Below, in pieces: positions 1 through 64,000 of a DNA stretch of 64,000 bases. A model generated the notes under the pieces. The model searched no databases. It had not been told where the DNA came from and saw only the letters and a program-made list of their open reading frames with translations. Each line of letters opens with the position of its first letter. Position 1 is the first letter of the stretch. This stretch comes from Ruminiclostridium herbifermentans (lineage in GTDB: Bacteria > Bacillota > Clostridia > Acetivibrionales > DSM-1351), in assembly GCF_005473905.2 (NCBI RefSeq), contig NZ_CP061336.1:1790501-1854500 (forward strand), given 5' to 3'. Position numbers and translations under genes: made by a program.

Positions 1-23
1 ATAAAACATTATTTCAAATATTT

Positions 24-98
24 CGGGGTGTAGCCCAACGGTAGGGTGCTTGCTTCGGGAGCAAGAGGTTGTGCGTTCAAATCGCATCACTCCGACCA
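24..98 (+). tRNA. tRNA-Pro(CGG)
   Basis: A full cloverleaf can be drawn. The 7-bp acceptor stem CGGGGTG/CACTCCG has one G-T pair, and the anticodon stem CTTGC/GCAAG encloses the loop TTCGGGA, giving anticodon CGG. The T-arm loop TTCAAAT is present and CCA is encoded at 96-98. It decodes the proline codon CCG. A hairpin terminator follows directly. Confidence 0.93.
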
Positions 99-105
99 TT
101 AATTT

Positions 106-139
106 AAGCGACTTTCTTGATTTTGAGAGTTGCTTTTTT
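106..139 (+). terminator. Terminator of tRNA-Pro
   Basis: An inverted repeat (AAGCGACT with AGTTGCTT, extended by TC/GA) is followed by six T residues, the usual form of an intrinsic terminator. It starts 8 bases after the CCA end of tRNA-Pro. Confidence 0.7.
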
Positions 140-247
140 GTTTGCTTTGTTTATGGACATAACTCTGTCATAAATTTATTTGTGCGTTTTATTTTCAAAT
201 AATCATTATATTGTCAGAACAAAAAGATTGCTAAAAAATTACATAAA

Positions 248-280
248 ACTGCATATTAAAAATGATATGCAGTATTTTTT
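248..280 (+). terminator. Hairpin with T-run downstream of tRNA-Pro
   Basis: ACTGCATAT and ATATGCAGT form a perfect 9-bp stem followed by ATTTTTT. No gene lies immediately upstream, so it is a back-up terminator or the end of an unrecognised short transcript. Confidence 0.5.
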
Positions 281-476
281 ATATTCAATTATTTATTACC
301 ATAAAATTTATATATCAAAATAGTATCTAAATACTTATATTTGTACTGTTTTGATTTATAACAGCACACTAATCAATTGACGAAATATAAAAAATCTGAT
401 ATCTTTTATTAGGTAAACTTCCGTGTTAGAATAGGTTGAGAATTTAACGTTACATAATTTATATACGTTATTTGGA

Positions 477-526
477 CTTGCTTAGGGAGCAAGAGATTGT
501 GCGTTCAAATCGCATCACTTAGGCCA
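477..526 (+). pseudogene. Degenerate 3'-half copy of tRNA-Pro
   Basis: The anticodon arm, T-arm and CCA end of tRNA-Pro at 50-98 are repeated here with few changes. The loop now reads TTAGGGA (anticodon AGG) and the acceptor 3' strand reads CACTTAGG. The D-arm and 5' acceptor strand are missing, so no cloverleaf can form. The similarity continues past CCA into the downstream sequence (ttatttaagcgact, as after the intact tRNA). This looks like a segmental duplication or an attachment-site remnant, not a working tRNA. Confidence 0.75.
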
Positions 527-1012
527 TTATTTAAGCGACTTCATAAGATGGAGAGCGCTTATATTTTTGACAAAATAGCATTATTGAATAAAAGATTGAT
601 AACCCGATGAAACTAGTAAATATAGATTAAATTAATTTATGAAAGCTTTATAAGTTATATATTAAAACAATACAAACAAAATTTTATTAACTGAAAATGT
701 AGAGCTTAAAGCCTATTATCACAACTTTTTCAATTGAAGATGGGAGGATATATAAATGGAAGGTTGGGTTAGAAATAGTTGCATGAATGATTAATAAATT
801 CTGCAATTATTTTGTCAGCAAACCATTAATAAATTTGAACCCTCATAGACTAAGCTTATTTAATAGGCTGAAAAATGCTAGTTAAGTTATTAATAAAGAC
901 TAAGTTGTTAATTATACATGCACATATAAAAGTAAGTTTTATGCTGTTATAGGTGTGTGTTTAATATAAAAATTTATAAAAGTTATCATTAACAAATGAA
1001 ATGGAGATAAAA
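527..1012. other. Intergenic stretch, no gene recognised
   Basis: AT-rich DNA between the tRNA fragment and the first protein gene. A weak terminator-like hairpin (AAGCGACTTC with GAGAGCGCTT) follows the fragment at about 533-571. A 12-codon frame at 756-794 has a good GGGAGG site but is too short to call. Nothing else is supported. Confidence 0.4.
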
Positions 1013-2866
1013 ATGAGCATTAGGCTGTCAGATGGATTACTGAAAAGTGTAGAGAAACCCTCAAGATATACTGGGAATGAATGGAATAGTGTTATTAAAG
1101 ATCCAAAAACTGTAGATATACGGTTTGCATTTTGTTTTCCCGATACTTATGAAATTGGAATGTCGCATCTTGGTATGAAAATACTGTATCATCTGTTAAA
1201 CGAAAGACAAGACTGTTATTGTGAAAGGGTATTTGCGCCATGGACAGACATGGAAGCTAAGATGCGTGAGAATAATATACCTTTATACGCTCTCGAAACT
1301 AAAGACGAAATAAAAAACTTTGACTTTATTGGATTTACTCTTCAATATGAAATGAGTTTTACTAATATAGTAAACATGCTTGATTTGGCGGGCGTACCGC
1401 TGACAACAGCCGATAGAAAGGATAATGATCCATTTGTTTGTGCAGGCGGACCATGTGCATATAATCCAGAGCCACTTGCTGATATAATTGATTTCTTTAT
1501 GCTTGGTGAAGGTGAAGAAATTATTAATGAAGTTATGGATGAATATGTAAAATGGAAGGGCACAGGAAAATCAAGAATTGCTTTTCTTGAAGAAATAGCA
1601 AAGCTAGAAGGTATTTATGTACCTTCATTTTATGAGTTTGACTATAATGAAGATGGCACTATTAAAAGTTTTACACCAATAAAGCCACAGTACCCTGTAA
1701 AGATAAAAAAACGCATTATAAAGGACATGGATAAGGTATATTATCCAGAAAAAATGATTGTTCCATATACAGATATTGTGCATGACAGAATAATGTTAGA
1801 GGTTTTCAGAGGCTGTATCAGAGGCTGTAGATTTTGTCAGGCTGGTTTTATTTATAGACCTGTAAGAGAAAAAAGCCATGAAAGATTAATGGAGTTAGCT
1901 AAAAAGCTTGAGGAAAGCACTGGCTATGAGGAAATATCACTAACATCACTTAGTACTAGTGATTACAGCCAATTAGAAGAATTCACAACAGAACTTCTTG
2001 ATGAAATGAAAGAGAGAAAAGTAGGTTTATCTCTTCCATCCTTAAGATTAGATTCCTTTTCATTAGATTTAATGGAAAAAGCTCAGAAGGTGAGAAAGAG
2101 CGGATTGACTTTTGCGCCAGAGGCGGGAACGCAGAGACTTAGAGATGTAATAAATAAAGGGATAACGGAAGAGGATTTGTTAAATGCTGTTTCACTTGCC
2201 TTTAATGGTGGATGGCATGGAGTCAAGCTATATTTTATGCTAGGCTTGCCTACAGAGACCAATGAGGATGTAGAAGGAATAGCCGATTTGGCTCATAAGG
2301 TTGTACATGCATACAAAAGAGTTCCAATGGAGAAAAAAGGAAAGGGCTTAAATGTTACTGTCAGCACGGCTACATTTGTTCCAAAAGCTTTCACTCCTTT
2401 CCAATGGGAGGCTCAGGACAGCATTGAAAATGTATCTCAGAAGCAAATGCTATTAAAAGAAAGAATACGTTCAAAACAGATAACATATAATTATCACGAA
2501 AATAAACTAAGCTTTTTAGAAGCTGTTTTTGCCCGTGGAGACAGAAGAATATGTAAGGCTTTAATTAAAGCATGGGAACTTGGATGTAAATTTGATGGCT
2601 GGGGCGAATATTTTAAATATGATATTTGGATGAAGGCTTTTGAGGAATGTGGCGTAGACCCATATTTCTATGCAACGCGTAAGAGAGAGTATGATGAAAT
2701 TTTGCCTTGGGATCATATAGATATAGGTGTTTCAAAGAAGTTTTTAATAAATGAAAGTAAAAAAGCTTATGAGGAAAAGATTACACCAAACTGTAGAGTA
2801 AATTGCGGTGGATGTGGAGCTGCTGTATTCGAAAGTGGTATTTGTGGAGGTAACGGCATTGGCTAA
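1013..2866 (+). CDS. Radical SAM protein, TIGR03960 family, with B12-binding-type N-terminus
   Basis: A 617-residue protein. The radical SAM cluster motif CIRGCRFC (CX3CX2C) lies at about residues 268-275. The N-terminal 230 residues contain the PDTYEIGMSHLG and FVCAGGPCAYNPEP segments seen in B12-binding-like radical SAM proteins. The C-terminus is glycine- and cysteine-rich (NCGGCGAAVF). The next gene encodes the usual partner, a TIGR03936/DUF2344 protein, and overlaps its stop codon by 8 bases. This pair upstream of rng and rplU is a conserved clostridial arrangement. Its substrate is unknown, although the neighbours suggest RNA or ribosome modification (inference). The ATG at 1013 is chosen because GGAG lies six bases upstream; the ATG at 1001 has no ribosome-binding site. 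Confidence 0.88.
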   Translation: MSIRLSDGLLKSVEKPSRYTGNEWNSVIKDPKTVDIRFAFCFPDTYEIGMSHLGMKILYHLLNERQDCYCERVFAPWTDMEAKMRENNIPLYALETKDEIKNFDFIGFTLQYEMSFTNIVNMLDLAGVPLTTADRKDNDPFVCAGGPCAYNPEPLADIIDFFMLGEGEEIINEVMDEYVKWKGTGKSRIAFLEEIAKLEGIYVPSFYEFDYNEDGTIKSFTPIKPQYPVKIKKRIIKDMDKVYYPEKMIVPYTDIVHDRIMLEVFRGCIRGCRFCQAGFIYRPVREKSHERLMELAKKLEESTGYEEISLTSLSTSDYSQLEEFTTELLDEMKERKVGLSLPSLRLDSFSLDLMEKAQKVRKSGLTFAPEAGTQRLRDVINKGITEEDLLNAVSLAFNGGWHGVKLYFMLGLPTETNEDVEGIADLAHKVVHAYKRVPMEKKGKGLNVTVSTATFVPKAFTPFQWEAQDSIENVSQKQMLLKERIRSKQITYNYHENKLSFLEAVFARGDRRICKALIKAWELGCKFDGWGEYFKYDIWMKAFEECGVDPYFYATRKREYDEILPWDHIDIGVSKKFLINESKKAYEEKITPNCRVNCGGCGAAVFESGICGGNGIG

Positions 2867-3569
2867 TATTCGAACTAAATTTAAGCGTGGCGACGAAGTT
2901 AAGTTTATATCACATCTTGATTTGATGAAGGTGTTTGAACGTGCAATAAGGAGGGCAAGGCTTCCTATAGCGTATTCACAAGGCTTCAATCCGCATCCTA
3001 ACATGGTTTTTGGATTACCATTGAGTGTTGGTGTTACAAGTGAAGCTGAATATGGCGATTTTGAAATTACAGATGAGCAGATGTCTGTTAATGAATTTCT
3101 AACAAGATTGAATTCACAGCTGCCTAAGGGACTGGAAATTATAGCGGCAAAGGCTAGGAAATCAAAGGATAATATAATGGCTTTAATTGCTGCATCTAGA
3201 TACTCTGTAGTTGTTGGTATTAATTCTCCGTGTACAGAAAAGGATATAAAAACAAGCTTAAATAAATATCTTGCTCAGAATGAAATAATTGTTAAGAAGA
3301 GAACTAAAAGCGGCATTAAAGATACAAATATTCGGGATATGATTTTTGATTTAAATTTTGAATATAAGCCATGCGGTACATTTAGTATTGTTAAGTTTTC
3401 CATGCTGGTGAGTGCTGGAAGCAAAGCAAATTTGAAACCGGAACTATTAATTGATTCAATATTTGATTTTATGAAGCTTGATTATGAAATTGAAAGAATT
3501 CATAGGGAAAAGTTGTTTATTATGGCTCAGAACCAACTTTTAGATCCAATGGACGGGCTTGTTTTATAG
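2859..3569 (+). CDS. TIGR03936 family radical SAM-associated protein (DUF2344)
   Basis: A 236-residue protein beginning ANIRTKFKRGDEVKFISHLD after the initiator, typical of the TIGR03936/DUF2344 family. In many Clostridia this family is a separate protein or a C-terminal domain of the preceding radical SAM enzyme. No catalytic motif is evident. The start is the TTG at 2859, because GGAGGT lies seven bases upstream and family similarity begins there. This start overlaps the end of the upstream gene, which indicates translational coupling. A longer reading from 2808 exists but lies inside the upstream gene. Function is unknown beyond the link to its partner. Confidence 0.82.
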   Translation: MANIRTKFKRGDEVKFISHLDLMKVFERAIRRARLPIAYSQGFNPHPNMVFGLPLSVGVTSEAEYGDFEITDEQMSVNEFLTRLNSQLPKGLEIIAAKARKSKDNIMALIAASRYSVVVGINSPCTEKDIKTSLNKYLAQNEIIVKKRTKSGIKDTNIRDMIFDLNFEYKPCGTFSIVKFSMLVSAGSKANLKPELLIDSIFDFMKLDYEIERIHREKLFIMAQNQLLDPMDGLVL

Positions 3570-3588
3570 TAACATTTGAGGTGATTGG

Positions 3589-5088
3589 ATGATTAATGAA
3601 ATGATTGTAGATGTCAATGAAGCAGAAATTAGAGTTGGCATTCTTGAGGACAAAGAACTTGCAGAGATTCATATTGAGCGAACTAGCCATCAAGGACTTG
3701 TTGGTAATATATACAGAGGAAAAGTTAGCAGTGTTTTGCCTGGTATGCAAGCTGCATTTATAGATATAGGGTATGAAAAAAATGCTTTTTTATATGTAGG
3801 GGATGCTATTCCACAAAAAGATTATTCTGATGATGAAATGGAAGTATATAGGGATTTTGCTGAGTACAGCATTTCGGATATACTTAAAGTAGGACAAGAA
3901 TTAACTGTTCAAGTAATAAAAGAGCCTATTGGCACTAAGGGACCAAGGGTATCAACGCATATAACTTTGCCTGGAAGGAATTTGGTATTGCTGCCCAATG
4001 CCGATTATGTGGGGATATCTCGAAGAATTGAAAGTGATGAGGAAAGACAAAAGCTTAAAAAAATAGCGGAAAAACTAAAGCCTGATAATATGGGACTAAT
4101 AGTTAGGACTGTATCAGAGGGCAAAAATGAGGAAGATTTTATTGAAGATGTTTCTTTCCTTACTAAGCTATGGGAAAAAATTAAACAGATGGAAAGCAGC
4201 GGGCCTGTTCCAAGATGTATTCACAAGGACGTTAATTTAGTTTATAGATCAGTAAGGGATTTATTTACTTGGGATATAGATAGATTTGTAATTAATGATG
4301 AGAAAGAATATTATAAGGTAATTGAATTAGTTGAGATGATTTCACCTGCTCTAAAAAACAGAGTTGAATTATTTCAAAAGGATTATGATATTTTTGACTA
4401 TTACCAGATAGAGACAAAAATTCAGAGGGCTCTTTCTCGAAAGGTTTGGCTGAAATGCGGTGGATATATAGTAATTGATAAAACTGAAGCACTTACAGTA
4501 ATAGACGTAAATACAGGCAAATTTGTTGGGAATAATAACTTAGAGGATACAGTTCTTAAAACAAATATTGAGGCAACCAGAGAAATTGCAAAGCAGCTGA
4601 GGTTACGAGATATTGGCGGTATTGTAATAATTGATTTTATCGACATGAATAACAGTGAACACCAGCAAATGGTGCTTGATTCTCTAAAGCAATGCCTTAA
4701 AAATGATAGAACAAAAGCTATAGTTCTTGGAATGACACAGCTGGGTCTTGTTGAAATGACCAGAAAGAAAATGAGACAAGAACTTTCTACTATTATGACC
4801 TGTGACTGTCCGCTTTGTGAAGGAACTGGAAAGGTATATACTTCTGAAACAAATGCTATGGAGGTTTTAAAAAAGATAAAGGAATATCTTGGCACCACTA
4901 AGGCTAAAGAAGTAATATTTGAGGTACATCCTTCGGTTGTGTCTGTTATTGAAGAAAATATAAATAAAATATCTGATTTAAATGCAGCTAAAAAAGTAGA
5001 TGTGAGGGTTTCTGCATCAACATCTAGTGATTTTAAGCCAAATGAGTTAAAAATTAAAGTAATTGACAATAACTCATTACTATGCTAA
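3589..5088 (+). CDS. rng: Ribonuclease E/G family protein (RNase G)
   Basis: A 499-residue endoribonuclease of the RNase E/G family, which cleaves single-stranded AU-rich RNA and takes part in rRNA and mRNA processing. An S1-type RNA-binding domain occupies about residues 36-120 (GNIYRGKVSSVLPGMQAAFI). The metal-binding aspartates are in IDVNTGKF (D306) and IDFIDM (D349). The zinc-link cysteines are in CPLCEGTGKV (C407, C410). These positions match the spacing of the E. coli enzyme. The length fits RNase G and there is no RNase E scaffold tail. It sits 19 bases after the preceding gene with a GAGGTG site and is probably co-transcribed with it. The rplU promoter and leader begin at its 3' end. 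Confidence 0.92.
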   Translation: MINEMIVDVNEAEIRVGILEDKELAEIHIERTSHQGLVGNIYRGKVSSVLPGMQAAFIDIGYEKNAFLYVGDAIPQKDYSDDEMEVYRDFAEYSISDILKVGQELTVQVIKEPIGTKGPRVSTHITLPGRNLVLLPNADYVGISRRIESDEERQKLKKIAEKLKPDNMGLIVRTVSEGKNEEDFIEDVSFLTKLWEKIKQMESSGPVPRCIHKDVNLVYRSVRDLFTWDIDRFVINDEKEYYKVIELVEMISPALKNRVELFQKDYDIFDYYQIETKIQRALSRKVWLKCGGYIVIDKTEALTVIDVNTGKFVGNNNLEDTVLKTNIEATREIAKQLRLRDIGGIVIIDFIDMNNSEHQQMVLDSLKQCLKNDRTKAIVLGMTQLGLVEMTRKKMRQELSTIMTCDCPLCEGTGKVYTSETNAMEVLKKIKEYLGTTKAKEVIFEVHPSVVSVIEENINKISDLNAAKKVDVRVSASTSSDFKPNELKIKVIDNNSLLC

Positions 5089-5091
5089 ACT
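5063..5091 (+). promoter_or_regulatory. Candidate sigma-A promoter for the rplU operon
   Basis: TTGACA, a 17-base spacer and TAAACT lie across the last codons of rng, immediately before the L21 leader. The -35 box is perfect and the -10 box is moderate. Position and spacing make it the likely promoter for rplU-prp-rpmA. Confidence 0.5.
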
Positions 5092-5185
5092 ATATCGGTA
5101 ACCGCTCGGCCAAGGCTTTCAAAATATAGTTTATAACTATTGCCTGTGATGTGTGAATGTCATTTTGCCGGCGAGACTGTTAGTA
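5092..5185 (+). promoter_or_regulatory. Ribosomal protein L21 leader (autoregulatory mRNA structure)
   Basis: The 100 bases before rplU hold a structured leader with the segments ACCGCTCGGCC and GCCGGCGAGACTG, as in the L21 leader found upstream of rplU in Firmicutes. Such leaders are thought to let L21 or its operon control its own expression. The frame is open through this region upstream of the rplU start, but the conserved RNA and the GGAGG at 5187 show that translation begins later. The assignment rests on recognition by eye. A covariance-model search against the Rfam L21 leader would settle it. Confidence 0.6.
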
Positions 5186-5196
5186 GGAGGTGTATC

Positions 5197-5508
5197 ATGT
5201 ACGCAATTATAGTGACTGGTGGAAAACAGTATAAAGTTCAAGAAGGCGATGTAGTTTTCGTTGAAAAGCTTTTCGCAGAAGAAGGAGAAGCAATTACTTT
5301 TGATAAAGTTCTTGCAGTATCAAAGGATGGAAAAGTTAACTTCGGAGCTCCAATACTAGAATCTGCTTCTGTTAGCGCAAAGGTTCTTAACCATGGTAAA
5401 GGTGAAAAAATCACAGTTTTTCATTACAAACCAAAAAAGAACATTAAGAAGAAGCAAGGACACAGACAGCCTTATACAAAGGTTCAAATCGAAAAGATTA
5501 ATGCTTAA
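5197..5508 (+). CDS. rplU: 50S ribosomal protein L21
   Basis: A 103-residue large-subunit protein that binds 23S rRNA. It begins [18 protein letters not shown] and ends with the [15 protein letters not shown] segment, both hallmarks of bL21. The ATG at 5197 has AGGAGG seven bases upstream and gives the normal family length. It is the first gene of the operon rplU-prp-rpmA, whose products are made together: L21, the L27-processing protease and L27. Confidence 0.97.
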
Positions 5509-5523
5509 GGATTAGATTGATTA

Positions 5524-5862
5524 ATGATTAAAATTAATATAGGTAAGGATTTAGCAGGAAATATTAAACAGTTTGTTGTTAAGGGACATGCTTATTATGC
5601 CGAAGAAGGCAGTGATATTGTATGTTCAGCAATTTCTGCAATTACGTTTACAGCATTAGGAGCTATTGAGGAAATTATAGGCTTGAAAGGCTTTTATAAG
5701 CGGAGAGATAAGGATGGATATGTATCCTGCAAGCTTGATATGGACTTATCGCCCCAACTAAGACATGATGCCAATATAATTATGGCTACTGCGGAAATAG
5801 GATTCAAACAGATAGAGTATGCTTATCCGGACTATGTGAAGGTAATGGATGAGGAGGTGTAG
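5524..5862 (+). CDS. prp: Ribosomal-processing cysteine protease Prp
   Basis: A 112-residue cysteine protease that removes the N-terminal extension of ribosomal protein L27 in Firmicutes. The catalytic pair is visible as [16 protein letters not shown], with His22 and Cys34 at the positions known from the Staphylococcus enzyme. It lies between rplU and rpmA, 15 bases after rplU and 4 bases before rpmA, the standard arrangement. The rpmA product carries the matching cleavage site. The ribosome-binding site (GGATTAGA) is weak, so translation may be coupled to rplU. Confidence 0.93.
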
Positions 5863-5866
5863 TCTC

Positions 5867-6148
5867 ATGATAAAGGTTAATTTACAACTTTTTGCTCATA
5901 AAAAGGGTGTTGGTAGTTCTAGAAACGGTCGTGACAGTGCGGCTCAAAGACTTGGTGTAAAAAGAGCTGATGGACAGTTTGTTCTAGCTGGAAACATTCT
6001 TGTTCGTCAAAGAGGTACAAAAATTCATCCTGGTGAGAATGTAGGTATTGGCAAGGATGATACCTTGTTTGCATTGAAGGATGGAAAGGTTAAGTTTGCA
6101 AGACTTGGCAGAGATAGAAAGCAGGTTAAGATTGTAACTGCTGACTAA
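5867..6148 (+). CDS. rpmA: 50S ribosomal protein L27 (with Prp-cleaved N-terminal extension)
   Basis: A 93-residue large-subunit protein near the peptidyl transferase centre. It begins [20 protein letters not shown]. The [10 protein letters not shown] segment is the Prp cleavage motif, so mature L27 would start at Ala10. The Firmicutes-type extension agrees with the presence of prp upstream. The ATG at 5867 is preceded by GAGGAGGTG at the right distance; the in-frame ATG at 5849 lies inside prp and has no site. A strong terminator follows. Confidence 0.97.
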
Positions 6149-6175
6149 TATTATCGCATTAAACGAATAATATAA

Positions 6176-6209
6176 GGTAGAAAATGTGATAGGCATTTTC
6201 TACCTTTTT
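6176..6209 (+). terminator. Terminator of the rplU-prp-rpmA operon
   Basis: GGTAGAAAATG and CATTTTCTACC form a perfect 11-bp stem with a short loop, followed directly by five T residues. Confidence 0.9.
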
Positions 6210-6374
6210 CTGGTTATTGATATTTTCGAATTTATCTTTTAGCGAGTAATAATCAAATTAATTTAACCCAAACTTTGTAAATAGCCTTTGGGTTTATATC
6301 AAAACGGTAATAATACTGTCGATATCATCGTATATTAGCCGATAGATTAGTTCACAATAAAATTTGAAGATTAG

Positions 6375-7712
<1,338 letters not shown>

Positions 7713-7823
7713 TAGTGCTTTGTTTCATCTGCTTCAGGTTTTTAAAATATGGACTAAATTATATTAATAAAATATGAAAGAATACTAAGATTTATAATAA
7801 GAATTATAAAATGGAGGAAATAT

Positions 7824-8117
7824 ATGCTTACAGGTAAGCAGAGAAGCTATTTGAGATCACTAGCTAATAATATTCAGCCAATTTTTCAAGTTGGTAAGGG
7901 CGGAATAAGCGATAATATGGTAAAACAGTTTTCTGATGCTTTAGAGGCAAGAGAATTAATAAAAGCAACAGTTCTAAAAAATGCTGAGTGTGACACAAAA
8001 ACAGTATGTGAGGAAATTGCTGAGTTGACACAGTCAGAAATTGTTCAAGTAATTGGAAGTAAATTTGTATTGTATAAACAATCTGAAAAGAATTCAGTTA
8101 TAGAGCTACCTAGGTAG
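7824..8117 (+). CDS. yhbY: YhbY family RNA-binding protein (CRM domain)
   Basis: A 97-residue CRM-domain protein. It begins MLTGKQRSYLRSLANNIQP and contains the FQVGKGG segment that marks the RNA-binding GxxG loop of the family. YhbY proteins bind pre-50S particles. The gene lies 111 bases after obgE on the same strand, a common pairing consistent with a role in ribosome assembly. AGGAGG-type site GGAGGAAAT precedes the ATG. Confidence 0.93.
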   Translation: MLTGKQRSYLRSLANNIQPIFQVGKGGISDNMVKQFSDALEARELIKATVLKNAECDTKTVCEEIAELTQSEIVQVIGSKFVLYKQSEKNSVIELPR

Positions 8118-8273
8118 TTCTTTTTCTTTTTTTCTTTAATAAGGGGATATAATTATTTAATTACTCTCATTCTTACTCAAATTTATAAAATTTTTTTAAA
8201 ACTTTGGCATAAAAAAATGATAATAGGAATATATATAGTGGTATTTTATTTTGGAGCATAGTGGGAGAAGAGT

Positions 8274-8549
8274 ATGAGAGATAGATTTAATTATTCAAAT
8301 ATTAACTATGAGTATATACAAGCATCAGATATAAAGTTTATAAATGATAAAACTCTTATTGATAAGGTTCAAAATACATATAAATTTTTGAAGCTTTGTG
8401 AAAACCATCTGAACAGCGTTAAAGAGGATTATGGCAAGAAAAAAATTGCTAGCTTAAGGCTTGCATTTGTTAAGCACCAACTTAATCTATTAATAAGAGA
8501 ATGTAGGGCAAGACAAATCAACCATGATCTTAGCAATTTTGAAAAATAG
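8274..8549 (+). CDS. Hypothetical protein, 91 residues
   Basis: I do not recognise this protein. It is small, charged and predicted mostly helical, with no signal peptide, membrane segment or cysteine cluster. The C-terminal half (residues 45-80) is rich in Lys, Arg and Leu and could be an RNA- or protein-binding helix (speculative). GGGAGAAG lies at normal distance before the ATG, and codon use resembles that of the neighbours, so it is probably real. It stands alone between the YhbY gene and the convergent DUF4364 gene. Confidence 0.6.
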   Translation: MRDRFNYSNINYEYIQASDIKFINDKTLIDKVQNTYKFLKLCENHLNSVKEDYGKKKIASLRLAFVKHQLNLLIRECRARQINHDLSNFEK

Positions 8550-8604
8550 ATAACGGTTGGCGCTTTATTTAAAATAAAAGTAATTTTTATTTTGAAGTAT
8601 ATAA

Positions 8605-9141
8605 TTAGAATACTTCATCTGTTAAATCAGATAAAATCTTTTTATATAATTTTTCATTATTTTGTTTCCAATTATTGCAAATCTTTTTGGCGTCATTTTT
8701 ACTGCCTACAGTTAATTTTAAATCAACATAAGTGAAATTACCTTCTAGTATCTTTAGAGTAATAAGATATTGATTTTCACTGATTGCGGTATAATCTGAA
8801 ATTATACTGCTTTCATGCTTTATGCGTTTTTTATTATTTGTGAGGGCTTCATCGATTCTAGACTTTGTACCAGCGGCAATGATTGAAACAAAATAATCTA
8901 AACTCTGTTTACCTGCTGGAGATATTTTGTATGAAAGTTTATCATCACTATCAATTTTTTCTAATAATTTTCCTTCGCATAGTTCATCAAGATATTGCTG
9001 CAGGAATATATAGTTCATAAGCTTATTTTCTAGTACTATTTTAGTTAGAAGCAGGTTAGAAACAGGAGCTTCTAGATTGTTGATGATATACAATAATATT
9101 ATCTTGTTTTCGGCAAGTTCTCTACTTTCTATAGGATTCAT
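8605..9141 (-). CDS. DUF4364 family protein
   Basis: A 178-residue protein with the layout of the DUF4364 family. The N-terminal 75 residues (AENKIILLYIINNLEAPVSN, then LQQYLDELCEGKLLEK) resemble a winged helix-turn-helix, and a mixed alpha/beta C-terminal half follows. Its function is not established; a DNA-binding or regulatory role is inferred from the fold. The start at 9141 has GGGAGG seven bases upstream. Its upstream region contains the large tandem repeat array shared with the divergent reductase gene. Confidence 0.75.
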   Translation of the reverse strand: MNPIESRELAENKIILLYIINNLEAPVSNLLLTKIVLENKLMNYIFLQQYLDELCEGKLLEKIDSDDKLSYKISPAGKQSLDYFVSIIAAGTKSRIDEALTNNKKRIKHESSIISDYTAISENQYLITLKILEGNFTYVDLKLTVGSKNDAKKICNNWKQNNEKLYKKILSDLTDEVF

Positions 9142-9305
9142 AAAACCTCCCTGGTATCTTTTGTAAAATAAAAATAAGTCTTATTTTGTGCTATAATATT
9201 TATAATTATAGCATAATAAAAAAAATATTTCCATATTTCCTGAATATGGGAGGTGAAGAGGTAAAAATGCGAAGTTCAGCTTTGTGCATTCATAGTTCTC
9301 TTCGC

Positions 9306-9915
9306 ATTGCAAAAACCTGCAAGCAGCTTTTTGAGAAAATATAATTTGTGCAAACATGGTGTTTTCGAGCCACAAAAAGCTGCAAGCAGCTTTTTGAGAA
9401 AATATAATTTGTGCAAACATGGTGCGCTTTCGAGCCACAAAACCTGCAAGCAGCTTTTTGAGAAAATATAATTTGTGCAAACATGGTGCTTTCGAGCCAC
9501 AAAAAACTGCAAGCAGCTTTTTGAGAAAATATAATTTGTGCAAACATGGTGTTTTCGAGCCACAAAACCTGCAAGCAGCTTTTTGAGAAAATATAATTTG
9601 TGCAAACATGGTGCATTTTCGAGCCACAAAAAGCTGCAAGTAGCTTTTTGAGAAAATATAATTTGTGCAAACATGGTGCATTTTTGAGCCACAAAAAACT
9701 GCAAGCAGCTTTTTGAGAAAATATAATTTGTGCAAGCATGGTGCGCTTTCGAGCCACAAAAAACTGCAAGCAGCTTTTTGAGAAAATATAATTTGTGCAA
9801 GCATGGTGCGCTTTCGAGCCACAAAAAACTGCAAGCAGCTTTTTGAGAAAATATAATTTGTGCAAACATGGTGCGCCTTTCGAGCCACAAAAACCAGCAA
9901 GCAGCTTTTTGAAGA
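9306..9915. repeat. Tandem array, about ten units of 62-66 bp with alternating hairpins
   Basis: The motif TGCAAGCAGCTTTTTGAG recurs at 9318, 9381, 9445, 9508, 9570, 9635, 9700, 9765 and 9830, with a variant at 9896. Each unit also holds TTTGTGCAAACATGGTG and TTCGAGCCACAAAA. Two inverted repeats alternate: AAAAAGCTGC/GCAGCTTTTT, and a weaker one around GTGCAAAC. Length changes between units fall at the runs before TTCGAG and before TGCAAG. The array fills the divergent gap between the DUF4364 gene and the reductase gene. Long open frames cross it in three registers on the minus strand only because the unit lacks stops there; they are not genes. The same core sequences recur at 42.4 and 49.0 kb. 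Confidence 0.95.
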
Positions 9916-9982
9916 TTTAGGCAATCAAGCAATGAGTGTACACATTTTAAATATTATTTTTTGTCGTTGGAGGAACTGTTAA

Positions 9983-10684
9983 ATGGAGTCTAGCATGTTA
10001 TTTAGTAATGAACTTGAAGAATTTATATTAGGGCTTGGAGCATCATTTGTGGGAATGTCAAAGGTTGGGGATTGCCTGCCAGATGAGTTGAAAAAGTATC
10101 AGTATGCAATAACATTTGGAATAAGATTATCTGATGCAATAATTGATGAAATAGATGATAAACCTACTTTTACCTACTTTAATCATTATAGGTCTGTGAA
10201 TACTATGATAGACCAACTTTCACTAAGAATTGTGCTAGCACTAAATAAAAAGGGGTACAATGCCTACTCTATAGCTGCTTCGCAAAGCATACCTACATCA
10301 AAAGTTCCATACAGTGGAGTATTTCCCCATAAAACAGGAGCTGTTTTAGCAGGGCTAGGGTGGATTGGGAAAAACGGACTTTTTATTCACAAGGAATTTG
10401 GACCTAGAGTTAGGCTTGGAACTGTGTTGACAGATTTAGAGGTTGCGTCTGATAATACAATAATGGAAAGCCAATGTAGTTCATGCAATAAATGTGTGAG
10501 TTCATGCCCAGCACTTGCTTTGACAGGAAAGGAGTGGACAGTTGGTTCAGACCGCAGCCAGTTAGTTGATGCTAAAGCCTGTTCTGAGTATATGAGCCAA
10601 AAGTTTAAGCATATAGGACGAGGTTCTGTATGTGGAATTTGTATTAAGGTTTGTCCTCATAAGCATGATAATAGTAGGAAATAA
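9983..10684 (+). CDS. 4Fe-4S double-cluster protein, epoxyqueuosine reductase (QueG)-like, short form
   Basis: A 233-residue iron-sulfur protein related to QueG. It contains the QueG-like segment SIPTSKVPYSGVFPHKTGAV and the pair of cluster motifs CSSCNKCVSSCP and CGICIKVCP near the C-terminus. QueG proper is about 310-380 residues and has extra C-terminal domains, so this is a shorter paralogue whose substrate is uncertain. The unrelated epoxyqueuosine reductase QueH is encoded at 29 kb, so this gene may do something else. The ATG at 9983 follows GGAGGAAC. The gene stands alone downstream of the repeat array. Confidence 0.78.
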   Translation: MESSMLFSNELEEFILGLGASFVGMSKVGDCLPDELKKYQYAITFGIRLSDAIIDEIDDKPTFTYFNHYRSVNTMIDQLSLRIVLALNKKGYNAYSIAASQSIPTSKVPYSGVFPHKTGAVLAGLGWIGKNGLFIHKEFGPRVRLGTVLTDLEVASDNTIMESQCSSCNKCVSSCPALALTGKEWTVGSDRSQLVDAKACSEYMSQKFKHIGRGSVCGICIKVCPHKHDNSRK

Positions 10685-10805
10685 TCTCTACAAAGGAGTT
10701 GATGATAAATTCCTATCGTTAAAGACGTTTTGGATTTTATCGAAAAACAGACTTATCAGCAATTCCGTTGGTGATGTAAAATTAGAATTTGTGAAGAGTT
10801 AAACT

Positions 10806-11144
10806 ATGAAGAGGATATTTTTATTTGCACTATGCTTAGTATTTGTATTGGCAGGTTGCGGGCAGAAAGAACAACCAAGTACTGATGCTAAAAGTACAAA
10901 GACAGTATTTCAAGCAACAATCACAGAGATTGCTAACGGCACAATGCCTGTGACACCAGTAGAAGGGTCTTTGGAATTGAAGTCATCAGATTGTTTTAGT
11001 ATTCCCATTCAAAATATGCCAGCATCACCTGAACCTAAAGTGGGTGATGTGGTTGAAATTACTTACGACGGATATATTCAAACAATCTATCCTTCCACTC
11101 TTGGAAAGATTTATAGCATTACAATAGTAGAAAAGTCGAAATAA
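10806..11144 (+). CDS. YobA-like lipoprotein (DUF3221)
   Basis: A 112-residue secreted lipoprotein. The signal peptide MKRIFLFALCLVFVLAGCGQ ends in the lipobox LAGC, so Cys18 would be lipidated. The rest is one small beta-rich domain with the spacing of the YobA/DUF3221 family (EATI-I near the start, KVGDVVEITYDG, then P-I--I). Function is unknown. It is followed by a hairpin shared with the convergent glgA. Confidence 0.78.
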   Translation: MKRIFLFALCLVFVLAGCGQKEQPSTDAKSTKTVFQATITEIANGTMPVTPVEGSLELKSSDCFSIPIQNMPASPEPKVGDVVEITYDGYIQTIYPSTLGKIYSITIVEKSK

Positions 11145-11231
11145 TCAAATCACTGTTTATAGGATAGTTTTTGACTTTCCTGTAAAAATTCCAATTATCA
11201 ATTATTTGGTATGACATAGCCTTCTTAAAAT

Positions 11232-11269
11232 AAGAGCACCCCGCATTTTTTACATTGCGAGATGCTCTT
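11232..11269. terminator. Bidirectional terminator between the lipoprotein gene and glgA
   Basis: AAGAGCA/TGCTCTT and CGCA/TGCG pair around a T-rich loop. T-rich sequence follows on the minus strand and weakly on the plus strand. It lies between convergent genes, 12 bases beyond the glgA stop codon. Confidence 0.65.
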
Positions 11270-11280
11270 CAATTAATGGC

Positions 11281-12732
11281 TTATTTTTTGGTTAATGTTT
11301 TGCGATACATATCCAAGTATGCCTGTGCTGATTTTTGCCAACTGAAATCGGCTCTCATTCCTCTTTGAATCAGCAAATTCCATACATCTTTTCTATTATT
11401 ATAGAAGTCTACTGCTCTCCTGATAGTGTAAAGCATATCATGGGCATTGTAGTTTGTAAATGTAAATCCATTCCCTTCACCGGTTTGTTCATTATAAGAC
11501 AAAACGGTATCATTTAAGCCACCAGTCTCACGAACTATTGGAACACAACCATATCTGAAACTGAAAATTTGGCCAAGTCCGCATGGCTCAAATAGTGATG
11601 GCATTAAAAACATATCAGACCCAGCATAAATTCTCTGAGCCAATGTGTCATTAAAGGTTATATTGGCTGAGACTTTTTCTCTATGCCAATAAGCAGCATT
11701 TTCGAACACCCACTTATAATGCTCATCACCTTTTCCTAAAACAATTAATTGAATGTCCATTTGCAAAATTTCTTCAAGTACACATTCTATAAGATCAAAT
11801 CCCTTTTGGGCAGTAAGTCTGGATATTATGCTAATAATTGGCACATCAGGTCTTACAGGCAAGTCAAGTTCTTGCTGAAGCAGGCGTCTGTTTTCATATT
11901 TATTTGATAAATTATCAGCCGAATAGTTTGCATAAAGTCTTTTGTCCGTTTCAGGATTATTTTTTTCGTAGTCAATTCCATTTAAAATTCCATATAAATC
12001 ATTTGAACGATGTATTAATAGGGTGTTTAGATTTTCTCCATAAAAGCTGTTTTTAATCTCTTGTGCGTAGCTTGGGCTAACAGTACTGATTGAATCAGAA
12101 TATACCAAACCTGCCTTCATATAGTTTACATTGTTATAAAATTCTATCCCATAAGGAGTGAAGTATTCCCAACCTATTCCCAGCAAGTTTGGAATTACAT
12201 CACTTGGGAAAATACCTTGGTATTTTAAATTGTGAATTGTAAATACTGTTTTTATATTGCTATAAAATGGTATATAACGATAGTTTGCTTTTAATAGTAA
12301 GCTAACAACTCCTGTTTGCCAATCGTTACAGTGAATAATATCTGGTTTGAAACCAATGAGAGGCAGCATTTCAATAATGGCTTTACTAAAAAATGTGAAC
12401 TGCTCTGCTTGGTCAAAATCTCCATATAATTCAGATCTGTTAAAATAGTATTCATTGTCTAAAAAATAGTAAGTAATTTCATCATAGACAAGCTTATAAA
12501 CACCACAATATTGGTGTCTCCATGAAAGATCGATATATATATATCCTAAATATTCCATTGATTCTTTAAAATGCTTAGATATACACCCATAATTGGGCAT
12601 AACTACTCTGATGTCTGTACCTAGCTTTGAAATTGCTTTGGGCAGTGAACCAGCCACATCCCCAAGGCCACCTGTTTTTGCAAAGGGAAATACTTCGGAA
12701 GAAGCAAACAAAACATTCATAGTATTATTCAA
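11281..12732 (-). CDS. glgA: Glycogen synthase (ADP-glucose, GT5 family)
   Basis: A 483-residue GT5 glycosyltransferase that extends alpha-1,4-glucan chains from ADP-glucose. The N-terminal ADP-glucose site KTGGLGDVAGSLPKA (Lys19) and the C-terminal LFEPCGLGQ motif are intact. The length is normal. The start is a TTG at 12732, favoured because AGGAGGT lies six bases upstream; the in-frame ATG four codons later is too far from that site. No other glycogen genes adjoin it, although a protein with a starch-binding module is encoded at 61 kb. An 11-bp hairpin lies about 33 bases upstream of the start. Confidence 0.95.
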   Translation of the reverse strand: MNNTMNVLFASSEVFPFAKTGGLGDVAGSLPKAISKLGTDIRVVMPNYGCISKHFKESMEYLGYIYIDLSWRHQYCGVYKLVYDEITYYFLDNEYYFNRSELYGDFDQAEQFTFFSKAIIEMLPLIGFKPDIIHCNDWQTGVVSLLLKANYRYIPFYSNIKTVFTIHNLKYQGIFPSDVIPNLLGIGWEYFTPYGIEFYNNVNYMKAGLVYSDSISTVSPSYAQEIKNSFYGENLNTLLIHRSNDLYGILNGIDYEKNNPETDKRLYANYSADNLSNKYENRRLLQQELDLPVRPDVPIISIISRLTAQKGFDLIECVLEEILQMDIQLIVLGKGDEHYKWVFENAAYWHREKVSANITFNDTLAQRIYAGSDMFLMPSLFEPCGLGQIFSFRYGCVPIVRETGGLNDTVLSYNEQTGEGNGFTFTNYNAHDMLYTIRRAVDFYNNRKDVWNLLIQRGMRADFSWQKSAQAYLDMYRKTLTKK

Positions 12733-12764
12733 GCCATTACCTCCTAAATATTGATTTGTTAATT

Positions 12765-12798
12765 ATAGTTTTGTGCTTGTTTTCAGACACAAAACTAT
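12765..12798 (-). promoter_or_regulatory. Hairpin in the glgA 5' region
   Basis: ATAGTTTTGTG and CACAAAACTAT form a perfect 11-bp stem with a 12-base loop. It lies about 33 bases upstream of glgA, with no T-run on either strand, so it is more likely an mRNA-stabilising or operator structure than a terminator. The role is unknown. Confidence 0.35.
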
Positions 12799-13097
12799 CT
12801 TTAAGTATGTACAATAGTTAATTTTACTTATCAAGTTGAAAATAGCTTAATTATAAACAACTCTTATTATACCAATTAAGAATACAAATAGAAAAGGTTA
12901 TTGCTATTTAAGCTAATAGTTATAGTTTAACAGAATTTGTATAATCACACAATATAGCCTTTAGCAACAGTTTACTATTATCTTAGCATACTTATTAAGA
13001 ATTATAGTTTTATGGCTTATAAATGATGATATAGCTAATAAATTATATAACATTGTACCTCAATTATGGGGTGTATGTGATATATTGTATATAATTC
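12799..13097. other. Divergent intergenic region upstream of glgA, no gene
   Basis: Very AT-rich DNA between glgA and the TSCPD gene. Apart from the hairpin next to glgA and the promoter at its right edge, I see no feature. Confidence 0.4.
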
Positions 13098-13126
13098 TTG
13101 ACAGTAAATAATCCATAAATTATAAT
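13098..13126 (+). promoter_or_regulatory. Sigma-A promoter of the TSCPD-domain gene
   Basis: Consensus TTGACA, a spacer of exactly 17 bases and consensus TATAAT lie about 108 bases upstream of the next start codon. This is one of the best promoter matches in the window. Confidence 0.8.
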
Positions 13127-13233
13127 AATCAAAATATACTTATTAATGATTGAATGTTAAAATTAGAATAGCTTACTGAATTTTTAAAGATAAAATGAAC
13201 AATAGGATGATAATCGGTATTGGGGGACTTTAT

Positions 13234-13491
13234 ATGGAGAATATAGTTTTTAAAACAAGAGGAACATGCTCAAGACAAATAAATGTTAGCATTGAGGACG
13301 GTATAATTAAAAGTGTAAAATTCAATTCAGGATGCGATGGAAGCCTTCAAGGTATTAGTCACTTAGTTGAAGGAATGTCTGTAGAAGATGTAATAAATAG
13401 ACTTAAAGGCATTAATTGTCAAGGAAGAGGAACTTCTTGCCCTGACCAGCTTGCAAAAGCTTTAGAAAGTATAATTCAAAAAGCGGTTTAG
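13234..13491 (+). CDS. TSCPD domain-containing protein, TIGR03905 family
   Basis: An 85-residue stand-alone TSCPD domain, with the signature GRGTSCPDQLAKAL near the C-terminus and a second conserved segment FNSGCDGSLQGI. The domain is named for the motif Thr-Ser-Cys-Pro-Asp and also occurs at the C-terminus of some B12-dependent ribonucleotide reductases. The cysteines may bind metal (inference). Function is unknown. The ATG at 13234 has GGGGG upstream and gives the family's usual length; the in-frame ATG at 13195 lacks a site. Confidence 0.88.
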   Translation: MENIVFKTRGTCSRQINVSIEDGIIKSVKFNSGCDGSLQGISHLVEGMSVEDVINRLKGINCQGRGTSCPDQLAKALESIIQKAV

Positions 13492-13730
13492 AAATTAATG
13501 GGTAATAAAAAATATAAATATTAAGTATATTAATATGCAGTTTAAATTATCAGATTAATTTTATTAAAAATATGTTATATATGTCTATCAATTTTAATAT
13601 AAAAGACGTATAATATGTGTATATATGTTTTAGTAAATATTGTAAATATAAATTTTGCTTTTTATTTATAATCAATTTCTTTCAAAATGAAAGTTATTGA
13701 TTGTTACTAATTTTTGAGGAGGTCGTATAT
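13492..13730. other. Intergenic region, no gene
   Basis: AT-rich spacer before the YtxH gene. No promoter box or hairpin is convincing. Confidence 0.35.
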
Positions 13731-14045
13731 ATGAACTTAAAAGATTTATTTCAGAAGAGAAAATCATCCAAAAAACAAACAGCAAAAAATGTTGCCATAG
13801 GTGCTGGAATTGGTACTGCAGTTGGCGTTGCTGCTGGCGTATTATTAGCTCCAAAGTCAGGTAAAGAAACTAGAGAAGATATAGCAAATACAACTAAAAA
13901 GACCCTTGAAAATGTAAAAGAAGGGCTAAATGTTGCTAAAGAAAAGATAGAAGAAATAGTAAAAAAAGAGAACTGCAGCTGTGATGCTGCTGCTACTGAG
14001 GATAGCGTAACTGAAAAAGCTGAAGATGCTGTAGATGCTGAATAA
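13731..14045 (+). CDS. YtxH domain-containing protein
   Basis: A 104-residue protein with the YtxH signature: a glycine- and alanine-rich hydrophobic stretch ending in LLAPKSGKETREDI (about residues 20-50), then a charged, coiled-coil-like helical tail. YtxH proteins are general-stress, membrane-associated proteins of unclear role. The ATG at 13731 follows GAGGAGGTCG. The DUF948-type gene follows on the same strand, the pairing known in Bacillus as ytxG-ytxH, here in the opposite order. Confidence 0.88.
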   Translation: MNLKDLFQKRKSSKKQTAKNVAIGAGIGTAVGVAAGVLLAPKSGKETREDIANTTKKTLENVKEGLNVAKEKIEEIVKKENCSCDAAATEDSVTEKAEDAVDAE

Positions 14046-14113
14046 TAAAGCTTAACAATACATATTTTTTAAAGCTAAAGCATTTTAGCTCTATATACGA
14101 AAGGAAGTTGCAT

Positions 14114-14485
14114 ATGAGAGTTACGGTAGACCTTAGTGCAGTTGCTTGGTTTGTAATATTTTGTTTAGCTGTTATAGTAGGTGTATTTTTGATTATACTG
14201 CTAATAAATTGCCTAAAGGTCGTAAAAAAAGTAAGTAATTTAATAGATAACAACGCTAATAGTGTTACAAATACTATTTCAGCATTGCCAGAAACGCTTA
14301 AAAGTGTTGATGAACTTGCAGTCAGTGCAAAAGGTACTATAGATAAAGCAAATTCAATTGTATCAACAGTTGAGGAAAATGTTACAGACTCTTTTTCGAT
14401 TAATGCAGAAAATATTCTTAACATAATCAATATAGCAAGTTCTGTAATAAAATCAATATTAAATGCATTTACTTCATCAAAGTAA
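14114..14485 (+). CDS. DUF948-type membrane protein (YtxG-like)
   Basis: A 123-residue protein with one N-terminal membrane helix (about residues 8-32, AWFVIFCLAVIVGVFLIILL). A long amphipathic helical region follows, with a repeating TVDELA/TIDKANSIV pattern typical of DUF948 proteins. It probably sits in the cell membrane with a coiled coil outside or inside. It lies 68 bases after the YtxH gene and shares its terminator. The ATG at 14114 has AAGGAAG six bases upstream; a TTG two codons earlier does not fit the site as well. Confidence 0.8.
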   Translation: MRVTVDLSAVAWFVIFCLAVIVGVFLIILLINCLKVVKKVSNLIDNNANSVTNTISALPETLKSVDELAVSAKGTIDKANSIVSTVEENVTDSFSINAENILNIINIASSVIKSILNAFTSSK

Positions 14486-14517
14486 ATGAAAACTACATAG
14501 GTGAACAATTCAAATAA

Positions 14518-14556
14518 AGTGGGGAATTTCTGCTTGGCAGGGTCCCCATTTTTTAT
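14518..14556 (+). terminator. Terminator of the YtxH/DUF948 pair
   Basis: TGGGGA and TCCCCA form a GC-rich stem followed by six T residues, 35 bases after the DUF948 stop codon. Confidence 0.8.
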
Positions 14557-14919
14557 TATTCAAAAAATATAGAAAAATGCAGTTAGCTTATACATTGCTA
14601 TTGTGCTATTTCAAAACAATATATTCAATATAACATGCTTTGTTTTTTGACAAAAATGCTGAAATGAAACTTTGCTAGAGAATTAATTCTTTTGTTTTTT
14701 TATATGGTATGCTATACTAACTTTGTGTAACCTGTTTACATCTATGTAATTTAATTAAATAATAATAACATTAATGTATTACATAATTAAGCAGTAATAT
14801 AATTAAATATCTCAAACTTTAGTTAATTGTACTGTTTAATGCCTATTAACATAAGGTACAGAGTTTGAGTTTTACAAAAGATACAAAGAAATTTAAAATA
14901 CGATATGGGGTGAAATGCT
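14557..14919. other. Intergenic region upstream of the PP2C-LysM gene
   Basis: AT-rich, with a possible -10 box TATACT near 14713 but no -35 box at proper spacing. No gene or strong hairpin seen. Confidence 0.35.
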
Positions 14920-16407
14920 GTGGATGGAAACATTAAGCTGAACGCTGCAGTAATAAGTTGTGCCAGTAAAGATTCTTATAAAGATGATTTTTACTTTAAT
15001 GGCAATTTTTCTAATTGTCTTAATACAGAGAGTATTCAGTGCTCTTTCGAGAAATATTCCAATAATTTTATTTTTGCTGTTTCCGATTCAATGGGTATAG
15101 ATGATGGCGATACAAATGGTATTTCAGCAATAAAAGAAATTAAAAAATACCATGAGAATATAAAAAGGCAGCAATATTCATTAGAGTATATCGCAGAAAA
15201 AATATCAGAATCAGTGCAGCTGACAAGTAATCTGATATATAGCAAATCTGCAGTATTACATAATCAGGACTCATCAGTTCTCACGGGCTTTTCTTCAATT
15301 ATTGTAGATAATAATAGGGCTGTTGTGATGAACCTTGGTAATAACGGAGTCTTTTTGTACAGACAGGGTGAACGCTATGATGTGTTTGCTAGAAATGATA
15401 GCAGAAAAACCCAAAAACTTAAAATGTTAGGGATAACTCCAAATTCAGCAGATATCTATAATGATACAGAAAAAATATTAAAATTGGCAGAAGAGGAGTC
15501 AAAAACAAAAGTAAAAGCATCTCCAACTATTGAAATTGAAGAGGATGACATTTTTCTTATTTGTAGTGATGGATTGCTAAATTCTGTAAGTAAAAGCAGG
15601 ATTGAGGCTGTTGTTAATTCAGGGCTTGATTGCTCAAAGATGGCAAGTATTCTATTTCAAGAGGCTTTGAAAAATGGTATAGAAGATAGCATTACTATCA
15701 TGATTATCAAAGTGGATAAAATTTTAAATATTGAGTACCCCTCCAACAATTATAGAAGACTAAGCCAAGATGATTATTACAATGAAAGTGTAGATGATTA
15801 TTCTCATAAAGAAAAAAATATTGTGAATTACATACTTGCATTTGTTTGTGTAGTTGTTATATCAGGTGTTTTATTTATGGCATATTTGATTATTCAAAAC
15901 AGTAATATATTAGCTTCTGACAAAGAACCTGCAGATAGCACCGTAAGTTCAATCACTGCAGATAATACCAATGCAGCTGAAAATACGGATGAATTTCTAG
16001 ATGATCTAGGTGATATTGAAGCTAGTGATTCTACGACATTATCTTCAAGTGATAATGAAGAAACTGATAGTAGTAAGCAAAATAATGATGCTGATGGGGC
16101 AAATCAAAATACAGGAACTCAGGCTAATAATAAAAACAATACAACTGACAAGAAGCCAAATAATGAAACTCAGACCGGCAAAAATAATGCAGCTGACTCT
16201 GGTAAAGAAAATACTGAGAGCAATAATAATAGTGAAAATACCGAGTATGATATACATGTAGTTCAGCCAGGAGAAACACTCAGTTCAATAAGCAATAAAT
16301 ATTATGGTAATTCCAACAAATACGATGCCATTATTAAGTTCAATAACTTGAAGGATGCAAATAGCCTGTATGTTAACCAAGAACTGAAAATACCAAAGTT
16401 AAATTAA
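14920..16407 (+). CDS. PP2C-type phosphatase-like domain, one membrane helix, and extracellular LysM
   Basis: A 495-residue, three-part protein. Residues 1-270 resemble a PP2C/SpoIIE serine/threonine phosphatase, with AVSDSMGIDDGD, NLGNNGVFLYRQG, LICSDGLLN and a late EDSITIMI, which supply the usual metal-binding aspartates. A membrane helix follows at about 305-328. A low-complexity Asn/Thr/Ser/Asp linker runs to about 440, then a LysM domain from 443 (IHVVQPGETLSSISNKYYG). LysM binds peptidoglycan, so the protein could link wall state to dephosphorylation in the cytosol (inference). The start is a GTG with GGGGTG seven bases upstream. No partner kinase is nearby. The phosphatase part is divergent, so activity is not assured. 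Confidence 0.8.
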   Translation: MDGNIKLNAAVISCASKDSYKDDFYFNGNFSNCLNTESIQCSFEKYSNNFIFAVSDSMGIDDGDTNGISAIKEIKKYHENIKRQQYSLEYIAEKISESVQLTSNLIYSKSAVLHNQDSSVLTGFSSIIVDNNRAVVMNLGNNGVFLYRQGERYDVFARNDSRKTQKLKMLGITPNSADIYNDTEKILKLAEEESKTKVKASPTIEIEEDDIFLICSDGLLNSVSKSRIEAVVNSGLDCSKMASILFQEALKNGIEDSITIMIIKVDKILNIEYPSNNYRRLSQDDYYNESVDDYSHKEKNIVNYILAFVCVVVISGVLFMAYLIIQNSNILASDKEPADSTVSSITADNTNAAENTDEFLDDLGDIEASDSTTLSSSDNEETDSSKQNNDADGANQNTGTQANNKNNTTDKKPNNETQTGKNNAADSGKENTESNNNSENTEYDIHVVQPGETLSSISNKYYGNSNKYDAIIKFNNLKDANSLYVNQELKIPKLN

Positions 16408-16452
16408 TAATTGTTGTTAAAAATTAGTTTAAAATTACATATTTTTAGTACA

Positions 16453-16485
16453 AGAGAGCAGCTTTATATATGAGCTGCTTTCTTC
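16453..16485 (+). terminator. Terminator after the PP2C-LysM gene
   Basis: AGAGCAGCT and AGCTGCTTTCT pair across a 9-base loop and are followed by a short T-rich tract, 46 bases beyond the stop codon. Confidence 0.6.
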
Positions 16486-16766
16486 AGTTCTAAGGCAATA
16501 GTTGAGGCAGAACTGTAATGTAGAAAAAATTTTCCTTTTTTTGTAATTGAGAAATGCTTATTAGTTAGCCTAAGTACTGGTTAAGGGTGATACTAAATAT
16601 TGATTAATTCTAGCATTCCATGCCTATAGAAATCATAACCTAAAGTAAATCTATAAGCAAAAAATTTTTAAAAAAGTTTGGAACATATAAAATAAAATAT
16701 CGTCTATAGATTATAGTTATTAGTAATAATTAGTAAAAATAATTTTAAAACCGAGGAGGAATTGTT
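16486..16766. other. Intergenic region, no gene
   Basis: AT-rich spacer upstream of the SLH protein gene. No clear promoter or structure seen. Confidence 0.3.
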
Positions 16767-18908
16767 GTGAAAAAAATTATTTCAATGCTGCTTGTAGTTG
16801 TTATGATGATTACATTTATAGTGCCTGCAATGGCAAGCGATGTAGCTTCAGAAGATAATGCGTTAGCCATTGCAATTAAAGCAGTAAGAGAGAAAATTGA
16901 AATACCAGAAGAATGTAATATTTTTAATTACTACATAAATAATAAAGGAGGCTTAACTTCATTTAACTTAGAATGGACCAGTGATACTGAGGGTAAATCA
17001 ATTAATGTTTCTATTGATGAAAATAATTTAATCAGACGTTATTATTGGTATGATCGTTCAACACATTCATATGAAAAGAAAATACCTAAGTTTTCAGAAG
17101 ATCAAAGCCGAGAAATTGCAGAGAAGTTTATAAATAATCTTGATTCAAAGCTATTAGAACAATACAGTCTTATTAAGCAAAACATTACATACAGAGAAGA
17201 CAGTGAATACATATTTAGCTATGTAAGAGAGGCAAATGGTATAAAATACTATTCTAACGATATAAGTATCAGTGTAAATAAGTTTACAGGAGATGTTAGC
17301 AATTATACCTGCAATCACACAAGTAAAATTACTTTTGAAGATGCTTCTAAGATTATAAGCAATGAACAGGCAAAAAAAGCTTTTATCGATAAGCTTGGGC
17401 TAAAATTGGTATATATGATAAAAACAAAAGACAATATGCAGACTTCATATTTAGCATATGTACCTAAATATTCAAACAAATACATAGATGGATTGACAGG
17501 TGAAGTGGAGGATGTTAGCACTGGACGTTACTTATATGACGAGTATGGCTTTGATACTGCTGCCAAAAGTGCAGTGGTTGCAGCAGCAGGTGGAAATATA
17601 AATTTAACACCTGAAGAACTTGAGGCTGTTAAGAGCATGTCAGATGTTATGTCCAAAGAAAATGCTGATAAAAAGGTAAGGGGGATAAGTTTCTTTGGTC
17701 TTGATGATAGCTTCAAGCTTGCAAATTCTTATTTGAGTAAGGATTGGAGAGATAATGAATCGTTTATATGGTATTTAAACTATAAAAAGGAAATAAGTAA
17801 AGATAAAGTTTTATACAGAGATATACAAATTGATGCAAAAACTGGTGAAATCCAAAACTTTGGCTTTACTGGTTCACAAGAAGAAAGTACAAAGCCAAAA
17901 AAGACTGAGGAAGAAGCAAAAGCTATTTGTGAGGATGTATTAAAAAGCCTAATGCCTGGTAAATATGATAAATTAAAGTATGATGACAGCTATTCAGTTG
18001 CTTTTGAGAAAAAAAATCAGGATTATTATACATTTAGATTTGTAAGAATGGAAAACGGAGTGGAATGCCCTGACAATTATGTACAAATATCATATGATAA
18101 TGTTATAGGAAATGTTTCCGGAGCAAATAGTAATTGGAGTAAAAATACAACCTTTGAGGTTCCAAAAAACATAATAGCCGTAGAAAAAATTTATGATATT
18201 CTTTTTGACAAAATAGGATATGATATCAGATATGTCAGTGATTATTCAAAGACAGAAAATGAAAAGGTATGGAGTGAGTACGAAGAAGCTTATAATGCCG
18301 TTTTGGGTTACTTTATTAATACAGATAAACCATCTGTAATAAGTGCAAAGACAGGTGATATTCTAGATAATTCAGGGGAAGTCTATATTGAAAATGAAGT
18401 ATTGGATTATACTGATATTGAGGGACTAAAGGCAGAAAATGAGATTAAAATTCTTACTCAAATGTCTATAAGATATTTTGATAGCCAATTAAAGCCTAAA
18501 GAAAACTTACTTCAGAAAGATTATTTTATTTTACTGTGTCAGCTAAATAATCAGTTCTATTTTGGTAACAAAATGGATGATGAAACTATTGAAAATATGT
18601 ATAATTCTTTAATATATTCAGGAATAATTACTAAGGAAGAAAAAGCACCAACCTCAGCTATAAGCCGAGAAGAAGCAGCAAAGTACTTTGTTAGATTCCT
18701 TGGCTATAAGAATGTTGCAGAAATAAAGGGTATATATAAATCAAACTTTAAGGATGCTAATAAAATTGATCCTGATTTGCTAGGATATGTTTGTATTGCG
18801 TCTGGTTTGAAGGCGATGAATGGAAGCAATGGAAACTTTAATCCTAAGAATAAGATGACTAGACTTGAGGGGCTTTTGAGTATCTATAGTTATTTGAGCA
18901 ATAAATAA
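16767..18908 (+). CDS. Secreted YcdB/YcdC-PepSY-type protein with C-terminal SLH domain
   Basis: A 713-residue exported protein. A signal peptide occupies about residues 1-24 (cleavage after AMA). Repeated segments of the YcdB/YcdC (PepSY-like) type follow, for example VNKFTGDVSNY, DGLTGEVEDVS, IDAKTGEIQNFG and ISAKTGDILDN, each ending in the ...TGE/D... turn. The C-terminal 85 residues (ISREEAAKYFVRFLGY through NFNPKNKMTRLE) form at least one S-layer homology domain, which would hold it to the cell wall. PepSY domains are thought to restrain proteases, but no protease is encoded nearby, so the role is open. The start is GTG at 16767, preceded by GAGGAGG. Confidence 0.82.
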   Translation: MKKIISMLLVVVMMITFIVPAMASDVASEDNALAIAIKAVREKIEIPEECNIFNYYINNKGGLTSFNLEWTSDTEGKSINVSIDENNLIRRYYWYDRSTHSYEKKIPKFSEDQSREIAEKFINNLDSKLLEQYSLIKQNITYREDSEYIFSYVREANGIKYYSNDISISVNKFTGDVSNYTCNHTSKITFEDASKIISNEQAKKAFIDKLGLKLVYMIKTKDNMQTSYLAYVPKYSNKYIDGLTGEVEDVSTGRYLYDEYGFDTAAKSAVVAAAGGNINLTPEELEAVKSMSDVMSKENADKKVRGISFFGLDDSFKLANSYLSKDWRDNESFIWYLNYKKEISKDKVLYRDIQIDAKTGEIQNFGFTGSQEESTKPKKTEEEAKAICEDVLKSLMPGKYDKLKYDDSYSVAFEKKNQDYYTFRFVRMENGVECPDNYVQISYDNVIGNVSGANSNWSKNTTFEVPKNIIAVEKIYDILFDKIGYDIRYVSDYSKTENEKVWSEYEEAYNAVLGYFINTDKPSVISAKTGDILDNSGEVYIENEVLDYTDIEGLKAENEIKILTQMSIRYFDSQLKPKENLLQKDYFILLCQLNNQFYFGNKMDDETIENMYNSLIYSGIITKEEKAPTSAISREEAAKYFVRFLGYKNVAEIKGIYKSNFKDANKIDPDLLGYVCIASGLKAMNGSNGNFNPKNKMTRLEGLLSIYSYLSNK

Positions 18909-19131
18909 GTTTATTTAAGAAATTAAAAAATAATCCAATTTTTTCACATTAGTAAGTAATCTGTGTTTGAGTTTTATAAAAGATATGTTTGCAACATTGG
19001 TAATTATTAAAGACCTAATAAAAGACCTTACGAACCTAGACAAGGTTATATGTCTGATATATTAGTAATTATCAAATGGAAAATTTGAGTATAATAAGAA
19101 ATTGTATAAATTAAAAGTAAACATAAAAAGT

Positions 19132-19160
19132 GGGGGACTGGCAAATTGTCAGTCCCCCCA
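19132..19160 (-). terminator. Very stable GC hairpin, T-run on the minus strand
   Basis: TGGGGGACTG and CAGTCCCCC form a strong stem in an otherwise AT-rich gap. The T-run (CTTTTTATG) follows it only when read on the minus strand, but no minus-strand gene lies within 3 kb. It may end an antisense or unannotated transcript. Confidence 0.5.
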
Positions 19161-19497
19161 AATAATAGGGATTTATCAAAAAAATAGATATAAGCGATTG
19201 ATTGAATAAAACTAACTGAAACGTATGAAAATAAAAAATGAATGAATACTCATGCTACTGAATAATTATACATTGCTTAATTAGAAAATTCAACTATTAA
19301 TTTAATTATTTGTAACAATTTTACAATAAATATTAAGAAATAGTACTAAGTAGCGATATATTTAATTGCGATGTTCTGTTAGAAATTGACGTAAGAAATA
19401 AAAGGTGTAACACAATATTTTAGCTGATAAAGCGGAAATCGGTTGCTGTGAGTATTGACCCGAGCCTGGATATGGAGTGTAATATGGTCGGCGTAAG

Positions 19498-19581
19498 TGC
19501 TTGTTTTCACTGCAATTATTTCAGTGTTAATTTCGAGAGCGAGCCATTAATATTTCATTAATATATTGTATGCGAGTATTG
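19498..19581 (+). repeat. Interspersed repeat, family A, copy 1
   Basis: The core reads GCTTG, about 3 bases, CACTGCAATTATTTCAGTG, then GAGCGAGCC and TATTGTATGCGAGTATT. Clear relatives lie at 33853-33922 (same strand) and 40102-40174 (opposite strand). Similarity to the third copy continues upstream through GACCCGAGCCTGGAT. No coding capacity. A MITE-like, non-autonomous element is likely. Confidence 0.7.
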
Positions 19582-19787
19582 TTTATGAAGTTTACTGTTT
19601 TGCATATTGTATTGTCAGAGGCTGAATAGTAACAATATTTTTTTCTGTAACTATTTAAATTGTGGAATTGCTAACTAAATATTGCAAAATATTTGATGAG
19701 TATAATTATCAACAAATTTATTTGACTATGAACCATAACAAAGATAAAATTAAGTAAAATATAAATTATTTTTACGGAGGAACAGCA

Positions 19788-20081
19788 ATGCTAACACATA
19801 TTGTATTACTTAGATTAAAGGATAAAAGTGAAGAAAGTTTACAGAAAATGAAATCAGAATTGCTATCGCTTAAAGGTCAAATTCCTTGTTTGAAATTTAT
19901 AGAGGTTGGAACAGATATATTACATTCAGAAAGATCTTACGATGTTGGACTCTATACAAAATTTGATTCTTTGAAGGATATGGAAGAATATCAGGTACAT
20001 CCAGCTCATCTTAAGGTTCTGGAATATATAAAAGAAGTGAAAGAATCATCCGTAGCAATTGACTATGAAAGCGAAAACTAA
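19788..20081 (+). CDS. Dabb family protein (stress-responsive alpha/beta barrel)
   Basis: A 97-residue protein covering one Dabb domain, a dimeric ferredoxin-like alpha/beta barrel. It begins MLTHIVLLRLKDKSEESLQK and contains VGLYTKFDSLKDMEEYQVHP, with the conserved histidine in HPAHLKVLEYI. Such proteins are often called stress responsive, but few have a known reaction. GGAGGAACAGC precedes the ATG. Stands alone after the long repeat-bearing gap. Confidence 0.9.
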   Translation: MLTHIVLLRLKDKSEESLQKMKSELLSLKGQIPCLKFIEVGTDILHSERSYDVGLYTKFDSLKDMEEYQVHPAHLKVLEYIKEVKESSVAIDYESEN

Positions 20082-20225
20082 ATTTAAAAAAATGCAGTTT
20101 TAGTTTTTATCTTTTGGATAGAATAAGTTTAAAGAAGTTAAGTCCATCTCCTTACATTTTAGTAAAGTGTATGGACTAATGTTAATTTGCTGAACTATAA
20201 TACAAGATAATATTTGGAGATAAAG

Positions 20226-21425
20226 ATGAAAAAATATACATTACTAATATTAATTTTGATAGCTGCTCTTGTTTCTGGCTGCACTAATAATTTGTATACA
20301 AACAAAGAAATTAATAATGCTGAAAATACTGTTTTAGGTGAAGCTTCTAGCTTAACTCAGAGTCAGGAGCAAATGGATGCACTTTCTTCTGACAGTATCG
20401 TTGAAAGTACTGATAGCAGTGATGACAGTAATACTAGAAATGAGGCTAATGGCGACACTGATAATAAAACAGTAACAACTGACAACACTCAGCAAGCCAA
20501 CATCATTGACTACAGCAGCATTAAGCCAGATGAAAGTGGTCAAATTATGGTTGTCATGTTCCACAACTTTGTTGAAGAATACCAAAGTGGAGATAAGGAG
20601 TATACAACCACATTTTCAGAGTTCGAAAAACTTCTTCAGGATTTATATGATAGAAAGTATAGACTGATTAGTCTTACAGATATGCTGAACAATAATATTA
20701 ATGTTCCTGCGGGCTGCATACCTATTGTTTTTACGTTTGATGATGGAACAGCAGGAGAGTTTAATTTAGTTGAAAAAGATGGAACTCTTATTGCTAATCC
20801 CAAGTCAGCTGTTGGTATAATGGAGGCATTTTATAAGAAGCACCCTGACTTTGGACTAAATGGCACATTCTTTGTTAATTTAGGTGTTAAAACTACTTTC
20901 AAAGGTGCTGGAACAATGTCAGATAGACTAAAGTATCTCATTGACAAAGGATTTGAAATTGGAAATCATACAAAAACACATGTATCGTTACCAAGTGTTA
21001 AAACTGTTCAAAAGATGCTTGAAGAGGTTGGAGGCAACCAAAAGCTTATGAATGAATATGTACCTGGATATGCTTTTAATTCTTTTTCACTTCCCTTTGG
21101 CAGTGCATCAAAGAATTTAAAGGAATACGTCATTCAGGGAAATTATGAAGGTACCGAATACAAGCACTCTGCAATTATGCTGGTTGGTGCAAATCCATCA
21201 CCGTCACCAGTTTCAGTTAAATTTGATCCACTGGCTATTCCTAGAGTAAGAGCCACAGGTATAACCAAGGTTGATTGTGATTTGGCATGGTGGCTTGATG
21301 CATTGAGCAAGGGCAATTCACAGTACGTAAGTGATGGAGATGCTAACACTGTCACTGTACCGCAACAAAAAAAAGAGAACGTTGATATGGCAAGGCTAAA
21401 TGGAAAACAGTTGGTGACGTATTAG
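20226..21425 (+). CDS. Polysaccharide deacetylase family lipoprotein
   Basis: A 399-residue lipoprotein. The lipobox VSGC gives lipidated Cys18, after a signal peptide beginning MKKYTLLILILIAALVSG. A Ser/Asp/Asn-rich linker runs to about residue 95. The NodB-type carbohydrate esterase domain then has the metal-binding motifs TFDDGT and NHTKTH and the SLPFG segment. It probably removes acetyl groups from a wall or extracellular polysaccharide. The ATG at 20226 is chosen because GGAG lies six bases upstream and the signal peptide begins there; an in-frame TTG four codons earlier overlaps the site. A second, membrane-anchored deacetylase is encoded at 62 kb. Confidence 0.88.
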   Translation: MKKYTLLILILIAALVSGCTNNLYTNKEINNAENTVLGEASSLTQSQEQMDALSSDSIVESTDSSDDSNTRNEANGDTDNKTVTTDNTQQANIIDYSSIKPDESGQIMVVMFHNFVEEYQSGDKEYTTTFSEFEKLLQDLYDRKYRLISLTDMLNNNINVPAGCIPIVFTFDDGTAGEFNLVEKDGTLIANPKSAVGIMEAFYKKHPDFGLNGTFFVNLGVKTTFKGAGTMSDRLKYLIDKGFEIGNHTKTHVSLPSVKTVQKMLEEVGGNQKLMNEYVPGYAFNSFSLPFGSASKNLKEYVIQGNYEGTEYKHSAIMLVGANPSPSPVSVKFDPLAIPRVRATGITKVDCDLAWWLDALSKGNSQYVSDGDANTVTVPQQKKENVDMARLNGKQLVTY

Positions 21426-21557
21426 ACGTATTAAATAATTGCCGAATGTTATTGATACAAAATAATAATATAGTGGAGAAGATTTTCTATATTACTTTGT
21501 GAAATATTTGAAAACAGTGATAAAGACTTATACTTAGCTTAGTTAAATAGACTTTTT

Positions 21558-21606
21558 AAGGATGTTGTTCAGACGGGTTATCTGTCAGAAGACATCCTTT
21601 TGCTTT
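21558..21606 (+). terminator. Terminator after the deacetylase lipoprotein gene
   Basis: AAGGATGT and ACATCCTT close a larger hairpin with an inner CAGA/TCTG stem, followed by TTGCTTTT. Confidence 0.65.
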
Positions 21607-21832
21607 TCATAAGTTATGTGAAAAAATAATATCATTTGCAAAAATACTGGTAATACTTTATAATAAAGTAAACGAACTGGAAATTAAAAATCAAATTCTA
21701 AATCACATTTCACAATTTAAAAATTATTTAAAAAGCAGAACTTTTTATTTAATAAAAAGTTTTATTGTTTTGGGCTGAAAATGGGCATAGAGGCTAATTT
21801 ATATGATGTTAAAAGGGGAGAGATTATAATTT
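21607..21832. other. Intergenic region, no gene
   Basis: AT-rich spacer with a short AAAGCAGAACTTTT-type inverted repeat near 21730. No promoter can be assigned with confidence. Confidence 0.3.
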
Positions 21833-22144
21833 ATGAGCCAGAAGCGAAGCAATAAGATTCAAACTGATGTTGATGTGAAGCGAAAAGCAATTAAGCAGGT
21901 AGTATATCACATCAAAAGGAAGGCAGCTACAGAATATGTTGGTATTGATCTTCTTAAGGAATGGATTAAGTATATAGAGGAAATAATGTCTAAAGAAGAA
22001 TTTGTGATTAAGGATTACATTGAAGCCAGAAAGAGCCTGAATGATATTATCGAGAGAACCCTTGATGAAGAGATGAGATTTAAATTGAGGGATTCATGGT
22101 TTAGCTTGGGCAAGGCGTTAGAAAAAAAAGCGAAGGTTCACTGA
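21833..22144 (+). CDS. Hypothetical protein, 103 residues
   Basis: I do not recognise this protein. It is highly charged (many Lys, Glu and Arg), predicted all-helical, and lacks a signal peptide, membrane helix or cysteine. The segment VKRKAIKQVVYHIKRKAA is strongly basic, the rest acidic to neutral. GGGGAGAG lies upstream of the ATG, and codon use is like the neighbours'. The next small gene begins 27 bases later, so the two probably form an operon. Confidence 0.62.
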   Translation: MSQKRSNKIQTDVDVKRKAIKQVVYHIKRKAATEYVGIDLLKEWIKYIEEIMSKEEFVIKDYIEARKSLNDIIERTLDEEMRFKLRDSWFSLGKALEKKAKVH

Positions 22145-22171
22145 TGCAAATATTTTTATGGGAGGTATATA

Positions 22172-22378
22172 ATGCTTTTGAATCAAGAGACTATAGAGGT
22201 AAGAGATAGAGCGTTGCTAGAAAGCATTAAGAGCGATATCCAAAGTCATCTAAATGAAATAGGTATTACTACTTCAAATATTATTGTTGAAATGAGTTCA
22301 AAAAGCATAGTCCTTAATATAGGTATACAATGTCTTTCTCATAATATAAAGCAGCATCAATTTGATGGTAATTTATAG
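22172..22378 (+). CDS. Hypothetical protein, 68 residues
   Basis: I do not recognise this protein. It is 68 residues long with an apparent alpha-beta pattern (helix at 10-28, then IIVEMSSKSIVLNIG). No motif is visible. GGGAGG precedes the ATG at good distance, which supports translation. It follows the 103-residue gene and ends in a convergent region with argH. Confidence 0.55.
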   Translation: MLLNQETIEVRDRALLESIKSDIQSHLNEIGITTSNIIVEMSSKSIVLNIGIQCLSHNIKQHQFDGNL

Positions 22379-22518
22379 ATGGTATTATTTTTATAGCAAT
22401 TAAAGATATATTTATTAAAACTATGCCTATTGCCTATTTTTTTATGCTCAAACTTGACACATAAGAATCTGTTGGAGAATTACCAATGGTTATTTTAATT
22501 AACATAAAAGAGATTAAT

Positions 22519-22616
22519 AGACTCCCTTATTGCGAGATACAATTGGGAGTCTTAAAATTGTAGTTGCCAATAATTAATATAACCCACTTTTTGATATTAT
22601 CAATCAAAGGTGGGTT
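22519..22616. terminator. Two convergent terminator-like hairpins
   Basis: The first is AGACTCCC with GGGAGTCT. The second is AACCCAC-TTTTTGAT with ATCAAA-GGTGGGTT. T-runs are modest on both strands. Together they separate the small plus-strand genes from argH. Confidence 0.55.
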
Positions 22617-22657
22617 ATATTAAAATACAGGAAACAATACGTTTTTTCGTAGTTATT

Positions 22658-24037
22658 TTAGCTTAACGAACTAATGAACATTTTTGCATTTTCTATAGCC
22701 TTTAGTACAGTTTCGCCAGCAGGACCACCTGGAAGCTTTCTTCCTGCAACACACTTTTCAAGACTGATTTCAGTATAAACATCATCCTCAATCTTTTCAG
22801 AGAAACCTTTAAACTCTTCCATACTCATATCATCAATAGCTTTGTTATTTTCAATACAGTAAAGCACCATTTTACCTATAATTTCATGGGCGCTTCTAAA
22901 AGGAATACCCTTTTTTACAAGATAATCGGCAATATCTGTAGCGTTTGTAAAGCCGCCTTGGGCTGCCTTGTACATATTTGTTTTACGAAGCTTCATAGTG
23001 GCAAGCATATTTGAAAAAACAGGCAAACACATTTTAACGGTATCCACTGCATCAAATATAGCTTCTTTATCCTCTTGCATATCCTTGTTATAAGCCAATG
23101 GAAGGGACTTCATAACTGTAAGCATAGTCATAAGGCTTCCATATACACGTCCTGTTTTACCACGGGCAAGTTCAGCTACATCAGGGTTTTTCTTTTGAGG
23201 CATAATACTGCTGCCTGTACTATAAGCATCATCCAGTTCAACAAAGCCAAACTCATGGGATGACCAGAGAATTATTTCCTCACTAAGTCTGCTCATATGC
23301 ATCATAAGAATTGAAAGGCATGAGAGCAATTCAATAGCAAAATCTCTATCACTTACACCATCAAGACTATTTTGTGTAACATCATTAAATCCAAGCTCAT
23401 TTGCAACCATATACCTGTCAAGAGGGTATGTTGTACCAGCTAAAGCTCCTGAACCAAGTGGGAGTACATTCATTCTTGAATAACAATCACTCAATCTCCC
23501 AATATCACGTTTGAACATTTCAAAATAAGCCATCATATGATGAGCAAAGGTTATAGGCTGTGCTCTCTGTAAGTGAGTATATCCTGGCAGGATAGTGTCT
23601 AAATTATCTTCTGATATTTTTATAATAGTATTTTCAAGATTAACAAGCATGTCTTTAATGATATTAATTTCGTCCTTTAAATACATTCTTATATCAAGGG
23701 CAACCTGGTCATTTCTGCTTCTTCCAGTATGGAGTTTCTTTCCTGTATCTCCAATTCTGGAAATAAGTATCTTTTCAATATTCATGTGAATATCTTCTGC
23801 ATCAATTTCAAACTCAATTTTTCCGGCTTCAATATCACTTAAAATAGCTTTAAGTGTATTTTGAATTAGGGTACTTTCCTCAGTAGAAATAATTCCGCAT
23901 TTGCCAAGCATATTTGCATGGGCGATACTTCCCAATATATCATGCTTGTACATTCGTGAGTCAAATCTAATAGAGGAGTTGAAGTCATCTACTAGCTTAT
24001 CAGTTCCTTTTTCAAATCTACCGCCCCAAAGTTTCAT
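22658..24037 (-). CDS. argH: Argininosuccinate lyase
   Basis: A 459-residue enzyme of the aspartase/fumarase superfamily that splits argininosuccinate into arginine and fumarate, the last step of arginine synthesis. Family motifs are present: [13 protein letters not shown] at the N-terminus, [12 protein letters not shown], the signature [12 protein letters not shown], and GGPAGETV near the C-terminus. The ATG at 24037 is chosen because GGAGG lies five to six bases upstream and homologues begin at MKLWGGRF. It lies downstream of argG on the same strand, separated by 390 bases that contain an interspersed repeat and an argG terminator. Confidence 0.97.
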
Positions 24038-24257
24038 ATTTACCTCCATCTACCAAAAATAACAATAGTATTTTTTAGTTAGTTTAACTTTCCCATTCTT
24101 ACATTAGCTAATACAAAAACTTAATCTAACACGTTGGCTATTTATTTACAAGCCTTGCAGAGTAAAAGCACAGTAATGGATTACTTATACTTCCGTACTA
24201 ACTTATCTAAGTGGGTTACTCAAATATTTGATGAATTAATAATATTTCAATTTTAAT
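24038..24257. repeat. Interspersed repeat, family B, copy 1 (argG-argH gap)
   Basis: The clearest part, at about 24178-24230, reads ACTTCCGTACTAACTTATCT then AAGTGGGTTACT. It matches the segment at 33750-33810 on the same strand and the reverse complement of 29017-29078. A CCCATTCTTACATTAGCTAA segment near 24094 could be the other arm. It is non-coding and looks like a degenerate palindromic element inserted between argG and argH. Confidence 0.6.
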
Positions 24258-24285
24258 AAAGGGACAACCCATTTAGGATTGTCCC
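24258..24285 (-). terminator. Terminator of argG
   Basis: GGGACAA and TTGTCCC pair around an 11-base loop. On the minus strand the stem is followed by TTTATT. It lies about 140 bases downstream of argG and would separate argG from argH transcription at least in part. Confidence 0.65.
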
Positions 24286-24427
24286 ATACAAGTTCATTAA
24301 TGTTTAAATAATTTGTCCTAATAATGGATACAAAAGCTCAAAAAGAATCTTTTCACGAACCCATGCATTTTATTGCTTATAAAAAAGCGCAAGAGTTTTT
24401 GCCATTTTGTATGGAGCACTATACTAA

Positions 24428-25642
24428 TTATTTTATATCCTTACCTTGTAGCATTTGAGCTCTAACTTTTATCGGAAGACCAAAGAGATTAATAAAGCCT
24501 TCAGAATCCTTTTGGTTGTAAACTTCATCCTTATCAAAGGTAGCAATTTCTTCACTGTACAAGGAGTATTCAGACTTAGCACCTGCAGGCATACAGTTAC
24601 CTTTGTAGAGTTTCATTCTAACTGTACCTGTCACTGTCTCCTGTGTTTTATCAACAAATGCTGATAATGATTCACGAAGAGGAGTAAACCACTGTCCGAA
24701 GTATACTAATTCAGCAAATCTCTGAGCTACCAAATCCTTGTAGTGAATAGTGTCTCTGTCTAAGCAAAGCAATTCTAATTCTCTGTGTGCAGCATAAAGA
24801 ACTGTTCCGCCTGGAGTCTCATAAACACCTCTTGATTTCATACCAACAAGTCTGTTTTCAACTATATCAGCTATACCAACTCCGTTTTCTCCTGCAACCT
24901 TGTTTAGTACATTCATTAATTCAATTGGACTGTACTCTACACCGTTTACTTTCTTAGGAATACCTTTTTCGAAATAGATCTCAACATATGTTGGTACATC
25001 AGGAGCTTTTTCAGGTGAAACCATTAGCTGTAATATTTTATCATATTGTGGTTCATTCCAAGGATCTTCTAAATCCATACCCTCATGGCTTAAGTGCCAT
25101 AGATTCTTGTCCATACTATAGTTATCTTCTTTAGTAACTGGAACAGGAATATTTCTTGCCTTAGCATAATCTATTTCTTCTTCTCTTGACTTAATGTCCC
25201 AAATTCTCCAAGGTGCTATTATTTTAAGATGAGGAGCTAAAGCTTTAACAGTTAACTCAAATCTAACTTGGTCATTACCTTTACCAGTACAGCCATGGCA
25301 AATTGCAGTACAACCTTCGTTCAATGCAATCTCAACCATTCTCTTTGCAATGATAGGTCTAGCAAAGGAAGTACCTAATAGATATTTTCCTTCATATATT
25401 GCACCAGCTTTTAATGTAGGATATATAAAGTCAGTTATAAACTCTTCTCTTAAATCCTCTATATAAATCTTGGAAGCACCTGTTTTTATTGCTTTCTCGT
25501 TTAATGGCTCTAATTCAGCGCCTTGTCCAACGTCACCAGCCATAGCGATTACTTCATAATCATAGTTTTCTTTTAACCATGGAATAATAATTGAGGTGTC
25601 AAGTCCACCTGAATAAGCTAATAAAACCTTTTCTTTGCTCAT
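24428..25642 (-). CDS. argG: Argininosuccinate synthase
   Basis: A 404-residue ATP-dependent ligase that joins citrulline and aspartate. The ATP-pyrophosphatase P-loop is intact ([16 protein letters not shown]), as are [15 protein letters not shown] and the C-terminal [13 protein letters not shown] segment. The ATG at 25642 is chosen because homologues begin [13 protein letters not shown] there and AAGGATGG lies upstream; the longer frame to 25678 has no site. It is the first gene of the argG-argH pair. A promoter with a candidate ArgR box lies about 160 bases upstream. Confidence 0.97.
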
Positions 25643-25809
25643 ATTTACCATCCTTTCAGCTGAAAAATTCAGCAACAACTAAATATTTAAAATTAAAAAA
25701 CAATACTATAAAATTATGCTAAAATATATTATAAATGAATTCTTAATTAGAAGGGAAGAAAACTCCCTGATAAATTAAGTTTTTACCAAATAATAAATTT
25801 ACAACAATG

Positions 25810-25839
25810 ATTATACAATGTATTGCATAAATATTCAAT
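25810..25839 (-). promoter_or_regulatory. argG promoter with overlapping ARG-box-like operator
   Basis: Read on the minus strand, TTGAAT (25838-25833) is followed by exactly 17 bases and a perfect TATAAT (25815-25810). The 18-bp near-palindrome ATTGAATATTTATGCAAT (25839-25822) covers the -35 box. It agrees with the Bacillus ARG-box consensus CATGAATAAAAATKCAAK at 13 of 18 positions by hand alignment. ArgR bound there would block the promoter. The distance to argG leaves an untranslated leader of about 160 bases. Confidence 0.55.
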
Positions 25840-25859
25840 ATGATTTTATATTTATACAA

Positions 25860-26288
25860 TAATATTAAAATTATAAGTATTTCTATTCAGCCTCATAAAT
25901 AGAATACACTCAGTCTTTGGATGTTTAATTTATTAATGGTCTGTTTTGTAATAAATATTTTTTATCTAACATTTGAATGGAAAGCTAAGCCGCGATTAAG
26001 TATACTAATGGCTTTTTGACAAGAAAAGCAGCATATAGGATGCCATTATTCAGCTTTTCATTTTATAGTTGAATAGCCAAAAAAATATAATTTGTCATTG
26101 ACTGAATAGTGACTAAAAATGTTATAATGTGCAAGTTAATTTTGGTTGAATTTTATATCCAGTCAAAGAAATGAATTTTTTATTTGATTTATTCATTTGA
26201 TTATTATTAAAATTAAATATTTGATTTTTAACTTACAAGGTTAAGTGAACTATAAAACTTTGAATAATAGAAAGCATGGGGGTTACTA
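25860..26288. other. Divergent intergenic region argG / ruvC
   Basis: AT-rich, no gene. GAAAAGC/GCTTTTC form a weak hairpin near 26022-26060. TTGACT and TATAAT near 26098-26128 could serve ruvC, but the 19-base spacing is poor. Confidence 0.35.
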
Positions 26289-26789
26289 ATGATAATAATG
26301 GGGATAGACCCTGGATTTGCAATTACAGGCTATGGTGTTGTAAAATATGAAGGGAACAAATTTTCGGTTTTGGATTATGGAGCAATTACAACAGAGGCAT
26401 CCATGAAGCTTTCACAAAGGCTTTTAGTGCTATATAATCAGTTGGAGGAATTGATTGAGAAATTTAAACCAGAGGCCATTGCCATAGAAGAATTGTTTTT
26501 TAATAAGAATATAAAAACTGCCCTTAATGTTGGACATGGCAGAGGAGTGGCGGTACTTGCTGCTGCAAAAGCAGGTGTTGATATATATGAATATACTCCT
26601 TTGCAGGTAAAGCAGTCGGTTGTAGGGTATGGCAGAGCTGAAAAAGTACAGATACAGCAAATGGTAAAAGCTATATTGAACTTAAATGCTATTCCCAAAC
26701 CGGATGATGTTGCTGATGCTTTGGCAATTGCAATATGCCATGGAAATTCCCATAGGATGGGAACTATTTTAGGATATAATAAATTTTAG
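26289..26789 (+). CDS. ruvC: Crossover junction endodeoxyribonuclease RuvC
   Basis: A 166-residue Holliday-junction resolvase with an RNase H-like fold. It begins [18 protein letters not shown] (catalytic Asp7), has AIEELFF (catalytic Glu) and ends with the acidic [14 protein letters not shown] helix. Normal length. It lies 27 bases upstream of ruvA; RuvA and RuvB move the junction and RuvC cuts it, so this is a functional cluster. Confidence 0.96.
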
Positions 26790-26816
26790 ACCAAACAATA
26801 TATTGGAGAGTGTAAA

Positions 26817-27425
26817 ATGTTTGCATATATAAAGGGAACTTTGGAAGATAAGTCTAGTAGCAGTATAATTGTAGAAGCAGGTGGAATAGGATATAGGATT
26901 TTTACCGCATTATCTACTATAAACAGTGTAGGACAGATTGGAACACAGGTCAAAATACATACTCATTACTATGTAAGAGAAGACTTAGCAGTTTTATATG
27001 GCTTTCACACTGTGGAAGAACTGGGTATGTTTGAAATGCTGATATCTGTATCAGGAGTTGGGCCAAAGGCTGCTATTTCATTAATATCAACACTTTCACC
27101 ATCCAAATTTGCTCTTGCAGTTGTTTCACAGGATATAAAATCTTTAACAAAAGCTCAGGGAGTTGGAGCAAAGGTAGCTCAAAGAATTATCCTGGAACTT
27201 AAAGATAAAATATCTAAAGAGCAGCTTACAAATAATACTTTTGGCTGTTCGACAATAAATGAACAAAATGAAGGTGACTGTGCATTAACTGAGGCGGTGA
27301 GCGCACTTATGGTGTTAGGATACAATTCCTTTGAAGCTTCAAAGTCAGTTAATAACGTATACACAGAGGGAATGAGCGTAGAGGAAATTATAACGAAGGC
27401 ACTTAAGTCACTTTCAATGAAATAA
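26817..27425 (+). CDS. ruvA: Holliday junction DNA helicase RuvA
   Basis: A 202-residue junction-binding protein that forms tetramers and recruits RuvB. Domain I is MFAYIKGTLEDK..., domain II holds the helix-hairpin-helix motifs (LISVSGVGPKAA and KAQGVGAKVAQRI), and domain III is the C-terminal EAVSALMVLGYN UBA-like segment. TTGGAGAG precedes the ATG. It follows ruvC closely. Unusually, ruvB does not follow at once but starts 436 bases later. Confidence 0.96.
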   Translation: MFAYIKGTLEDKSSSSIIVEAGGIGYRIFTALSTINSVGQIGTQVKIHTHYYVREDLAVLYGFHTVEELGMFEMLISVSGVGPKAAISLISTLSPSKFALAVVSQDIKSLTKAQGVGAKVAQRIILELKDKISKEQLTNNTFGCSTINEQNEGDCALTEAVSALMVLGYNSFEASKSVNNVYTEGMSVEEIITKALKSLSMK

Positions 27426-27861
27426 GCTTTATCATTCGGATCTAAGGGCTGTCCTTAAGATAAAGTCCTGTTGTTTTGCTGTAAAATACAATAGAGATGT
27501 ACTATACCCAACTGTACTTTTTGTATAAAAGAAAAAAGAACAGAATTTAAATTAATTAATACTTATTTTATTCTAATTTTGCAGTTGAATTTATAGGTGC
27601 AGGAGACCTTACTAACTATTAAGTCAGATAATTATATAGCATAAGCTAGTTTACATAGTAACAAAAGATTTATAAACTCTAGTAAGTTCGGCTTTCTTTG
27701 AAAAGTTTGTTTAGATAAATTACATGTATAAAAGCATGCTCAATGGATATAATTTTAGAATTTACCAAATAGCAAAATCAGTATCCATCTATAGTTATAT
27801 ATATTGAAGTCATTATTATATGCGACAATATAGTAAGCTGGGGATAAACATGGAGGTTAAT
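27426..27861. other. Gap between ruvA and ruvB, no gene
   Basis: In most relatives ruvA and ruvB overlap or touch. Here 436 AT-rich bases intervene, with a weak hairpin (CTAAGG/CCTTAAG within TTTATC/GATAAA) just after ruvA. I see no coding frame and no repeat-family match. Confidence 0.4.
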
Positions 27862-28863
27862 ATGGAAGATGAAAGACTAGTAAATAGAGAAACACATTCT
27901 GAAGATATTGATGAAGTGAGTTTAAGACCAAAAAAGCTTGACGAATATATAGGACAATCCAAGGTGAAGAGTAATCTGAATGTATTTATTGAGGCTGCTA
28001 AAAGAAGAAATGAAGCTTTGGATCACGTTTTACTATATGGACCTCCTGGATTGGGAAAGACTACACTTGCCAGTATAATTTCATCTGAAATGGGCGTAAA
28101 CCTTAGAATTACATCGGGACCAGCAATTGAAAAAGCAGGGGATTTGGCTGCAATACTAACAAATTTAAGCACCCATGATGTACTTTTTATTGATGAAATT
28201 CATCGCCTTAACAGGAGTGTAGAAGAAATTTTATATCCGGCTATGGAAGACTATGCCTTGGACATAATCATAGGTAAGGGACCAAGTGCTCGTTCTATTA
28301 GAATTGACCTTCCTAAATTTACATTAATAGGTGCTACTACCAGAGCTGGACTACTTACTGCCCCGCTCAGGGATAGATTTGGCGTTATTAATAAGCTTGA
28401 AATGTATACTGCCGATGAACTTAAGCATATTGTAAAGCGTTCTGCAGGAATACTTAACATAGAATTAGATGAAGATGGTGCTTATGAAATTGCAAGAAGG
28501 TCAAGAGGAACGCCTAGAATTGCAAACAGGCTATTGAAAAGGGTTCGTGATTTTGCGCAAGTTATTGGAAAAGGGATAATAGATTTAAAGGTTGCAAAAC
28601 ATGCCCTTGATGCCCTTGAGGTTGATGAAATTGGTCTTGATGGCGTAGATAGAAATATGCTTTTGAGTATAATAACAAAATTTAGTGGGGGACCTGTAGG
28701 ACTTGATACTCTTGCAGCTTCTATTGGAGAGGACCCAGGAACAATAGAGGATGTATATGAGCCTTTTCTTATACAACTGGGTTATATTAATAAGACACCT
28801 AGAGGGAGAATGGCTACAAGGCATGCATATGAGCATTTTGGACTGCCTTTTGGGGAGGAATAG
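27862..28863 (+). CDS. ruvB: Holliday junction branch migration ATPase RuvB
   Basis: A 333-residue AAA+ motor of branch migration. Walker [10 protein letters not shown], Walker [10 protein letters not shown], sensor [10 protein letters not shown] and the C-terminal winged helix ([17 protein letters not shown]) are all present. The ATG at 27862 has GGAGG five bases upstream and the family start MEDERLV; the frame is open further upstream without a site. It is separated from ruvCA by a non-coding gap and so may have its own promoter. Confidence 0.96.
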
Positions 28864-29016
28864 ATATAATAAGATTTTTTATTATTCCAATTTATCTTTG
28901 AATTATAATATTACAGCAATGTGTTGTGCGAATTATTTTATAAACCTTGCATTTTTTGAACTATGTTTGCAGGTAAATTGTTTGTTGTTATACTGGTACG
29001 CGAGTACAAATAAGGT

Positions 29017-29078
29017 AAATATCTTGTGAATAGCCTATTTAGAATAAGTTTGTACGGAAGTAACAGTAAGCTAGTACT
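29017..29078 (+). repeat. Interspersed repeat, family B, copy 2
   Basis: The sequence AATATCTTGTGAATAG through AATAAGTTTGTACGGAAGT to CAGTAAGCTAGTACT matches the reverse complement of 33750-33810 over about 62 bases with few differences. The segment just upstream (TACTGGTACGCGAGTAC) matches the other arm of the 33.6-kb copy. It lies between ruvB and queH and is non-coding. Confidence 0.7.
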
Positions 29079-29145
29079 ATTATTTTATATAGTATTATTA
29101 ATTAAAGAAAAATGATTAATTTTATTGGGAAAGGACTAGCATTAA

Positions 29146-29661
29146 ATGAAACTTATATTGCATATGTGTTGTGGACCATGTTCCACATTTCCTATACAGG
29201 AGTTGTTGAAAGAGAACTTTGAAATTCAAGGTTTATATTATAATCCTAATATTCATCCAATCGAAGAACATACTAGAAGAAAAGAAAATGTAGAAAAACT
29301 CAGCAGTATAACAAATATACCAGTAGCATACGATGATGAATTTAGGCAGGATGAGTGGGAAGCAATGAAGGATATTGGAGAGGACAGATGCCATAAATGC
29401 TATTCCTTACGATTAGAAAAAGCTGCAAGGTATGCAGCGGAAAAAGGTTATGATGCATTTACTACAACTCTTTTGGTTAGTCCATATCAAAAACACGATT
29501 TAATAAAAGAACTTGGTGAATATTATGCAAAGAAATATGGTGTGCAATTTGTATATAGGGATTTTAGACCAGGCTTCAGACAAGGACAGCAAATGGCAAG
29601 AGATATGGGACTGTATCGCCAAAAGTATTGTGGATGTATATTGTCGTTGAACAATAAATAA
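29146..29661 (+). CDS. queH: Epoxyqueuosine reductase QueH
   Basis: A 171-residue QueH (DUF208), which carries out the last step of tRNA queuosine synthesis independently of QueG. Conserved cysteines are visible: HMCCGPCSTF near the start, DRCHKCYSLRLEKAA in the middle and YCGC near the end, matching the cysteines that hold the iron-sulfur cluster and the redox pair. Normal length. The ATG is preceded by GGGAAAGGAC. The last 35 bases of the gene, stop codon included, are repeated twice downstream. Other queuosine genes are not in the window apart from a short QueG-like gene at 10 kb. Confidence 0.92.
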   Translation: MKLILHMCCGPCSTFPIQELLKENFEIQGLYYNPNIHPIEEHTRRKENVEKLSSITNIPVAYDDEFRQDEWEAMKDIGEDRCHKCYSLRLEKAARYAAEKGYDAFTTTLLVSPYQKHDLIKELGEYYAKKYGVQFVYRDFRPGFRQGQQMARDMGLYRQKYCGCILSLNNK

Positions 29662-29790
29662 CATTAATGTTACTGCTGACCGAAAACTCGGATTGTGGAT
29701 GTATATTGTTGTTGAATAATAAATAATAATCTGACCGCTGGCTGAAACCTCTGATTGCGGATGTGATTGTTGATAAGCAATAAATAATTA
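29627..29790 (+). repeat. Tandem repeat of the queH 3' end, three units
   Basis: The end of queH (ATTGTGGATGTATATTGTCG through AATAAATAA) recurs at 29692-29728 and, more diverged, at 29753-29790. The period is about 61-66 bases. The intervening parts are also similar (GCTGACCGAAAACTC and GCTGGCTGAAACCTC). Only the first unit is part of the gene. The array lies wholly downstream of a normal-length queH, so it is a 3'-tail duplication and not a coding expansion. Confidence 0.8.
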
Positions 29791-30438
29791 ACTTTCCAAT
29801 ATAGAAATTTTATTGTTGCGGGAGGCCTATCAATGGTTTCCTGCCATATTTATTGTATTAATATAGGAATTTTTTATGTATTTATAAATAAGTGTGTTTC
29901 GAAATTACTTTTATTTCTGAGCTTGAATGTGTACACTAAAATACTCCAGACAATTTTTTATATTTCAGATATTTTTAATTCTTTTTTTATAGGGATATTG
30001 AAAAGAAAGCTTTTTTTACATGCAAATTCATGCAGTTATTTAACCTTGATATGGCTGAACATCAGCAAATTGAGCCAAATAAATTGAAAAATAACTTTTT
30101 GAAGTAAAGTAAATGAGCCAGTAATGAACTATCTTAGCGTTTTAAACGCCGCACACATTCCGTTTTTAGTTAATAGTATATTCAAAGTTTGTCGGTTTTT
30201 CGTTAATTTATCAAATTACTTTTACACAAATGTTACATTTTTTTTAAAACTCTAATTTCGTTTTCTATTTTTCTAAATAAAATAGTATACTTAAACTATA
30301 TATCATAACTAGTACTATAATTTTACCTTTAAGGGTTCAAAAATATATAGCACAATATTTTACATAGGATAAAGTATTAGTCAAGCCTTTTCAATAGAAA
30401 CCTTGAATAATACGACTATTTTTAGGAGGACAGTACAT
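29791..30438. other. Intergenic region upstream of the amidase gene
   Basis: About 650 AT-rich bases. An 84-codon frame at 29833-30087 has a GGGAGG site, but its composition (Phe/Ile/Leu/Ser-rich from AT-rich DNA) gives little support, so it is not called a gene. No strong promoter or hairpin. Confidence 0.35.
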
Positions 30439-32283
30439 ATGAAAAAAATACTAATACACTTTATATTGATTTTAAGTCTCTTTACAGTTTTTACAACAGT
30501 TACATTTGGTCAGCAGCAGCCAATAAGTGTAATAGTTAATGATATAACAATCAAATTTCCTGATGCACAGCCATTTCTTGATTCAAATAATAGGACTCAA
30601 ACACCTGCTAAATTTATTGCTGAAGAATTGGGAGCCACTGTAGCTTGGGACGGTCAAGAGCAGAAAGCAACCTTTAAATTAGGAGACACCACATTAGTAC
30701 TTTTTATAAATGATGCATATTACACATTAAATGGTAAATTAAAGCAGATGGATACTACTGCTTTGTTAAAGGATGGCAGAACCTATGTACCAGCAAAGTA
30801 TGTAGCTGAAGCCTTTGGTGCTGATATTAGCTGGAATTCTGCAAATAGAACAGTTTATATTAGTACAAAAAATACAGTCATTACAGGCGGCTCAGATACT
30901 AAAGGAAACTCTAGTGCTGACGATGGTACAAGCATTAAGGACAGCACAAACAATTCAGTATCACAGGAGCCCAACACAAGCAATGAAAATGCAAATGAGG
31001 AAACAGCTGTAAGTGACCAAGAGCAAATACATACCGTATTAACTTATGTTAATGATAAAAATAAAGCTTACTATTTATTAAAGGATATTAATTTATTAAG
31101 CCTTGGTTCTGGTAACAATTTTTCAGAAGCATATGATATGGAAAACGGCAGATATTCAATTATTATACCTGAAAGGTCAGGTGTTTTCATAAAGCAAGAA
31201 GTTCTTAACATTGACGATTCATTGGTGAGTTCTGTTGAAATAAAAGAGGATGAGGAAACAAAAGCTACTCATATAGTGTTTAATATAAAAACAGAGGTTA
31301 ATTTTTACATATCCTATAATGAAAAATCAAATGTGACTGAAATAAATTTACTTGCACCTAAGAAGGCTGAACTATCATATATAAATAAATACGATAGAGT
31401 CTATTTCTCATTAAAGGGAATACAACTTGCAAGTGTTGGTTCTACTATTACAAATTACTTTACAGAAAGCTATGATGCAGAACAATACACAATAATTTTG
31501 CCTGCAAGTTCTAAAATTTTTCTTAAGGAAGAAGTTTTTAACATAGATGATTCACGGGTTAGTACCGTTGAAATTAAAAGAGATAAAGAAACAAGAGACA
31601 CTCATATAGTCATTAATACAAAAAAGGAGTTCAAATTTTTCATTTCTTTTAATGAAAAACTGAATCAATCTGAAATAAACTTGTTAACGCCTGCAAAAGA
31701 TGATGAAATAATAGTTGTTATTGATGCTGGTCATGGTGGTGTTGACCCTGGTGCTTGTAAAGGTACTACATATGAAAAAGATTTAAACCTTGCTATAGCA
31801 TTAAAGTTGGAAGAACTTCTTGAGGCTAAGAATATTAAAACGTATATGATTCGTCAAGATGACACATTTGTTGGCTTATATGATAGACCATATATTGCAA
31901 ATGCCTTAAATGCAACACTGTTTTTAAGTATACATAATAATTCTATTGACAATAGTAAAGTAAGTGGAACAGAAACACTATATTATCCTGAAAGGGCTGG
32001 GGATACCTCATTTACAGGCGAGAAATTTGCAAAATTGCTACAAGATTCGTTAATTAATAAGTTGAAAACAGTTAATAGGAAAACCGTTGAAAGGCCAAAT
32101 CTTGTTGTATTAAAATATACAAAAATGCCAGCTGCCCTTTGCGAAATAGGGTTTTTAACTAATCCCACTGATTTAAAGAACTTAAAAAGTGAGGCTTTTC
32201 AGCAAAAAACTGCGCAAGCTTTATGTGATGCAGTAATTAAGGCTTTAGAGAAAATTGAACTAGAGAAAAAAGCCAATCAATAA
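30439..32283 (+). CDS. N-acetylmuramoyl-L-alanine amidase (Amidase_3) with copper-amine-oxidase-like and AMIN-like repeats
   Basis: A 614-residue secreted cell-wall amidase. A signal peptide occupies about residues 1-24. A copper amine oxidase N-terminal-like domain follows (about 28-145, with FLDSNNRTQTPAKFIAEELG and the related LLKDGRTYVPAKYVAEAFG). After a Ser/Asn linker come two AMIN-like modules of about 105 residues (about 195-420) that are clear duplicates. The zinc-dependent Amidase_3 domain is at 424-605, with ligands and catalytic residues His432 (DAGHGG), Glu446, His499 (SIHNN) and Glu569 (CEIGFLTN). It would cut the lactyl-Ala bond of peptidoglycan. The ATG at 30439 has AGGAGG upstream; the longer frame lacks a signal peptide start. 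gerM follows 119 bases later. Confidence 0.93.
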   Translation: MKKILIHFILILSLFTVFTTVTFGQQQPISVIVNDITIKFPDAQPFLDSNNRTQTPAKFIAEELGATVAWDGQEQKATFKLGDTTLVLFINDAYYTLNGKLKQMDTTALLKDGRTYVPAKYVAEAFGADISWNSANRTVYISTKNTVITGGSDTKGNSSADDGTSIKDSTNNSVSQEPNTSNENANEETAVSDQEQIHTVLTYVNDKNKAYYLLKDINLLSLGSGNNFSEAYDMENGRYSIIIPERSGVFIKQEVLNIDDSLVSSVEIKEDEETKATHIVFNIKTEVNFYISYNEKSNVTEINLLAPKKAELSYINKYDRVYFSLKGIQLASVGSTITNYFTESYDAEQYTIILPASSKIFLKEEVFNIDDSRVSTVEIKRDKETRDTHIVINTKKEFKFFISFNEKLNQSEINLLTPAKDDEIIVVIDAGHGGVDPGACKGTTYEKDLNLAIALKLEELLEAKNIKTYMIRQDDTFVGLYDRPYIANALNATLFLSIHNNSIDNSKVSGTETLYYPERAGDTSFTGEKFAKLLQDSLINKLKTVNRKTVERPNLVVLKYTKMPAALCEIGFLTNPTDLKNLKSEAFQQKTAQALCDAVIKALEKIELEKKANQ

Positions 32284-32402
32284 AGACAGCATAGTTAAAG
32301 TTTTTTATTTGATAGCAATTACTCTTGGGAAATAATAAAATGTATAAATTTGGTCTATAATTATTTTATGGAAATTTTTTCAAAAATAAGGAGGACTAAA
32401 TA

Positions 32403-33593
32403 ATGAAAAGAACAATTAGCATTATGCTAGTAGTTATGCTGATGATTACAGGATGTTCATTTATAGGAAAGAATCCGAAGGATTCAGATAAAATTATTCC
32501 TGATGCTATACAGACAGACAAGGATGAAAATTCGGCGGCAAATGCCTTTGTAATTAATGAATCAGCACAAAATAGCAATAATACTACAGCTGCAAATTCG
32601 ACTAGTGATAATGCATTAATGGCTAGTGGAGCAGCAAGCGGTATTTCTAGTGAATCAATAGATACAGAGACTTTTGTAGAGAATGGGACAGGAAAAGGTG
32701 TTATCAGTGATTCAAATAATAAAGAAAGTGTATTGATAACACTTTATTATAGAACTAAAGAAGGCCTGCTTGTACCTGTTACTAGAAAAGTAACAAAGCA
32801 AGAAGGCTTAGCGAAGGCGGCAATAAACGGTTTAGTGGATCAAGCAGTAACAAGGGAACAGCTGGCTTATTATGGCTTGTATCCTGTATTGCCAAAGGGT
32901 ACAACTATAAGAGGTCTGAGCATTAAAAATGGAAATGCTATTATAGACTTTTCGAAGGAATTTCTTAATTCTGCAAGTAAATCTGATGAGCAAATGATAA
33001 TTTCCTCCGTTGTATATACTTTAACAGGATTTAAAACAATTTCAAATGTTGAAATAAGAGTTGAAGGAAAAACACTTGATAGGCTTGTTAACGGCACTGA
33101 TTTACCCGAAATTTCCAACAGACAGAATACTTTTATTAATACGGATGAAACCGAACTTAAAGATGGTTGCGTAAAATGCGATTTATATTATATGGTCTAT
33201 GGTAATAAAGAGTTAAATTATCTAGTGCCAGTCTCAAAGCAAATTGAAAAATCAGAGGCTAATCAAATTCCATTAATGATGTTTTCTGAACTTGCAAAAA
33301 CACCAAGTGAATCTAAATATTTTACATCATTCCCAGAAGGAACTAAGCTGCTTTCATATGACGAACGAAATGGGTTGGTGACATTGGATTTTTCTTCTCA
33401 GATAAGCAATTATGGAGGATCAGAGAAGGAACAAAGCTTATTAAATCAGATATATTATACTGTAAGCCAATTAAAAGGAGCTAATAAAGTAAAAATATTG
33501 ATAGATGGAAAGGAAAACACTTTACCAGAAGGTACTGAGGTTGCAGTAGCTAAAATTTTACCCGGTACTATAAATAAGGTAATAGACAAATAA
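32403..33593 (+). CDS. gerM: GerMN-domain lipoprotein (spore germination/sporulation protein GerM)
   Basis: A 396-residue lipoprotein. The lipobox ITGC lies at the end of a short signal peptide (MKRTISIMLVVMLMITGCSF). After a Ser/Asn-rich linker come two GerMN domains (about 115-220 and 250-370), each with the pattern LVPVTRKV/LVPVSKQI, LPKGTTIRGLSI/FPEGTKLLSYDE and IDFSKEF/LDFSSQI. GerM supports engulfment and germination in Bacillus. The order gerM, rph, rdgB, YfcE-type phosphoesterase is conserved in Firmicutes. AAGGAGG precedes the ATG. Confidence 0.92.
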   Translation: MKRTISIMLVVMLMITGCSFIGKNPKDSDKIIPDAIQTDKDENSAANAFVINESAQNSNNTTAANSTSDNALMASGAASGISSESIDTETFVENGTGKGVISDSNNKESVLITLYYRTKEGLLVPVTRKVTKQEGLAKAAINGLVDQAVTREQLAYYGLYPVLPKGTTIRGLSIKNGNAIIDFSKEFLNSASKSDEQMIISSVVYTLTGFKTISNVEIRVEGKTLDRLVNGTDLPEISNRQNTFINTDETELKDGCVKCDLYYMVYGNKELNYLVPVSKQIEKSEANQIPLMMFSELAKTPSESKYFTSFPEGTKLLSYDERNGLVTLDFSSQISNYGGSEKEQSLLNQIYYTVSQLKGANKVKILIDGKENTLPEGTEVAVAKILPGTINKVIDK

Positions 33594-33600
33594 ATTTCAT

Positions 33601-33810
33601 ACAAATGTAATTAACCCAGTACCCCATTTATCTAAGTTATACTCGCGTACCAGCATAAGTAATTAAGTAGTTTGCCTGTAAAATTCATTTCAAAAAAATC
33701 AGCAAACGAGTTAGGCTAATAATTCTGTGAACTTTGCAGGTAAATATAAGGTACTAGCTTACTGGTACTCCCGTACAAACTTATCTAAATGGGTCACTTA
33801 CAAGATATTT
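33601..33810. repeat. Interspersed repeat, family B, copy 3 (both arms present)
   Basis: The left arm (CCCCATTTATCTAAGTTATA then CTCGCGTACCAGCATAAG) and right arm (GTACTAGCTTACTGGTACTC then CGTACAAACTTATCTAAATG, GGT) are imperfect inverted repeats of each other over about 40 bases. They enclose about 120 AT-rich bases. The right arm matches 29017-29078 (inverted) and 24178-24230. This is the most complete copy and shows the palindromic layout expected of a MITE. Confidence 0.7.
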
Positions 33811-33819
33811 GTTACGCAG

Positions 33820-33973
33820 GGCTGTTGCAAAACAAGATTTTCTGTATATCGATACTTTTCACCGCAATTATTTCAGCGTTAATTTCGTGAGCAAGCAATA
33901 GATATATATTGCATGTGAGTACTATTTAAGCAGTTAATTATTGATATACATTATTTCTTGTTTTGCAACAGAC
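33820..33973. mobile_element. MITE-like element with terminal inverted repeats (family A, copy 2)
   Basis: GCTGTTGCAAAACAAG (33821-33836) and CTTGTTTTGCAACAGA (33957-33972) are terminal inverted repeats matching over 15 bases. They extend inward as TATATCGATA/TATTGATATA. The 120-base interior contains the family A core (33853-33922) also found at 19.5 and 40.1 kb. No coding capacity. It lies directly against the family B copy. A target-site duplication is not evident. Confidence 0.65.
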
Positions 33974-34080
33974 CATAGTAGAATTAACTGTTCTTCAACA
34001 AATTCATACAAATTTGATTTAATTAGATTCCAAATTAATAAATATAGGTGATTTTTGTAAAGAATTAATGTATTATTAAT

Positions 34081-34134
34081 AGAGTCAAAAATGATTTGTA
34101 TCAACTACAGTCATTTTTGACTCTGGTTCTTTTT
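34081..34134 (+). terminator. Strong hairpin terminator upstream of rph
   Basis: AGAGTCAAAAATGA and TCATTTTTGACTCT form a perfect 14-bp stem with a 16-base loop, followed by GGTTCTTTTTA. It would end transcripts entering from gerM or from the repeats. Confidence 0.75.
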
Positions 34135-34359
34135 ATCTGGGAATACCAGAGATTAAATTTTTTTATGCTATTTGTATTTTAAAATTTATAAAAAATGTGT
34201 AATTACATTATAAATAGTTGTGTTTGCTGCGAAGGAGCCAATCTCACAAATGTGGTTCAATAATACGAACTGCTGCATATGCAGCCTGATTTATATGCAG
34301 TGATTTAAATGTTGATTAATTAAAAATTAAATATTATTTATACTTGATTTGGAGGAAAT
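34135..34359. other. Region just upstream of rph
   Basis: Contains the palindrome GCTGCATATGCAGC, which can also pair with a nearby TATGCAG (about 34271-34304). No recognised riboswitch. The promoter is not evident. Confidence 0.3.
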
Positions 34360-35076
34360 ATGTTAAGACAAGACGGAAGAGAGAATGGACAATTAAGACC
34401 TGTGAAAATTACAAGAAATTATATAAAACATGCTGAGGGATCAGTTCTAATTGAAGTAGGAGATACAAAGGTTATTTGTACTGCTTCGGTTGAAGAAAGA
34501 GTTCCGCCCTTCAAAAAGGATTCAGGAGAGGGATGGGTTACAGCTGAATATGCTATGCTTCCTAGAGCAACAGGTGTAAGAAATGCGAGAGATATATCAA
34601 AGCTTAAACTAAATGGCAGAAGTCAGGAAATTCAGCGTTTAATAGGCAGATCGCTGCGAACAGTTGTAGATTTAAAACTCTTAGGCGAGAGAACTATTAC
34701 TATTGATTGTGATGTAATTCAAGCAGACGGAGGAACTAGAACGGCTTCAATTACTGGAAGCTATGTTGCATTGGTGGATGCGTGCAGAATGCTGAAAAAT
34801 AATAGATTAATTTCTAAAATGCCTGTTAAGGGGTTTGTTGCTGCCACAAGTGTTGGGGTAGTAAACGGTAAAGAAATGTTAGACCTATGCTATACCGAGG
34901 ATAGTAATGCAGAGGTGGATATGAATGTAATTATGTCTGACAAAGGTGAGTTTATTGAAATTCAAGCAACAGGTGAAAAAAGCAGTTTTAGTAAAAAGCA
35001 ATTAGATGGATTGCTGAATTTAGCGCAATCAGGTATAGATAAGCTGATTCAGCTACAAAAGGAAGTATTAAAATAA
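34360..35076 (+). CDS. rph: Ribonuclease PH
   Basis: A 238-residue phosphorolytic 3'-5' exoribonuclease that trims tRNA 3' ends. It begins [20 protein letters not shown] and carries the family segments [14 protein letters not shown] and [20 protein letters not shown]. Normal length and a GGAGGAAAT site. It is followed 50 bases later by rdgB and then a YfcE-type phosphoesterase, the conserved Firmicutes group. Confidence 0.97.
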
Positions 35077-35126
35077 CTAATTTACTTTCTATTTAAGGAA
35101 TTAAATTTGATTAGGGGAGAAAAAGA

Positions 35127-35738
35127 ATGAATGTATTGGTTGTTGCTACAAAGAATCAGGGGAAGATATCTGAAATAAAAAAAGTTTTAGCTGATATGTC
35201 TTTTGAAGTAGTTTCAATTGGTGATATTGGAATAGATATTGATGTTGAAGAAGATGGTACTACATTTGAAGAAAATTCCATGAAGAAGGCTCAAGAGATA
35301 TGCAAAATATCAAATAAGATAGTTATAGCCGATGATTCAGGGCTTGAAGTGGATTTTCTTGATGGTGCTCCAGGAATATATTCAGCTAGGTTTGGAGACC
35401 CCGAGGCTACTGACGATGATAAAAATCAAAAGCTTTTAGGCATGTTAGAGGGTGTACCTTTTGAAAAAAGAACTGCTAGATTTGTTTGTGCCATAGCTGT
35501 TGTATTTCCTGATGGAAAAGCTTTTGTTGTACGTGATACTTGTGAGGGCTTTATAGATTTTGAGTGTAAAGGCAATAATGGTTTTGGATATGATCCCATT
35601 TTTTATGTACCAGAATATGACAAAACCATGGCTCAATTAGACACAGATATAAAGAATAAAATAAGTCATCGAGCAAAGGCTTTGAACAAAATGGCTGAAA
35701 AAATCAAAGAGTATTTACCCGATACTAACTGCTTCTAA
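35127..35738 (+). CDS. rdgB: XTP/dITP diphosphatase (RdgB/HAM1)
   Basis: A 203-residue pyrophosphatase that removes non-canonical purine nucleotides (XTP, dITP) from the pool. Diagnostic segments: VVATKNQGKISEIK at the N-terminus, TFEENSMKKAQ, VIADDSGLEVDFLDGAPG, and GNNGFGYDPIFYVPE, ending with SHRAKALNKM. It lies in the gerM-rph-rdgB group, with GGGGAG before the ATG. Confidence 0.96.
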   Translation: MNVLVVATKNQGKISEIKKVLADMSFEVVSIGDIGIDIDVEEDGTTFEENSMKKAQEICKISNKIVIADDSGLEVDFLDGAPGIYSARFGDPEATDDDKNQKLLGMLEGVPFEKRTARFVCAIAVVFPDGKAFVVRDTCEGFIDFECKGNNGFGYDPIFYVPEYDKTMAQLDTDIKNKISHRAKALNKMAEKIKEYLPDTNCF

Positions 35739-36087
35739 AGCAGACAATAGAATATAGATTCTTGATATGTTTATAGTTGTATTTTAGATGGCTATATTTA
35801 TATAGATTCAGCAAGTTTAAATTATTTGCAGGAATGCTTAATGCATGTCGGTTAAAGCAGCTTTGAATGGTGAGTGTGAATGCTTAAAAAAGCTAATAAG
35901 AAGCTAATAAGAAGTAATTGCTAGTTCTAGTAAATTACTAATTTATGTTCATTTGATTATTTGGAAACCATTAATATGTCACTTCCGCTTATAGACCATG
36001 GGTATAAGAAGGGAGAATTAAATAAGCTATATTTAATGATTAATAGAAATGAATAATTTGAATTTTAGCTATGGGGGAAGGGGCTAA
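35739..36087. other. Intergenic region between rdgB and the phosphoesterase gene
   Basis: About 350 AT-rich bases. A short direct repeat AAGCTAATAAG (twice, about 35890-35912) is the only notable feature. No gene. Confidence 0.35.
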
Positions 36088-36564
36088 ATGAAAGCACTTG
36101 TAATTAGTGATTCTCACGGATATATTTCAAATGCGAGAATAGCAATAGGATTAAATCCTGACGTTGAAATTATAATACATCTTGGAGACTATTATAAAGA
36201 TGCAGTTCGATTAAGTGAATTGTATCCAAATATTAGATTTGAATTTGTAAGTGGAAATTGTGATGGAAATAAGGATATCAGTACCGAAAAAGTTCTTGAG
36301 ATAGAAAATAATATAATTTTCATTACCCATGGACATAATTATTCTGTTAAATTGAATTACAAACGTATACTAGAACGCGCTAAAGCTGAAAATGCAAAGC
36401 TAGTCTTGTTTGGACATACCCATGTAGCAACTATTGAAAAAATTGATAATATACTTCTGTTAAATCCTGGAAGTATAACGCAATCAAGAAGCCGTTTTTC
36501 AGAGTCATATGCTATTTTGGATATCAATAAAAATAAAATTTTTTCTGATATTCTTTATTTTTAA
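36088..36564 (+). CDS. Metallophosphoesterase, YfcE/YsnB family
   Basis: A 158-residue calcineurin-like phosphoesterase. The metal-binding motifs are in order: SDSHGY (D, H), HLGDY (D), SGNCDG (N), THGHNY (H) and FGHTHVA (GHTH), followed by NPGSIT. Small members of this family are phosphodiesterases active on model substrates; the physiological substrate is unknown. It corresponds to ysnB in the gerM-rph-ysnA-ysnB group of Bacillus. GGGGGAAGGGG precedes the ATG. Confidence 0.93.
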   Translation: MKALVISDSHGYISNARIAIGLNPDVEIIIHLGDYYKDAVRLSELYPNIRFEFVSGNCDGNKDISTEKVLEIENNIIFITHGHNYSVKLNYKRILERAKAENAKLVLFGHTHVATIEKIDNILLLNPGSITQSRSRFSESYAILDINKNKIFSDILYF

Positions 36565-36644
36565 ATAAAATTATGTCTTGTAAAGCTTGATTTAAGCGGG
36601 TTTTAGAGATTGTAAATAAAAAATAAAAAAATTTTGAAAAAATG

Positions 36645-36673
36645 TTGACAAAGTATAACATGTCCTTTATAAT
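36645..36673 (+). promoter_or_regulatory. Sigma-A promoter of the tRNA-Gly/tRNA-Arg operon
   Basis: Perfect TTGACA, a 17-base spacer and perfect TATAAT, about 50 bases before tRNA-Gly. Such a full-consensus promoter fits stable RNA genes. Confidence 0.9.
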
Positions 36674-36724
36674 ATTAAAAGTCAGCTGGCGATACACTTC
36701 AAACGCTGATGATAAGCAACAGAT

Positions 36725-36799
<75 letters not shown>

Positions 36800-36801
36800 A
36801 T

Positions 36802-36877
<76 letters not shown>

Positions 36878-36878
<1 letters not shown>

Positions 36879-36918
36879 AAAGCATTAGATAACAAAGATT
36901 GTTGTCTAGTGCTTTTTT
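36878..36918 (+). terminator. Terminator of the tRNA-Gly/tRNA-Arg operon
   Basis: AAGCATTAGA-AACA and TGTT-TCTAGTGCTT form a long stem followed by six T residues, directly after the CCA end of tRNA-Arg. Confidence 0.88.
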
Positions 36919-37202
36919 GTATATGTAGGCAATGTACTGCTTTCTAATTTAAGTTGCTCCTTATATAAATTCCATGAAATTAGTTCTAGGTCAATAGCTC
37001 GGATAGAACGGTAAACTGAAAGTTATTATTTAGGGGCGGTAGCTTTAACAATCTATTTGGTTTTTTTCTTATAAGCTATGTGGAATTCTATGTCTGAAAT
37101 TATCAGGTTTCCTACATCTATATGAAAATTATGAAAATGTGCTTAAAACTATTATTGTATGTTATTGTATCAGAAGAAGAACTACTTAAAGAGAAAAGAG
37201 GT

Positions 37203-37290
37203 TCCACTTATAGATGCATTTCAGACACCTTGTTAACAAAGAAAATTCGGTTTGCTCTGAAAAACTGAGCCAAGCGAATTTTCTAAGTGG
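37203..37290 (+). other. Structured non-coding segment followed by a micro-ORF
   Basis: Outer arms CCACTTA (37203) and TAAGTGG (37284) enclose an inner hairpin AGAAAATTCG/CGAATTTTCT (37240-37284) that extends with mismatches through TTTGCTC/GAGCCAA. Directly after it GGAGGTGAGTATC leads into ATG and then TGA after four codons. It lies in the 500-bp gap after the tRNAs. It may be a small RNA, a mobile-element scar or a leader whose gene is lost. I recognise no Rfam family. Confidence 0.45.
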
Positions 37291-37374
37291 AGGTGAGTAT
37301 CATGGTTTGTGTATGATATAAAGGGTAATGTCTTTATTAAGTATTTAATATAAATGCCTTACAAGGTTATAATT

Positions 37375-37743
37375 TTAACTATAAAAAGATATAAATTTTA
37401 TTGTATAAAAGTCACATGCTACAAGATTACCTGTTTCAGCTTGCCTAATAGTAATATAATTTGCACCAACACTGACTAGTTCTCCAAATTTATCTACTAA
37501 TGTTCCTGTTCCAATTAAAAACTCTACTCTGACTTTTCGCCCAATTTTTGTACGTAAGTAACCGTTCAGATATTCTGTGCTCTCAAGTGTTATAGCCTGT
37601 GGTTCGCTAGTTGGTGTTATAGGTGTTAATTGGTTGAGGTCTGAAGAAGGTATCAATTCTTCGGGAACAGGGTTGTTTGGGTCAATACGTTCTTTTGGAT
37701 AGCAGTCGGTGGTATTATAGTATGGAATAAAATAATTTTTCAT
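37375..37743 (-). CDS. GerQ-like spore coat protein
   Basis: A 122-residue protein. The N-terminal half is Pro/Thr/Asn-rich and disordered. The C-terminal half (about 58-122) is a small beta domain with LRTKIGRKVRVEFLIG, VSVGANYITIRQAETGNLVA and YTIKFISFY. This pattern resembles GerQ/YwdL, the coat protein that holds the germination lytic enzyme CwlJ in the spore. The cwlJ-type gene lies just upstream on the same strand, as in Bacillus cereus-group genomes, which supports the call. Similarity to GerQ is judged by pattern, so the name is provisional. AAGGAAG lies nine bases before the ATG. Confidence 0.62.
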   Translation of the reverse strand: MKNYFIPYYNTTDCYPKERIDPNNPVPEELIPSSDLNQLTPITPTSEPQAITLESTEYLNGYLRTKIGRKVRVEFLIGTGTLVDKFGELVSVGANYITIRQAETGNLVACDFYTIKFISFYS

Positions 37744-37968
37744 AATACTAAACTTCCTTTCTTAATTCAATCTATCTAAATTCAATTTGCTATTATTTTC
37801 AATATTCTTATAACAATATAAATAATTAAATTATCAGCCTTAACTTTATATTAAAAGTTAATACCTAATTTCAAGGTGATAATATTCTATGTAAATTTAC
37901 TTACATTTCATCAGGAGTTAACTAGTATTTATATAACTGAGAAAGCTTTATTTTCATATATTTAGTTT

Positions 37969-38412
37969 TTATGTTTTTGCATACTTTTCTGTAGGTACAT
38001 AGAAGCAGTGTTTATTTATTCTGGTGAAAATAATACCAGTACCTCCAGGTGGGAAATAAGTTGCACATTTAGGACTATATGGGTTATAGTACCAAAGAGA
38101 ATTAGCAACTGCACCAAGAGTGTTCCCAGCTAAAGCCCAATCAGCAATGTCATAATGTATTTGCTGTGGATTCATATTATAAATATTTTGTGGGTTATAA
38201 GCATTTGCTACTACTTCTTTGCAGCATGTAAACTGATTAATTTGATATATTGCTTTTCGCACATCACCATGAAGCAATCTAAAAAATTCGCCATATGGAA
38301 CAGTAACTCTGTTCATGACAACAGACGCCACTGCTCTCATGCCGTCATCACCTTCTCCTTCGGCTTCACATTGTATCAATCTTGCAAATAATTCTCTAAC
38401 TGTATATGCCAT
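37969..38412 (-). CDS. cwlJ: Cell wall hydrolase, SleB/CwlJ family (germination cortex lysis)
   Basis: A 147-residue protein made of one Hydrolase_2 (SleB/CwlJ) domain without signal peptide or peptidoglycan-binding domain, the CwlJ architecture. The catalytic-glutamate region CEAEGEGDDGMRAVASVV is at residues 15-32, and NPQNIYNMNPQQIHYDIADW follows. CwlJ degrades spore cortex during germination and reaches the spore with GerQ. The ATG at 38412 is preferred over a TTG two codons earlier because AAAGGTGAT is then seven bases away. The GerQ-like gene follows 225 bases downstream. Confidence 0.88.
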   Translation of the reverse strand: MAYTVRELFARLIQCEAEGEGDDGMRAVASVVMNRVTVPYGEFFRLLHGDVRKAIYQINQFTCCKEVVANAYNPQNIYNMNPQQIHYDIADWALAGNTLGAVANSLWYYNPYSPKCATYFPPGGTGIIFTRINKHCFYVPTEKYAKT

Positions 38413-38645
38413 TCTCAATCACCTTTAATGGAAAATTGAATAAAACCGTAGTGTAATATTTCTAATAGCAGTATATTAGATGCTAAATAATATTGTTACA
38501 TTATTATAAAATTATGTTAATCTAAATTAAGCTTCAATAGAATTATTATTAACTAGAGTTTTTCATTGCTTCTGAAATTATTGTTATGTGCCTTAAACTG
38601 TGGTTTTAAATATATATTAATGAATAGTAGGGGAGGAATAACACC

Positions 38646-38702
38646 ATGGACTTGTTGGTAAAACTTTTTACTGCAAAGAATATGTTGTTTATCAAACTAT
38701 AA
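38646..38702 (+). CDS. Putative 18-residue hydrophobic peptide
   Basis: An ATG preceded by GGGGAGGAATAACACC opens an 18-codon frame encoding MDLLVKLFTAKNMLFIKL, hydrophobic with four basic or acidic residues. A strong terminator hairpin starts 42 bases after the stop codon, so a short transcript with its own end is likely. It might be a small membrane peptide, a leader peptide or chance. It lies between divergently placed cwlJ and mtnN genes (both on the other strand), so it is not part of their mRNA. Confidence 0.35.
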   Translation: MDLLVKLFTAKNMLFIKL

Positions 38703-38743
38703 CTTGGTTGGTGATTTTAACATTAATGCAGGCTTAATTTAAT

Positions 38744-38780
38744 AAGGAGTACGCTGTAACTGCTGTACTCCTTTGTCTTT
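38744..38780 (+). terminator. Terminator after the 18-residue peptide frame
   Basis: AAGGAGTAC and GTACTCCTT pair perfectly around a 12-base loop and are followed by TGTCTTT. The only plus-strand candidate upstream is the micro-gene at 38646. Confidence 0.7.
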
Positions 38781-38928
38781 GCTGATTAATCAATTGTATA
38801 GCGATATATTTATTCAACTTGTTTTTCAAAAGGAACATATTTGGTTTGTTAAGCCAACTATGGTTCGAAGCTTTAACTCAATAAATACTCAAAAATAAAT
38901 TTATATATCAATAGCTTTATCAAGCCTT

Positions 38929-39696
38929 TCAATCCAGAGTAACTGACTTTATGAACCTCTTTATGATACCACTAGTAAAATGACTTGCTGCATTTTTTTT
39001 AAATTTAGGGAAATTAATAGTTGCTTCTTCATCTGCCTTGTCAGATATTACTCGAAAAACAATAAAATCAACATTGTGTTCATAGCAAACTTGTGCGACA
39101 GCGGCGCCTTCCATTTCAATACACATTAAATTCTGAATTTCGTTTCTTAGGCTTTGTACCTTTTGACTATCTGCTACGAAAATGTCACCGCTTGCAACAG
39201 TACCAACTACAACATTAGGAGTTGTAATATTGAACTCTTCTAAATCAGATTTGGAAACGTCAGCTTTCATATTCTCAGATATGTAATGAAGAGCAGATTG
39301 TTTAGCGAGTGTTATTATTTTCTCAGGAACTTCAAAGGCCTCTATACCTAGTAATGGTATCTCAAACTTCCTAAAACCCGGTAGAGCACTAGCGTCCATG
39401 TCATGCTGCACCAACTTATCAGCAATGACAATGTCGCCTATATTCAAGGTTTTTTCCGCCCCTCCAGCCACTCCGGTGAATACAACTAAATCAACTTTAA
39501 AAACCTCAATTAGTGTAGTTACAGTTGAGGCGGCTGCAACCTTTCCGTATCGGGAAAATACTAAAACCACATCCTTACCAAATAACTCACCGATATAAAA
39601 TTCTCTCATTCCAATTGTTTTTGTTTCTGAAATCTTCATACTTTCTGACAAGAATTGTATTTCCTCTTGCATTGCACCACTTATACCTATTAACAT
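38929..39696 (-). CDS. mtnN: 5'-methylthioadenosine/S-adenosylhomocysteine nucleosidase
   Basis: A 255-residue nucleoside phosphorylase-fold hydrolase that splits adenine from methylthioadenosine and S-adenosylhomocysteine. It begins MLIGISGAMQEEIQFL and has FTGVAGG, the substrate-binding IEMEGAAVAQVC (catalytic Glu) and VISDKADEEA with the catalytic Asp. Slightly longer than the usual 230. GGAGG lies before the ATG. A gene for the alternative SAH enzyme, ahcY, begins at the right edge of the window. Confidence 0.93.
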   Translation of the reverse strand: MLIGISGAMQEEIQFLSESMKISETKTIGMREFYIGELFGKDVVLVFSRYGKVAAASTVTTLIEVFKVDLVVFTGVAGGAEKTLNIGDIVIADKLVQHDMDASALPGFRKFEIPLLGIEAFEVPEKIITLAKQSALHYISENMKADVSKSDLEEFNITTPNVVVGTVASGDIFVADSQKVQSLRNEIQNLMCIEMEGAAVAQVCYEHNVDFIVFRVISDKADEEATINFPKFKKNAASHFTSGIIKRFIKSVTLD

Positions 39697-39869
39697 TTTT
39701 AACCTCCAACATTTGTTTCAGGGTATAAAATAATAATTGAACATTTAATAAAACTCGTCACAAAGAAGTTTAGGCTTACTTTATGATTGCATAAGTTAAA
39801 TTAATAAAAACATAGTGCAGTTTTACTAAAATTAAATAAATTTATACTTATTTACTTTTTAGTCTTATG

Positions 39870-39912
39870 TAAAAAAATAGGTCTATTAGACATTTATGTC
39901 TACAGACCTATT
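39870..39912 (-). terminator. Long perfect hairpin, terminator on the minus strand
   Basis: AATAGGTCT/AGACCTATT and TAGACAT/ATGTCTA form a nearly perfect 37-base hairpin. On the minus strand it is followed by seven T residues. The nearest upstream minus-strand gene is the ferredoxin gene, which ends about 400 bases away. Confidence 0.7.
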
Positions 39913-40101
39913 ATAATACTAAATATCAATATAAGCTAGTAATACAGTTAATATTTTAAATTATATAAAAATATTTTGATACTATTGAGCTTATTAATTT
40001 GATTAGATTATGAGTGCCCTACATTCACCATCCATTGTTCATAGTATGCTAGTAGCTGCTAAAATGGGAAATAACATATATCAGCAGTAGACCGCTAATA
40101 T

Positions 40102-40174
40102 AGTACTCCCATGCAATATATCAATGGCTTGCTCCCGCAATTGGCGCTGAAACAATTGCGGTGAAGAACAAGCA
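40102..40174 (-). repeat. Interspersed repeat, family A, copy 3
   Basis: Read on the minus strand: TGCTTGTTCTTCACCGCAAT, TGTTTCAGCG, CCAATTGCGGGAGCAAGCC, then ATTGCATGGGAGTACT. This matches 19498-19581 and 33853-33922. In this copy the inner part is a strong stem CCGCAATTG/CAATTGCGG nested in GCTTG/CAAGC. Similarity to copy 1 extends beyond, through CACCCGAGACAGGAT. Non-coding. Confidence 0.72.
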
Positions 40175-40305
40175 TTTCCGCTGACAGTATTTCCAAGGCA
40201 TCCTGTCTCGGGTGAATAGTAACACTATTTTAATTGTTTATATAGAATTAATGTTACATTTATACAGATTTTATTTGCTGAATGCTATAAAATAAATAGT
40301 AACCA

Positions 40306-41040
40306 TTAGCTTTGCAATACTTCTCCATTTGTACCGATAACAACTATACTCCAAGGAATCATTTTACCTGATTGAATAAGAGCAGTTTTCACTGCATTTA
40401 CAATACCACCGCAGCATGGGACTTCCATTCTTAAAATTTTAACGCTATTTATATTGTTATTTGAAAGTATCGCAGCAAGTTTTTGGGAGTAATCACCATC
40501 GTCAAGCTTGGGGCAACCTATCAAAGTTATTCTGTTTTTCATAAAATCCTTATGAATATTTGCATAGGCATATGCTGTGCAATCTGCTGCAATTAGCAGG
40601 TCACAGTTGTCAAAGTAAGGTGCATTAACAGGCACTAGCTTTATTTGGCAAGGCCATTGCTGCAGTTCAGAGGTGAGAGGCTGAACTTGTGCCTGTTCTT
40701 GTGTAATGCTATCTGTACTTTTTTTGATGGACATTGCTCTTGAGCCAGGACAACCACTGTGTATTGAAGGATGTGCAGAGGCTTGATTTTGAGAATTGGC
40801 TTTCTTTTTCAAGTTTTCTTTAACTAGTTCCTCATCATATGCTTCTGCCTCACGTTCCTCAATTGTAATAGCATTTGTGGGACATTGTGGCAGGCAATCA
40901 CCAAGACCATCACAATAACTATCTGATATTAGTTTCGCTTTACCATTCTCAAGTATAAGTGCTCCCTCATGGCATGCATTTATACATAGACCGCAGCCAT
41001 TACATTTCTCTTCATTTATATTGATTATTTTTCTTTTCAT
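40306..41040 (-). CDS. Ferredoxin-type 4Fe-4S protein with cysteine-containing C-terminal domain
   Basis: A 244-residue protein. The N-terminal 60 residues hold two 4Fe-4S motifs: CNGCGLCINACHEGAL (canonical) and CDGLGDCLPQCPTNAI (spacing CX5CX3C). After a Lys/Gln/Ser-rich linker the C-terminal 100 residues contain AADCTAYAYANIH, IGCPKLDDGDY and EVPCCGGIVNAVK, suggesting a further metal or thiol site. It resembles ferredoxins common in clostridia and associated with electron transfer; the partner is unknown. The ATG at 41040 follows GGAGGTAAAT; the upstream in-frame start at 41061 lacks a site. Confidence 0.85.
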   Translation of the reverse strand: MKRKIININEEKCNGCGLCINACHEGALILENGKAKLISDSYCDGLGDCLPQCPTNAITIEEREAEAYDEELVKENLKKKANSQNQASAHPSIHSGCPGSRAMSIKKSTDSITQEQAQVQPLTSELQQWPCQIKLVPVNAPYFDNCDLLIAADCTAYAYANIHKDFMKNRITLIGCPKLDDGDYSQKLAAILSNNNINSVKILRMEVPCCGGIVNAVKTALIQSGKMIPWSIVVIGTNGEVLQS

Positions 41041-41475
41041 ATTTACCTCCTTGATGAACATAAGTTCAAATAGATATTTTAAATAACATTGTTGATTTTA
41101 TTTATTGCTATACGGTGAAAGTTCTTTAGTAATTGTGATTAAAATTAAATTATGATTTTTTTGAATTTCTCAAGCTTAATTATTGGTTAACTTATGAGTT
41201 TATTATAATATATAAAATAATAATATTTTGTAGCTGTGGATACAATTTGTCATACTTGTGAAACAGTTGGTTGCATAAGTTTAATTGATAACGAAGTTTA
41301 CTAATAAAAAGTCTGCAGGCTGGTAGATATATAAAGGGTTTTTCAGCAAAACAAATACATGAATTAGTAAGGATAAGGTACTGCCGGAGGTAGATGTAAA
41401 TATTGACAATATTAATATGAAAATGATATCATAATTATATCAAATGTATATAAATTTATATTGGAGGGATTGTCT
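41041..41475. other. Divergent intergenic region ferredoxin / SPFH, no gene
   Basis: AT-rich; promoters for both flanking genes are expected here, but none stands out. No repeat-family match seen. Confidence 0.35.
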
Positions 41476-42348
41476 ATGAAGGAAATAGTAAGAAAAACCA
41501 TGTCAGGTGGGTTAATGCTACTTATCTCATTTGCAATTTTAATTCTAAGTGTCGGTGTTTTTGTATTAGGTTTATACTCTGATAGCGGACTATTTTTAAT
41601 AGTAGGTAGTTTGATGTTTTTTATATTTATCTTTATATTACCTGGATTTTTTACTATTCAACCTAATGAAGCAATGGTGTTAATTTTATTTGGAAAATAT
41701 GTAGGAACAGAAAAGGAAGCAGGGTGGCATTGGGCAAATCCTTTTTATACAAAGAAAAAGATATCTCTTAGATCTAGAAATGTTAATGGCGAAAAGATAA
41801 AGGTTAATGATGAGATGGGTAATCCAATAGAGATTGCTGCTGTAATTGTTTGGAGGGTTGAAAATACTGCTGAGGCATGCTTTGATGTAGATAACTATGT
41901 TGATTATGTCAATGTACAGAGTGAATCAGCTTTAAGGCACTTAGCAGGCATGTATCCTTATGATGTTGATGACGAGAATTCTCAGACATTATCATTAAGA
42001 GGCAGTTCTGATGAAGTGTCAGAAGCTTTAAAAAATGAATTACAGCAGAGACTTGGTAAAGCAGGAGTTATAGTTGAAGAGGCAAGAATTTCACATTTAG
42101 CGTATGCTCCTGAAATTGCAGCGGCAATGCTTCAAAGACAACAGGCAGCAGCGATAATAGCAGCTAGGCAAAAGATTGTTGAAGGTGCAGTTGGTATGGT
42201 ACAAATGGCATTAAACAAACTAAACGAAGAATCAATCGTAGAACTTGATGAAGAAAGAAAGGCTGCTATGGTTAGCAATTTACTAGTTGTGTTATGTGGA
42301 GAAAGAAGCACTCAACCTATAATTAATACTGGAACTTTACACAACTAA
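41476..42348 (+). CDS. SPFH/Band 7 domain membrane protein
   Basis: A 290-residue protein. Two N-terminal membrane helices (about residues 8-30 and 38-58) are followed by an SPFH (prohibitin/flotillin-type) domain with [27 protein letters not shown] and [13 protein letters not shown], and a helical tail ending at [20 protein letters not shown]. Such proteins form large membrane rings that organise lipids or proteases. The next gene on this strand encodes a ribbon-helix-helix protein, a pairing seen in other Firmicutes. The ATG at 41476 follows GGAGGGATTGTCT. A hairpin repeat begins three bases after the stop codon. Confidence 0.88.
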
Positions 42349-42350
42349 AA

Positions 42351-42999
42351 GCTTGAAAAAGAAGTTTGTACGAACATAGTGCTTTTTCAAGCCTCAAAAA
42401 CCACGAAGTGTTTTTTGCAGAGTGTTGAATTTGTAAAATAAATATGTGCCTTTTGGTGTCTATGGTTGGCGTGGAGGGTTAGCAGCTCGAAAATAAAGTT
42501 TGTGCAAACATGGTGCCTTTTCGAGCCTCAAAAACCACGAAGTGGTTTTTGCAGAGAGTGGCATTTGTGTACAACAAACATGTGCTTTTGGGATTGAGTT
42601 GCGAATATACACGAGATGTTGTTATTTATTTTATGCTTAGAGTTGACGTGGAGGGTTAGCAGCTCGAAAATAAAGTTTGTGCAAACATGGTGCCTTTTCG
42701 AGCCCCAAAAGCCACTATGTGGTTTTTGCAAAGAGTAGTATTTGTACAACAAACATGTGCCTTTTGGGATTGAGTTGCGAGTATACACGAGATGTTGTTA
42801 TTTATTTTATGTCTATGGTTGGTGTGGAGGGTTAGCAGCTCGAAAATAAAGTTTGTGCAAACATGGTGCCTTTTCGAGCCTCAAAAACCACGAAGTGGTT
42901 TTTGCAGAGAGTAGTATTTGTACAACAAACATGTGCCTTTTGGGATTGAGTTGCGAGTATACACGAGCAGTTATTATTTATTTTATGCTTAGAGTTGAC
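42351..42999 (+). repeat. Tandem leader repeats: one partial and three 176-bp units with paired hairpins
   Basis: Each full unit (starting at 42471, 42648 and 42824) runs GTGGAGGGTTAGCAGCTCG, hairpin 1 (GCTCGAAAA with TTTTCGAGC, enclosing GTTTGTGCAAAC), hairpin 2 (CAAAAACCAC with GTGGTTTTTG), then an AT-rich tail ending TTGACGTGG. A diverged partial unit, 42351-42470, begins right after the SPFH stop. Its hairpin 1 reads GCTTGAAAAAG/CTTTTTCAAGC, a compensatory change relative to the others. Hairpin 2 of the third unit has G-T pairs instead. Each unit start resembles a ribosome-binding site. Confidence 0.9.
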
Positions 43000-43179
43000 G
43001 TGGAGGTTAGCAGTCAGAAGGTTTAAAGAACTAATACATGTTTTGCGTACCTCCACGATAGCTACAATATATGTTATGTCTAAGTATGCGTGGAGGTTAG
43101 CAGTCAGAAGGTTTAAAGAACTAATACATGTTTTGCGTACCTCCACGATAGCTACAATATATGTTATGTCTAAGTTTGC
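43000..43179 (+). promoter_or_regulatory. Two 90-bp repeats carrying decoy and anti-Shine-Dalgarno segments
   Basis: Units starting at 43000 and 43090 are nearly identical. CGTGGAGGT occurs at 42999, 43089 and 43179, the last being the real ribosome-binding site of the next gene. Its exact complement ACCTCCACG occurs at 43049 and 43139. Each complement can pair, over nine bases, with the copy before it or the copy after it. Pairing of 43139 with 43179 would hide the start signal of the regulator gene, while pairing with a decoy would free it. The sequence is certain; the regulatory reading is inference. Confidence 0.6.
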
Positions 43180-43191
43180 GTGGAGGTTAGT

Positions 43192-43389
43192 ATGCCAGAA
43201 AAAAAGTCGATATTGCTTAGGTTGAGTCCTAGAATGTGGGAGGAAATCTCAAAGTGGGCTGATGACGAATTCCGTTCTGTAAATGGCCAGATTGAGTATA
43301 TACTAAGCGAAGCACTAAGAAAAAGAAATTCTGTTCGTTCTAAATCAACAGATATGGATAGAAAAAACAATGATGAAATAGAAACATGA
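43192..43389 (+). CDS. Arc-type ribbon-helix-helix DNA-binding protein
   Basis: A 65-residue protein. Residues 5-45 have the Arc/MetJ ribbon-helix-helix pattern: the beta strand SILLRLSPRMWEEI with basic residues, then a helix and SVNGQIEYILSEALRKR. It would dimerise and bind DNA as a regulator, perhaps of its own operon. The ATG at 43192 has GGAGG five bases upstream; a GTG within that site is in frame but less likely. It follows the SPFH gene, separated by 840 bases of amplified leader repeats. Confidence 0.82.
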   Translation: MPEKKSILLRLSPRMWEEISKWADDEFRSVNGQIEYILSEALRKRNSVRSKSTDMDRKNNDEIET

Positions 43390-43453
43390 AATAGAAACAT
43401 GAAATGGAAGCTTTAATGAAATATTAAGAGAAAACCCATTTCCTGTTATAAGA

Positions 43454-43492
43454 AAAGGACACATCATCTGTAACAATTGATGTGTCCTTTAT
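43454..43492. terminator. Bidirectional terminator between the RHH and chemotaxis genes
   Basis: AAAGGACACATCA and TGATGTGTCCTTT form a perfect 13-bp stem between convergent genes. A short T-run flanks it on both strands. Confidence 0.82.
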
Positions 43493-43508
43493 TGCAAGAA
43501 TTTAATGA

Positions 43509-44762
43509 CTATTTTAGCTTATATTTTTTTAAGTTTGCATTTAACTGATTAACTAATTGATCTAAACTTTGAGCTGATTGTTTCATTTCGTCAAGAATTT
43601 TTAACTGATTTTCAGTGGTAGCTGCAACTTCTTCGCTTGATGCAGCAGTTTGCTGAGAAACGGAGGAAATATTCTCGATAGCACTAATTACATCACCTTT
43701 GTCATTTTGCATTTTAATTACTGCAGTATTAACATCGCTTATCTTTTCAACTATAAAGTCAATAGCATTTGCAATATCATTAAAGGAACTATTAGTTTTA
43801 TCAACAGCTAAGTTTTGATCTTGAGACACTTTTTTCATTATTTCCATGGAGGAAATAGCTAAAGCAGATTCTTCAGCTATGCTTTGCATCATATTGTTAA
43901 TTTCTTCAGTTGATTTTCTACTTTCATCTGCTAGTTTTCGTACCTCATCAGCAACAACTGCAAAGCCCTTTCCAGCTTCACCAGCTCTTGCAGCTTCTAT
44001 AGCAGCATTAAGTGCTAATAAATTGGTTTGCTCAGCAATATTTTCAATAGATTCAACAAATAATCCGATATTTTTTGTTGCGTTTGTAAGATTTTCGATA
44101 ACAGAAAATATTTTTTCTGCAGTTTCATAGGTTTCTTTGGATTTTTCTCTTAATGTTGTAACAGCTTTAAGTCCTATGGAATTTAACTCACTGATTTTGT
44201 TTGTTTCAGTAGTGATACCGTTATAGCTTTCATATACAAAATTAATTTGCTCTGACAGTTTGTCAACAACCTGTACTCCTAGTTGAGCTTCTTCAGCCTG
44301 TGAGGAAGCACCCTTTGCAATTTCATCTATTGTTTTTGATATTTCTGTAATTGCATTACTAGCATTTTGTGTAGTTGAAACAACACTTCTTGAGGCTTGG
44401 GTAATGGAAAGAGATAAATTAAAAAAGCCTTCAATAAGTGTACGTATTTCGCTAGTAACAACATTAATTACAGTTGCAATACCACCAAGAATACCGTATT
44501 TTTTTGGTTCTATAAAATTTGATAAGTCGCCAGATTTTAAACCATCAATTTCTAAAGAGAACTTTTTGATACTGCGACGGAAATTGATTCCAGAATTGAT
44601 AGCTAAAATAACTCCAGTTATTATACAACACAAAAATGTAAAAATTGCGAAAGTTATGTTTTTAAATATCACAGCTGCTACAATAGCAAATATTGTACAT
44701 AAAATGATATTGATAAGTATTAGAAATAAATTTTTAGAACTGCCTGAACTATTTTTTTTCAT
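43509..44762 (-). CDS. Methyl-accepting chemotaxis protein without extracellular sensor
   Basis: A 417-residue receptor-like protein. Two membrane helices (about residues 12-33 and 37-58) are separated by only a few residues, so there is no extracellular ligand domain. A long coiled-coil signalling domain follows with the conserved hairpin tip [20 protein letters not shown] and [18 protein letters not shown], which binds CheA and CheW. It may sense membrane or cytoplasmic conditions (inference). The ATG at 44762 follows GGAGGG. No other chemotaxis gene is nearby. Confidence 0.92.
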
Positions 44763-45002
44763 AATATTCCCTCCATAATTATGCATAAACTGTAAGTTAA
44801 AAAGTATATTTGTATATTATTCTACATTAATAATTAAAAACCTTTTTTTCTCAGCAAAACTTTGAGCAGGAAATATAGTAATTATTAGTTATGATATGAT
44901 ATTAGATTAATAATTTACAATTATCAATGCTTCTGCAGCACTTTTTTATCTAATCTATATAATCTTTGAAATATTTTTAGGTAATTTCTTGAAATTTGTG
45001 GA
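44763..45002. other. Divergent intergenic region, no gene
   Basis: AT-rich DNA between the chemotaxis gene and the citrate synthase promoter. No further feature. Confidence 0.3.
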
Positions 45003-45031
45003 TTGACATATTAATTAAAATTGTATACAAT
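45003..45031 (+). promoter_or_regulatory. Sigma-A promoter of the Re-citrate synthase gene
   Basis: Perfect TTGACA, a 17-base spacer and TACAAT. About 110 bases upstream of the start codon. The -10 box overlaps the GntR-type palindrome listed next. Confidence 0.75.
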
Positions 45032-45038
45032 TATACAA
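45021..45038 (+). promoter_or_regulatory. Candidate GntR (FadR-type) operator
   Basis: TTGTATACAATTATACAA contains the perfect 10-bp palindrome TTGTATACAA and a second overlapping inverted repeat, TTGTATA-CAAT-TATACAA. GntR regulators of the FadR group bind sites of the form T-GT-AC-A. It covers the -10 box, so a bound repressor would block transcription. The GntR gene at 49.2 kb, behind aconitase, is the obvious candidate regulator (inference). Confidence 0.5.
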
Positions 45039-45141
45039 ACATACAAAAAAACATGTTTGACGGAAATCTAATGAAATCATGCAGTGTTCATCATAAGCTT
45101 ATTTAAAATTAAAATATTTTTATTTTGCGGGGGGAATTAGA

Positions 45142-46521
45142 ATGATTGAATTTAATAAAAAATCAAACACATTAGAGCAGACTCAGTACAAATATTCACT
45201 GCAGGACGTATCAGAGCCTAATCTTTATAGAGAAATTTTTAATTATGATGAAGTACCAAAATGTGCTTTTAATCATCGCAGAGTTCCTATGAATCCACCA
45301 GATGAGATCTGGATTACTGACACTACCTTTAGAGATGGTCAGCAGTCTAGAGCTCCTTATACAGTAGAACAGATTGTTAAGCTTTATGATTATCTGCATA
45401 GATTAGGAGGCCCAAAAGGCATCATTCGCCAGACTGAGTTCTTTCTGTATAGCGACAAGGATAAAGAAGCTGTTTATAAGTGCATGGAAAGAGGCTATCA
45501 ATTTCCAGAGGTAACTAGTTGGATAAGAGCGTCAAAGAGTGATTTCCAGCTTGCCAAAGAAATGGGAATGAAGGAAACAGGATTCTTAGTCAGTTGTTCT
45601 GATTATCATATATTTAATAAGCTAAAAAAGACTAGAAAGCAGGCAATGGAAGATTATTTGAGTGTTATTAAAGAAGCGTTGGATGTTGGAATCAAGCCAA
45701 GATGCCACTTTGAAGATATTACTAGGGCAGATTTTTATGGATTTGTTGTTCCATTTGCAATTGAACTTAAGAAATTAATGGATGAAAGCGGAGTTCCAAT
45801 TAAATTGAGAGCCTGTGACACAATGGGTTATGGCGTTACATATCCTGGTGTGGCTCTTCCAAGAAGCGTACCAGGAATAATTTATGGTTTAAGACACCAC
45901 GCAGGATTTCCAAGTGAACTGCTAGAGTGGCATGGACATAATGACTTCTATAAAGCAGTTGACAATTCATCAGCTGCATGGCTGTACGGTTGTTCCTCTG
46001 TTAACTGCTCACTACTTGGAATTGGTGAACGTACTGGAAATACTCCTCTTGAGGCTATGGTATTTGAGTATTGCTCACTTAGAGGTACATCAGATGGCAT
46101 GGATACTACTATAATAACAGAAATTGCTGAATATTATGAGAAAGAATTAGATTATGAAATTCCTCCAAGAACACCTTTTGTGGGTAAGCACTTTAATGTT
46201 ACACAAGCAGGAATTCATGCTGATGGTATGCTAAAGGATGAGGAGATTTATAATATTTTTAATACAACAAAACTTCTAAATAGACCAATTGGGGTTGCTA
46301 TAACACAAACCTCTGGTTTAGCAGGTATAGCTCTATGGATTAATAACAACTTCCGCTTAACAGGAGCAGACATGATTGATAAAAAGGATCCAAGAGTTGC
46401 AAAAGTTAAGGAATGGATCGACAAAGAGTATCAAAATGGCAGAATTACCTCAATTAGCGATAAAGAAATGCTAAAGGGAATTCAAGAAATTGAGCCTAGT
46501 TTGATTCCAAATAAAAAGTAA
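45142..46521 (+). CDS. Re-face citrate synthase (isopropylmalate/homocitrate synthase family)
   Basis: A 459-residue DRE-TIM-type enzyme. TDTTFRDGQQSRAPYT carries the catalytic RDGxQ motif, and EWHGHNDFYKAVD supplies the HxH metal ligands. A VGKHFNVTQAGIHADGML region follows. Homologues in Clostridium kluyveri and C. thermocellum are Re-citrate synthases, which condense acetyl-CoA and oxaloacetate with the opposite stereochemistry to the usual enzyme. There is no C-terminal regulatory domain as in LeuA, and aconitase is the next gene, which supports citrate over isopropylmalate or homocitrate. GCGGGGGGAATTAG precedes the ATG. Confidence 0.85.
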   Translation: MIEFNKKSNTLEQTQYKYSLQDVSEPNLYREIFNYDEVPKCAFNHRRVPMNPPDEIWITDTTFRDGQQSRAPYTVEQIVKLYDYLHRLGGPKGIIRQTEFFLYSDKDKEAVYKCMERGYQFPEVTSWIRASKSDFQLAKEMGMKETGFLVSCSDYHIFNKLKKTRKQAMEDYLSVIKEALDVGIKPRCHFEDITRADFYGFVVPFAIELKKLMDESGVPIKLRACDTMGYGVTYPGVALPRSVPGIIYGLRHHAGFPSELLEWHGHNDFYKAVDNSSAAWLYGCSSVNCSLLGIGERTGNTPLEAMVFEYCSLRGTSDGMDTTIITEIAEYYEKELDYEIPPRTPFVGKHFNVTQAGIHADGMLKDEEIYNIFNTTKLLNRPIGVAITQTSGLAGIALWINNNFRLTGADMIDKKDPRVAKVKEWIDKEYQNGRITSISDKEMLKGIQEIEPSLIPNKK

Positions 46522-46593
46522 TACAAATAAAAAATAATACAATTAAAAATAATACTATGTCTTTTTAGATAAAAATGTTATTATATATAACGA

Positions 46594-46659
46594 GAAAATA
46601 TCCTCCACTTCTATTGGTGGCGGATATTGCTTTGATTATCAGGTGGAGAGGTAATTTTC
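46594..46659 (+). promoter_or_regulatory. Two competing hairpins between citrate synthase and aconitase
   Basis: AATATCC-CCAC pairs with GTGG-GGATATT (46597-46628), 11 bp with one mismatch. The same 5' strand can instead pair with GTGGAGAGGTAATTTTC (46643-46659) through GAAAAT-TCCTCCAC. The arrangement resembles an attenuator with mutually exclusive structures. T-rich sequence follows near 46685. I recognise no riboswitch class. Confidence 0.35.
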
Positions 46660-47022
46660 TGCCTGAATGAAATGCCGCTGATAATTTTTTTATGAATTTT
46701 TTAATTTTTATTTTGATTTTAGGCATAAAGAAACAAGTAGTTATTAACAAAATTGATAAAAACACAAGCTTTGCATATAAGTTATGCACCTGAAAATTCA
46801 ATGTCTGGCAATAAATAAGCTATGAATGAACAGAATTGTTCATAATAAAATATGTTCATTAAAGCCTTTAAAAGGTATTATTACTGATATTTTTATGACT
46901 ATAGCTTCATTTTTTGTGTCAGCTATATTGAATTTTTAAGGTGAATATAAATTATTCAAATGCAGAGTTTGAGTAATTAAATTTGAGCATTAAAATGAAA
47001 AAAACAAATAGGAGGTTTGAAA
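46660..47022. other. Intergenic region upstream of aconitase
   Basis: AT-rich DNA with no gene. No promoter is clear, so aconitase may be read from the citrate synthase promoter or from an unrecognised one. Confidence 0.3.
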
Positions 47023-48954
47023 ATGGGCTTAAATTTAGCACAAAAAATAATTAAAGAGCATTTAGTAAGTGGGGAAATGGTTGCAGGCAGTGAAATATCT
47101 ATTAAAATAGATCAAACACTTACACAGGATTCAACAGGTACTATGGCATACCTGCAATTTGAAGCAATAGGAATACCAAGAGTAAAAACTAAAAAATCAG
47201 TTGCATATATTGACCATAATACTTTGCAGGCTGGTTTTGAAAATGCAGATGACCACAAATACATTCAAACAGTTACTTCTAAGCATGGTATATATTTTTC
47301 AAAGCCTGGAAATGGAATATGCCATCAGGTACAGTTAGAGCGTTTTGGAGTACCAGGTATGACTTTACTAGGTTCTGACAGCCACACTCCAACAGGTGGT
47401 GGTATTGGAATGTTAGCAATTGGAGCAGGCGGACTTGATGTTGCTGTAGCAATGGGCGGCGGTCCATACTATCTTTCAATGCCAAAGGTATGTAAGGTAG
47501 AATTAAAAGGAAAGTTAAATCCTTGGTCAACAGCAAAAGATATAATATTGGAAGTTTTAAGAGTACTGACTGTTAAAGGTGGAGTTGGTAAGGTAATTGA
47601 ATATGCTGGAGAAGGTATAAAGAGTCTTACAGTTCCAGAAAGAGCAACTATTACAAATATGGGAGCTGAATTGGGTGCTACAACATCAATATTCCCAAGT
47701 GACGAGGTTACACTTGAATTCTTAAAAGCTCAAGGCAGAGAACAGGATTGGATTGAACTATTACCAGATGCAGACGCAGAATATGATGAACATATTGTTA
47801 TAGATTTAGCAACAATTGAGCCAATGGCTGCAAAGCCACACAGTCCTGACAATGTTGAGAAAATTTCAACTATCGGAAAAATTAAGGTTGATCAGGTTGC
47901 TATAGGAAGCTGTACAAACTCATCATACATGGATATGATGAAGGTTGCGGCAATATTAAAAGGAAAGACAGTTAATCCAAATGTTAGCTTAGTTATTGCT
48001 CCAGGTTCAAAGCAGGTGTTGACAATGCTTGCACAAAACGGTGCTTTGGCTGACATGGTAGCAGCAGGTGCAAGAATACTAGAATCAGCATGCGGACCAT
48101 GTATTGGTATGGGACAGGCTCCATGCACTGATGCAGTTTCATTAAGAACATTCAATAGAAACTTTGAAGGAAGAAGTGGAACTACTTCTGCAAAAGTGTA
48201 CTTAGTAAGCCCTGAGGTTGCTGCAGCTAGTGCACTTACAGGAGTGCTGACTGATCCTAGAGAATTAGGTGAAGCTCCAAAAATTGAAATGCCAAAAGAA
48301 TTCTTAGTAAATGACAATTTGGTAATAGCACCAGCTCCAGAAGGAAGTGATGTTGAAGTTGTAAGAGGACCAAATATTAAGCCTTTCCCACTAAACAAAG
48401 CGTTAACTGAAAAGGTAACAGGAAAAGCTTTAATTAAGGTTGAAGACAATATAACTACTGACCATATTATGCCATCAAATGCAAAGCTATTACCATTCAG
48501 ATCAAATGTGCCTTACCTTGCTGAATTTTGCTTAACACCATGTGACCCAGAATTCCCAGCAAGAGCAAAGGCTAATGGCGGTGGATTTATAATTGGTGGT
48601 TCAAACTATGGACAGGGTTCAAGTAGAGAGCATGCTGCATTAGCTCCATTACAGTTAGGCGTAAAGGGAGTTATTGCTAAGTCTTTTGCTAGAATTCACA
48701 TGGCAAACCTAATTAATTCAGGTATTATTCCTATGACTTTTGAAAATGAAGCAGATTATGATGCAATTGACATGAATGATGAATTAGCAATAGAGAATGC
48801 AATAGAGCAAGTTAAGAAAGCAGATACTATTGTTGTAAAGAATTTGACAAAGAATACTCAGTTTAATGTAAAGGTAACATTATCAGACAGACAGGTTCAG
48901 ATGATACTTGCTGGAGGATTGCTAAATTATACTCGCGAACAAGCTGAGAAATAA
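47023..48954 (+). CDS. acnA: Aconitate hydratase, Aquifex type
   Basis: A 643-residue aconitase that interconverts citrate and isocitrate. Iron-sulfur ligands are visible in AIGSCTNSSYMD and ESACGPCIGMGQAPC. The swivel domain motif GGSNYGQGSSREHAALAP lies near the C-terminus. The length and MGLNLAQKIIKEHLVSGEM start match the short Aquifex-type group and not the 900-residue AcnA. With Re-citrate synthase it forms the oxidative branch toward 2-oxoglutarate and glutamate. The ATG at 47023 has GGAGGT six bases upstream. A perfect 31-base palindrome spans its stop codon. Confidence 0.95.
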   Translation: MGLNLAQKIIKEHLVSGEMVAGSEISIKIDQTLTQDSTGTMAYLQFEAIGIPRVKTKKSVAYIDHNTLQAGFENADDHKYIQTVTSKHGIYFSKPGNGICHQVQLERFGVPGMTLLGSDSHTPTGGGIGMLAIGAGGLDVAVAMGGGPYYLSMPKVCKVELKGKLNPWSTAKDIILEVLRVLTVKGGVGKVIEYAGEGIKSLTVPERATITNMGAELGATTSIFPSDEVTLEFLKAQGREQDWIELLPDADAEYDEHIVIDLATIEPMAAKPHSPDNVEKISTIGKIKVDQVAIGSCTNSSYMDMMKVAAILKGKTVNPNVSLVIAPGSKQVLTMLAQNGALADMVAAGARILESACGPCIGMGQAPCTDAVSLRTFNRNFEGRSGTTSAKVYLVSPEVAAASALTGVLTDPRELGEAPKIEMPKEFLVNDNLVIAPAPEGSDVEVVRGPNIKPFPLNKALTEKVTGKALIKVEDNITTDHIMPSNAKLLPFRSNVPYLAEFCLTPCDPEFPARAKANGGGFIIGGSNYGQGSSREHAALAPLQLGVKGVIAKSFARIHMANLINSGIIPMTFENEADYDAIDMNDELAIENAIEQVKKADTIVVKNLTKNTQFNVKVTLSDRQVQMILAGGLLNYTREQAEK

Positions 48955-49006
48955 TATTCTATGAATATTATTTCTCAGACCGCAAAAACTACGATGTAGT
49001 TTTTGC
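48946..49006 (+). repeat. Hairpin pair at the aconitase stop codon (divergent hairpin-repeat copy)
   Basis: GAGAAATAATATTC and GAATATTATTTCTC (48946-48976) form a perfect 14-bp stem with a 3-base loop, spanning the aconitase stop codon. Directly after it, GCAAAAACTAC/GTAGTTTTTGC (48982-49006) matches hairpin 2 of the 42.4-kb repeats with a compensatory change (CCAC/GTGG to CTAC/GTAG). There is no T-run, so this is not a normal terminator. Confidence 0.65.
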
Positions 49007-49044
49007 AATTAAGCATTTGTGCAAACAGTGTGCATATCAATAAT

Positions 49045-49130
49045 TGACGTGAAGGTTATCGGCTCGGAAATTAAGTCTGTGCGAACACAGTTATTTTTCG
49101 AGCCCCAAAACTACAAGTGGTTTTTGCAGT
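49045..49130 (+). repeat. Hairpin-repeat copy upstream of the GntR gene
   Basis: GACGTGAAGGTTATCGGCTC leads into hairpin 1 (GGCTCGGAAAT with ATTTTTCGAGCC, 49061-49104) and hairpin 2 (CAAAACTAC/GTGGTTTTTG, about 49106-49127). Order and spacing match the units at 42.47-42.99 kb. The real ribosome-binding site of the GntR gene (GACGTGGAGGTTAGT) follows at 49201, so the start region again appears as a copy upstream of the repeat. Confidence 0.75.
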
Positions 49131-49215
49131 AAAGCAGATGTATCTCAATAAATATATTGTGCATCTCAAAGAAGTCGTTATGTGAAATTCCTGTAAATTT
49201 GACGTGGAGGTTAGT

Positions 49216-49890
49216 ATGGCTAAGCTTGAATTTGATGATAGTCAAAACTTAATGAATTCTTTAAGGGGTAAGGTCTTTAACCAGCTTCGCAGTCAAATAT
49301 TGACGGGAGTATATAAACCGGGAGACAGTCTTATTGAACTGCGTTTATCAGAAGAACTTGGAGTTAGCAGAACACCTATTAGAGAAGCAATAAGACAGCT
49401 TGAGTTAGAAGGCTTGGTTCAGGCTATCCCCAATAAGGGTGCAGTGGTGAAGGGAATAACTGAACAAGATGTTGAAGACATATTTACAATCAGAATGAGG
49501 ATTGAAGGACTTGCTGCTAGATGGGCTGCTGAAAAGATTACTGAAGAGGAAATTAAGGAATTAAAAGAGGCACTTGAATTTGAAGAGTTCTACACCATGA
49601 AAAATGATGTTGAGCAGTTAATTAAATTTGACTCTAAATTCCATGATATTATTTTCAGAGCATGTAAAAGTAATCCTCTAATGCATATGCTGAGCACCTT
49701 TCATAACTATATACAAAGTGCTAGAAATAATTCCTTCCATACACCGGGAAGACCTGATAAAGCCTTTGAGGAGCATAAGGCTATATTTGAAGCCATATGC
49801 AGAAAGGATGCAGATACTGCAGAACAGCTAACTATTGCTCATATTAGAAACGCTAGTAATAACTATAATGAGTTGCATCAAAAAGGATAA
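49216..49890 (+). CDS. GntR family transcriptional regulator (FadR/FCD subgroup)
   Basis: A 224-residue regulator. The N-terminal winged helix (residues 15-80) contains LRSQILTGVYKPGDSL and LSEELGVSRTPIREAIRQLE, the GntR DNA-binding signature. The C-terminal helical FCD domain has the metal or effector ligands in IKFDSKFHDIIF and FEEHKAIFEAI. It lies behind aconitase and probably controls this citrate cluster; a matching palindrome overlaps the citrate synthase promoter. The ATG at 49216 has GGAGG five bases upstream in the sequence GACGTGGAGGTTAGT, almost identical to the leader of the RHH gene at 43.2 kb. Confidence 0.92.
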   Translation: MAKLEFDDSQNLMNSLRGKVFNQLRSQILTGVYKPGDSLIELRLSEELGVSRTPIREAIRQLELEGLVQAIPNKGAVVKGITEQDVEDIFTIRMRIEGLAARWAAEKITEEEIKELKEALEFEEFYTMKNDVEQLIKFDSKFHDIIFRACKSNPLMHMLSTFHNYIQSARNNSFHTPGRPDKAFEEHKAIFEAICRKDADTAEQLTIAHIRNASNNYNELHQKG

Positions 49891-49993
49891 AAAAATACAC
49901 AGTTATTTAAGTACCTTTAGTAGTGATTATAAGCTGTATTTTGGCGCAAGAGTTTTACAACATGAAATAAAAATTAAATAATATATAATTATT

Positions 49994-50033
49994 AAACACA
50001 GAGTAACTAGTTAATTGGTTCTCTGTGTTTTTT
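49994..50033 (+). terminator. Terminator of the GntR gene
   Basis: AAACACAGAG and CTCTGTGTTT form a perfect 10-bp outer stem with inner pairing, followed by six T residues. Confidence 0.88.
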
Positions 50034-50161
50034 GTATATTGCTTACTAGAATTGTAATTCCAATCTGTTTTTATATTCCATTAAATAGTATAATAGCGAT
50101 AGTTAGAATTCTTATAAATTCAGTTATATGTAGGTAAAATTTATTTTACGAGGTACAAATT

Positions 50162-52354
50162 ATGGGCATTTATTATAATGAAAAATCGAAATCCTTTAAC
50201 CTAATATCAAAGGATACAAGCTACGTTATTGCAATTGTAGATGATGCTCAGTTTTTAGGGCATGTTTATTTTGGACATAAAATAGCTGATGAGGATATAA
50301 ATTATCTCATGCGTTTGGAAGAACCTCCATATGTGCCTAGCAAGAATAATCGTGACAGGGCTGCGTTCATGGATAGCTTTCCTATGGAGTATCCTACTAG
50401 TGGACTGGGGGATTATAGAGAGCCATGTTTGCAGGTTGAAACACAAAATGGTATGACCACATGCAGTCTTTCATACATATCACATACTATTTATCAAGGA
50501 AAGCCAAAGCTGGAAGGGCTGCCTGCAACCTTTGGGGATGAACAGGACTGCTCTACACTAGAAATTACTTGTAAGGATAAATTGTTAAATCTAGAAATTG
50601 TTCTTTTATATACAGTTTTTGAGCAGCTAGATGTAATTACTAGAAGTGTACGCATTAGAAACTGCGGGAATGAGAGTATTATTCTTAGAAGAGTTCTTTC
50701 AGCCTGTGTAGACTTCGATACTATTGAAATGGATATGCTTACGCTAAATGGCTCATGGGGAAGGGAGTGTCATATATCCAGAAAAGCAATCAGCTATGGC
50801 ACACAAGGTGTTTCTTCAACTAGAGGAAAGTCAAGTCATCAGCATAATCCATTTATTGCTGTGATGGATAAGTCAGCCAACGAGGATTATGGCGAGGTTT
50901 TTGGCTTTAGTTTTGTTTATTCGGGAAACTTTTTTGCACAGGCCGAGGGCTGTCAGTTTGACACTACTCGTGTTGTTATGGGGATTAATCCCTATGATTT
51001 TGCATGGAAGTTAGATCCAAAGCAAATTTTTACGGCTCCTGAAGTGGTTATTGTTCACTCTGATCAGGGACTTGGCAAAATGTCTCGAACTTTCCACGAC
51101 TTATATAGAAATCATTTGATAAGAGGTAAATATAAGAATAAAAAGCGTCCTATTTTAATAAATAACTGGGAGGCAACATATTTTGATTTTGACACTGACA
51201 AGCTAATAGAGATTGCTAAAGAAGCAGCTAGTCTTGGTATAGAAATGCTGGTAATGGACGATGGCTGGTTTGGACATAGGAATGATGATAACAGCTCCTT
51301 AGGCGATTGGATAGTAAATGAAAATAAAATTAAGGGTGGTCTTAAATATCTGGTTGATGAAGTAAATAAGCTTGGATTAATGTTTGGTATTTGGTTTGAA
51401 CCTGAAATGATATCACCTGACTCAGATTTATATCGTGCTCATCCTGATTGGTGTATTCACATTGAAGGCAGAGTAGGAACTTTATCTAGAAATCAGTATG
51501 TATTAGATTTTTCAAGACAAGAAATTCGGGATTATGTATACGATTGTCTTAAAAGGATTTTATCAAGTGCCAATATTGAATACGTTAAATGGGATATGAA
51601 CCGACAGCTGAGCGAAGTTGGCAATAGTATTTTAGAGCCTGAGTGCCAAAGGGAATTGTGGCATAGATATGTGTTGGGCGTTTATGAGGTTATGGAGCGC
51701 TTGGTTAATGATTTTCCTAATATTTTATTAGAAAATTGCTCGGGGGGTGGAGGAAGATTTGACCCTGGAATGCTATACTACAGCCCTCAAATTTGGTGCT
51801 CTGATGATGCAGATGCAATTGAACGCTTAAAAATACAGCATGGCACTTCTCTAGTTTATCCAGTTTCTACAATGGGAGCTCATGTCAGTGATTGTCCAAA
51901 CCATACTGTTGGAAGAACAACGCCCTTTGAGACTAGAGGCTATGTTGCATTGTCTGGAACCTTTGGCTATGAACTGGACGTTACAAAAATATCTCAGCAG
52001 GATAGAAATTTGATTCCCAAGCAGGTAGAGTTATACCATAAATATAATGATTTAATACGTACAGGCGATTTATATCGTATCAGTAATATATTTGAAAACC
52101 AGGATTATAGCTGTGTTGAATATGTCTCAAAGGATAAAAATGAAGCGTTAGTAATTTATGTTCAAGTACTTAACAGACCTAACTACCATAGCAGGAGAGT
52201 TTGCCTGAAGGGGTTAGAGGAAAACTGCTTATACCGAAATGAGGAAACGGGTAAAGTGATTTCTGGCAGTGCATTAATGCATGGAGGAGTGCTGATGACA
52301 GATATGTTTGGCGACTTTAAAGGAAAGTTATTGCATTTTGTTCGGGTAGAGTGA
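50162..52354 (+). CDS. Alpha-galactosidase, GH36
   Basis: A 730-residue GH36 alpha-galactosidase, without a signal peptide and so cytoplasmic. It hydrolyses alpha-1,6-galactosides such as melibiose and raffinose. The catalytic nucleophile is in YVKWDMNRQ and the acid/base in WCSDDADAIERLKIQHG. MVMDDGWFGHRNDDNSSLGD and CSGGGGRFDPG are strongly conserved in the family. Normal full length. GAGGT precedes the ATG. No transporter or sugar regulator adjoins it, so regulation cannot be read from context. Confidence 0.96.
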   Translation: MGIYYNEKSKSFNLISKDTSYVIAIVDDAQFLGHVYFGHKIADEDINYLMRLEEPPYVPSKNNRDRAAFMDSFPMEYPTSGLGDYREPCLQVETQNGMTTCSLSYISHTIYQGKPKLEGLPATFGDEQDCSTLEITCKDKLLNLEIVLLYTVFEQLDVITRSVRIRNCGNESIILRRVLSACVDFDTIEMDMLTLNGSWGRECHISRKAISYGTQGVSSTRGKSSHQHNPFIAVMDKSANEDYGEVFGFSFVYSGNFFAQAEGCQFDTTRVVMGINPYDFAWKLDPKQIFTAPEVVIVHSDQGLGKMSRTFHDLYRNHLIRGKYKNKKRPILINNWEATYFDFDTDKLIEIAKEAASLGIEMLVMDDGWFGHRNDDNSSLGDWIVNENKIKGGLKYLVDEVNKLGLMFGIWFEPEMISPDSDLYRAHPDWCIHIEGRVGTLSRNQYVLDFSRQEIRDYVYDCLKRILSSANIEYVKWDMNRQLSEVGNSILEPECQRELWHRYVLGVYEVMERLVNDFPNILLENCSGGGGRFDPGMLYYSPQIWCSDDADAIERLKIQHGTSLVYPVSTMGAHVSDCPNHTVGRTTPFETRGYVALSGTFGYELDVTKISQQDRNLIPKQVELYHKYNDLIRTGDLYRISNIFENQDYSCVEYVSKDKNEALVIYVQVLNRPNYHSRRVCLKGLEENCLYRNEETGKVISGSALMHGGVLMTDMFGDFKGKLLHFVRVE

Positions 52355-52464
52355 CATTAAATTTGATATACATTTTGACATCAATAGAATGAAAAAGTCA
52401 TGATATAATGCAGAACGTGTGATATTTGTTACACAATTAGTGTGATGTTGATGAATGGTGGGAT

Positions 52465-52938
52465 ATGATGTTTAGAGTTCGCTATTCTAATGTAAGTGAT
52501 GCTAAAATATTGGGAGAAATACATTTAAAGTCTTGGAAGGTTGCAAATAAAGGTATAGTACCAGATGAAATACTGTAAAATATCACAGTTGAGAAGAGGC
52601 AAAAATATTTTGAATATGCACTTTCAAACGGATTGGAAGAAGATGCTATTATATTTAGGAATAATGAATATGTTGGATTTATATGTTTAGGAAGATGCAG
52701 AAATACAGATAAAACGGACAATTGTGGTGAAATATGGGAATAGGTTCTGAATTAATAAATTGGGGCATAAACGAATTAAAGAAGAAATTATAATCAAGTA
52801 ATCTTATGGGTTCTTGAAAAAAATATAAGTGCAAGAAAGTTCTATGTAAAGATTGGCTTTAAACATGATGGAACAATTAAGGAGATAACTATAGGTGAAA
52901 AGTTAAAAGAATATAGATACGAAAAGACTATTCCATAA
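52465..52938 (+). pseudogene. GNAT acetyltransferase, decayed
   Basis: The start MMFRVRYSNVSDAKILGEIH and a ribosome-binding site GGTGGGAT are intact. The frame then meets TAA after about 37 codons, continues as NITVEKRQKYFEYALSNGLE..., meets TAG near 52742, and after a frameshift gives VILWVLEKNISARKFYVKIG, the typical GNAT C-terminal motif, ending at 52938. Part of the acetyl-CoA-binding region also appears to be missing. At least two stops and one or two frameshifts make a functional protein impossible. Confidence 0.88.
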
Positions 52939-53025
52939 TATTCACTCCGAAGTAAGTTATAGGCAATATCTGGCGAGATCCTTAAATATATAAGTATGTT
53001 TCGATATTTTTTATATAGCCTAATA

Positions 53026-53058
53026 AAAAAACAACTTTGCTTTTGCAAAGTTGTTTTT
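53026..53058 (-). terminator. Terminator of tRNA-Glu
   Basis: AAAACAACTTTGC and GCAAAGTTGTTTT form a long perfect stem with a 4-base loop, with T-runs on both strands. It lies directly downstream of tRNA-Glu on the minus strand. Confidence 0.85.
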
Positions 53059-53133
53059 GGTGACTCATAGGGGATTCGAACCCCTGTTGCCGCCGTGAGA
53101 GGGCGGAGTCTTAGGCCACTTGACCAATGAGCC
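53058..53133 (-). tRNA. tRNA-Glu(CTC)
   Basis: Read on the minus strand: acceptor GGCTCAT/ATGAGTC with one G-T pair, anticodon stem CCGCC/GGCGG with loop CTCTCAC (anticodon CTC), T-stem AGGGG/CCCCT with loop TTCGAAT, and encoded CCA. It decodes the glutamate codon GAG. It lies at the edge of a small accessory pocket holding a pseudogene and a defence gene. Confidence 0.9.
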
Positions 53134-53376
53134 AATTCTTAGGACAAAAGCTATTATAACATGGGTAAGTGGGCATGTCAATAAGGAAAATATTTATAAA
53201 AATATTTGGAGAAAAATTAATATAAATATGTACTAGTAAAATTTATATTAATTTACAAATTATTATTAAATTTATATAATAGTAATGCTTAATATTGGAT
53301 TAATTAAAACATATTGTAAAATAATAGATAGTGTAAATTAAGTTAATTTTTTTTGTGTAGAATGAATTAATAAAAC
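53134..53376. other. Non-coding region between tRNA-Glu and the RT-nitrilase gene
   Basis: About 240 bases of very AT-rich DNA. Since several defence reverse transcriptases have a flanking non-coding RNA, I looked for structure and saw no stable stem. The promoter is not obvious. Confidence 0.35.
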
Positions 53377-56300
53377 TTGAATACTGATAAGGAGATGGTG
53401 GCCATAAATTACATAGAGGAAGTCAAAAGAGCATATAGAAAACTAAAGGGAACTGTTTATTTAGACAAAACAGTACCTTTTTTAAGAAATCGCATTGTAT
53501 CATTTGAAGGAAAAGGTTTAGATAGTAGACTAGAGGCCATAGGCAAAAAACTAAATGGTTCAAATAAAGTATGGGAAGATTTTATTGATGAAATCTTGAG
53601 TTCAATAAAAGTATTAACTTTTCCAAAGTTAGTAACTACTGGTGAGGAAAAAAGAAACGATGAGCCCATATTTATTACAAACAAACCTGTAGGTACGGTC
53701 TTTATAGAAAAATATAATAATTATATTGATATGAGTGTAGAAGGCCATATTTTAGGTGTTTTGTGGATTTTAACTATAGGATATAAAATTGATAATGAAT
53801 TAATAGAAACATGCTATGGAAATAGATTATATGAAAATTTAAAGAAGGAAAAGGAATGTAGGACAACATCTTCTCCCAATTTAATGAAACCGTATTTTCA
53901 GCAATATGAAAGTTGGAGAGATGAAGGATTAAAAATGGCAGAAGATTGTCTCAAAGAACATAATAAAAATATAATTATTACAATGTTAGACTTATCAAAA
54001 TATTATTATAGTGTTGAACTAGATTTTAAATCATATAAAAAATTAACAGAAAGATTTACTGAAGATGGAAGTAAGTGCGAACAAAGATTAAATGAATTTG
54101 TATTTAGAGTATTTTATAGATATAGTTGCTTTTTTAATTTAGAAGCAAAATATGCTTTTTTACCAATAGGATTTTTGCCGTCAAATATTATTGCTAATTA
54201 TTACTTAAATGATTTTGATCAAAATGTAATTACTAACTTAAACCCTATGTATTATGGGCGTTATGTAGATGATATTATAATTGTTTCACAAGTAGACAAA
54301 AAATCTGAACTTTTAGAAGGTTTAGATAAGAATGGAATAAGTGGCATTATAGAAAAAACTATAGAAACCTTACATAATAAAAAAATTATTGCAATGGAAA
54401 ATAATAAGTATTATTTGACTAATTACAAAAAGCTTGAAGTACAGCAAGAAAAGTTTAGGTTTTTTTATTTTGATAAAGCAGGGTCAATGGGAATACTTGA
54501 TAAAATCAGAAAAGATATTGCTAATAATACAAGTGAATTTAATTTTTTACCTATTGAAGCAGGAAGTTTAGAAAAGGATTATTCAAATATATTTAAGCTG
54601 GAGAGAGATGATTCTGTAAATAAAATTCGTGGTATTAGTAAAGCGCAAATAGGCAAATATGAATTGTCAAAAACAATTGCAAAACATTTGTCGATTTGCA
54701 AATTTGTTGATGGTTCTGGAAACATTAAGTTTATGGAGGAATTGGATAAAATATTTGATAATCAAACAATATTAAATAATTATACTTTATGGGAAAGTGT
54801 TTTTAATTATTATATTGTTAATAACCAGTTTGATAGGTTAAAAGAGTTTGTTTATAAGATTATTGATAGTTTTAGTTCAAAAAATATGGATGAAACAACG
54901 TATAAAATAAAAGAATATGCTAGTCTAAAGAATCAAGATATATGGAGTGTTAAGGATAGCTTATTTTTATTTTTGGTGGCATGTTTAGCTAGAGCAACAT
55001 CTATAGTTTGGGGAAAAAAAATAAAAGCTATTTTAGAAGATATACTACAAGAATTGGGTAATAGTACTACTAATAATGAAATAATTAATTTGTTAACATT
55101 TGATAATTTCCAAAACAAACGAAGGTTGTATGTTCATTCACGTATGGTTAATAAATATCTTATACCAATTACTATTGAAGAATGTATGACAGTATATAAA
55201 CCTAATGATGATGAAAATGAAGCTAAAATGTATTCTATTGATGAATATTTAAAAGCAAAAGGTGATAATAACATTGGTTCATATAAGTATAGTCCGTTTA
55301 TTGTAAAGCCTTTTGAAATTGCTTTTACAGATATCCTTAAGAGTATAAAAAAAGGTGAGGATGAAATAGAATCTAATGAATCAATATCAGATAGTATGAT
55401 TAAAGAATACGGTAAAAACTTTTGGGATGAAAGTTGCTTAGCACTTAATAAATACATAGTTAATATAGAAATATTTAAAAAAAATAAGAGAAAAAATAAA
55501 AGAAAAAATAAAAGAAAAAATAAAAGTGACAATGATAGAAATATTTCTGCAATTAAAATTTGTTCAGATAATAAAAAATCTAAATTTAGAATCGCAGTTG
55601 CAAATGTTCAAATTGATAAGAATGAGTTTGAAAATGTGTTACTAGATAAAAAGTATGATAAATCAAAAAGATACAATGAGATTGCATATATTGTAAATGA
55701 AGCAATAAAGCACGAAGCTGACATGCTTATAATGCCAGAGTCATATGTACCAATTGAATATTTACCACAGATACAACAAAAAGTTGTTGCTCATAACATG
55801 ATTATTGTTTGTGGTTTAGATCATATAAAGATTAATACGTCTAAAAAGAGTAAAGTGTATAATTTAATGGTTACATTACTACCTCTAAAAACAGATGACT
55901 TTTCATATACAATTCCATACTTTCATCAGAAAGTTCACTTTTCACCAAGTGAAAAAGGTATTATTGAAGATTACGGATTTGAGGCAATGGAGGGAAATGA
56001 GTATACATTGTTTGTTTGCAGTGATTTATGGTTTGTGCCATATTGCTGTTTTGAGTTAACATCAATAAAAGAAAGAAGCATATTCCAATCTTATGCTGAT
56101 TTAGTTGTAGGCGTGGAATGGAATAAAGATACTAAATATTTTGGAAATATTGTTGAATCATTAAGTAGAGATTTACATTGCTATTGTGCTCAAGCCAATA
56201 CTTCTGAATACGGTGATAGTCGTATAACACAACCTACAAGTAGTTCTATATCAAATATCGTTCAAGTTAAAGGAGGGCTAAACCCAACAATACTTGTTGG

Positions 56301-56445
56301 AGAAATTGATGTGAAAGCATTAAGGGAGTATCAATATATGGGCATTTGGGGACAAGATAAAAATAAAAAGTTTAAACCAACTCCACCCAATTTAGATAAG
56401 GAAATTGTGTTTAGAAAAATGCATGGTAATTACTTTAATGAGTAA
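53377..56445 (+). CDS. Reverse transcriptase-nitrilase fusion, defence-associated RT type 1 (DRT1/UG1)
   Basis: A 1022-residue fusion. The reverse transcriptase part (about 60-400) has catalytic Asp205 in MLDLSKYYYS, the motif-B-like LPIGFLPSNIIANYYLNDF and YGRYVDDIIIV with the YVDD box at 296-299. A helical middle follows to about 700, then a basic KRKN-repeat linker (701-716). The C-terminal nitrilase domain (about 733-1005) keeps the full triad Glu788 (MPESYVP), Lys852 (HQKVHFSP) and Cys881 (CSDLW). This architecture is that of UG1/DRT1, which protects bacteria from some phages. No partner gene adjoins it. The start is uncertain: TTG 53377 has no clear site, and the ATG at 53395 directly abuts AAGGAG. 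The gene looks intact. Confidence 0.9.
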   Translation: MNTDKEMVAINYIEEVKRAYRKLKGTVYLDKTVPFLRNRIVSFEGKGLDSRLEAIGKKLNGSNKVWEDFIDEILSSIKVLTFPKLVTTGEEKRNDEPIFITNKPVGTVFIEKYNNYIDMSVEGHILGVLWILTIGYKIDNELIETCYGNRLYENLKKEKECRTTSSPNLMKPYFQQYESWRDEGLKMAEDCLKEHNKNIIITMLDLSKYYYSVELDFKSYKKLTERFTEDGSKCEQRLNEFVFRVFYRYSCFFNLEAKYAFLPIGFLPSNIIANYYLNDFDQNVITNLNPMYYGRYVDDIIIVSQVDKKSELLEGLDKNGISGIIEKTIETLHNKKIIAMENNKYYLTNYKKLEVQQEKFRFFYFDKAGSMGILDKIRKDIANNTSEFNFLPIEAGSLEKDYSNIFKLERDDSVNKIRGISKAQIGKYELSKTIAKHLSICKFVDGSGNIKFMEELDKIFDNQTILNNYTLWESVFNYYIVNNQFDRLKEFVYKIIDSFSSKNMDETTYKIKEYASLKNQDIWSVKDSLFLFLVACLARATSIVWGKKIKAILEDILQELGNSTTNNEIINLLTFDNFQNKRRLYVHSRMVNKYLIPITIEECMTVYKPNDDENEAKMYSIDEYLKAKGDNNIGSYKYSPFIVKPFEIAFTDILKSIKKGEDEIESNESISDSMIKEYGKNFWDESCLALNKYIVNIEIFKKNKRKNKRKNKRKNKSDNDRNISAIKICSDNKKSKFRIAVANVQIDKNEFENVLLDKKYDKSKRYNEIAYIVNEAIKHEADMLIMPESYVPIEYLPQIQQKVVAHNMIIVCGLDHIKINTSKKSKVYNLMVTLLPLKTDDFSYTIPYFHQKVHFSPSEKGIIEDYGFEAMEGNEYTLFVCSDLWFVPYCCFELTSIKERSIFQSYADLVVGVEWNKDTKYFGNIVESLSRDLHCYCAQANTSEYGDSRITQPTSSSISNIVQVKGGLNPTILVGEIDVKALREYQYMGIWGQDKNKKFKPTPPNLDKEIVFRKMHGNYFNE
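55483..55530 (+). repeat. 12-bp microsatellite in the RT-nitrilase linker
   Basis: The unit AATAAAAGAAAA repeats about four times (the first copy has one change) and encodes NKRK. Because the unit is 12 bases, copy-number change would lengthen or shorten the basic linker in steps of four residues without a frameshift. Confidence 0.85.
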
Positions 56446-56578
56446 AACCTACATTTATAAAGTTCAGTTATTATATCTGTGATAGATATGTTAATTGCTA
56501 AATAATTATTAGTTATATAGTGCTAAATTACTAAAAGTATTTATATTTATAACTTAAATATCCCAACTTTTATGTTAT

Positions 56579-56617
56579 AATAACTCCTGTATATTTTTTC
56601 AATACAGGAGTTATTTT
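56579..56617 (+). terminator. Terminator after the RT-nitrilase gene
   Basis: AATAACTCCTGTAT and ATACAGGAGTTATT form a perfect 14-bp stem followed by TTTATGG, about 135 bases beyond the stop codon. Confidence 0.8.
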
Positions 56618-56767
56618 ATGGATTGTGGTTTGTGTTAGTAGTTGCTGTTATAAGAAGGATTAGCGTAACATAGCACAAATCAGAGTTTCTGTATTGAACG
56701 ATTTTAATATTTTTGAATGATTTTAATATTTATGTGCCTTATTGGGTGTGGAGGTTATTTTTCTTTT

Positions 56768-58180
56768 ATGAGATTACCAGAAGAATTTGTGAAAAAAATG
56801 CAGGAGCTGTTGGGTGATGAATTCAACAGCTACCTTGAATCATATAGCAAGCCTAGATTTTATGGTTTGCGTGTTAATACATTAAAAATATCAGTTGAGG
56901 AGTTCTTGAAAATATCACCTTTTCATTTGAAACCTGTTCCATGGACAACAGATGGGTTTTATTATCAAGAAGGAGATAATCCAGGCAGACATCCTTATTA
57001 TTATGCAGGACTTTATTATATTCAAGAGCCAAGTGCAATGCTTCCTGGTGCAGTAATAGGTGTAAAGCCAGGAGACAAGGTTTTAGACCTATGTGCGGCC
57101 CCTGGTGGAAAAACTGTTCAAATGGCTGCTCAAATGAAGGGGCAAGGGTTATTGGTGGCAAACGATATTAATGCTGATAGGGTTAAAGCATTGGTTAAAA
57201 ATATAGAACTATGTGGTATAAAAAATGCAGTGGTTTTAAATGAAACACCTGAAAGAATTGCTAATAATTTTGAAGGATATTTTGATAAAATACTAGTTGA
57301 TGCACCCTGCTCAGGAGAAGGAATGTTCCGTAAGGATGAAGATGCTGTTAGAAGCTGGGAAAAATATAAATGTGAGAAATGCTGCTCTATGCAATGGGAT
57401 ATTCTTCAGCAGGTTGACAGAATGTTAAAGCCGGGTGGAAGCATTTTATATTCTACTTGTACTTTTTCACCAGAAGAAGACGAATTAATGATAGAGAGAT
57501 TTATGAATGAGCATGAGGGTGAGTATGAACTGGTTGAAATACCTAAAGTGGGTGGAATAGAAGGCGGACGTACTGAGTGGTCAAATGGTGATTATGACTT
57601 TAGCAAGACAGCAAGACTTTGGCCGCACAAATTAGATGGTGAAGGACATTTTGCAGCCTTACTAAGAAAGAAGGACAAAATTTGTGAGCACAATAGTCTA
57701 TCTGCTACAATGTATAATGCAAGAAAATGGGAAAAAGCTAATGCTATTCATGATTTTGATGACTTGAAAAAATTTGACCCACAGCTTGCAGATTTCATTA
57801 TAAATAACACAAGTTTGAAATTAGAGGGCTATGCTTTTAAAAAGGGAAATAATATTTATTATCTGCCAGAAAATTGCCCAGAATTATCTGGCCTAAAGGT
57901 TGCAAAGTTTGGTTGGTATTTAGGTGAAATTGGACAAAAGGGATTTGTGCCATCTCATTCATTTGCTATTTCATTAAATAGTAACGAAATTAAGAATAAG
58001 ATAGATTTTTCAACAGATTCAAGAGAGGTAAATAGTTATCTAAAGGGAGAAACACTTATGGTATCTGGAGAAAAAGGATTTACAGGTGTTTGTGTAGAAG
58101 GTTATATATTAGGCTGGGCAAAGCAAACAGGAGACATGCTAAAGAACCTATATCCAAAAGGATGGAGAAAGATGTCATAA
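56768..58180 (+). CDS. rsmF: RNA (cytosine-5-)-methyltransferase, RsmF/NOL1-NOP2-Sun family
   Basis: A 470-residue SAM-dependent methyltransferase that modifies cytosine C5 in rRNA or tRNA. The SAM motif VLDLCAAPGGKTVQMAAQ, the motif-IV cysteine in VDAPCSGEGMFRKD and the catalytic cysteine in YSTCTFSPEEDE are intact. The C-terminal third carries an RsmF-type PUA-like RNA-binding domain (GYAFKKGNNIYYLPENCP, ending LGWAKQTGDMLKNLYPKGWR). The ATG at 56768 begins the family sequence MRLPEEFVKKMQ; its GGAGG lies rather far (13 bases) upstream. A pseudouridine synthase gene follows, so both may modify rRNA. Confidence 0.93.
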   Translation: MRLPEEFVKKMQELLGDEFNSYLESYSKPRFYGLRVNTLKISVEEFLKISPFHLKPVPWTTDGFYYQEGDNPGRHPYYYAGLYYIQEPSAMLPGAVIGVKPGDKVLDLCAAPGGKTVQMAAQMKGQGLLVANDINADRVKALVKNIELCGIKNAVVLNETPERIANNFEGYFDKILVDAPCSGEGMFRKDEDAVRSWEKYKCEKCCSMQWDILQQVDRMLKPGGSILYSTCTFSPEEDELMIERFMNEHEGEYELVEIPKVGGIEGGRTEWSNGDYDFSKTARLWPHKLDGEGHFAALLRKKDKICEHNSLSATMYNARKWEKANAIHDFDDLKKFDPQLADFIINNTSLKLEGYAFKKGNNIYYLPENCPELSGLKVAKFGWYLGEIGQKGFVPSHSFAISLNSNEIKNKIDFSTDSREVNSYLKGETLMVSGEKGFTGVCVEGYILGWAKQTGDMLKNLYPKGWRKMS

Positions 58181-58316
58181 GCAGCTTTATGCTAAAGCAG
58201 TTTATGCTGAAGAAGTTTATTCTATATAGAAAGTTATAGGAGATGTTCGACTTTATCTATGCTAAGTTGGGTAAGCTGAACGATACATGGATAAATAAAC
58301 GAGGGAGGTTTTAGGT

Positions 58317-59051
58317 TTGTCAGACAGGCAAAGACTGGACAAGGTGCTTTCTAATTTTGGATTTGGTTCAAGAAAAGAAATAAAAAGCGCTGTAAAAACT
58401 GGTTTAGTCACGATAGATGGCATTATTGCCAAAGATAGTGCAACATACGTTGATCCCAATGTAAATGTAATAGAAATGAATGGCGAAAGACTTAATTACA
58501 GAAAATATATTTATTTGATGATGAATAAGCCAAAGGGAGTAATATCAGCAACTACAGATACTAGACAAAAGACTGTTTTTGATATTTTGCCTGAGGAATA
58601 CAAGTGTTTTGATTTGTTTCCAGCAGGAAGACTGGATATTGATACTGAAGGACTTGTTTTAATGACAAATGACGGACAGCTGGCACATGAAATTCTATCA
58701 CCCAAAAAACATGTTACAAAGAAGTATTATGCCCATGTTTTAGGCAGAGTTGATGACAGTGATATAGAAGCTTTTGAAAAGGGAGTAATATTAGATGATG
58801 GATATAAAACACTTCCTGCACAGCTTGAGATAATTAAATCTGGTGAAATATCAGAAATTAAGCTATCTATTGTAGAAGGCAAATTTCATCAAGTGAAAAG
58901 AATGTTTGAAGCTGTTAATAAGAAGGTCATTTATTTAAAAAGACTTACCATGGGAAGGTTAGAACTTGATGAAACACTTGCGCTTGGTGAATGTAAAGAA
59001 CTTTGCGAGGAGGATATTGCACTTTTGAAGGCTTCTGTACAAAAAAATTAA
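58317..59051 (+). CDS. Pseudouridine synthase, RsuA/RluB/E/F family
   Basis: A 244-residue rRNA pseudouridine synthase. An S4 RNA-binding domain comes first (RLDKVLSNFGFGSRKEIKSA, about residues 5-60). The catalytic domain then has MNKPKGVISAT, the Asp-containing GRLDIDTEGLVLMTNDG and KFHQVKRMFEAVNKKV. Which uridine it modifies cannot be told from sequence. The start is a TTG with GGGAGG eight bases upstream, giving the normal N-terminus. The stop codon is followed at once by a tandem repeat array. Confidence 0.93.
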   Translation: MSDRQRLDKVLSNFGFGSRKEIKSAVKTGLVTIDGIIAKDSATYVDPNVNVIEMNGERLNYRKYIYLMMNKPKGVISATTDTRQKTVFDILPEEYKCFDLFPAGRLDIDTEGLVLMTNDGQLAHEILSPKKHVTKKYYAHVLGRVDDSDIEAFEKGVILDDGYKTLPAQLEIIKSGEISEIKLSIVEGKFHQVKRMFEAVNKKVIYLKRLTMGRLELDETLALGECKELCEEDIALLKASVQKN

Positions 59052-59298
59052 AGTGCTATTGATGCATTTTTAATTTATTAGGTTTGGTTCCAAGCGTAGC
59101 CGTAAAAAAACTGAAGTGCTATAGATGCATTTTTAATTTATTAGGTTTGGTTCCAAGCGTAGCCGTAAAAAAAACTGAAGTGCTATAGATGCATTTTTAA
59201 ATTGTTAGGTTGGGCTCCAAGCGTAGCCGTAAAAAAAACTGAAGTGTTATTGATGCATTTTTAATTTATTAGGTTTGGTTCCAAGCATAGTCGTAATA
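59051..59298. repeat. Tandem array, four units of 63-64 bp
   Basis: AAGTGCTAT-GATGCATTTTTAA recurs at 59051, 59114, 59178 and 59242. Each is followed by TTAGGTTTGGTTCCAAGCGT and AGCCGTAAAAAAACTG. Units are about 90 percent identical by eye; the last is the most diverged. It starts immediately after the pseudouridine synthase stop codon. No coding capacity. Confidence 0.92.
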
Positions 59299-59575
59299 AA
59301 GTTAAGTGGTATGTATGCTTAAGTATGCTAAATGCTGTGAAAAAGTACTTAAGTAAGCTTATTGCTTTATGTTTGTAGAAATACATCATTGTACAAAGAT
59401 TGTACAAAATTTAAACTTGAAATTTATAATTCTTCCGTACAAACAGATTATGTGCGGAAAATAAGTTATATAAAAATAAAATTGCATGCAGACAAAAATA
59501 TAATTAGTGGGACTATAGTTGGTTTTATTGCCCATAAATATTGTTTTTTTGACTTGCAGCGGAAATGAGATTAAA
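59299..59575. other. Spacer before the methyltransferase gene, no gene
   Basis: AT-rich DNA with short frames only. No promoter or hairpin is convincing. Confidence 0.3.
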
Positions 59576-60751
59576 ATGAATAAACAGAGTATACAAAAAT
59601 TGGAATTATTTTTATTAGGGTTAGAACAGAGAATAACTGAAAATGAAAATTTTTTTAAGAAAATAACGCTGAAATTTAAATCAGGTACCAAGATTTATGA
59701 AGGAACAATTACATTACAGGATAACAAGCTTTTATTTCAGTATAATGGAAGAAATGATAAAATAGAGATTTCTTGGTTGGGAGCCAGAATATCAAAGGTT
59801 GCTCAGGAGTATGATGCTGTTAATTTAGTTTATGAAGAACGGGGCAGTACAATTTTCATAGATGCAGATAATAAAAATGTTAAAATGAAAACTAAAGATA
59901 CAGAAATAGCAGAAATCTGTAATGAGCACAAGGAAACCTCTCAAATATCTAATAGAGATTATTATATAAAAGTGGGAGCAGCAGATGATCTCCTAAAAGC
60001 TATAGGAATACTAAGTGAGAACGGCAAAATAAAGAACGACATGATTAGAAAATATAATCAAATAGACCATTATATTGAACTTGTAGATGATATGCTGAAG
60101 TCTCTTTGTTCGAAATACGAGACTATAAATGTGGTTGATTGTGGCTGCGGTAAATCATATTTATCATTTGTTTTAAATTACTATATAAAAGAAGTTTTAA
60201 AGAAGAATTGTCATTTTATTGGCTTGGATATTTCAAAGACAGTAATTGATGCTTCAAAGAAAATTGCAGAACAGCTTGACTATAGAAATATGGAGTTTAA
60301 GGTTACAGATATCAGAAACTACACTGCTAATAAGGATATTCATTTAGCTATTAGCCTTCATGCGTGTGATACTGCAACGGATGAAGCTATTGCACTTGCT
60401 GTAAAAAATAATGCCAAAGCAATAGTAATGGTTCCTTGCTGTCAGAAGGAAATATTAAATCAATACTCATTTGATATGCTGAAAAGTATTACAAAATATG
60501 GTGCCTTGAAAGCCAGACTTGCTGATGTATTAACTGATGGGATTAGGTTAATACTATTAGAAGCAGTAGGTTATAAGACTTCTATAGTTGAATATGTTTC
60601 ACCACTTGAAACACCAAAAAATCTTATGATTAGAGCTGAGAAGATTGGCGATTCAAATAAAAATGCTCTTGAAGAATATAAAAATCTTAAGAAAGCATTA
60701 GGAATAAATCCAACATTGGAAAAAATTATACTTCCTATGTATGAAATATAA
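59576..60751 (+). CDS. SAM-dependent methyltransferase, Methyltransf_32-type
   Basis: A 391-residue protein. After an N-terminal beta-rich part (residues 15-100), the Rossmann methyltransferase domain has VVDCGCGKSYLSFVL (SAM-binding loop), HFIGLDISKTVI, AISLHACDTATDEAIAL and VMVPCCQKEI. This pattern, with HACDxATD and PCCQ, matches the family that includes GSTCD/METTL25-type proteins; the substrate is unknown, probably RNA or protein. The ATG at 59576 begins MNKQSIQKLELFLLGLEQRI; GGAAATGAG is a weak site. An upstream extension to 59519 is less likely. Confidence 0.8.
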   Translation: MNKQSIQKLELFLLGLEQRITENENFFKKITLKFKSGTKIYEGTITLQDNKLLFQYNGRNDKIEISWLGARISKVAQEYDAVNLVYEERGSTIFIDADNKNVKMKTKDTEIAEICNEHKETSQISNRDYYIKVGAADDLLKAIGILSENGKIKNDMIRKYNQIDHYIELVDDMLKSLCSKYETINVVDCGCGKSYLSFVLNYYIKEVLKKNCHFIGLDISKTVIDASKKIAEQLDYRNMEFKVTDIRNYTANKDIHLAISLHACDTATDEAIALAVKNNAKAIVMVPCCQKEILNQYSFDMLKSITKYGALKARLADVLTDGIRLILLEAVGYKTSIVEYVSPLETPKNLMIRAEKIGDSNKNALEEYKNLKKALGINPTLEKIILPMYEI

Positions 60752-60858
60752 CTGTTATTTGATATAAGTATCATAAGTGTAATGATTCTTTTTATAATCA
60801 AAAATTTTAAAGTATTACAAATCATAAAAGAGAAATATTTGGGAAATAAAAGGGAAAA

Positions 60859-60887
60859 TTGACACATGTTGAAAAATTGTGTATAAT
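60859..60887 (+). promoter_or_regulatory. Sigma-A promoter of the carbohydrate-binding protein gene
   Basis: Perfect TTGACA, a 17-base spacer and perfect TATAAT. The gene begins about 180 bases downstream, leaving a long untranslated leader in which I see no stable structure. Confidence 0.85.
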
Positions 60888-61070
60888 ATACAAATGAGTT
60901 TGTAATATTATTTAAATTAGTCAATAAATTAATATTTCTTTGGTTTTACCATAGAAGATAATAAGATGAGATTTCGACTATATCTTATTTCTAAGCCAAA
61001 AGATTTAAAACGTTAGTTTATTGACTTAAATGCGAATCATTAAAACATATTTTACTTAGGGAGTGAGACA

Positions 61071-61478
61071 ATGGCAAAAAAATCATATGATGAAAATGGT
61101 GTGCTTTTATCAAAAAAGACATTGTACAGTGGGGACATTATAAAAGTTACTTATACGGGTTTGCTTGTACAATCAGGCGCTAGTGGTGTTTTCTTGCATG
61201 TTGGTTTTGGCGATAAATGGGAGAATCCCTCTTTGATACCAATGAATTATGAAAATGGTGTTTTTACTGCAGATATTGAGATTTTGAATTATAAGGAATT
61301 TGGCATTTGTTTTAAGGATACAGCAGAAAACTGGGATAATAATTCTGGTAATAATTATGTGTTCAGTATATCAAAGAAACCCGTAAAAAAAGAAACTGCT
61401 AAAAAAAAGGAAGGTAGTACTGCCGAAAAGACTACAAAAGCAAAGACGAAAGCAAAAGTAAAAGCAAAGACTATATAA
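61071..61478 (+). CDS. Starch-binding-module (CBM25/53-like) protein with Lys/Ala-rich tail
   Basis: A 135-residue protein. Residues 15-105 form a single beta-sandwich of the CBM25/53 type (VFLHVGFGDKWENPSLIPMN, FTADIEILNYKEFGICFKDT, ENWDNNSGNNYVFSI), known in starch- and glycogen-active enzymes. The rest (105-135) is a Lys/Ala/Thr-rich basic tail (TKAKTKAKVKAKTI). There is no signal peptide and no catalytic domain, so it is probably cytoplasmic and may bind glycogen; glgA is present at 11 kb. A full-consensus promoter lies upstream, suggesting high expression. GGGAGTGAG precedes the ATG. Confidence 0.82.
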   Translation: MAKKSYDENGVLLSKKTLYSGDIIKVTYTGLLVQSGASGVFLHVGFGDKWENPSLIPMNYENGVFTADIEILNYKEFGICFKDTAENWDNNSGNNYVFSISKKPVKKETAKKKEGSTAEKTTKAKTKAKVKAKTI

Positions 61479-61968
61479 ACTATATAATTAGATTAATAAT
61501 ATATAAATACTCAAAAATTGCTGTCTTAATAGCATATGGGACGAAAATATGTACTTGTTATATTTTAAATGGTACAATATTATTCAGTCTATTTATGTTA
61601 ATTGACAGCCTTTTTTTTCTAAAAAGTCTAATGTTTATAATGCAATCAACGTTTACATAAAGACTATATCAATGGGTAATGATTATTTATGGTTTGCTGT
61701 TAAAATGATTGGAAGAAATATTTGTTTGCTTGAACTAGTAATTTAACATTCACAATGTTTTGGGATTCTTCCGTATTTCATTCATGGGGCCATAGTGTGC
61801 TAAAGCTAGCATTTTGTCTATTATTTTCAGCTTCAATAGTTAAGTTTAGTATAATTACTAGATTAAATATATATTAGATTAAGTTAAAAATAAATATACC
61901 TTAAAGGAGGCATTGGGGTTCATGTGGGTATTTAAGTTATTATCTATATAAAAGCATGAACAAAATTA
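61479..61968. other. Intergenic region (490 bp), no gene
   Basis: TTGCTGTC near 61520 could pair with GACAGC at about 61603, which is followed by eight T residues, but the loop would be long, so a terminator is only possible. GGAGG near 61906 has no start codon at proper distance that opens a long frame. Confidence 0.35.
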
Positions 61969-62988
61969 ATGAATAAACTGTTAAAGAAACTAAATATATT
62001 TCAAAGATACAGGAAATTAAATACTAAAAAAGAAAAAAAGCAATTTATTTTAATGTGGATAACCATTTTTACATGTGTATTTACTGTTATATTTGTAGGA
62101 TTTTGCATATCTTATAGTATTAATAAAAATAAATCCTCTCAAATTCAGCTTAATCAGTATAGTAAACTAGAGCAAGAAGAAATAAATCAAAAATTGAACT
62201 CATATTTACATAACATAATTGAGAAAAATACAGAATATGAGAATCAAAATTCAAGCGAAGATCTTAAAAATGATACTTCAGAATCAAACAAGATTAAAAT
62301 TGATATGCATGAAAATTTGACTGAGACTAACAATATTAAAATAAGAAAAGCGATAAATATGGTAGAAAAAACTACGTATGCTGCAATTACCTTTGATGAT
62401 GGCTATAACAAAGAATATGTAGAAAAGGTATTGGATGTTTTAAAAAAGAATAATGTAAAATCTACTTTTTTTATAATAGGCAAGGTACTTGATGCTTATC
62501 CTGAGGTTTGGAAAAGAGCCATAAATGAAGGACATCAAATTTGTAATCATACTCAGTCTCATCAAATATTAACTGATATGTCAAGTGAAGCTATTCAAGC
62601 AGAAATATTGGGATGGGAAGCAAGCGCAAAAAAAGTATTTGGTGAAGATTATCTTATCAAAATGAAAAAAGAATTCCCATTTTTGAGGCTTCCTGGAGGT
62701 GGAGGAGCAAAGAGTGATAGAGTATTGGCAATTGCTCAGAAAAATGGTTATAAAGTAATAGGGTGGAACTTAGAAACCATCAGCAGTGTAATTAATCCGT
62801 TAAAAAATAAAAAAACTGTAAGTGAAATATCTGATAGAATTGAACAGCATGTGGTAAATAATTGTAAAGGAGGCTCTATTATATTGCTTCACTTTAATCA
62901 ATATGATATGGGCAATATAGAGCAAATTGTAAGTGGGCTTAGAAATAGAGGATTTGAACTGCAAACAATAAGCAAGATGGTCAAATAA
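61969..62988 (+). CDS. Membrane-anchored polysaccharide deacetylase
   Basis: A 339-residue protein. A basic N-terminus and one membrane helix (about residues 27-50, FILMWITIFTCVFTVIFVGF) are followed by a charged Asn/Glu/Lys-rich stalk, then a NodB-type deacetylase domain from about 135. Its metal-binding and catalytic motifs are AITFDDGYNKEYV, CNHTQSHQIL and LRLPGGGGA, with LHFNQYDM near the end. It would remove acetyl groups from peptidoglycan or a related glycan outside the cell. The ATG at 61969 has no strong site close by, so the start could be slightly different. Confidence 0.87.
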   Translation: MNKLLKKLNIFQRYRKLNTKKEKKQFILMWITIFTCVFTVIFVGFCISYSINKNKSSQIQLNQYSKLEQEEINQKLNSYLHNIIEKNTEYENQNSSEDLKNDTSESNKIKIDMHENLTETNNIKIRKAINMVEKTTYAAITFDDGYNKEYVEKVLDVLKKNNVKSTFFIIGKVLDAYPEVWKRAINEGHQICNHTQSHQILTDMSSEAIQAEILGWEASAKKVFGEDYLIKMKKEFPFLRLPGGGGAKSDRVLAIAQKNGYKVIGWNLETISSVINPLKNKKTVSEISDRIEQHVVNNCKGGSIILLHFNQYDMGNIEQIVSGLRNRGFELQTISKMVK

Positions 62989-63134
62989 TATGTTGAAACC
63001 GTTTTTAATGTAGATTATAATTCTAATTGTATATTTGCTTAAAAGTACTTTTTGTAAGTGCTAGATAATGAGAATATTTATCAAAAGTTATTTAATAGAA
63101 TGTTTTAAAAATACATCTTATGGAGGATTGTTAA

Positions 63135-64000
63135 ATGAAGAGTGTTATTAGAGATATATCCTTAGCAGACAAGGGCAGACAGAAAATTGAATGGGTTAGA
63201 AAAAATATGCCTCTTCTAAGAGGCTTAGAAGAAGAATTTAAACAGACAAAGCCATTTAGAGGAGTAAGAGTGGTGGTTTCTGTACATTTAGAGGCAAAGA
63301 CTGCTTATTTGGCAAAACTATTTGCAATTGGCGGTGGAGAGGTCTCAGTAACAGGTAGTAATCCTCTTTCTACACAAGATGATGTTGCGGCAGGCTTAGT
63401 AGCTGATGGACTGGATGTTTATGCTTGGTACAATTCTACAAAGGAAGAGTATGAAGAACATTTGAACTTAGCTCTTGGATATAAACCTAATATAATCATT
63501 GATGATGGCGGAGATTTGGTTAATTTGCTTCATACCACTAGAAAAGAGTTACTGCCTCACATAATGGGTGGATGTGAAGAAACAACTACTGGAGTACTGA
63601 GATTAAAGGCTATGGAAAAGGAAGGCGCTCTTAGATTCCCTATGATAGCAGTAAATAACGCTCAATGCAAATATTTATTTGACAATAGATACGGAACAGG
63701 ACAGTCTGTTTGGGATGGAATAAACAGAACTACAAATTTGATTGTAGCAGGAAAAAATGTTGTTGTTGCAGGATATGGATGGTGCGGTAAAGGTATTGCA
63801 ATGAGAGCTAAAGGCTTTGGTGCAAATGTTATTGTTACAGAAATAGATTCTATAAAGGCTGCAGAAGCAATTATGGACGGCTTTAAGGTAATGAAAATGT
63901 CTGAGGCAGCTAAGATTGGAGATTTATTTATTACAGTAACTGGCTGCAGCGATGTTATTACAGCAGAGCATTTCAAGAATATGAAGGATGGAGCTATTTG
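63135..64000 (+). CDS. ahcY: Adenosylhomocysteinase (incomplete at the window edge)
   Basis: The first 288 codons of S-adenosylhomocysteine hydrolase, which converts SAH to adenosine and homocysteine with bound NAD. It begins [53 protein letters not shown] and the NAD-binding [20 protein letters not shown] are present. The frame is open to the last base and the C-terminal third lies outside. GGAGG lies eight bases before the ATG. The window also has mtnN, so two SAH-degrading routes coexist. Confidence 0.95.

Follow-up and report, generated by a model that had tools for sequence, protein, structure and literature searches.

A single reading frame on the chromosome of Ruminiclostridium herbifermentans joins a reverse transcriptase (RT) to a nitrilase-fold domain, which raises the question of which RT-based defence family this fusion belongs to and how its two activities might work together. 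The window examined here is a 64,000-nucleotide stretch of that chromosome, and the features of the gene itself are as follows.

53377-56445, plus strand: UG5-nitrilase RT fusion gene, 1022 aa counted from the TTG, with a true start perhaps slightly downstream
53252-53280, plus strand: best sigma-70-like promoter upstream of the gene (TTTACA-17-TATAAT, 11/12), a consensus match only
55479-55526, plus strand: 12-bp A-rich in-frame repeat in four copies (KNKR-type linker), immediately N-terminal of the nitrilase domain

The genome, a single contig of 4.82 Mb, contains one copy of the gene, which forms one open frame with zero internal stops. No Shine-Dalgarno sequence precedes the TTG at 53377, and the only good one (AAGGAG, ~53388-53393) lies within the reading frame, so the protein may start a few residues after the TTG; candidate start codons besides the TTG are ATG 53395, GTG 53398, and ATA 53404. 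Promoter-like sites are no more frequent in the region around the gene than in shuffled sequence. The G+C content is 26.9% (17.9% at third positions), below that of the flanking rsmF and GH36 galactosidase genes (36-38%). Pfam RVT_1 matches residues 179-321 (E=7e-12), and CN_hydrolase matches residues 741-986 below threshold (E=0.002). The nitrilase identity of the C-terminal domain is nonetheless settled by the PADLOC RT-nitrilase model together with fold comparison, in which the PDB matches listed are carbamoylases, amidases, nitrilases, and others of the nitrilase superfamily. The AlphaFold2 model, built from nine sequences, has a mediocre mean pLDDT of 62.5, the nitrilase half being the better one, and no solved RT-nitrilase appears among its listed fold matches; both points weaken the reading developed below. 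The open frame, domain models, and fold comparison bear out the initial annotation in describing one 1022-residue gene that joins an RT to a nitrilase.

The same annotation assigned the gene to the DRT1/UG1 type, and this does not hold. The PADLOC RT_UG5-nitrilase model covers residues 11-1008 with E=9.7e-226, whereas Drt1a matches the RT core only (residues 146-357, E=1e-19). An authentic Drt1a of the same phylum, used as a control, reverses these scores, with 1347 bits for Drt1a versus 120 bits for UG5-nitrilase, so the two models discriminate. Alignments of 13 and later 18 sequences drew on Bacillota, an E. coli and a Sinorhizobium plasmid, and four IMG/VR contigs. In a tree of the first 480 residues (the RT), the 18 UG5 rows fall on one side of a branch and UG1 stands apart (support 100/99); a tree of the last 330 residues (the nitrilase) likewise sets the UG5 proteins apart from UG1 (support 100/100). 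The window protein pairs with the relative L001 in both trees, and their broad concordance indicates that the two domains were inherited together. The best RT matches thus lie outside UG1 and do not favour group II introns: no group II intron, DGR, or retron model matches by profile, the only matching models being those for DRT, UG, general, or CRISPR-associated RTs, with UG5 far ahead. A UG5_small search yielded no new proteins. By profile and phylogeny, the window gene is a UG5-nitrilase, related to DRT1 but distinct from it.

Catalytic residues were assigned from the family alignments.

53989-53991, plus strand: RT motif A aspartate D205, invariant in the alignments
54262-54273, plus strand: RT motif C YVDD, residues 296-299, invariant
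55738-55740, plus strand: nitrilase E788, invariant
55930-55932, plus strand: nitrilase K852, invariant
55951-55953, plus strand: nitrilase E859, second glutamate of the tetrad, invariant
56047-56049, plus strand: nitrilase catalytic cysteine C891 (not C881), aligned with DRT1 C1116

Asp205 and the YVDD box had been placed correctly at the outset and are invariant across all relatives. A complete Glu788-Lys852-Cys881 triad had also been proposed, of which E788 and K852 stand. Position 881 is a cysteine in the window sequence alone among the aligned relatives, whereas C891, which sits in a C-[FYS]-[ED] motif, is invariant; C881 is therefore ruled out as the nucleophile. The tetrad E788-K852-E859-C891 is invariant in all 17 sequences compared. 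Mutation of C1116 abolishes defence by DRT1 (PMC13275509). Because C891 is invariant and aligned with that cysteine, the C881 mutant suggested earlier would have tested the wrong residue, and the correction matters since the proposed test would have been spoilt. With the cysteine moved to C891, the claim that both active sites are intact is upheld by residue conservation.

Rousset et al. (2022) reported phage resistance from a UG5 RT that carries a nitrilase at its C-terminus and is encoded on a P4 satellite together with a gene for a protein with one transmembrane segment (1TM) (PMC9122126). They placed this RT in a clade that differs from type I DRT and called the system reminiscent of type I DRT (PMC9122126). 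The window gene shares with this UG5-nitrilase type (DRT class 3) its RT clade, by profile and tree, and its RT-helical-nitrilase order; the catalytic residues, thumb serine, and tail are common to the aligned UG5 relatives, the validated protein's own sequence lying outside the comparison. It differs from the P4-satellite system in having its own A-rich repeat linker, which the alignment does not find in relatives, in its chromosomal position between tRNA-Glu and rsmF with no satellite or integrase genes, and in lacking the transmembrane partner. That lack weakens the reading developed below; such a partner is not known to define the type. No transmembrane partner ORF adjoins the window gene, and most Bacillota relatives likewise have none. 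Neither side of the gene carries any other noteworthy ORF, in keeping with the initial view that no accessory gene flanks it and lending support to a single-gene layout.

The mechanism of DRT1 was described by Neville et al. (2026). DRT1 makes A-rich DNA without a template, primed on S402, and the resulting protein-DNA adducts drive the formation of tetramers and filaments; the nitrilase pocket is capped by the C-terminal tail that an adjacent protomer contributes (PMC13275509). Defence requires the RT, S402, C1116, K1219, and A1223 (PMC13275509), so that for DRT1 there has been, since 2026, a partial answer to the nitrilase's role, which the initial annotation called unclear. Purified DRT1, DRT5S, and DRT5L all form covalent protein-DNA with no template added (PMC13275509). 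DRT5S and DRT5L are apparently the small and large types of UG5, and thus apparently of the same UG5 RT group as the window gene; what that study gives for them is covalent protein-DNA in vitro only. The window protein resembles DRT1 (UG1; PDB 9YFD) in being an RT-nitrilase fusion, in a tetrad whose C891 corresponds to C1116, in a tail whose K1000 corresponds to K1219, and in a serine at a similar distance past the thumb lysine. DRT1 differs in its RT clade, its length (1229 aa, with a larger middle region), its occasional pairing with drt1b, and its serine motif (S..P against SEFxxxP).

The candidate counterparts of the DRT1 priming serine and lid lie in the segment past the thumb and at the C-terminus.

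54532-54534, plus strand: S386, candidate protein-priming residue, 27 residues after the invariant thumb lysine K359
56371-56394, plus strand: tail motif F-K-P-T-P-P, corresponding to the DRT1 lid VKTxPAG (K1219); its K1000 is invariant

S386 is invariant in 18/18 sequences that share ~20-44% identity, and its spacing to K359 is constant at 27 residues. Of 69 serines, only S386 and S948, the latter in the nitrilase domain, are invariant in the family. By hand count, S402 or its equivalent lies 25-29 residues past the corresponding Lys-Thr in DRT1-type proteins. Local profile alignment of the S386 and S402 regions is weak and pairs serines three residues apart, so homology between the two is proposed only. 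S402 has moreover been reported as not conserved in other class 3 DRTs (PMC13275509), and this statement and the weak alignment both weigh against a shared priming residue. AlphaFold2 confidence is low at residues 383-449, the segment containing S386, which could stem from the shallow alignment alone; residues 382-478 of DRT1, including S402, are unresolved by cryo-EM (PMC13275509). Unrelated viral RTs were unusable as a control for S386, their thumb regions failing to align. We put at about even the chance that S386 is the residue that primes DNA synthesis.

A protein of the same defence class could instead prime on a tyrosine such as Y20, Y173, or Y177, with S386 merely capping the thumb helix. 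Y20 and Y173 do not vary in the alignment, Y177 hardly does, and the likely primers of DRT9 are tyrosines (PMC13213688). The model, however, puts these three residues in helices that precede the palm and not in a flexible segment, and DRT1, the closest characterised relative, uses a serine past the thumb. Tyrosine priming is accordingly an unlikely alternative to S386.

The family tail has the consensus F-K-x-x-P-x-[FG]. Profile-profile alignment (hhalign) places K1000 on the lysine of the UG1 tail VKTPPAG / VKT.PAG; we infer that this lysine is K1219 by counting back from H1229 on L134, the closest UG1 sequence. Whether the tail acts as an inter-subunit lid is, in our estimate, evenly balanced. 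We propose as new, at the level of residue predictions, the conservation and spacing of S386 and the match of the K1000 tail to DRT1.

The setting of the gene was compared among ten congeners.

53182-56560, no strand: approximate acquired stretch, where congeners have ~60-150 bp of other sequence between the tRNA-Glu and rsmF promoters
53058-53133, minus strand: tRNA-Glu(CTC), the 5' flank of the insert, promoter intact
56717-58180, plus strand: rsmF-type rRNA methyltransferase, a housekeeping neighbour; congener matches start ~10-16 residues later, consistent with the ATG at 56768

The rsmF and GntR genes are present in 10/10 congeners, and the RT-nitrilase gene is absent from every one of them. 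In six congeners, the region from tRNA-Glu to the rsmF promoter measures ~60-150 bp, and several carry a clean empty site at this locus. The insert (~53182-56560) sits between the divergent tRNA-Glu promoter, whose TTGACA-17-TATAAT on the minus strand is perfect, and the presumed rsmF promoter, marked by a conserved TATAAT near 56578, and leaves both intact. Judged by these genome comparisons, the gene was acquired horizontally and recently. The insert, which lies on the 5' (promoter) side of tRNA-Glu, showed no integrase, transposase, or terminal repeats; on both grounds, integrase-type tRNA insertion is ruled out.

The wider interval from GntR to rsmF (49890-57000) varies from 0.3 to 7.7 kb across the genus in genomes that have both genes on one contig, with tRNA-Glu mid-interval wherever it is found. 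In this genome, the interval has gained both the RT-nitrilase and a GH36 alpha-galactosidase; the congener cargo examined comprises an ECF sigma/DUF4179 pair, peptide deformylase, MerR, a dockerin lipase, and an M23 peptidase. The idea of a defence hotspot was rejected, since the interval is variable but the other cargo examined is not defensive. A near-perfect hairpin (56576-56618, plus strand) lies just past the conserved rsmF TATAAT box. In congeners, this hairpin bears the AGGAG ribosome site of rsmF, which suggests a regulated leader there, while here the rsmF start is ~150 bp further on. On the other side of the tRNA, positions 52468-52940 (plus strand) hold a small CDS remnant, interrupted by frame changes and, near 52577, by a stop; on visual inspection it resembles a GNAT acetyltransferase, and two fragments gave no Pfam match.

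Beyond the genus, the UG5-nitrilase model matches 6/399 genomes drawn from the phylum, the window genome counted. Relatives lie near a DISARM-like DrmD with a type IIG restriction-modification gene (L043), near the Wadjet genes JetC2 (L007) and JetC1 (L045), near a mad3-like gene (L046), and near a DpdF-like helicase (L003), and the E. coli UG5-nitrilase adjoins AbiE genes. The latter protein is carried by 253 of 5,426 complete E. coli genomes at >=99% identity to the plasmid copy. No close relatives were found in phage records; distant ones occur on plasmids and in IMG/VR contigs, searches of which otherwise gave unrelated RTs. At L141:4996-10210, the E. coli gene and the neighbouring AbiE genes are divergently oriented within a degraded tRNA-Thr island, and in the two genomes read the former is annotated as a hypothetical protein or an RNA-directed DNA polymerase. 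The copy beside Wadjet jetC (L045:6274-9128) has several stops between open parts of 367 and 479 aa and is probably decayed.

These observations support phage defence, the reading given in the initial annotation, as the function that the window gene very probably provides. The gene could instead encode an RT-amidase co-opted for metabolism or regulation, or be a silent passenger that now does nothing, and either would suit the housekeeping genes that surround it and the non-defensive cargo of the same interval in congeners. Such a role is nevertheless quite improbable, given the patchy distribution in genus and phylum, the relatives in defence islands, the validated relative, and the intact catalytic residues. 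More improbable still is that the RT copies an adjacent structured non-coding RNA, as in a class 2 DRT or retron-like system, and that the cDNA releases the nitrilase effector. The insert does contain ~190 bp of non-coding sequence upstream and 110 bp downstream of the gene, but these flanks fold no better than shuffles (z = +0.04, +0.04, -0.75, and -0.29), only the tRNA passes the gathering score in an Rfam scan of the locus, and class 3 DRTs make DNA without added template (PMC13275509). The folding and Rfam results led us to reject a non-coding RNA partner. A genuine DRT1/UG1 system, for which the identical domain order, the catalytic logic, and the published likeness to type I DRT might speak, has almost no probability given the profile scores, both trees, and the published clade statement (PMC9122126), and the DRT1 idea, refuted as membership, survives as "works like DRT1".

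We consider it likely overall that the gene is a single-gene anti-phage UG5-nitrilase acting through DRT1-like steps. By analogy with DRT1, its RT would synthesise short DNA with no nucleic acid as template, starting from a primer within the protein, S386, which would lie in a flexible stretch past the thumb helix; that the synthesis is template-free and protein-primed is, taken alone, also likely. Protein-DNA adducts would then drive oligomerisation of the nitrilase domains, and the tail F999-K1000-P-T-P-P would fold over the nitrilase pocket of the adjacent subunit, forming a lid with two roles, to complete the active site and to hold the assembly dormant. The lid might be freed by a phage replication factor that acts on the DNA or the filament, after which the C891 amidase would attack an essential small molecule and stop the infected cell. 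We infer from this scheme that the window gene would act by abortive infection.

Two loci carry the same two activities on separate adjacent genes. In L052:5983-8851, from IMG/VR, a UG5 RT (646 aa) is followed by a separate nitrilase (307 aa); L052 retains the S386, C891, and tail motifs on its separate polypeptides. In L047:7948-12052, a UG6/UG1-like RT (1072 aa) overlaps its own nitrilase gene (310 aa). Fusion is hence not obligatory. That UG5-nitrilases generally prime on S386 and gate the nitrilase by the K1000 tail, making the DRT1 mechanism general and extending it to the split form in L052, is a tentative proposal that we rate somewhat below even. If true, the "one-polypeptide retron" mechanism of DRT1 would hold for RT-nitrilases at large, contradicting what has been published on S402, and would also work with the domains on separate polypeptides. 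UG5-nitrilases are an experimentally validated defence type whose mechanism has been little studied, and the window gene is one more. Single mutants of S386 and K1000 would tell whether a protein-primed, lid-gated mechanism spans RT-nitrilases; the same question is open to testing in the E. coli homologue WP_000222103.1, and L052 could separate the two activities.

An RT-nitrilase carried by Leptospira plasmids (L037:1909-6140) has an RT half that matches both UG1 and UG5 poorly and sits on long branches in both trees, and it is possibly a distinct RT-nitrilase type. A gene for an RNase_T 3'-5' exonuclease begins 12 bp downstream of it.
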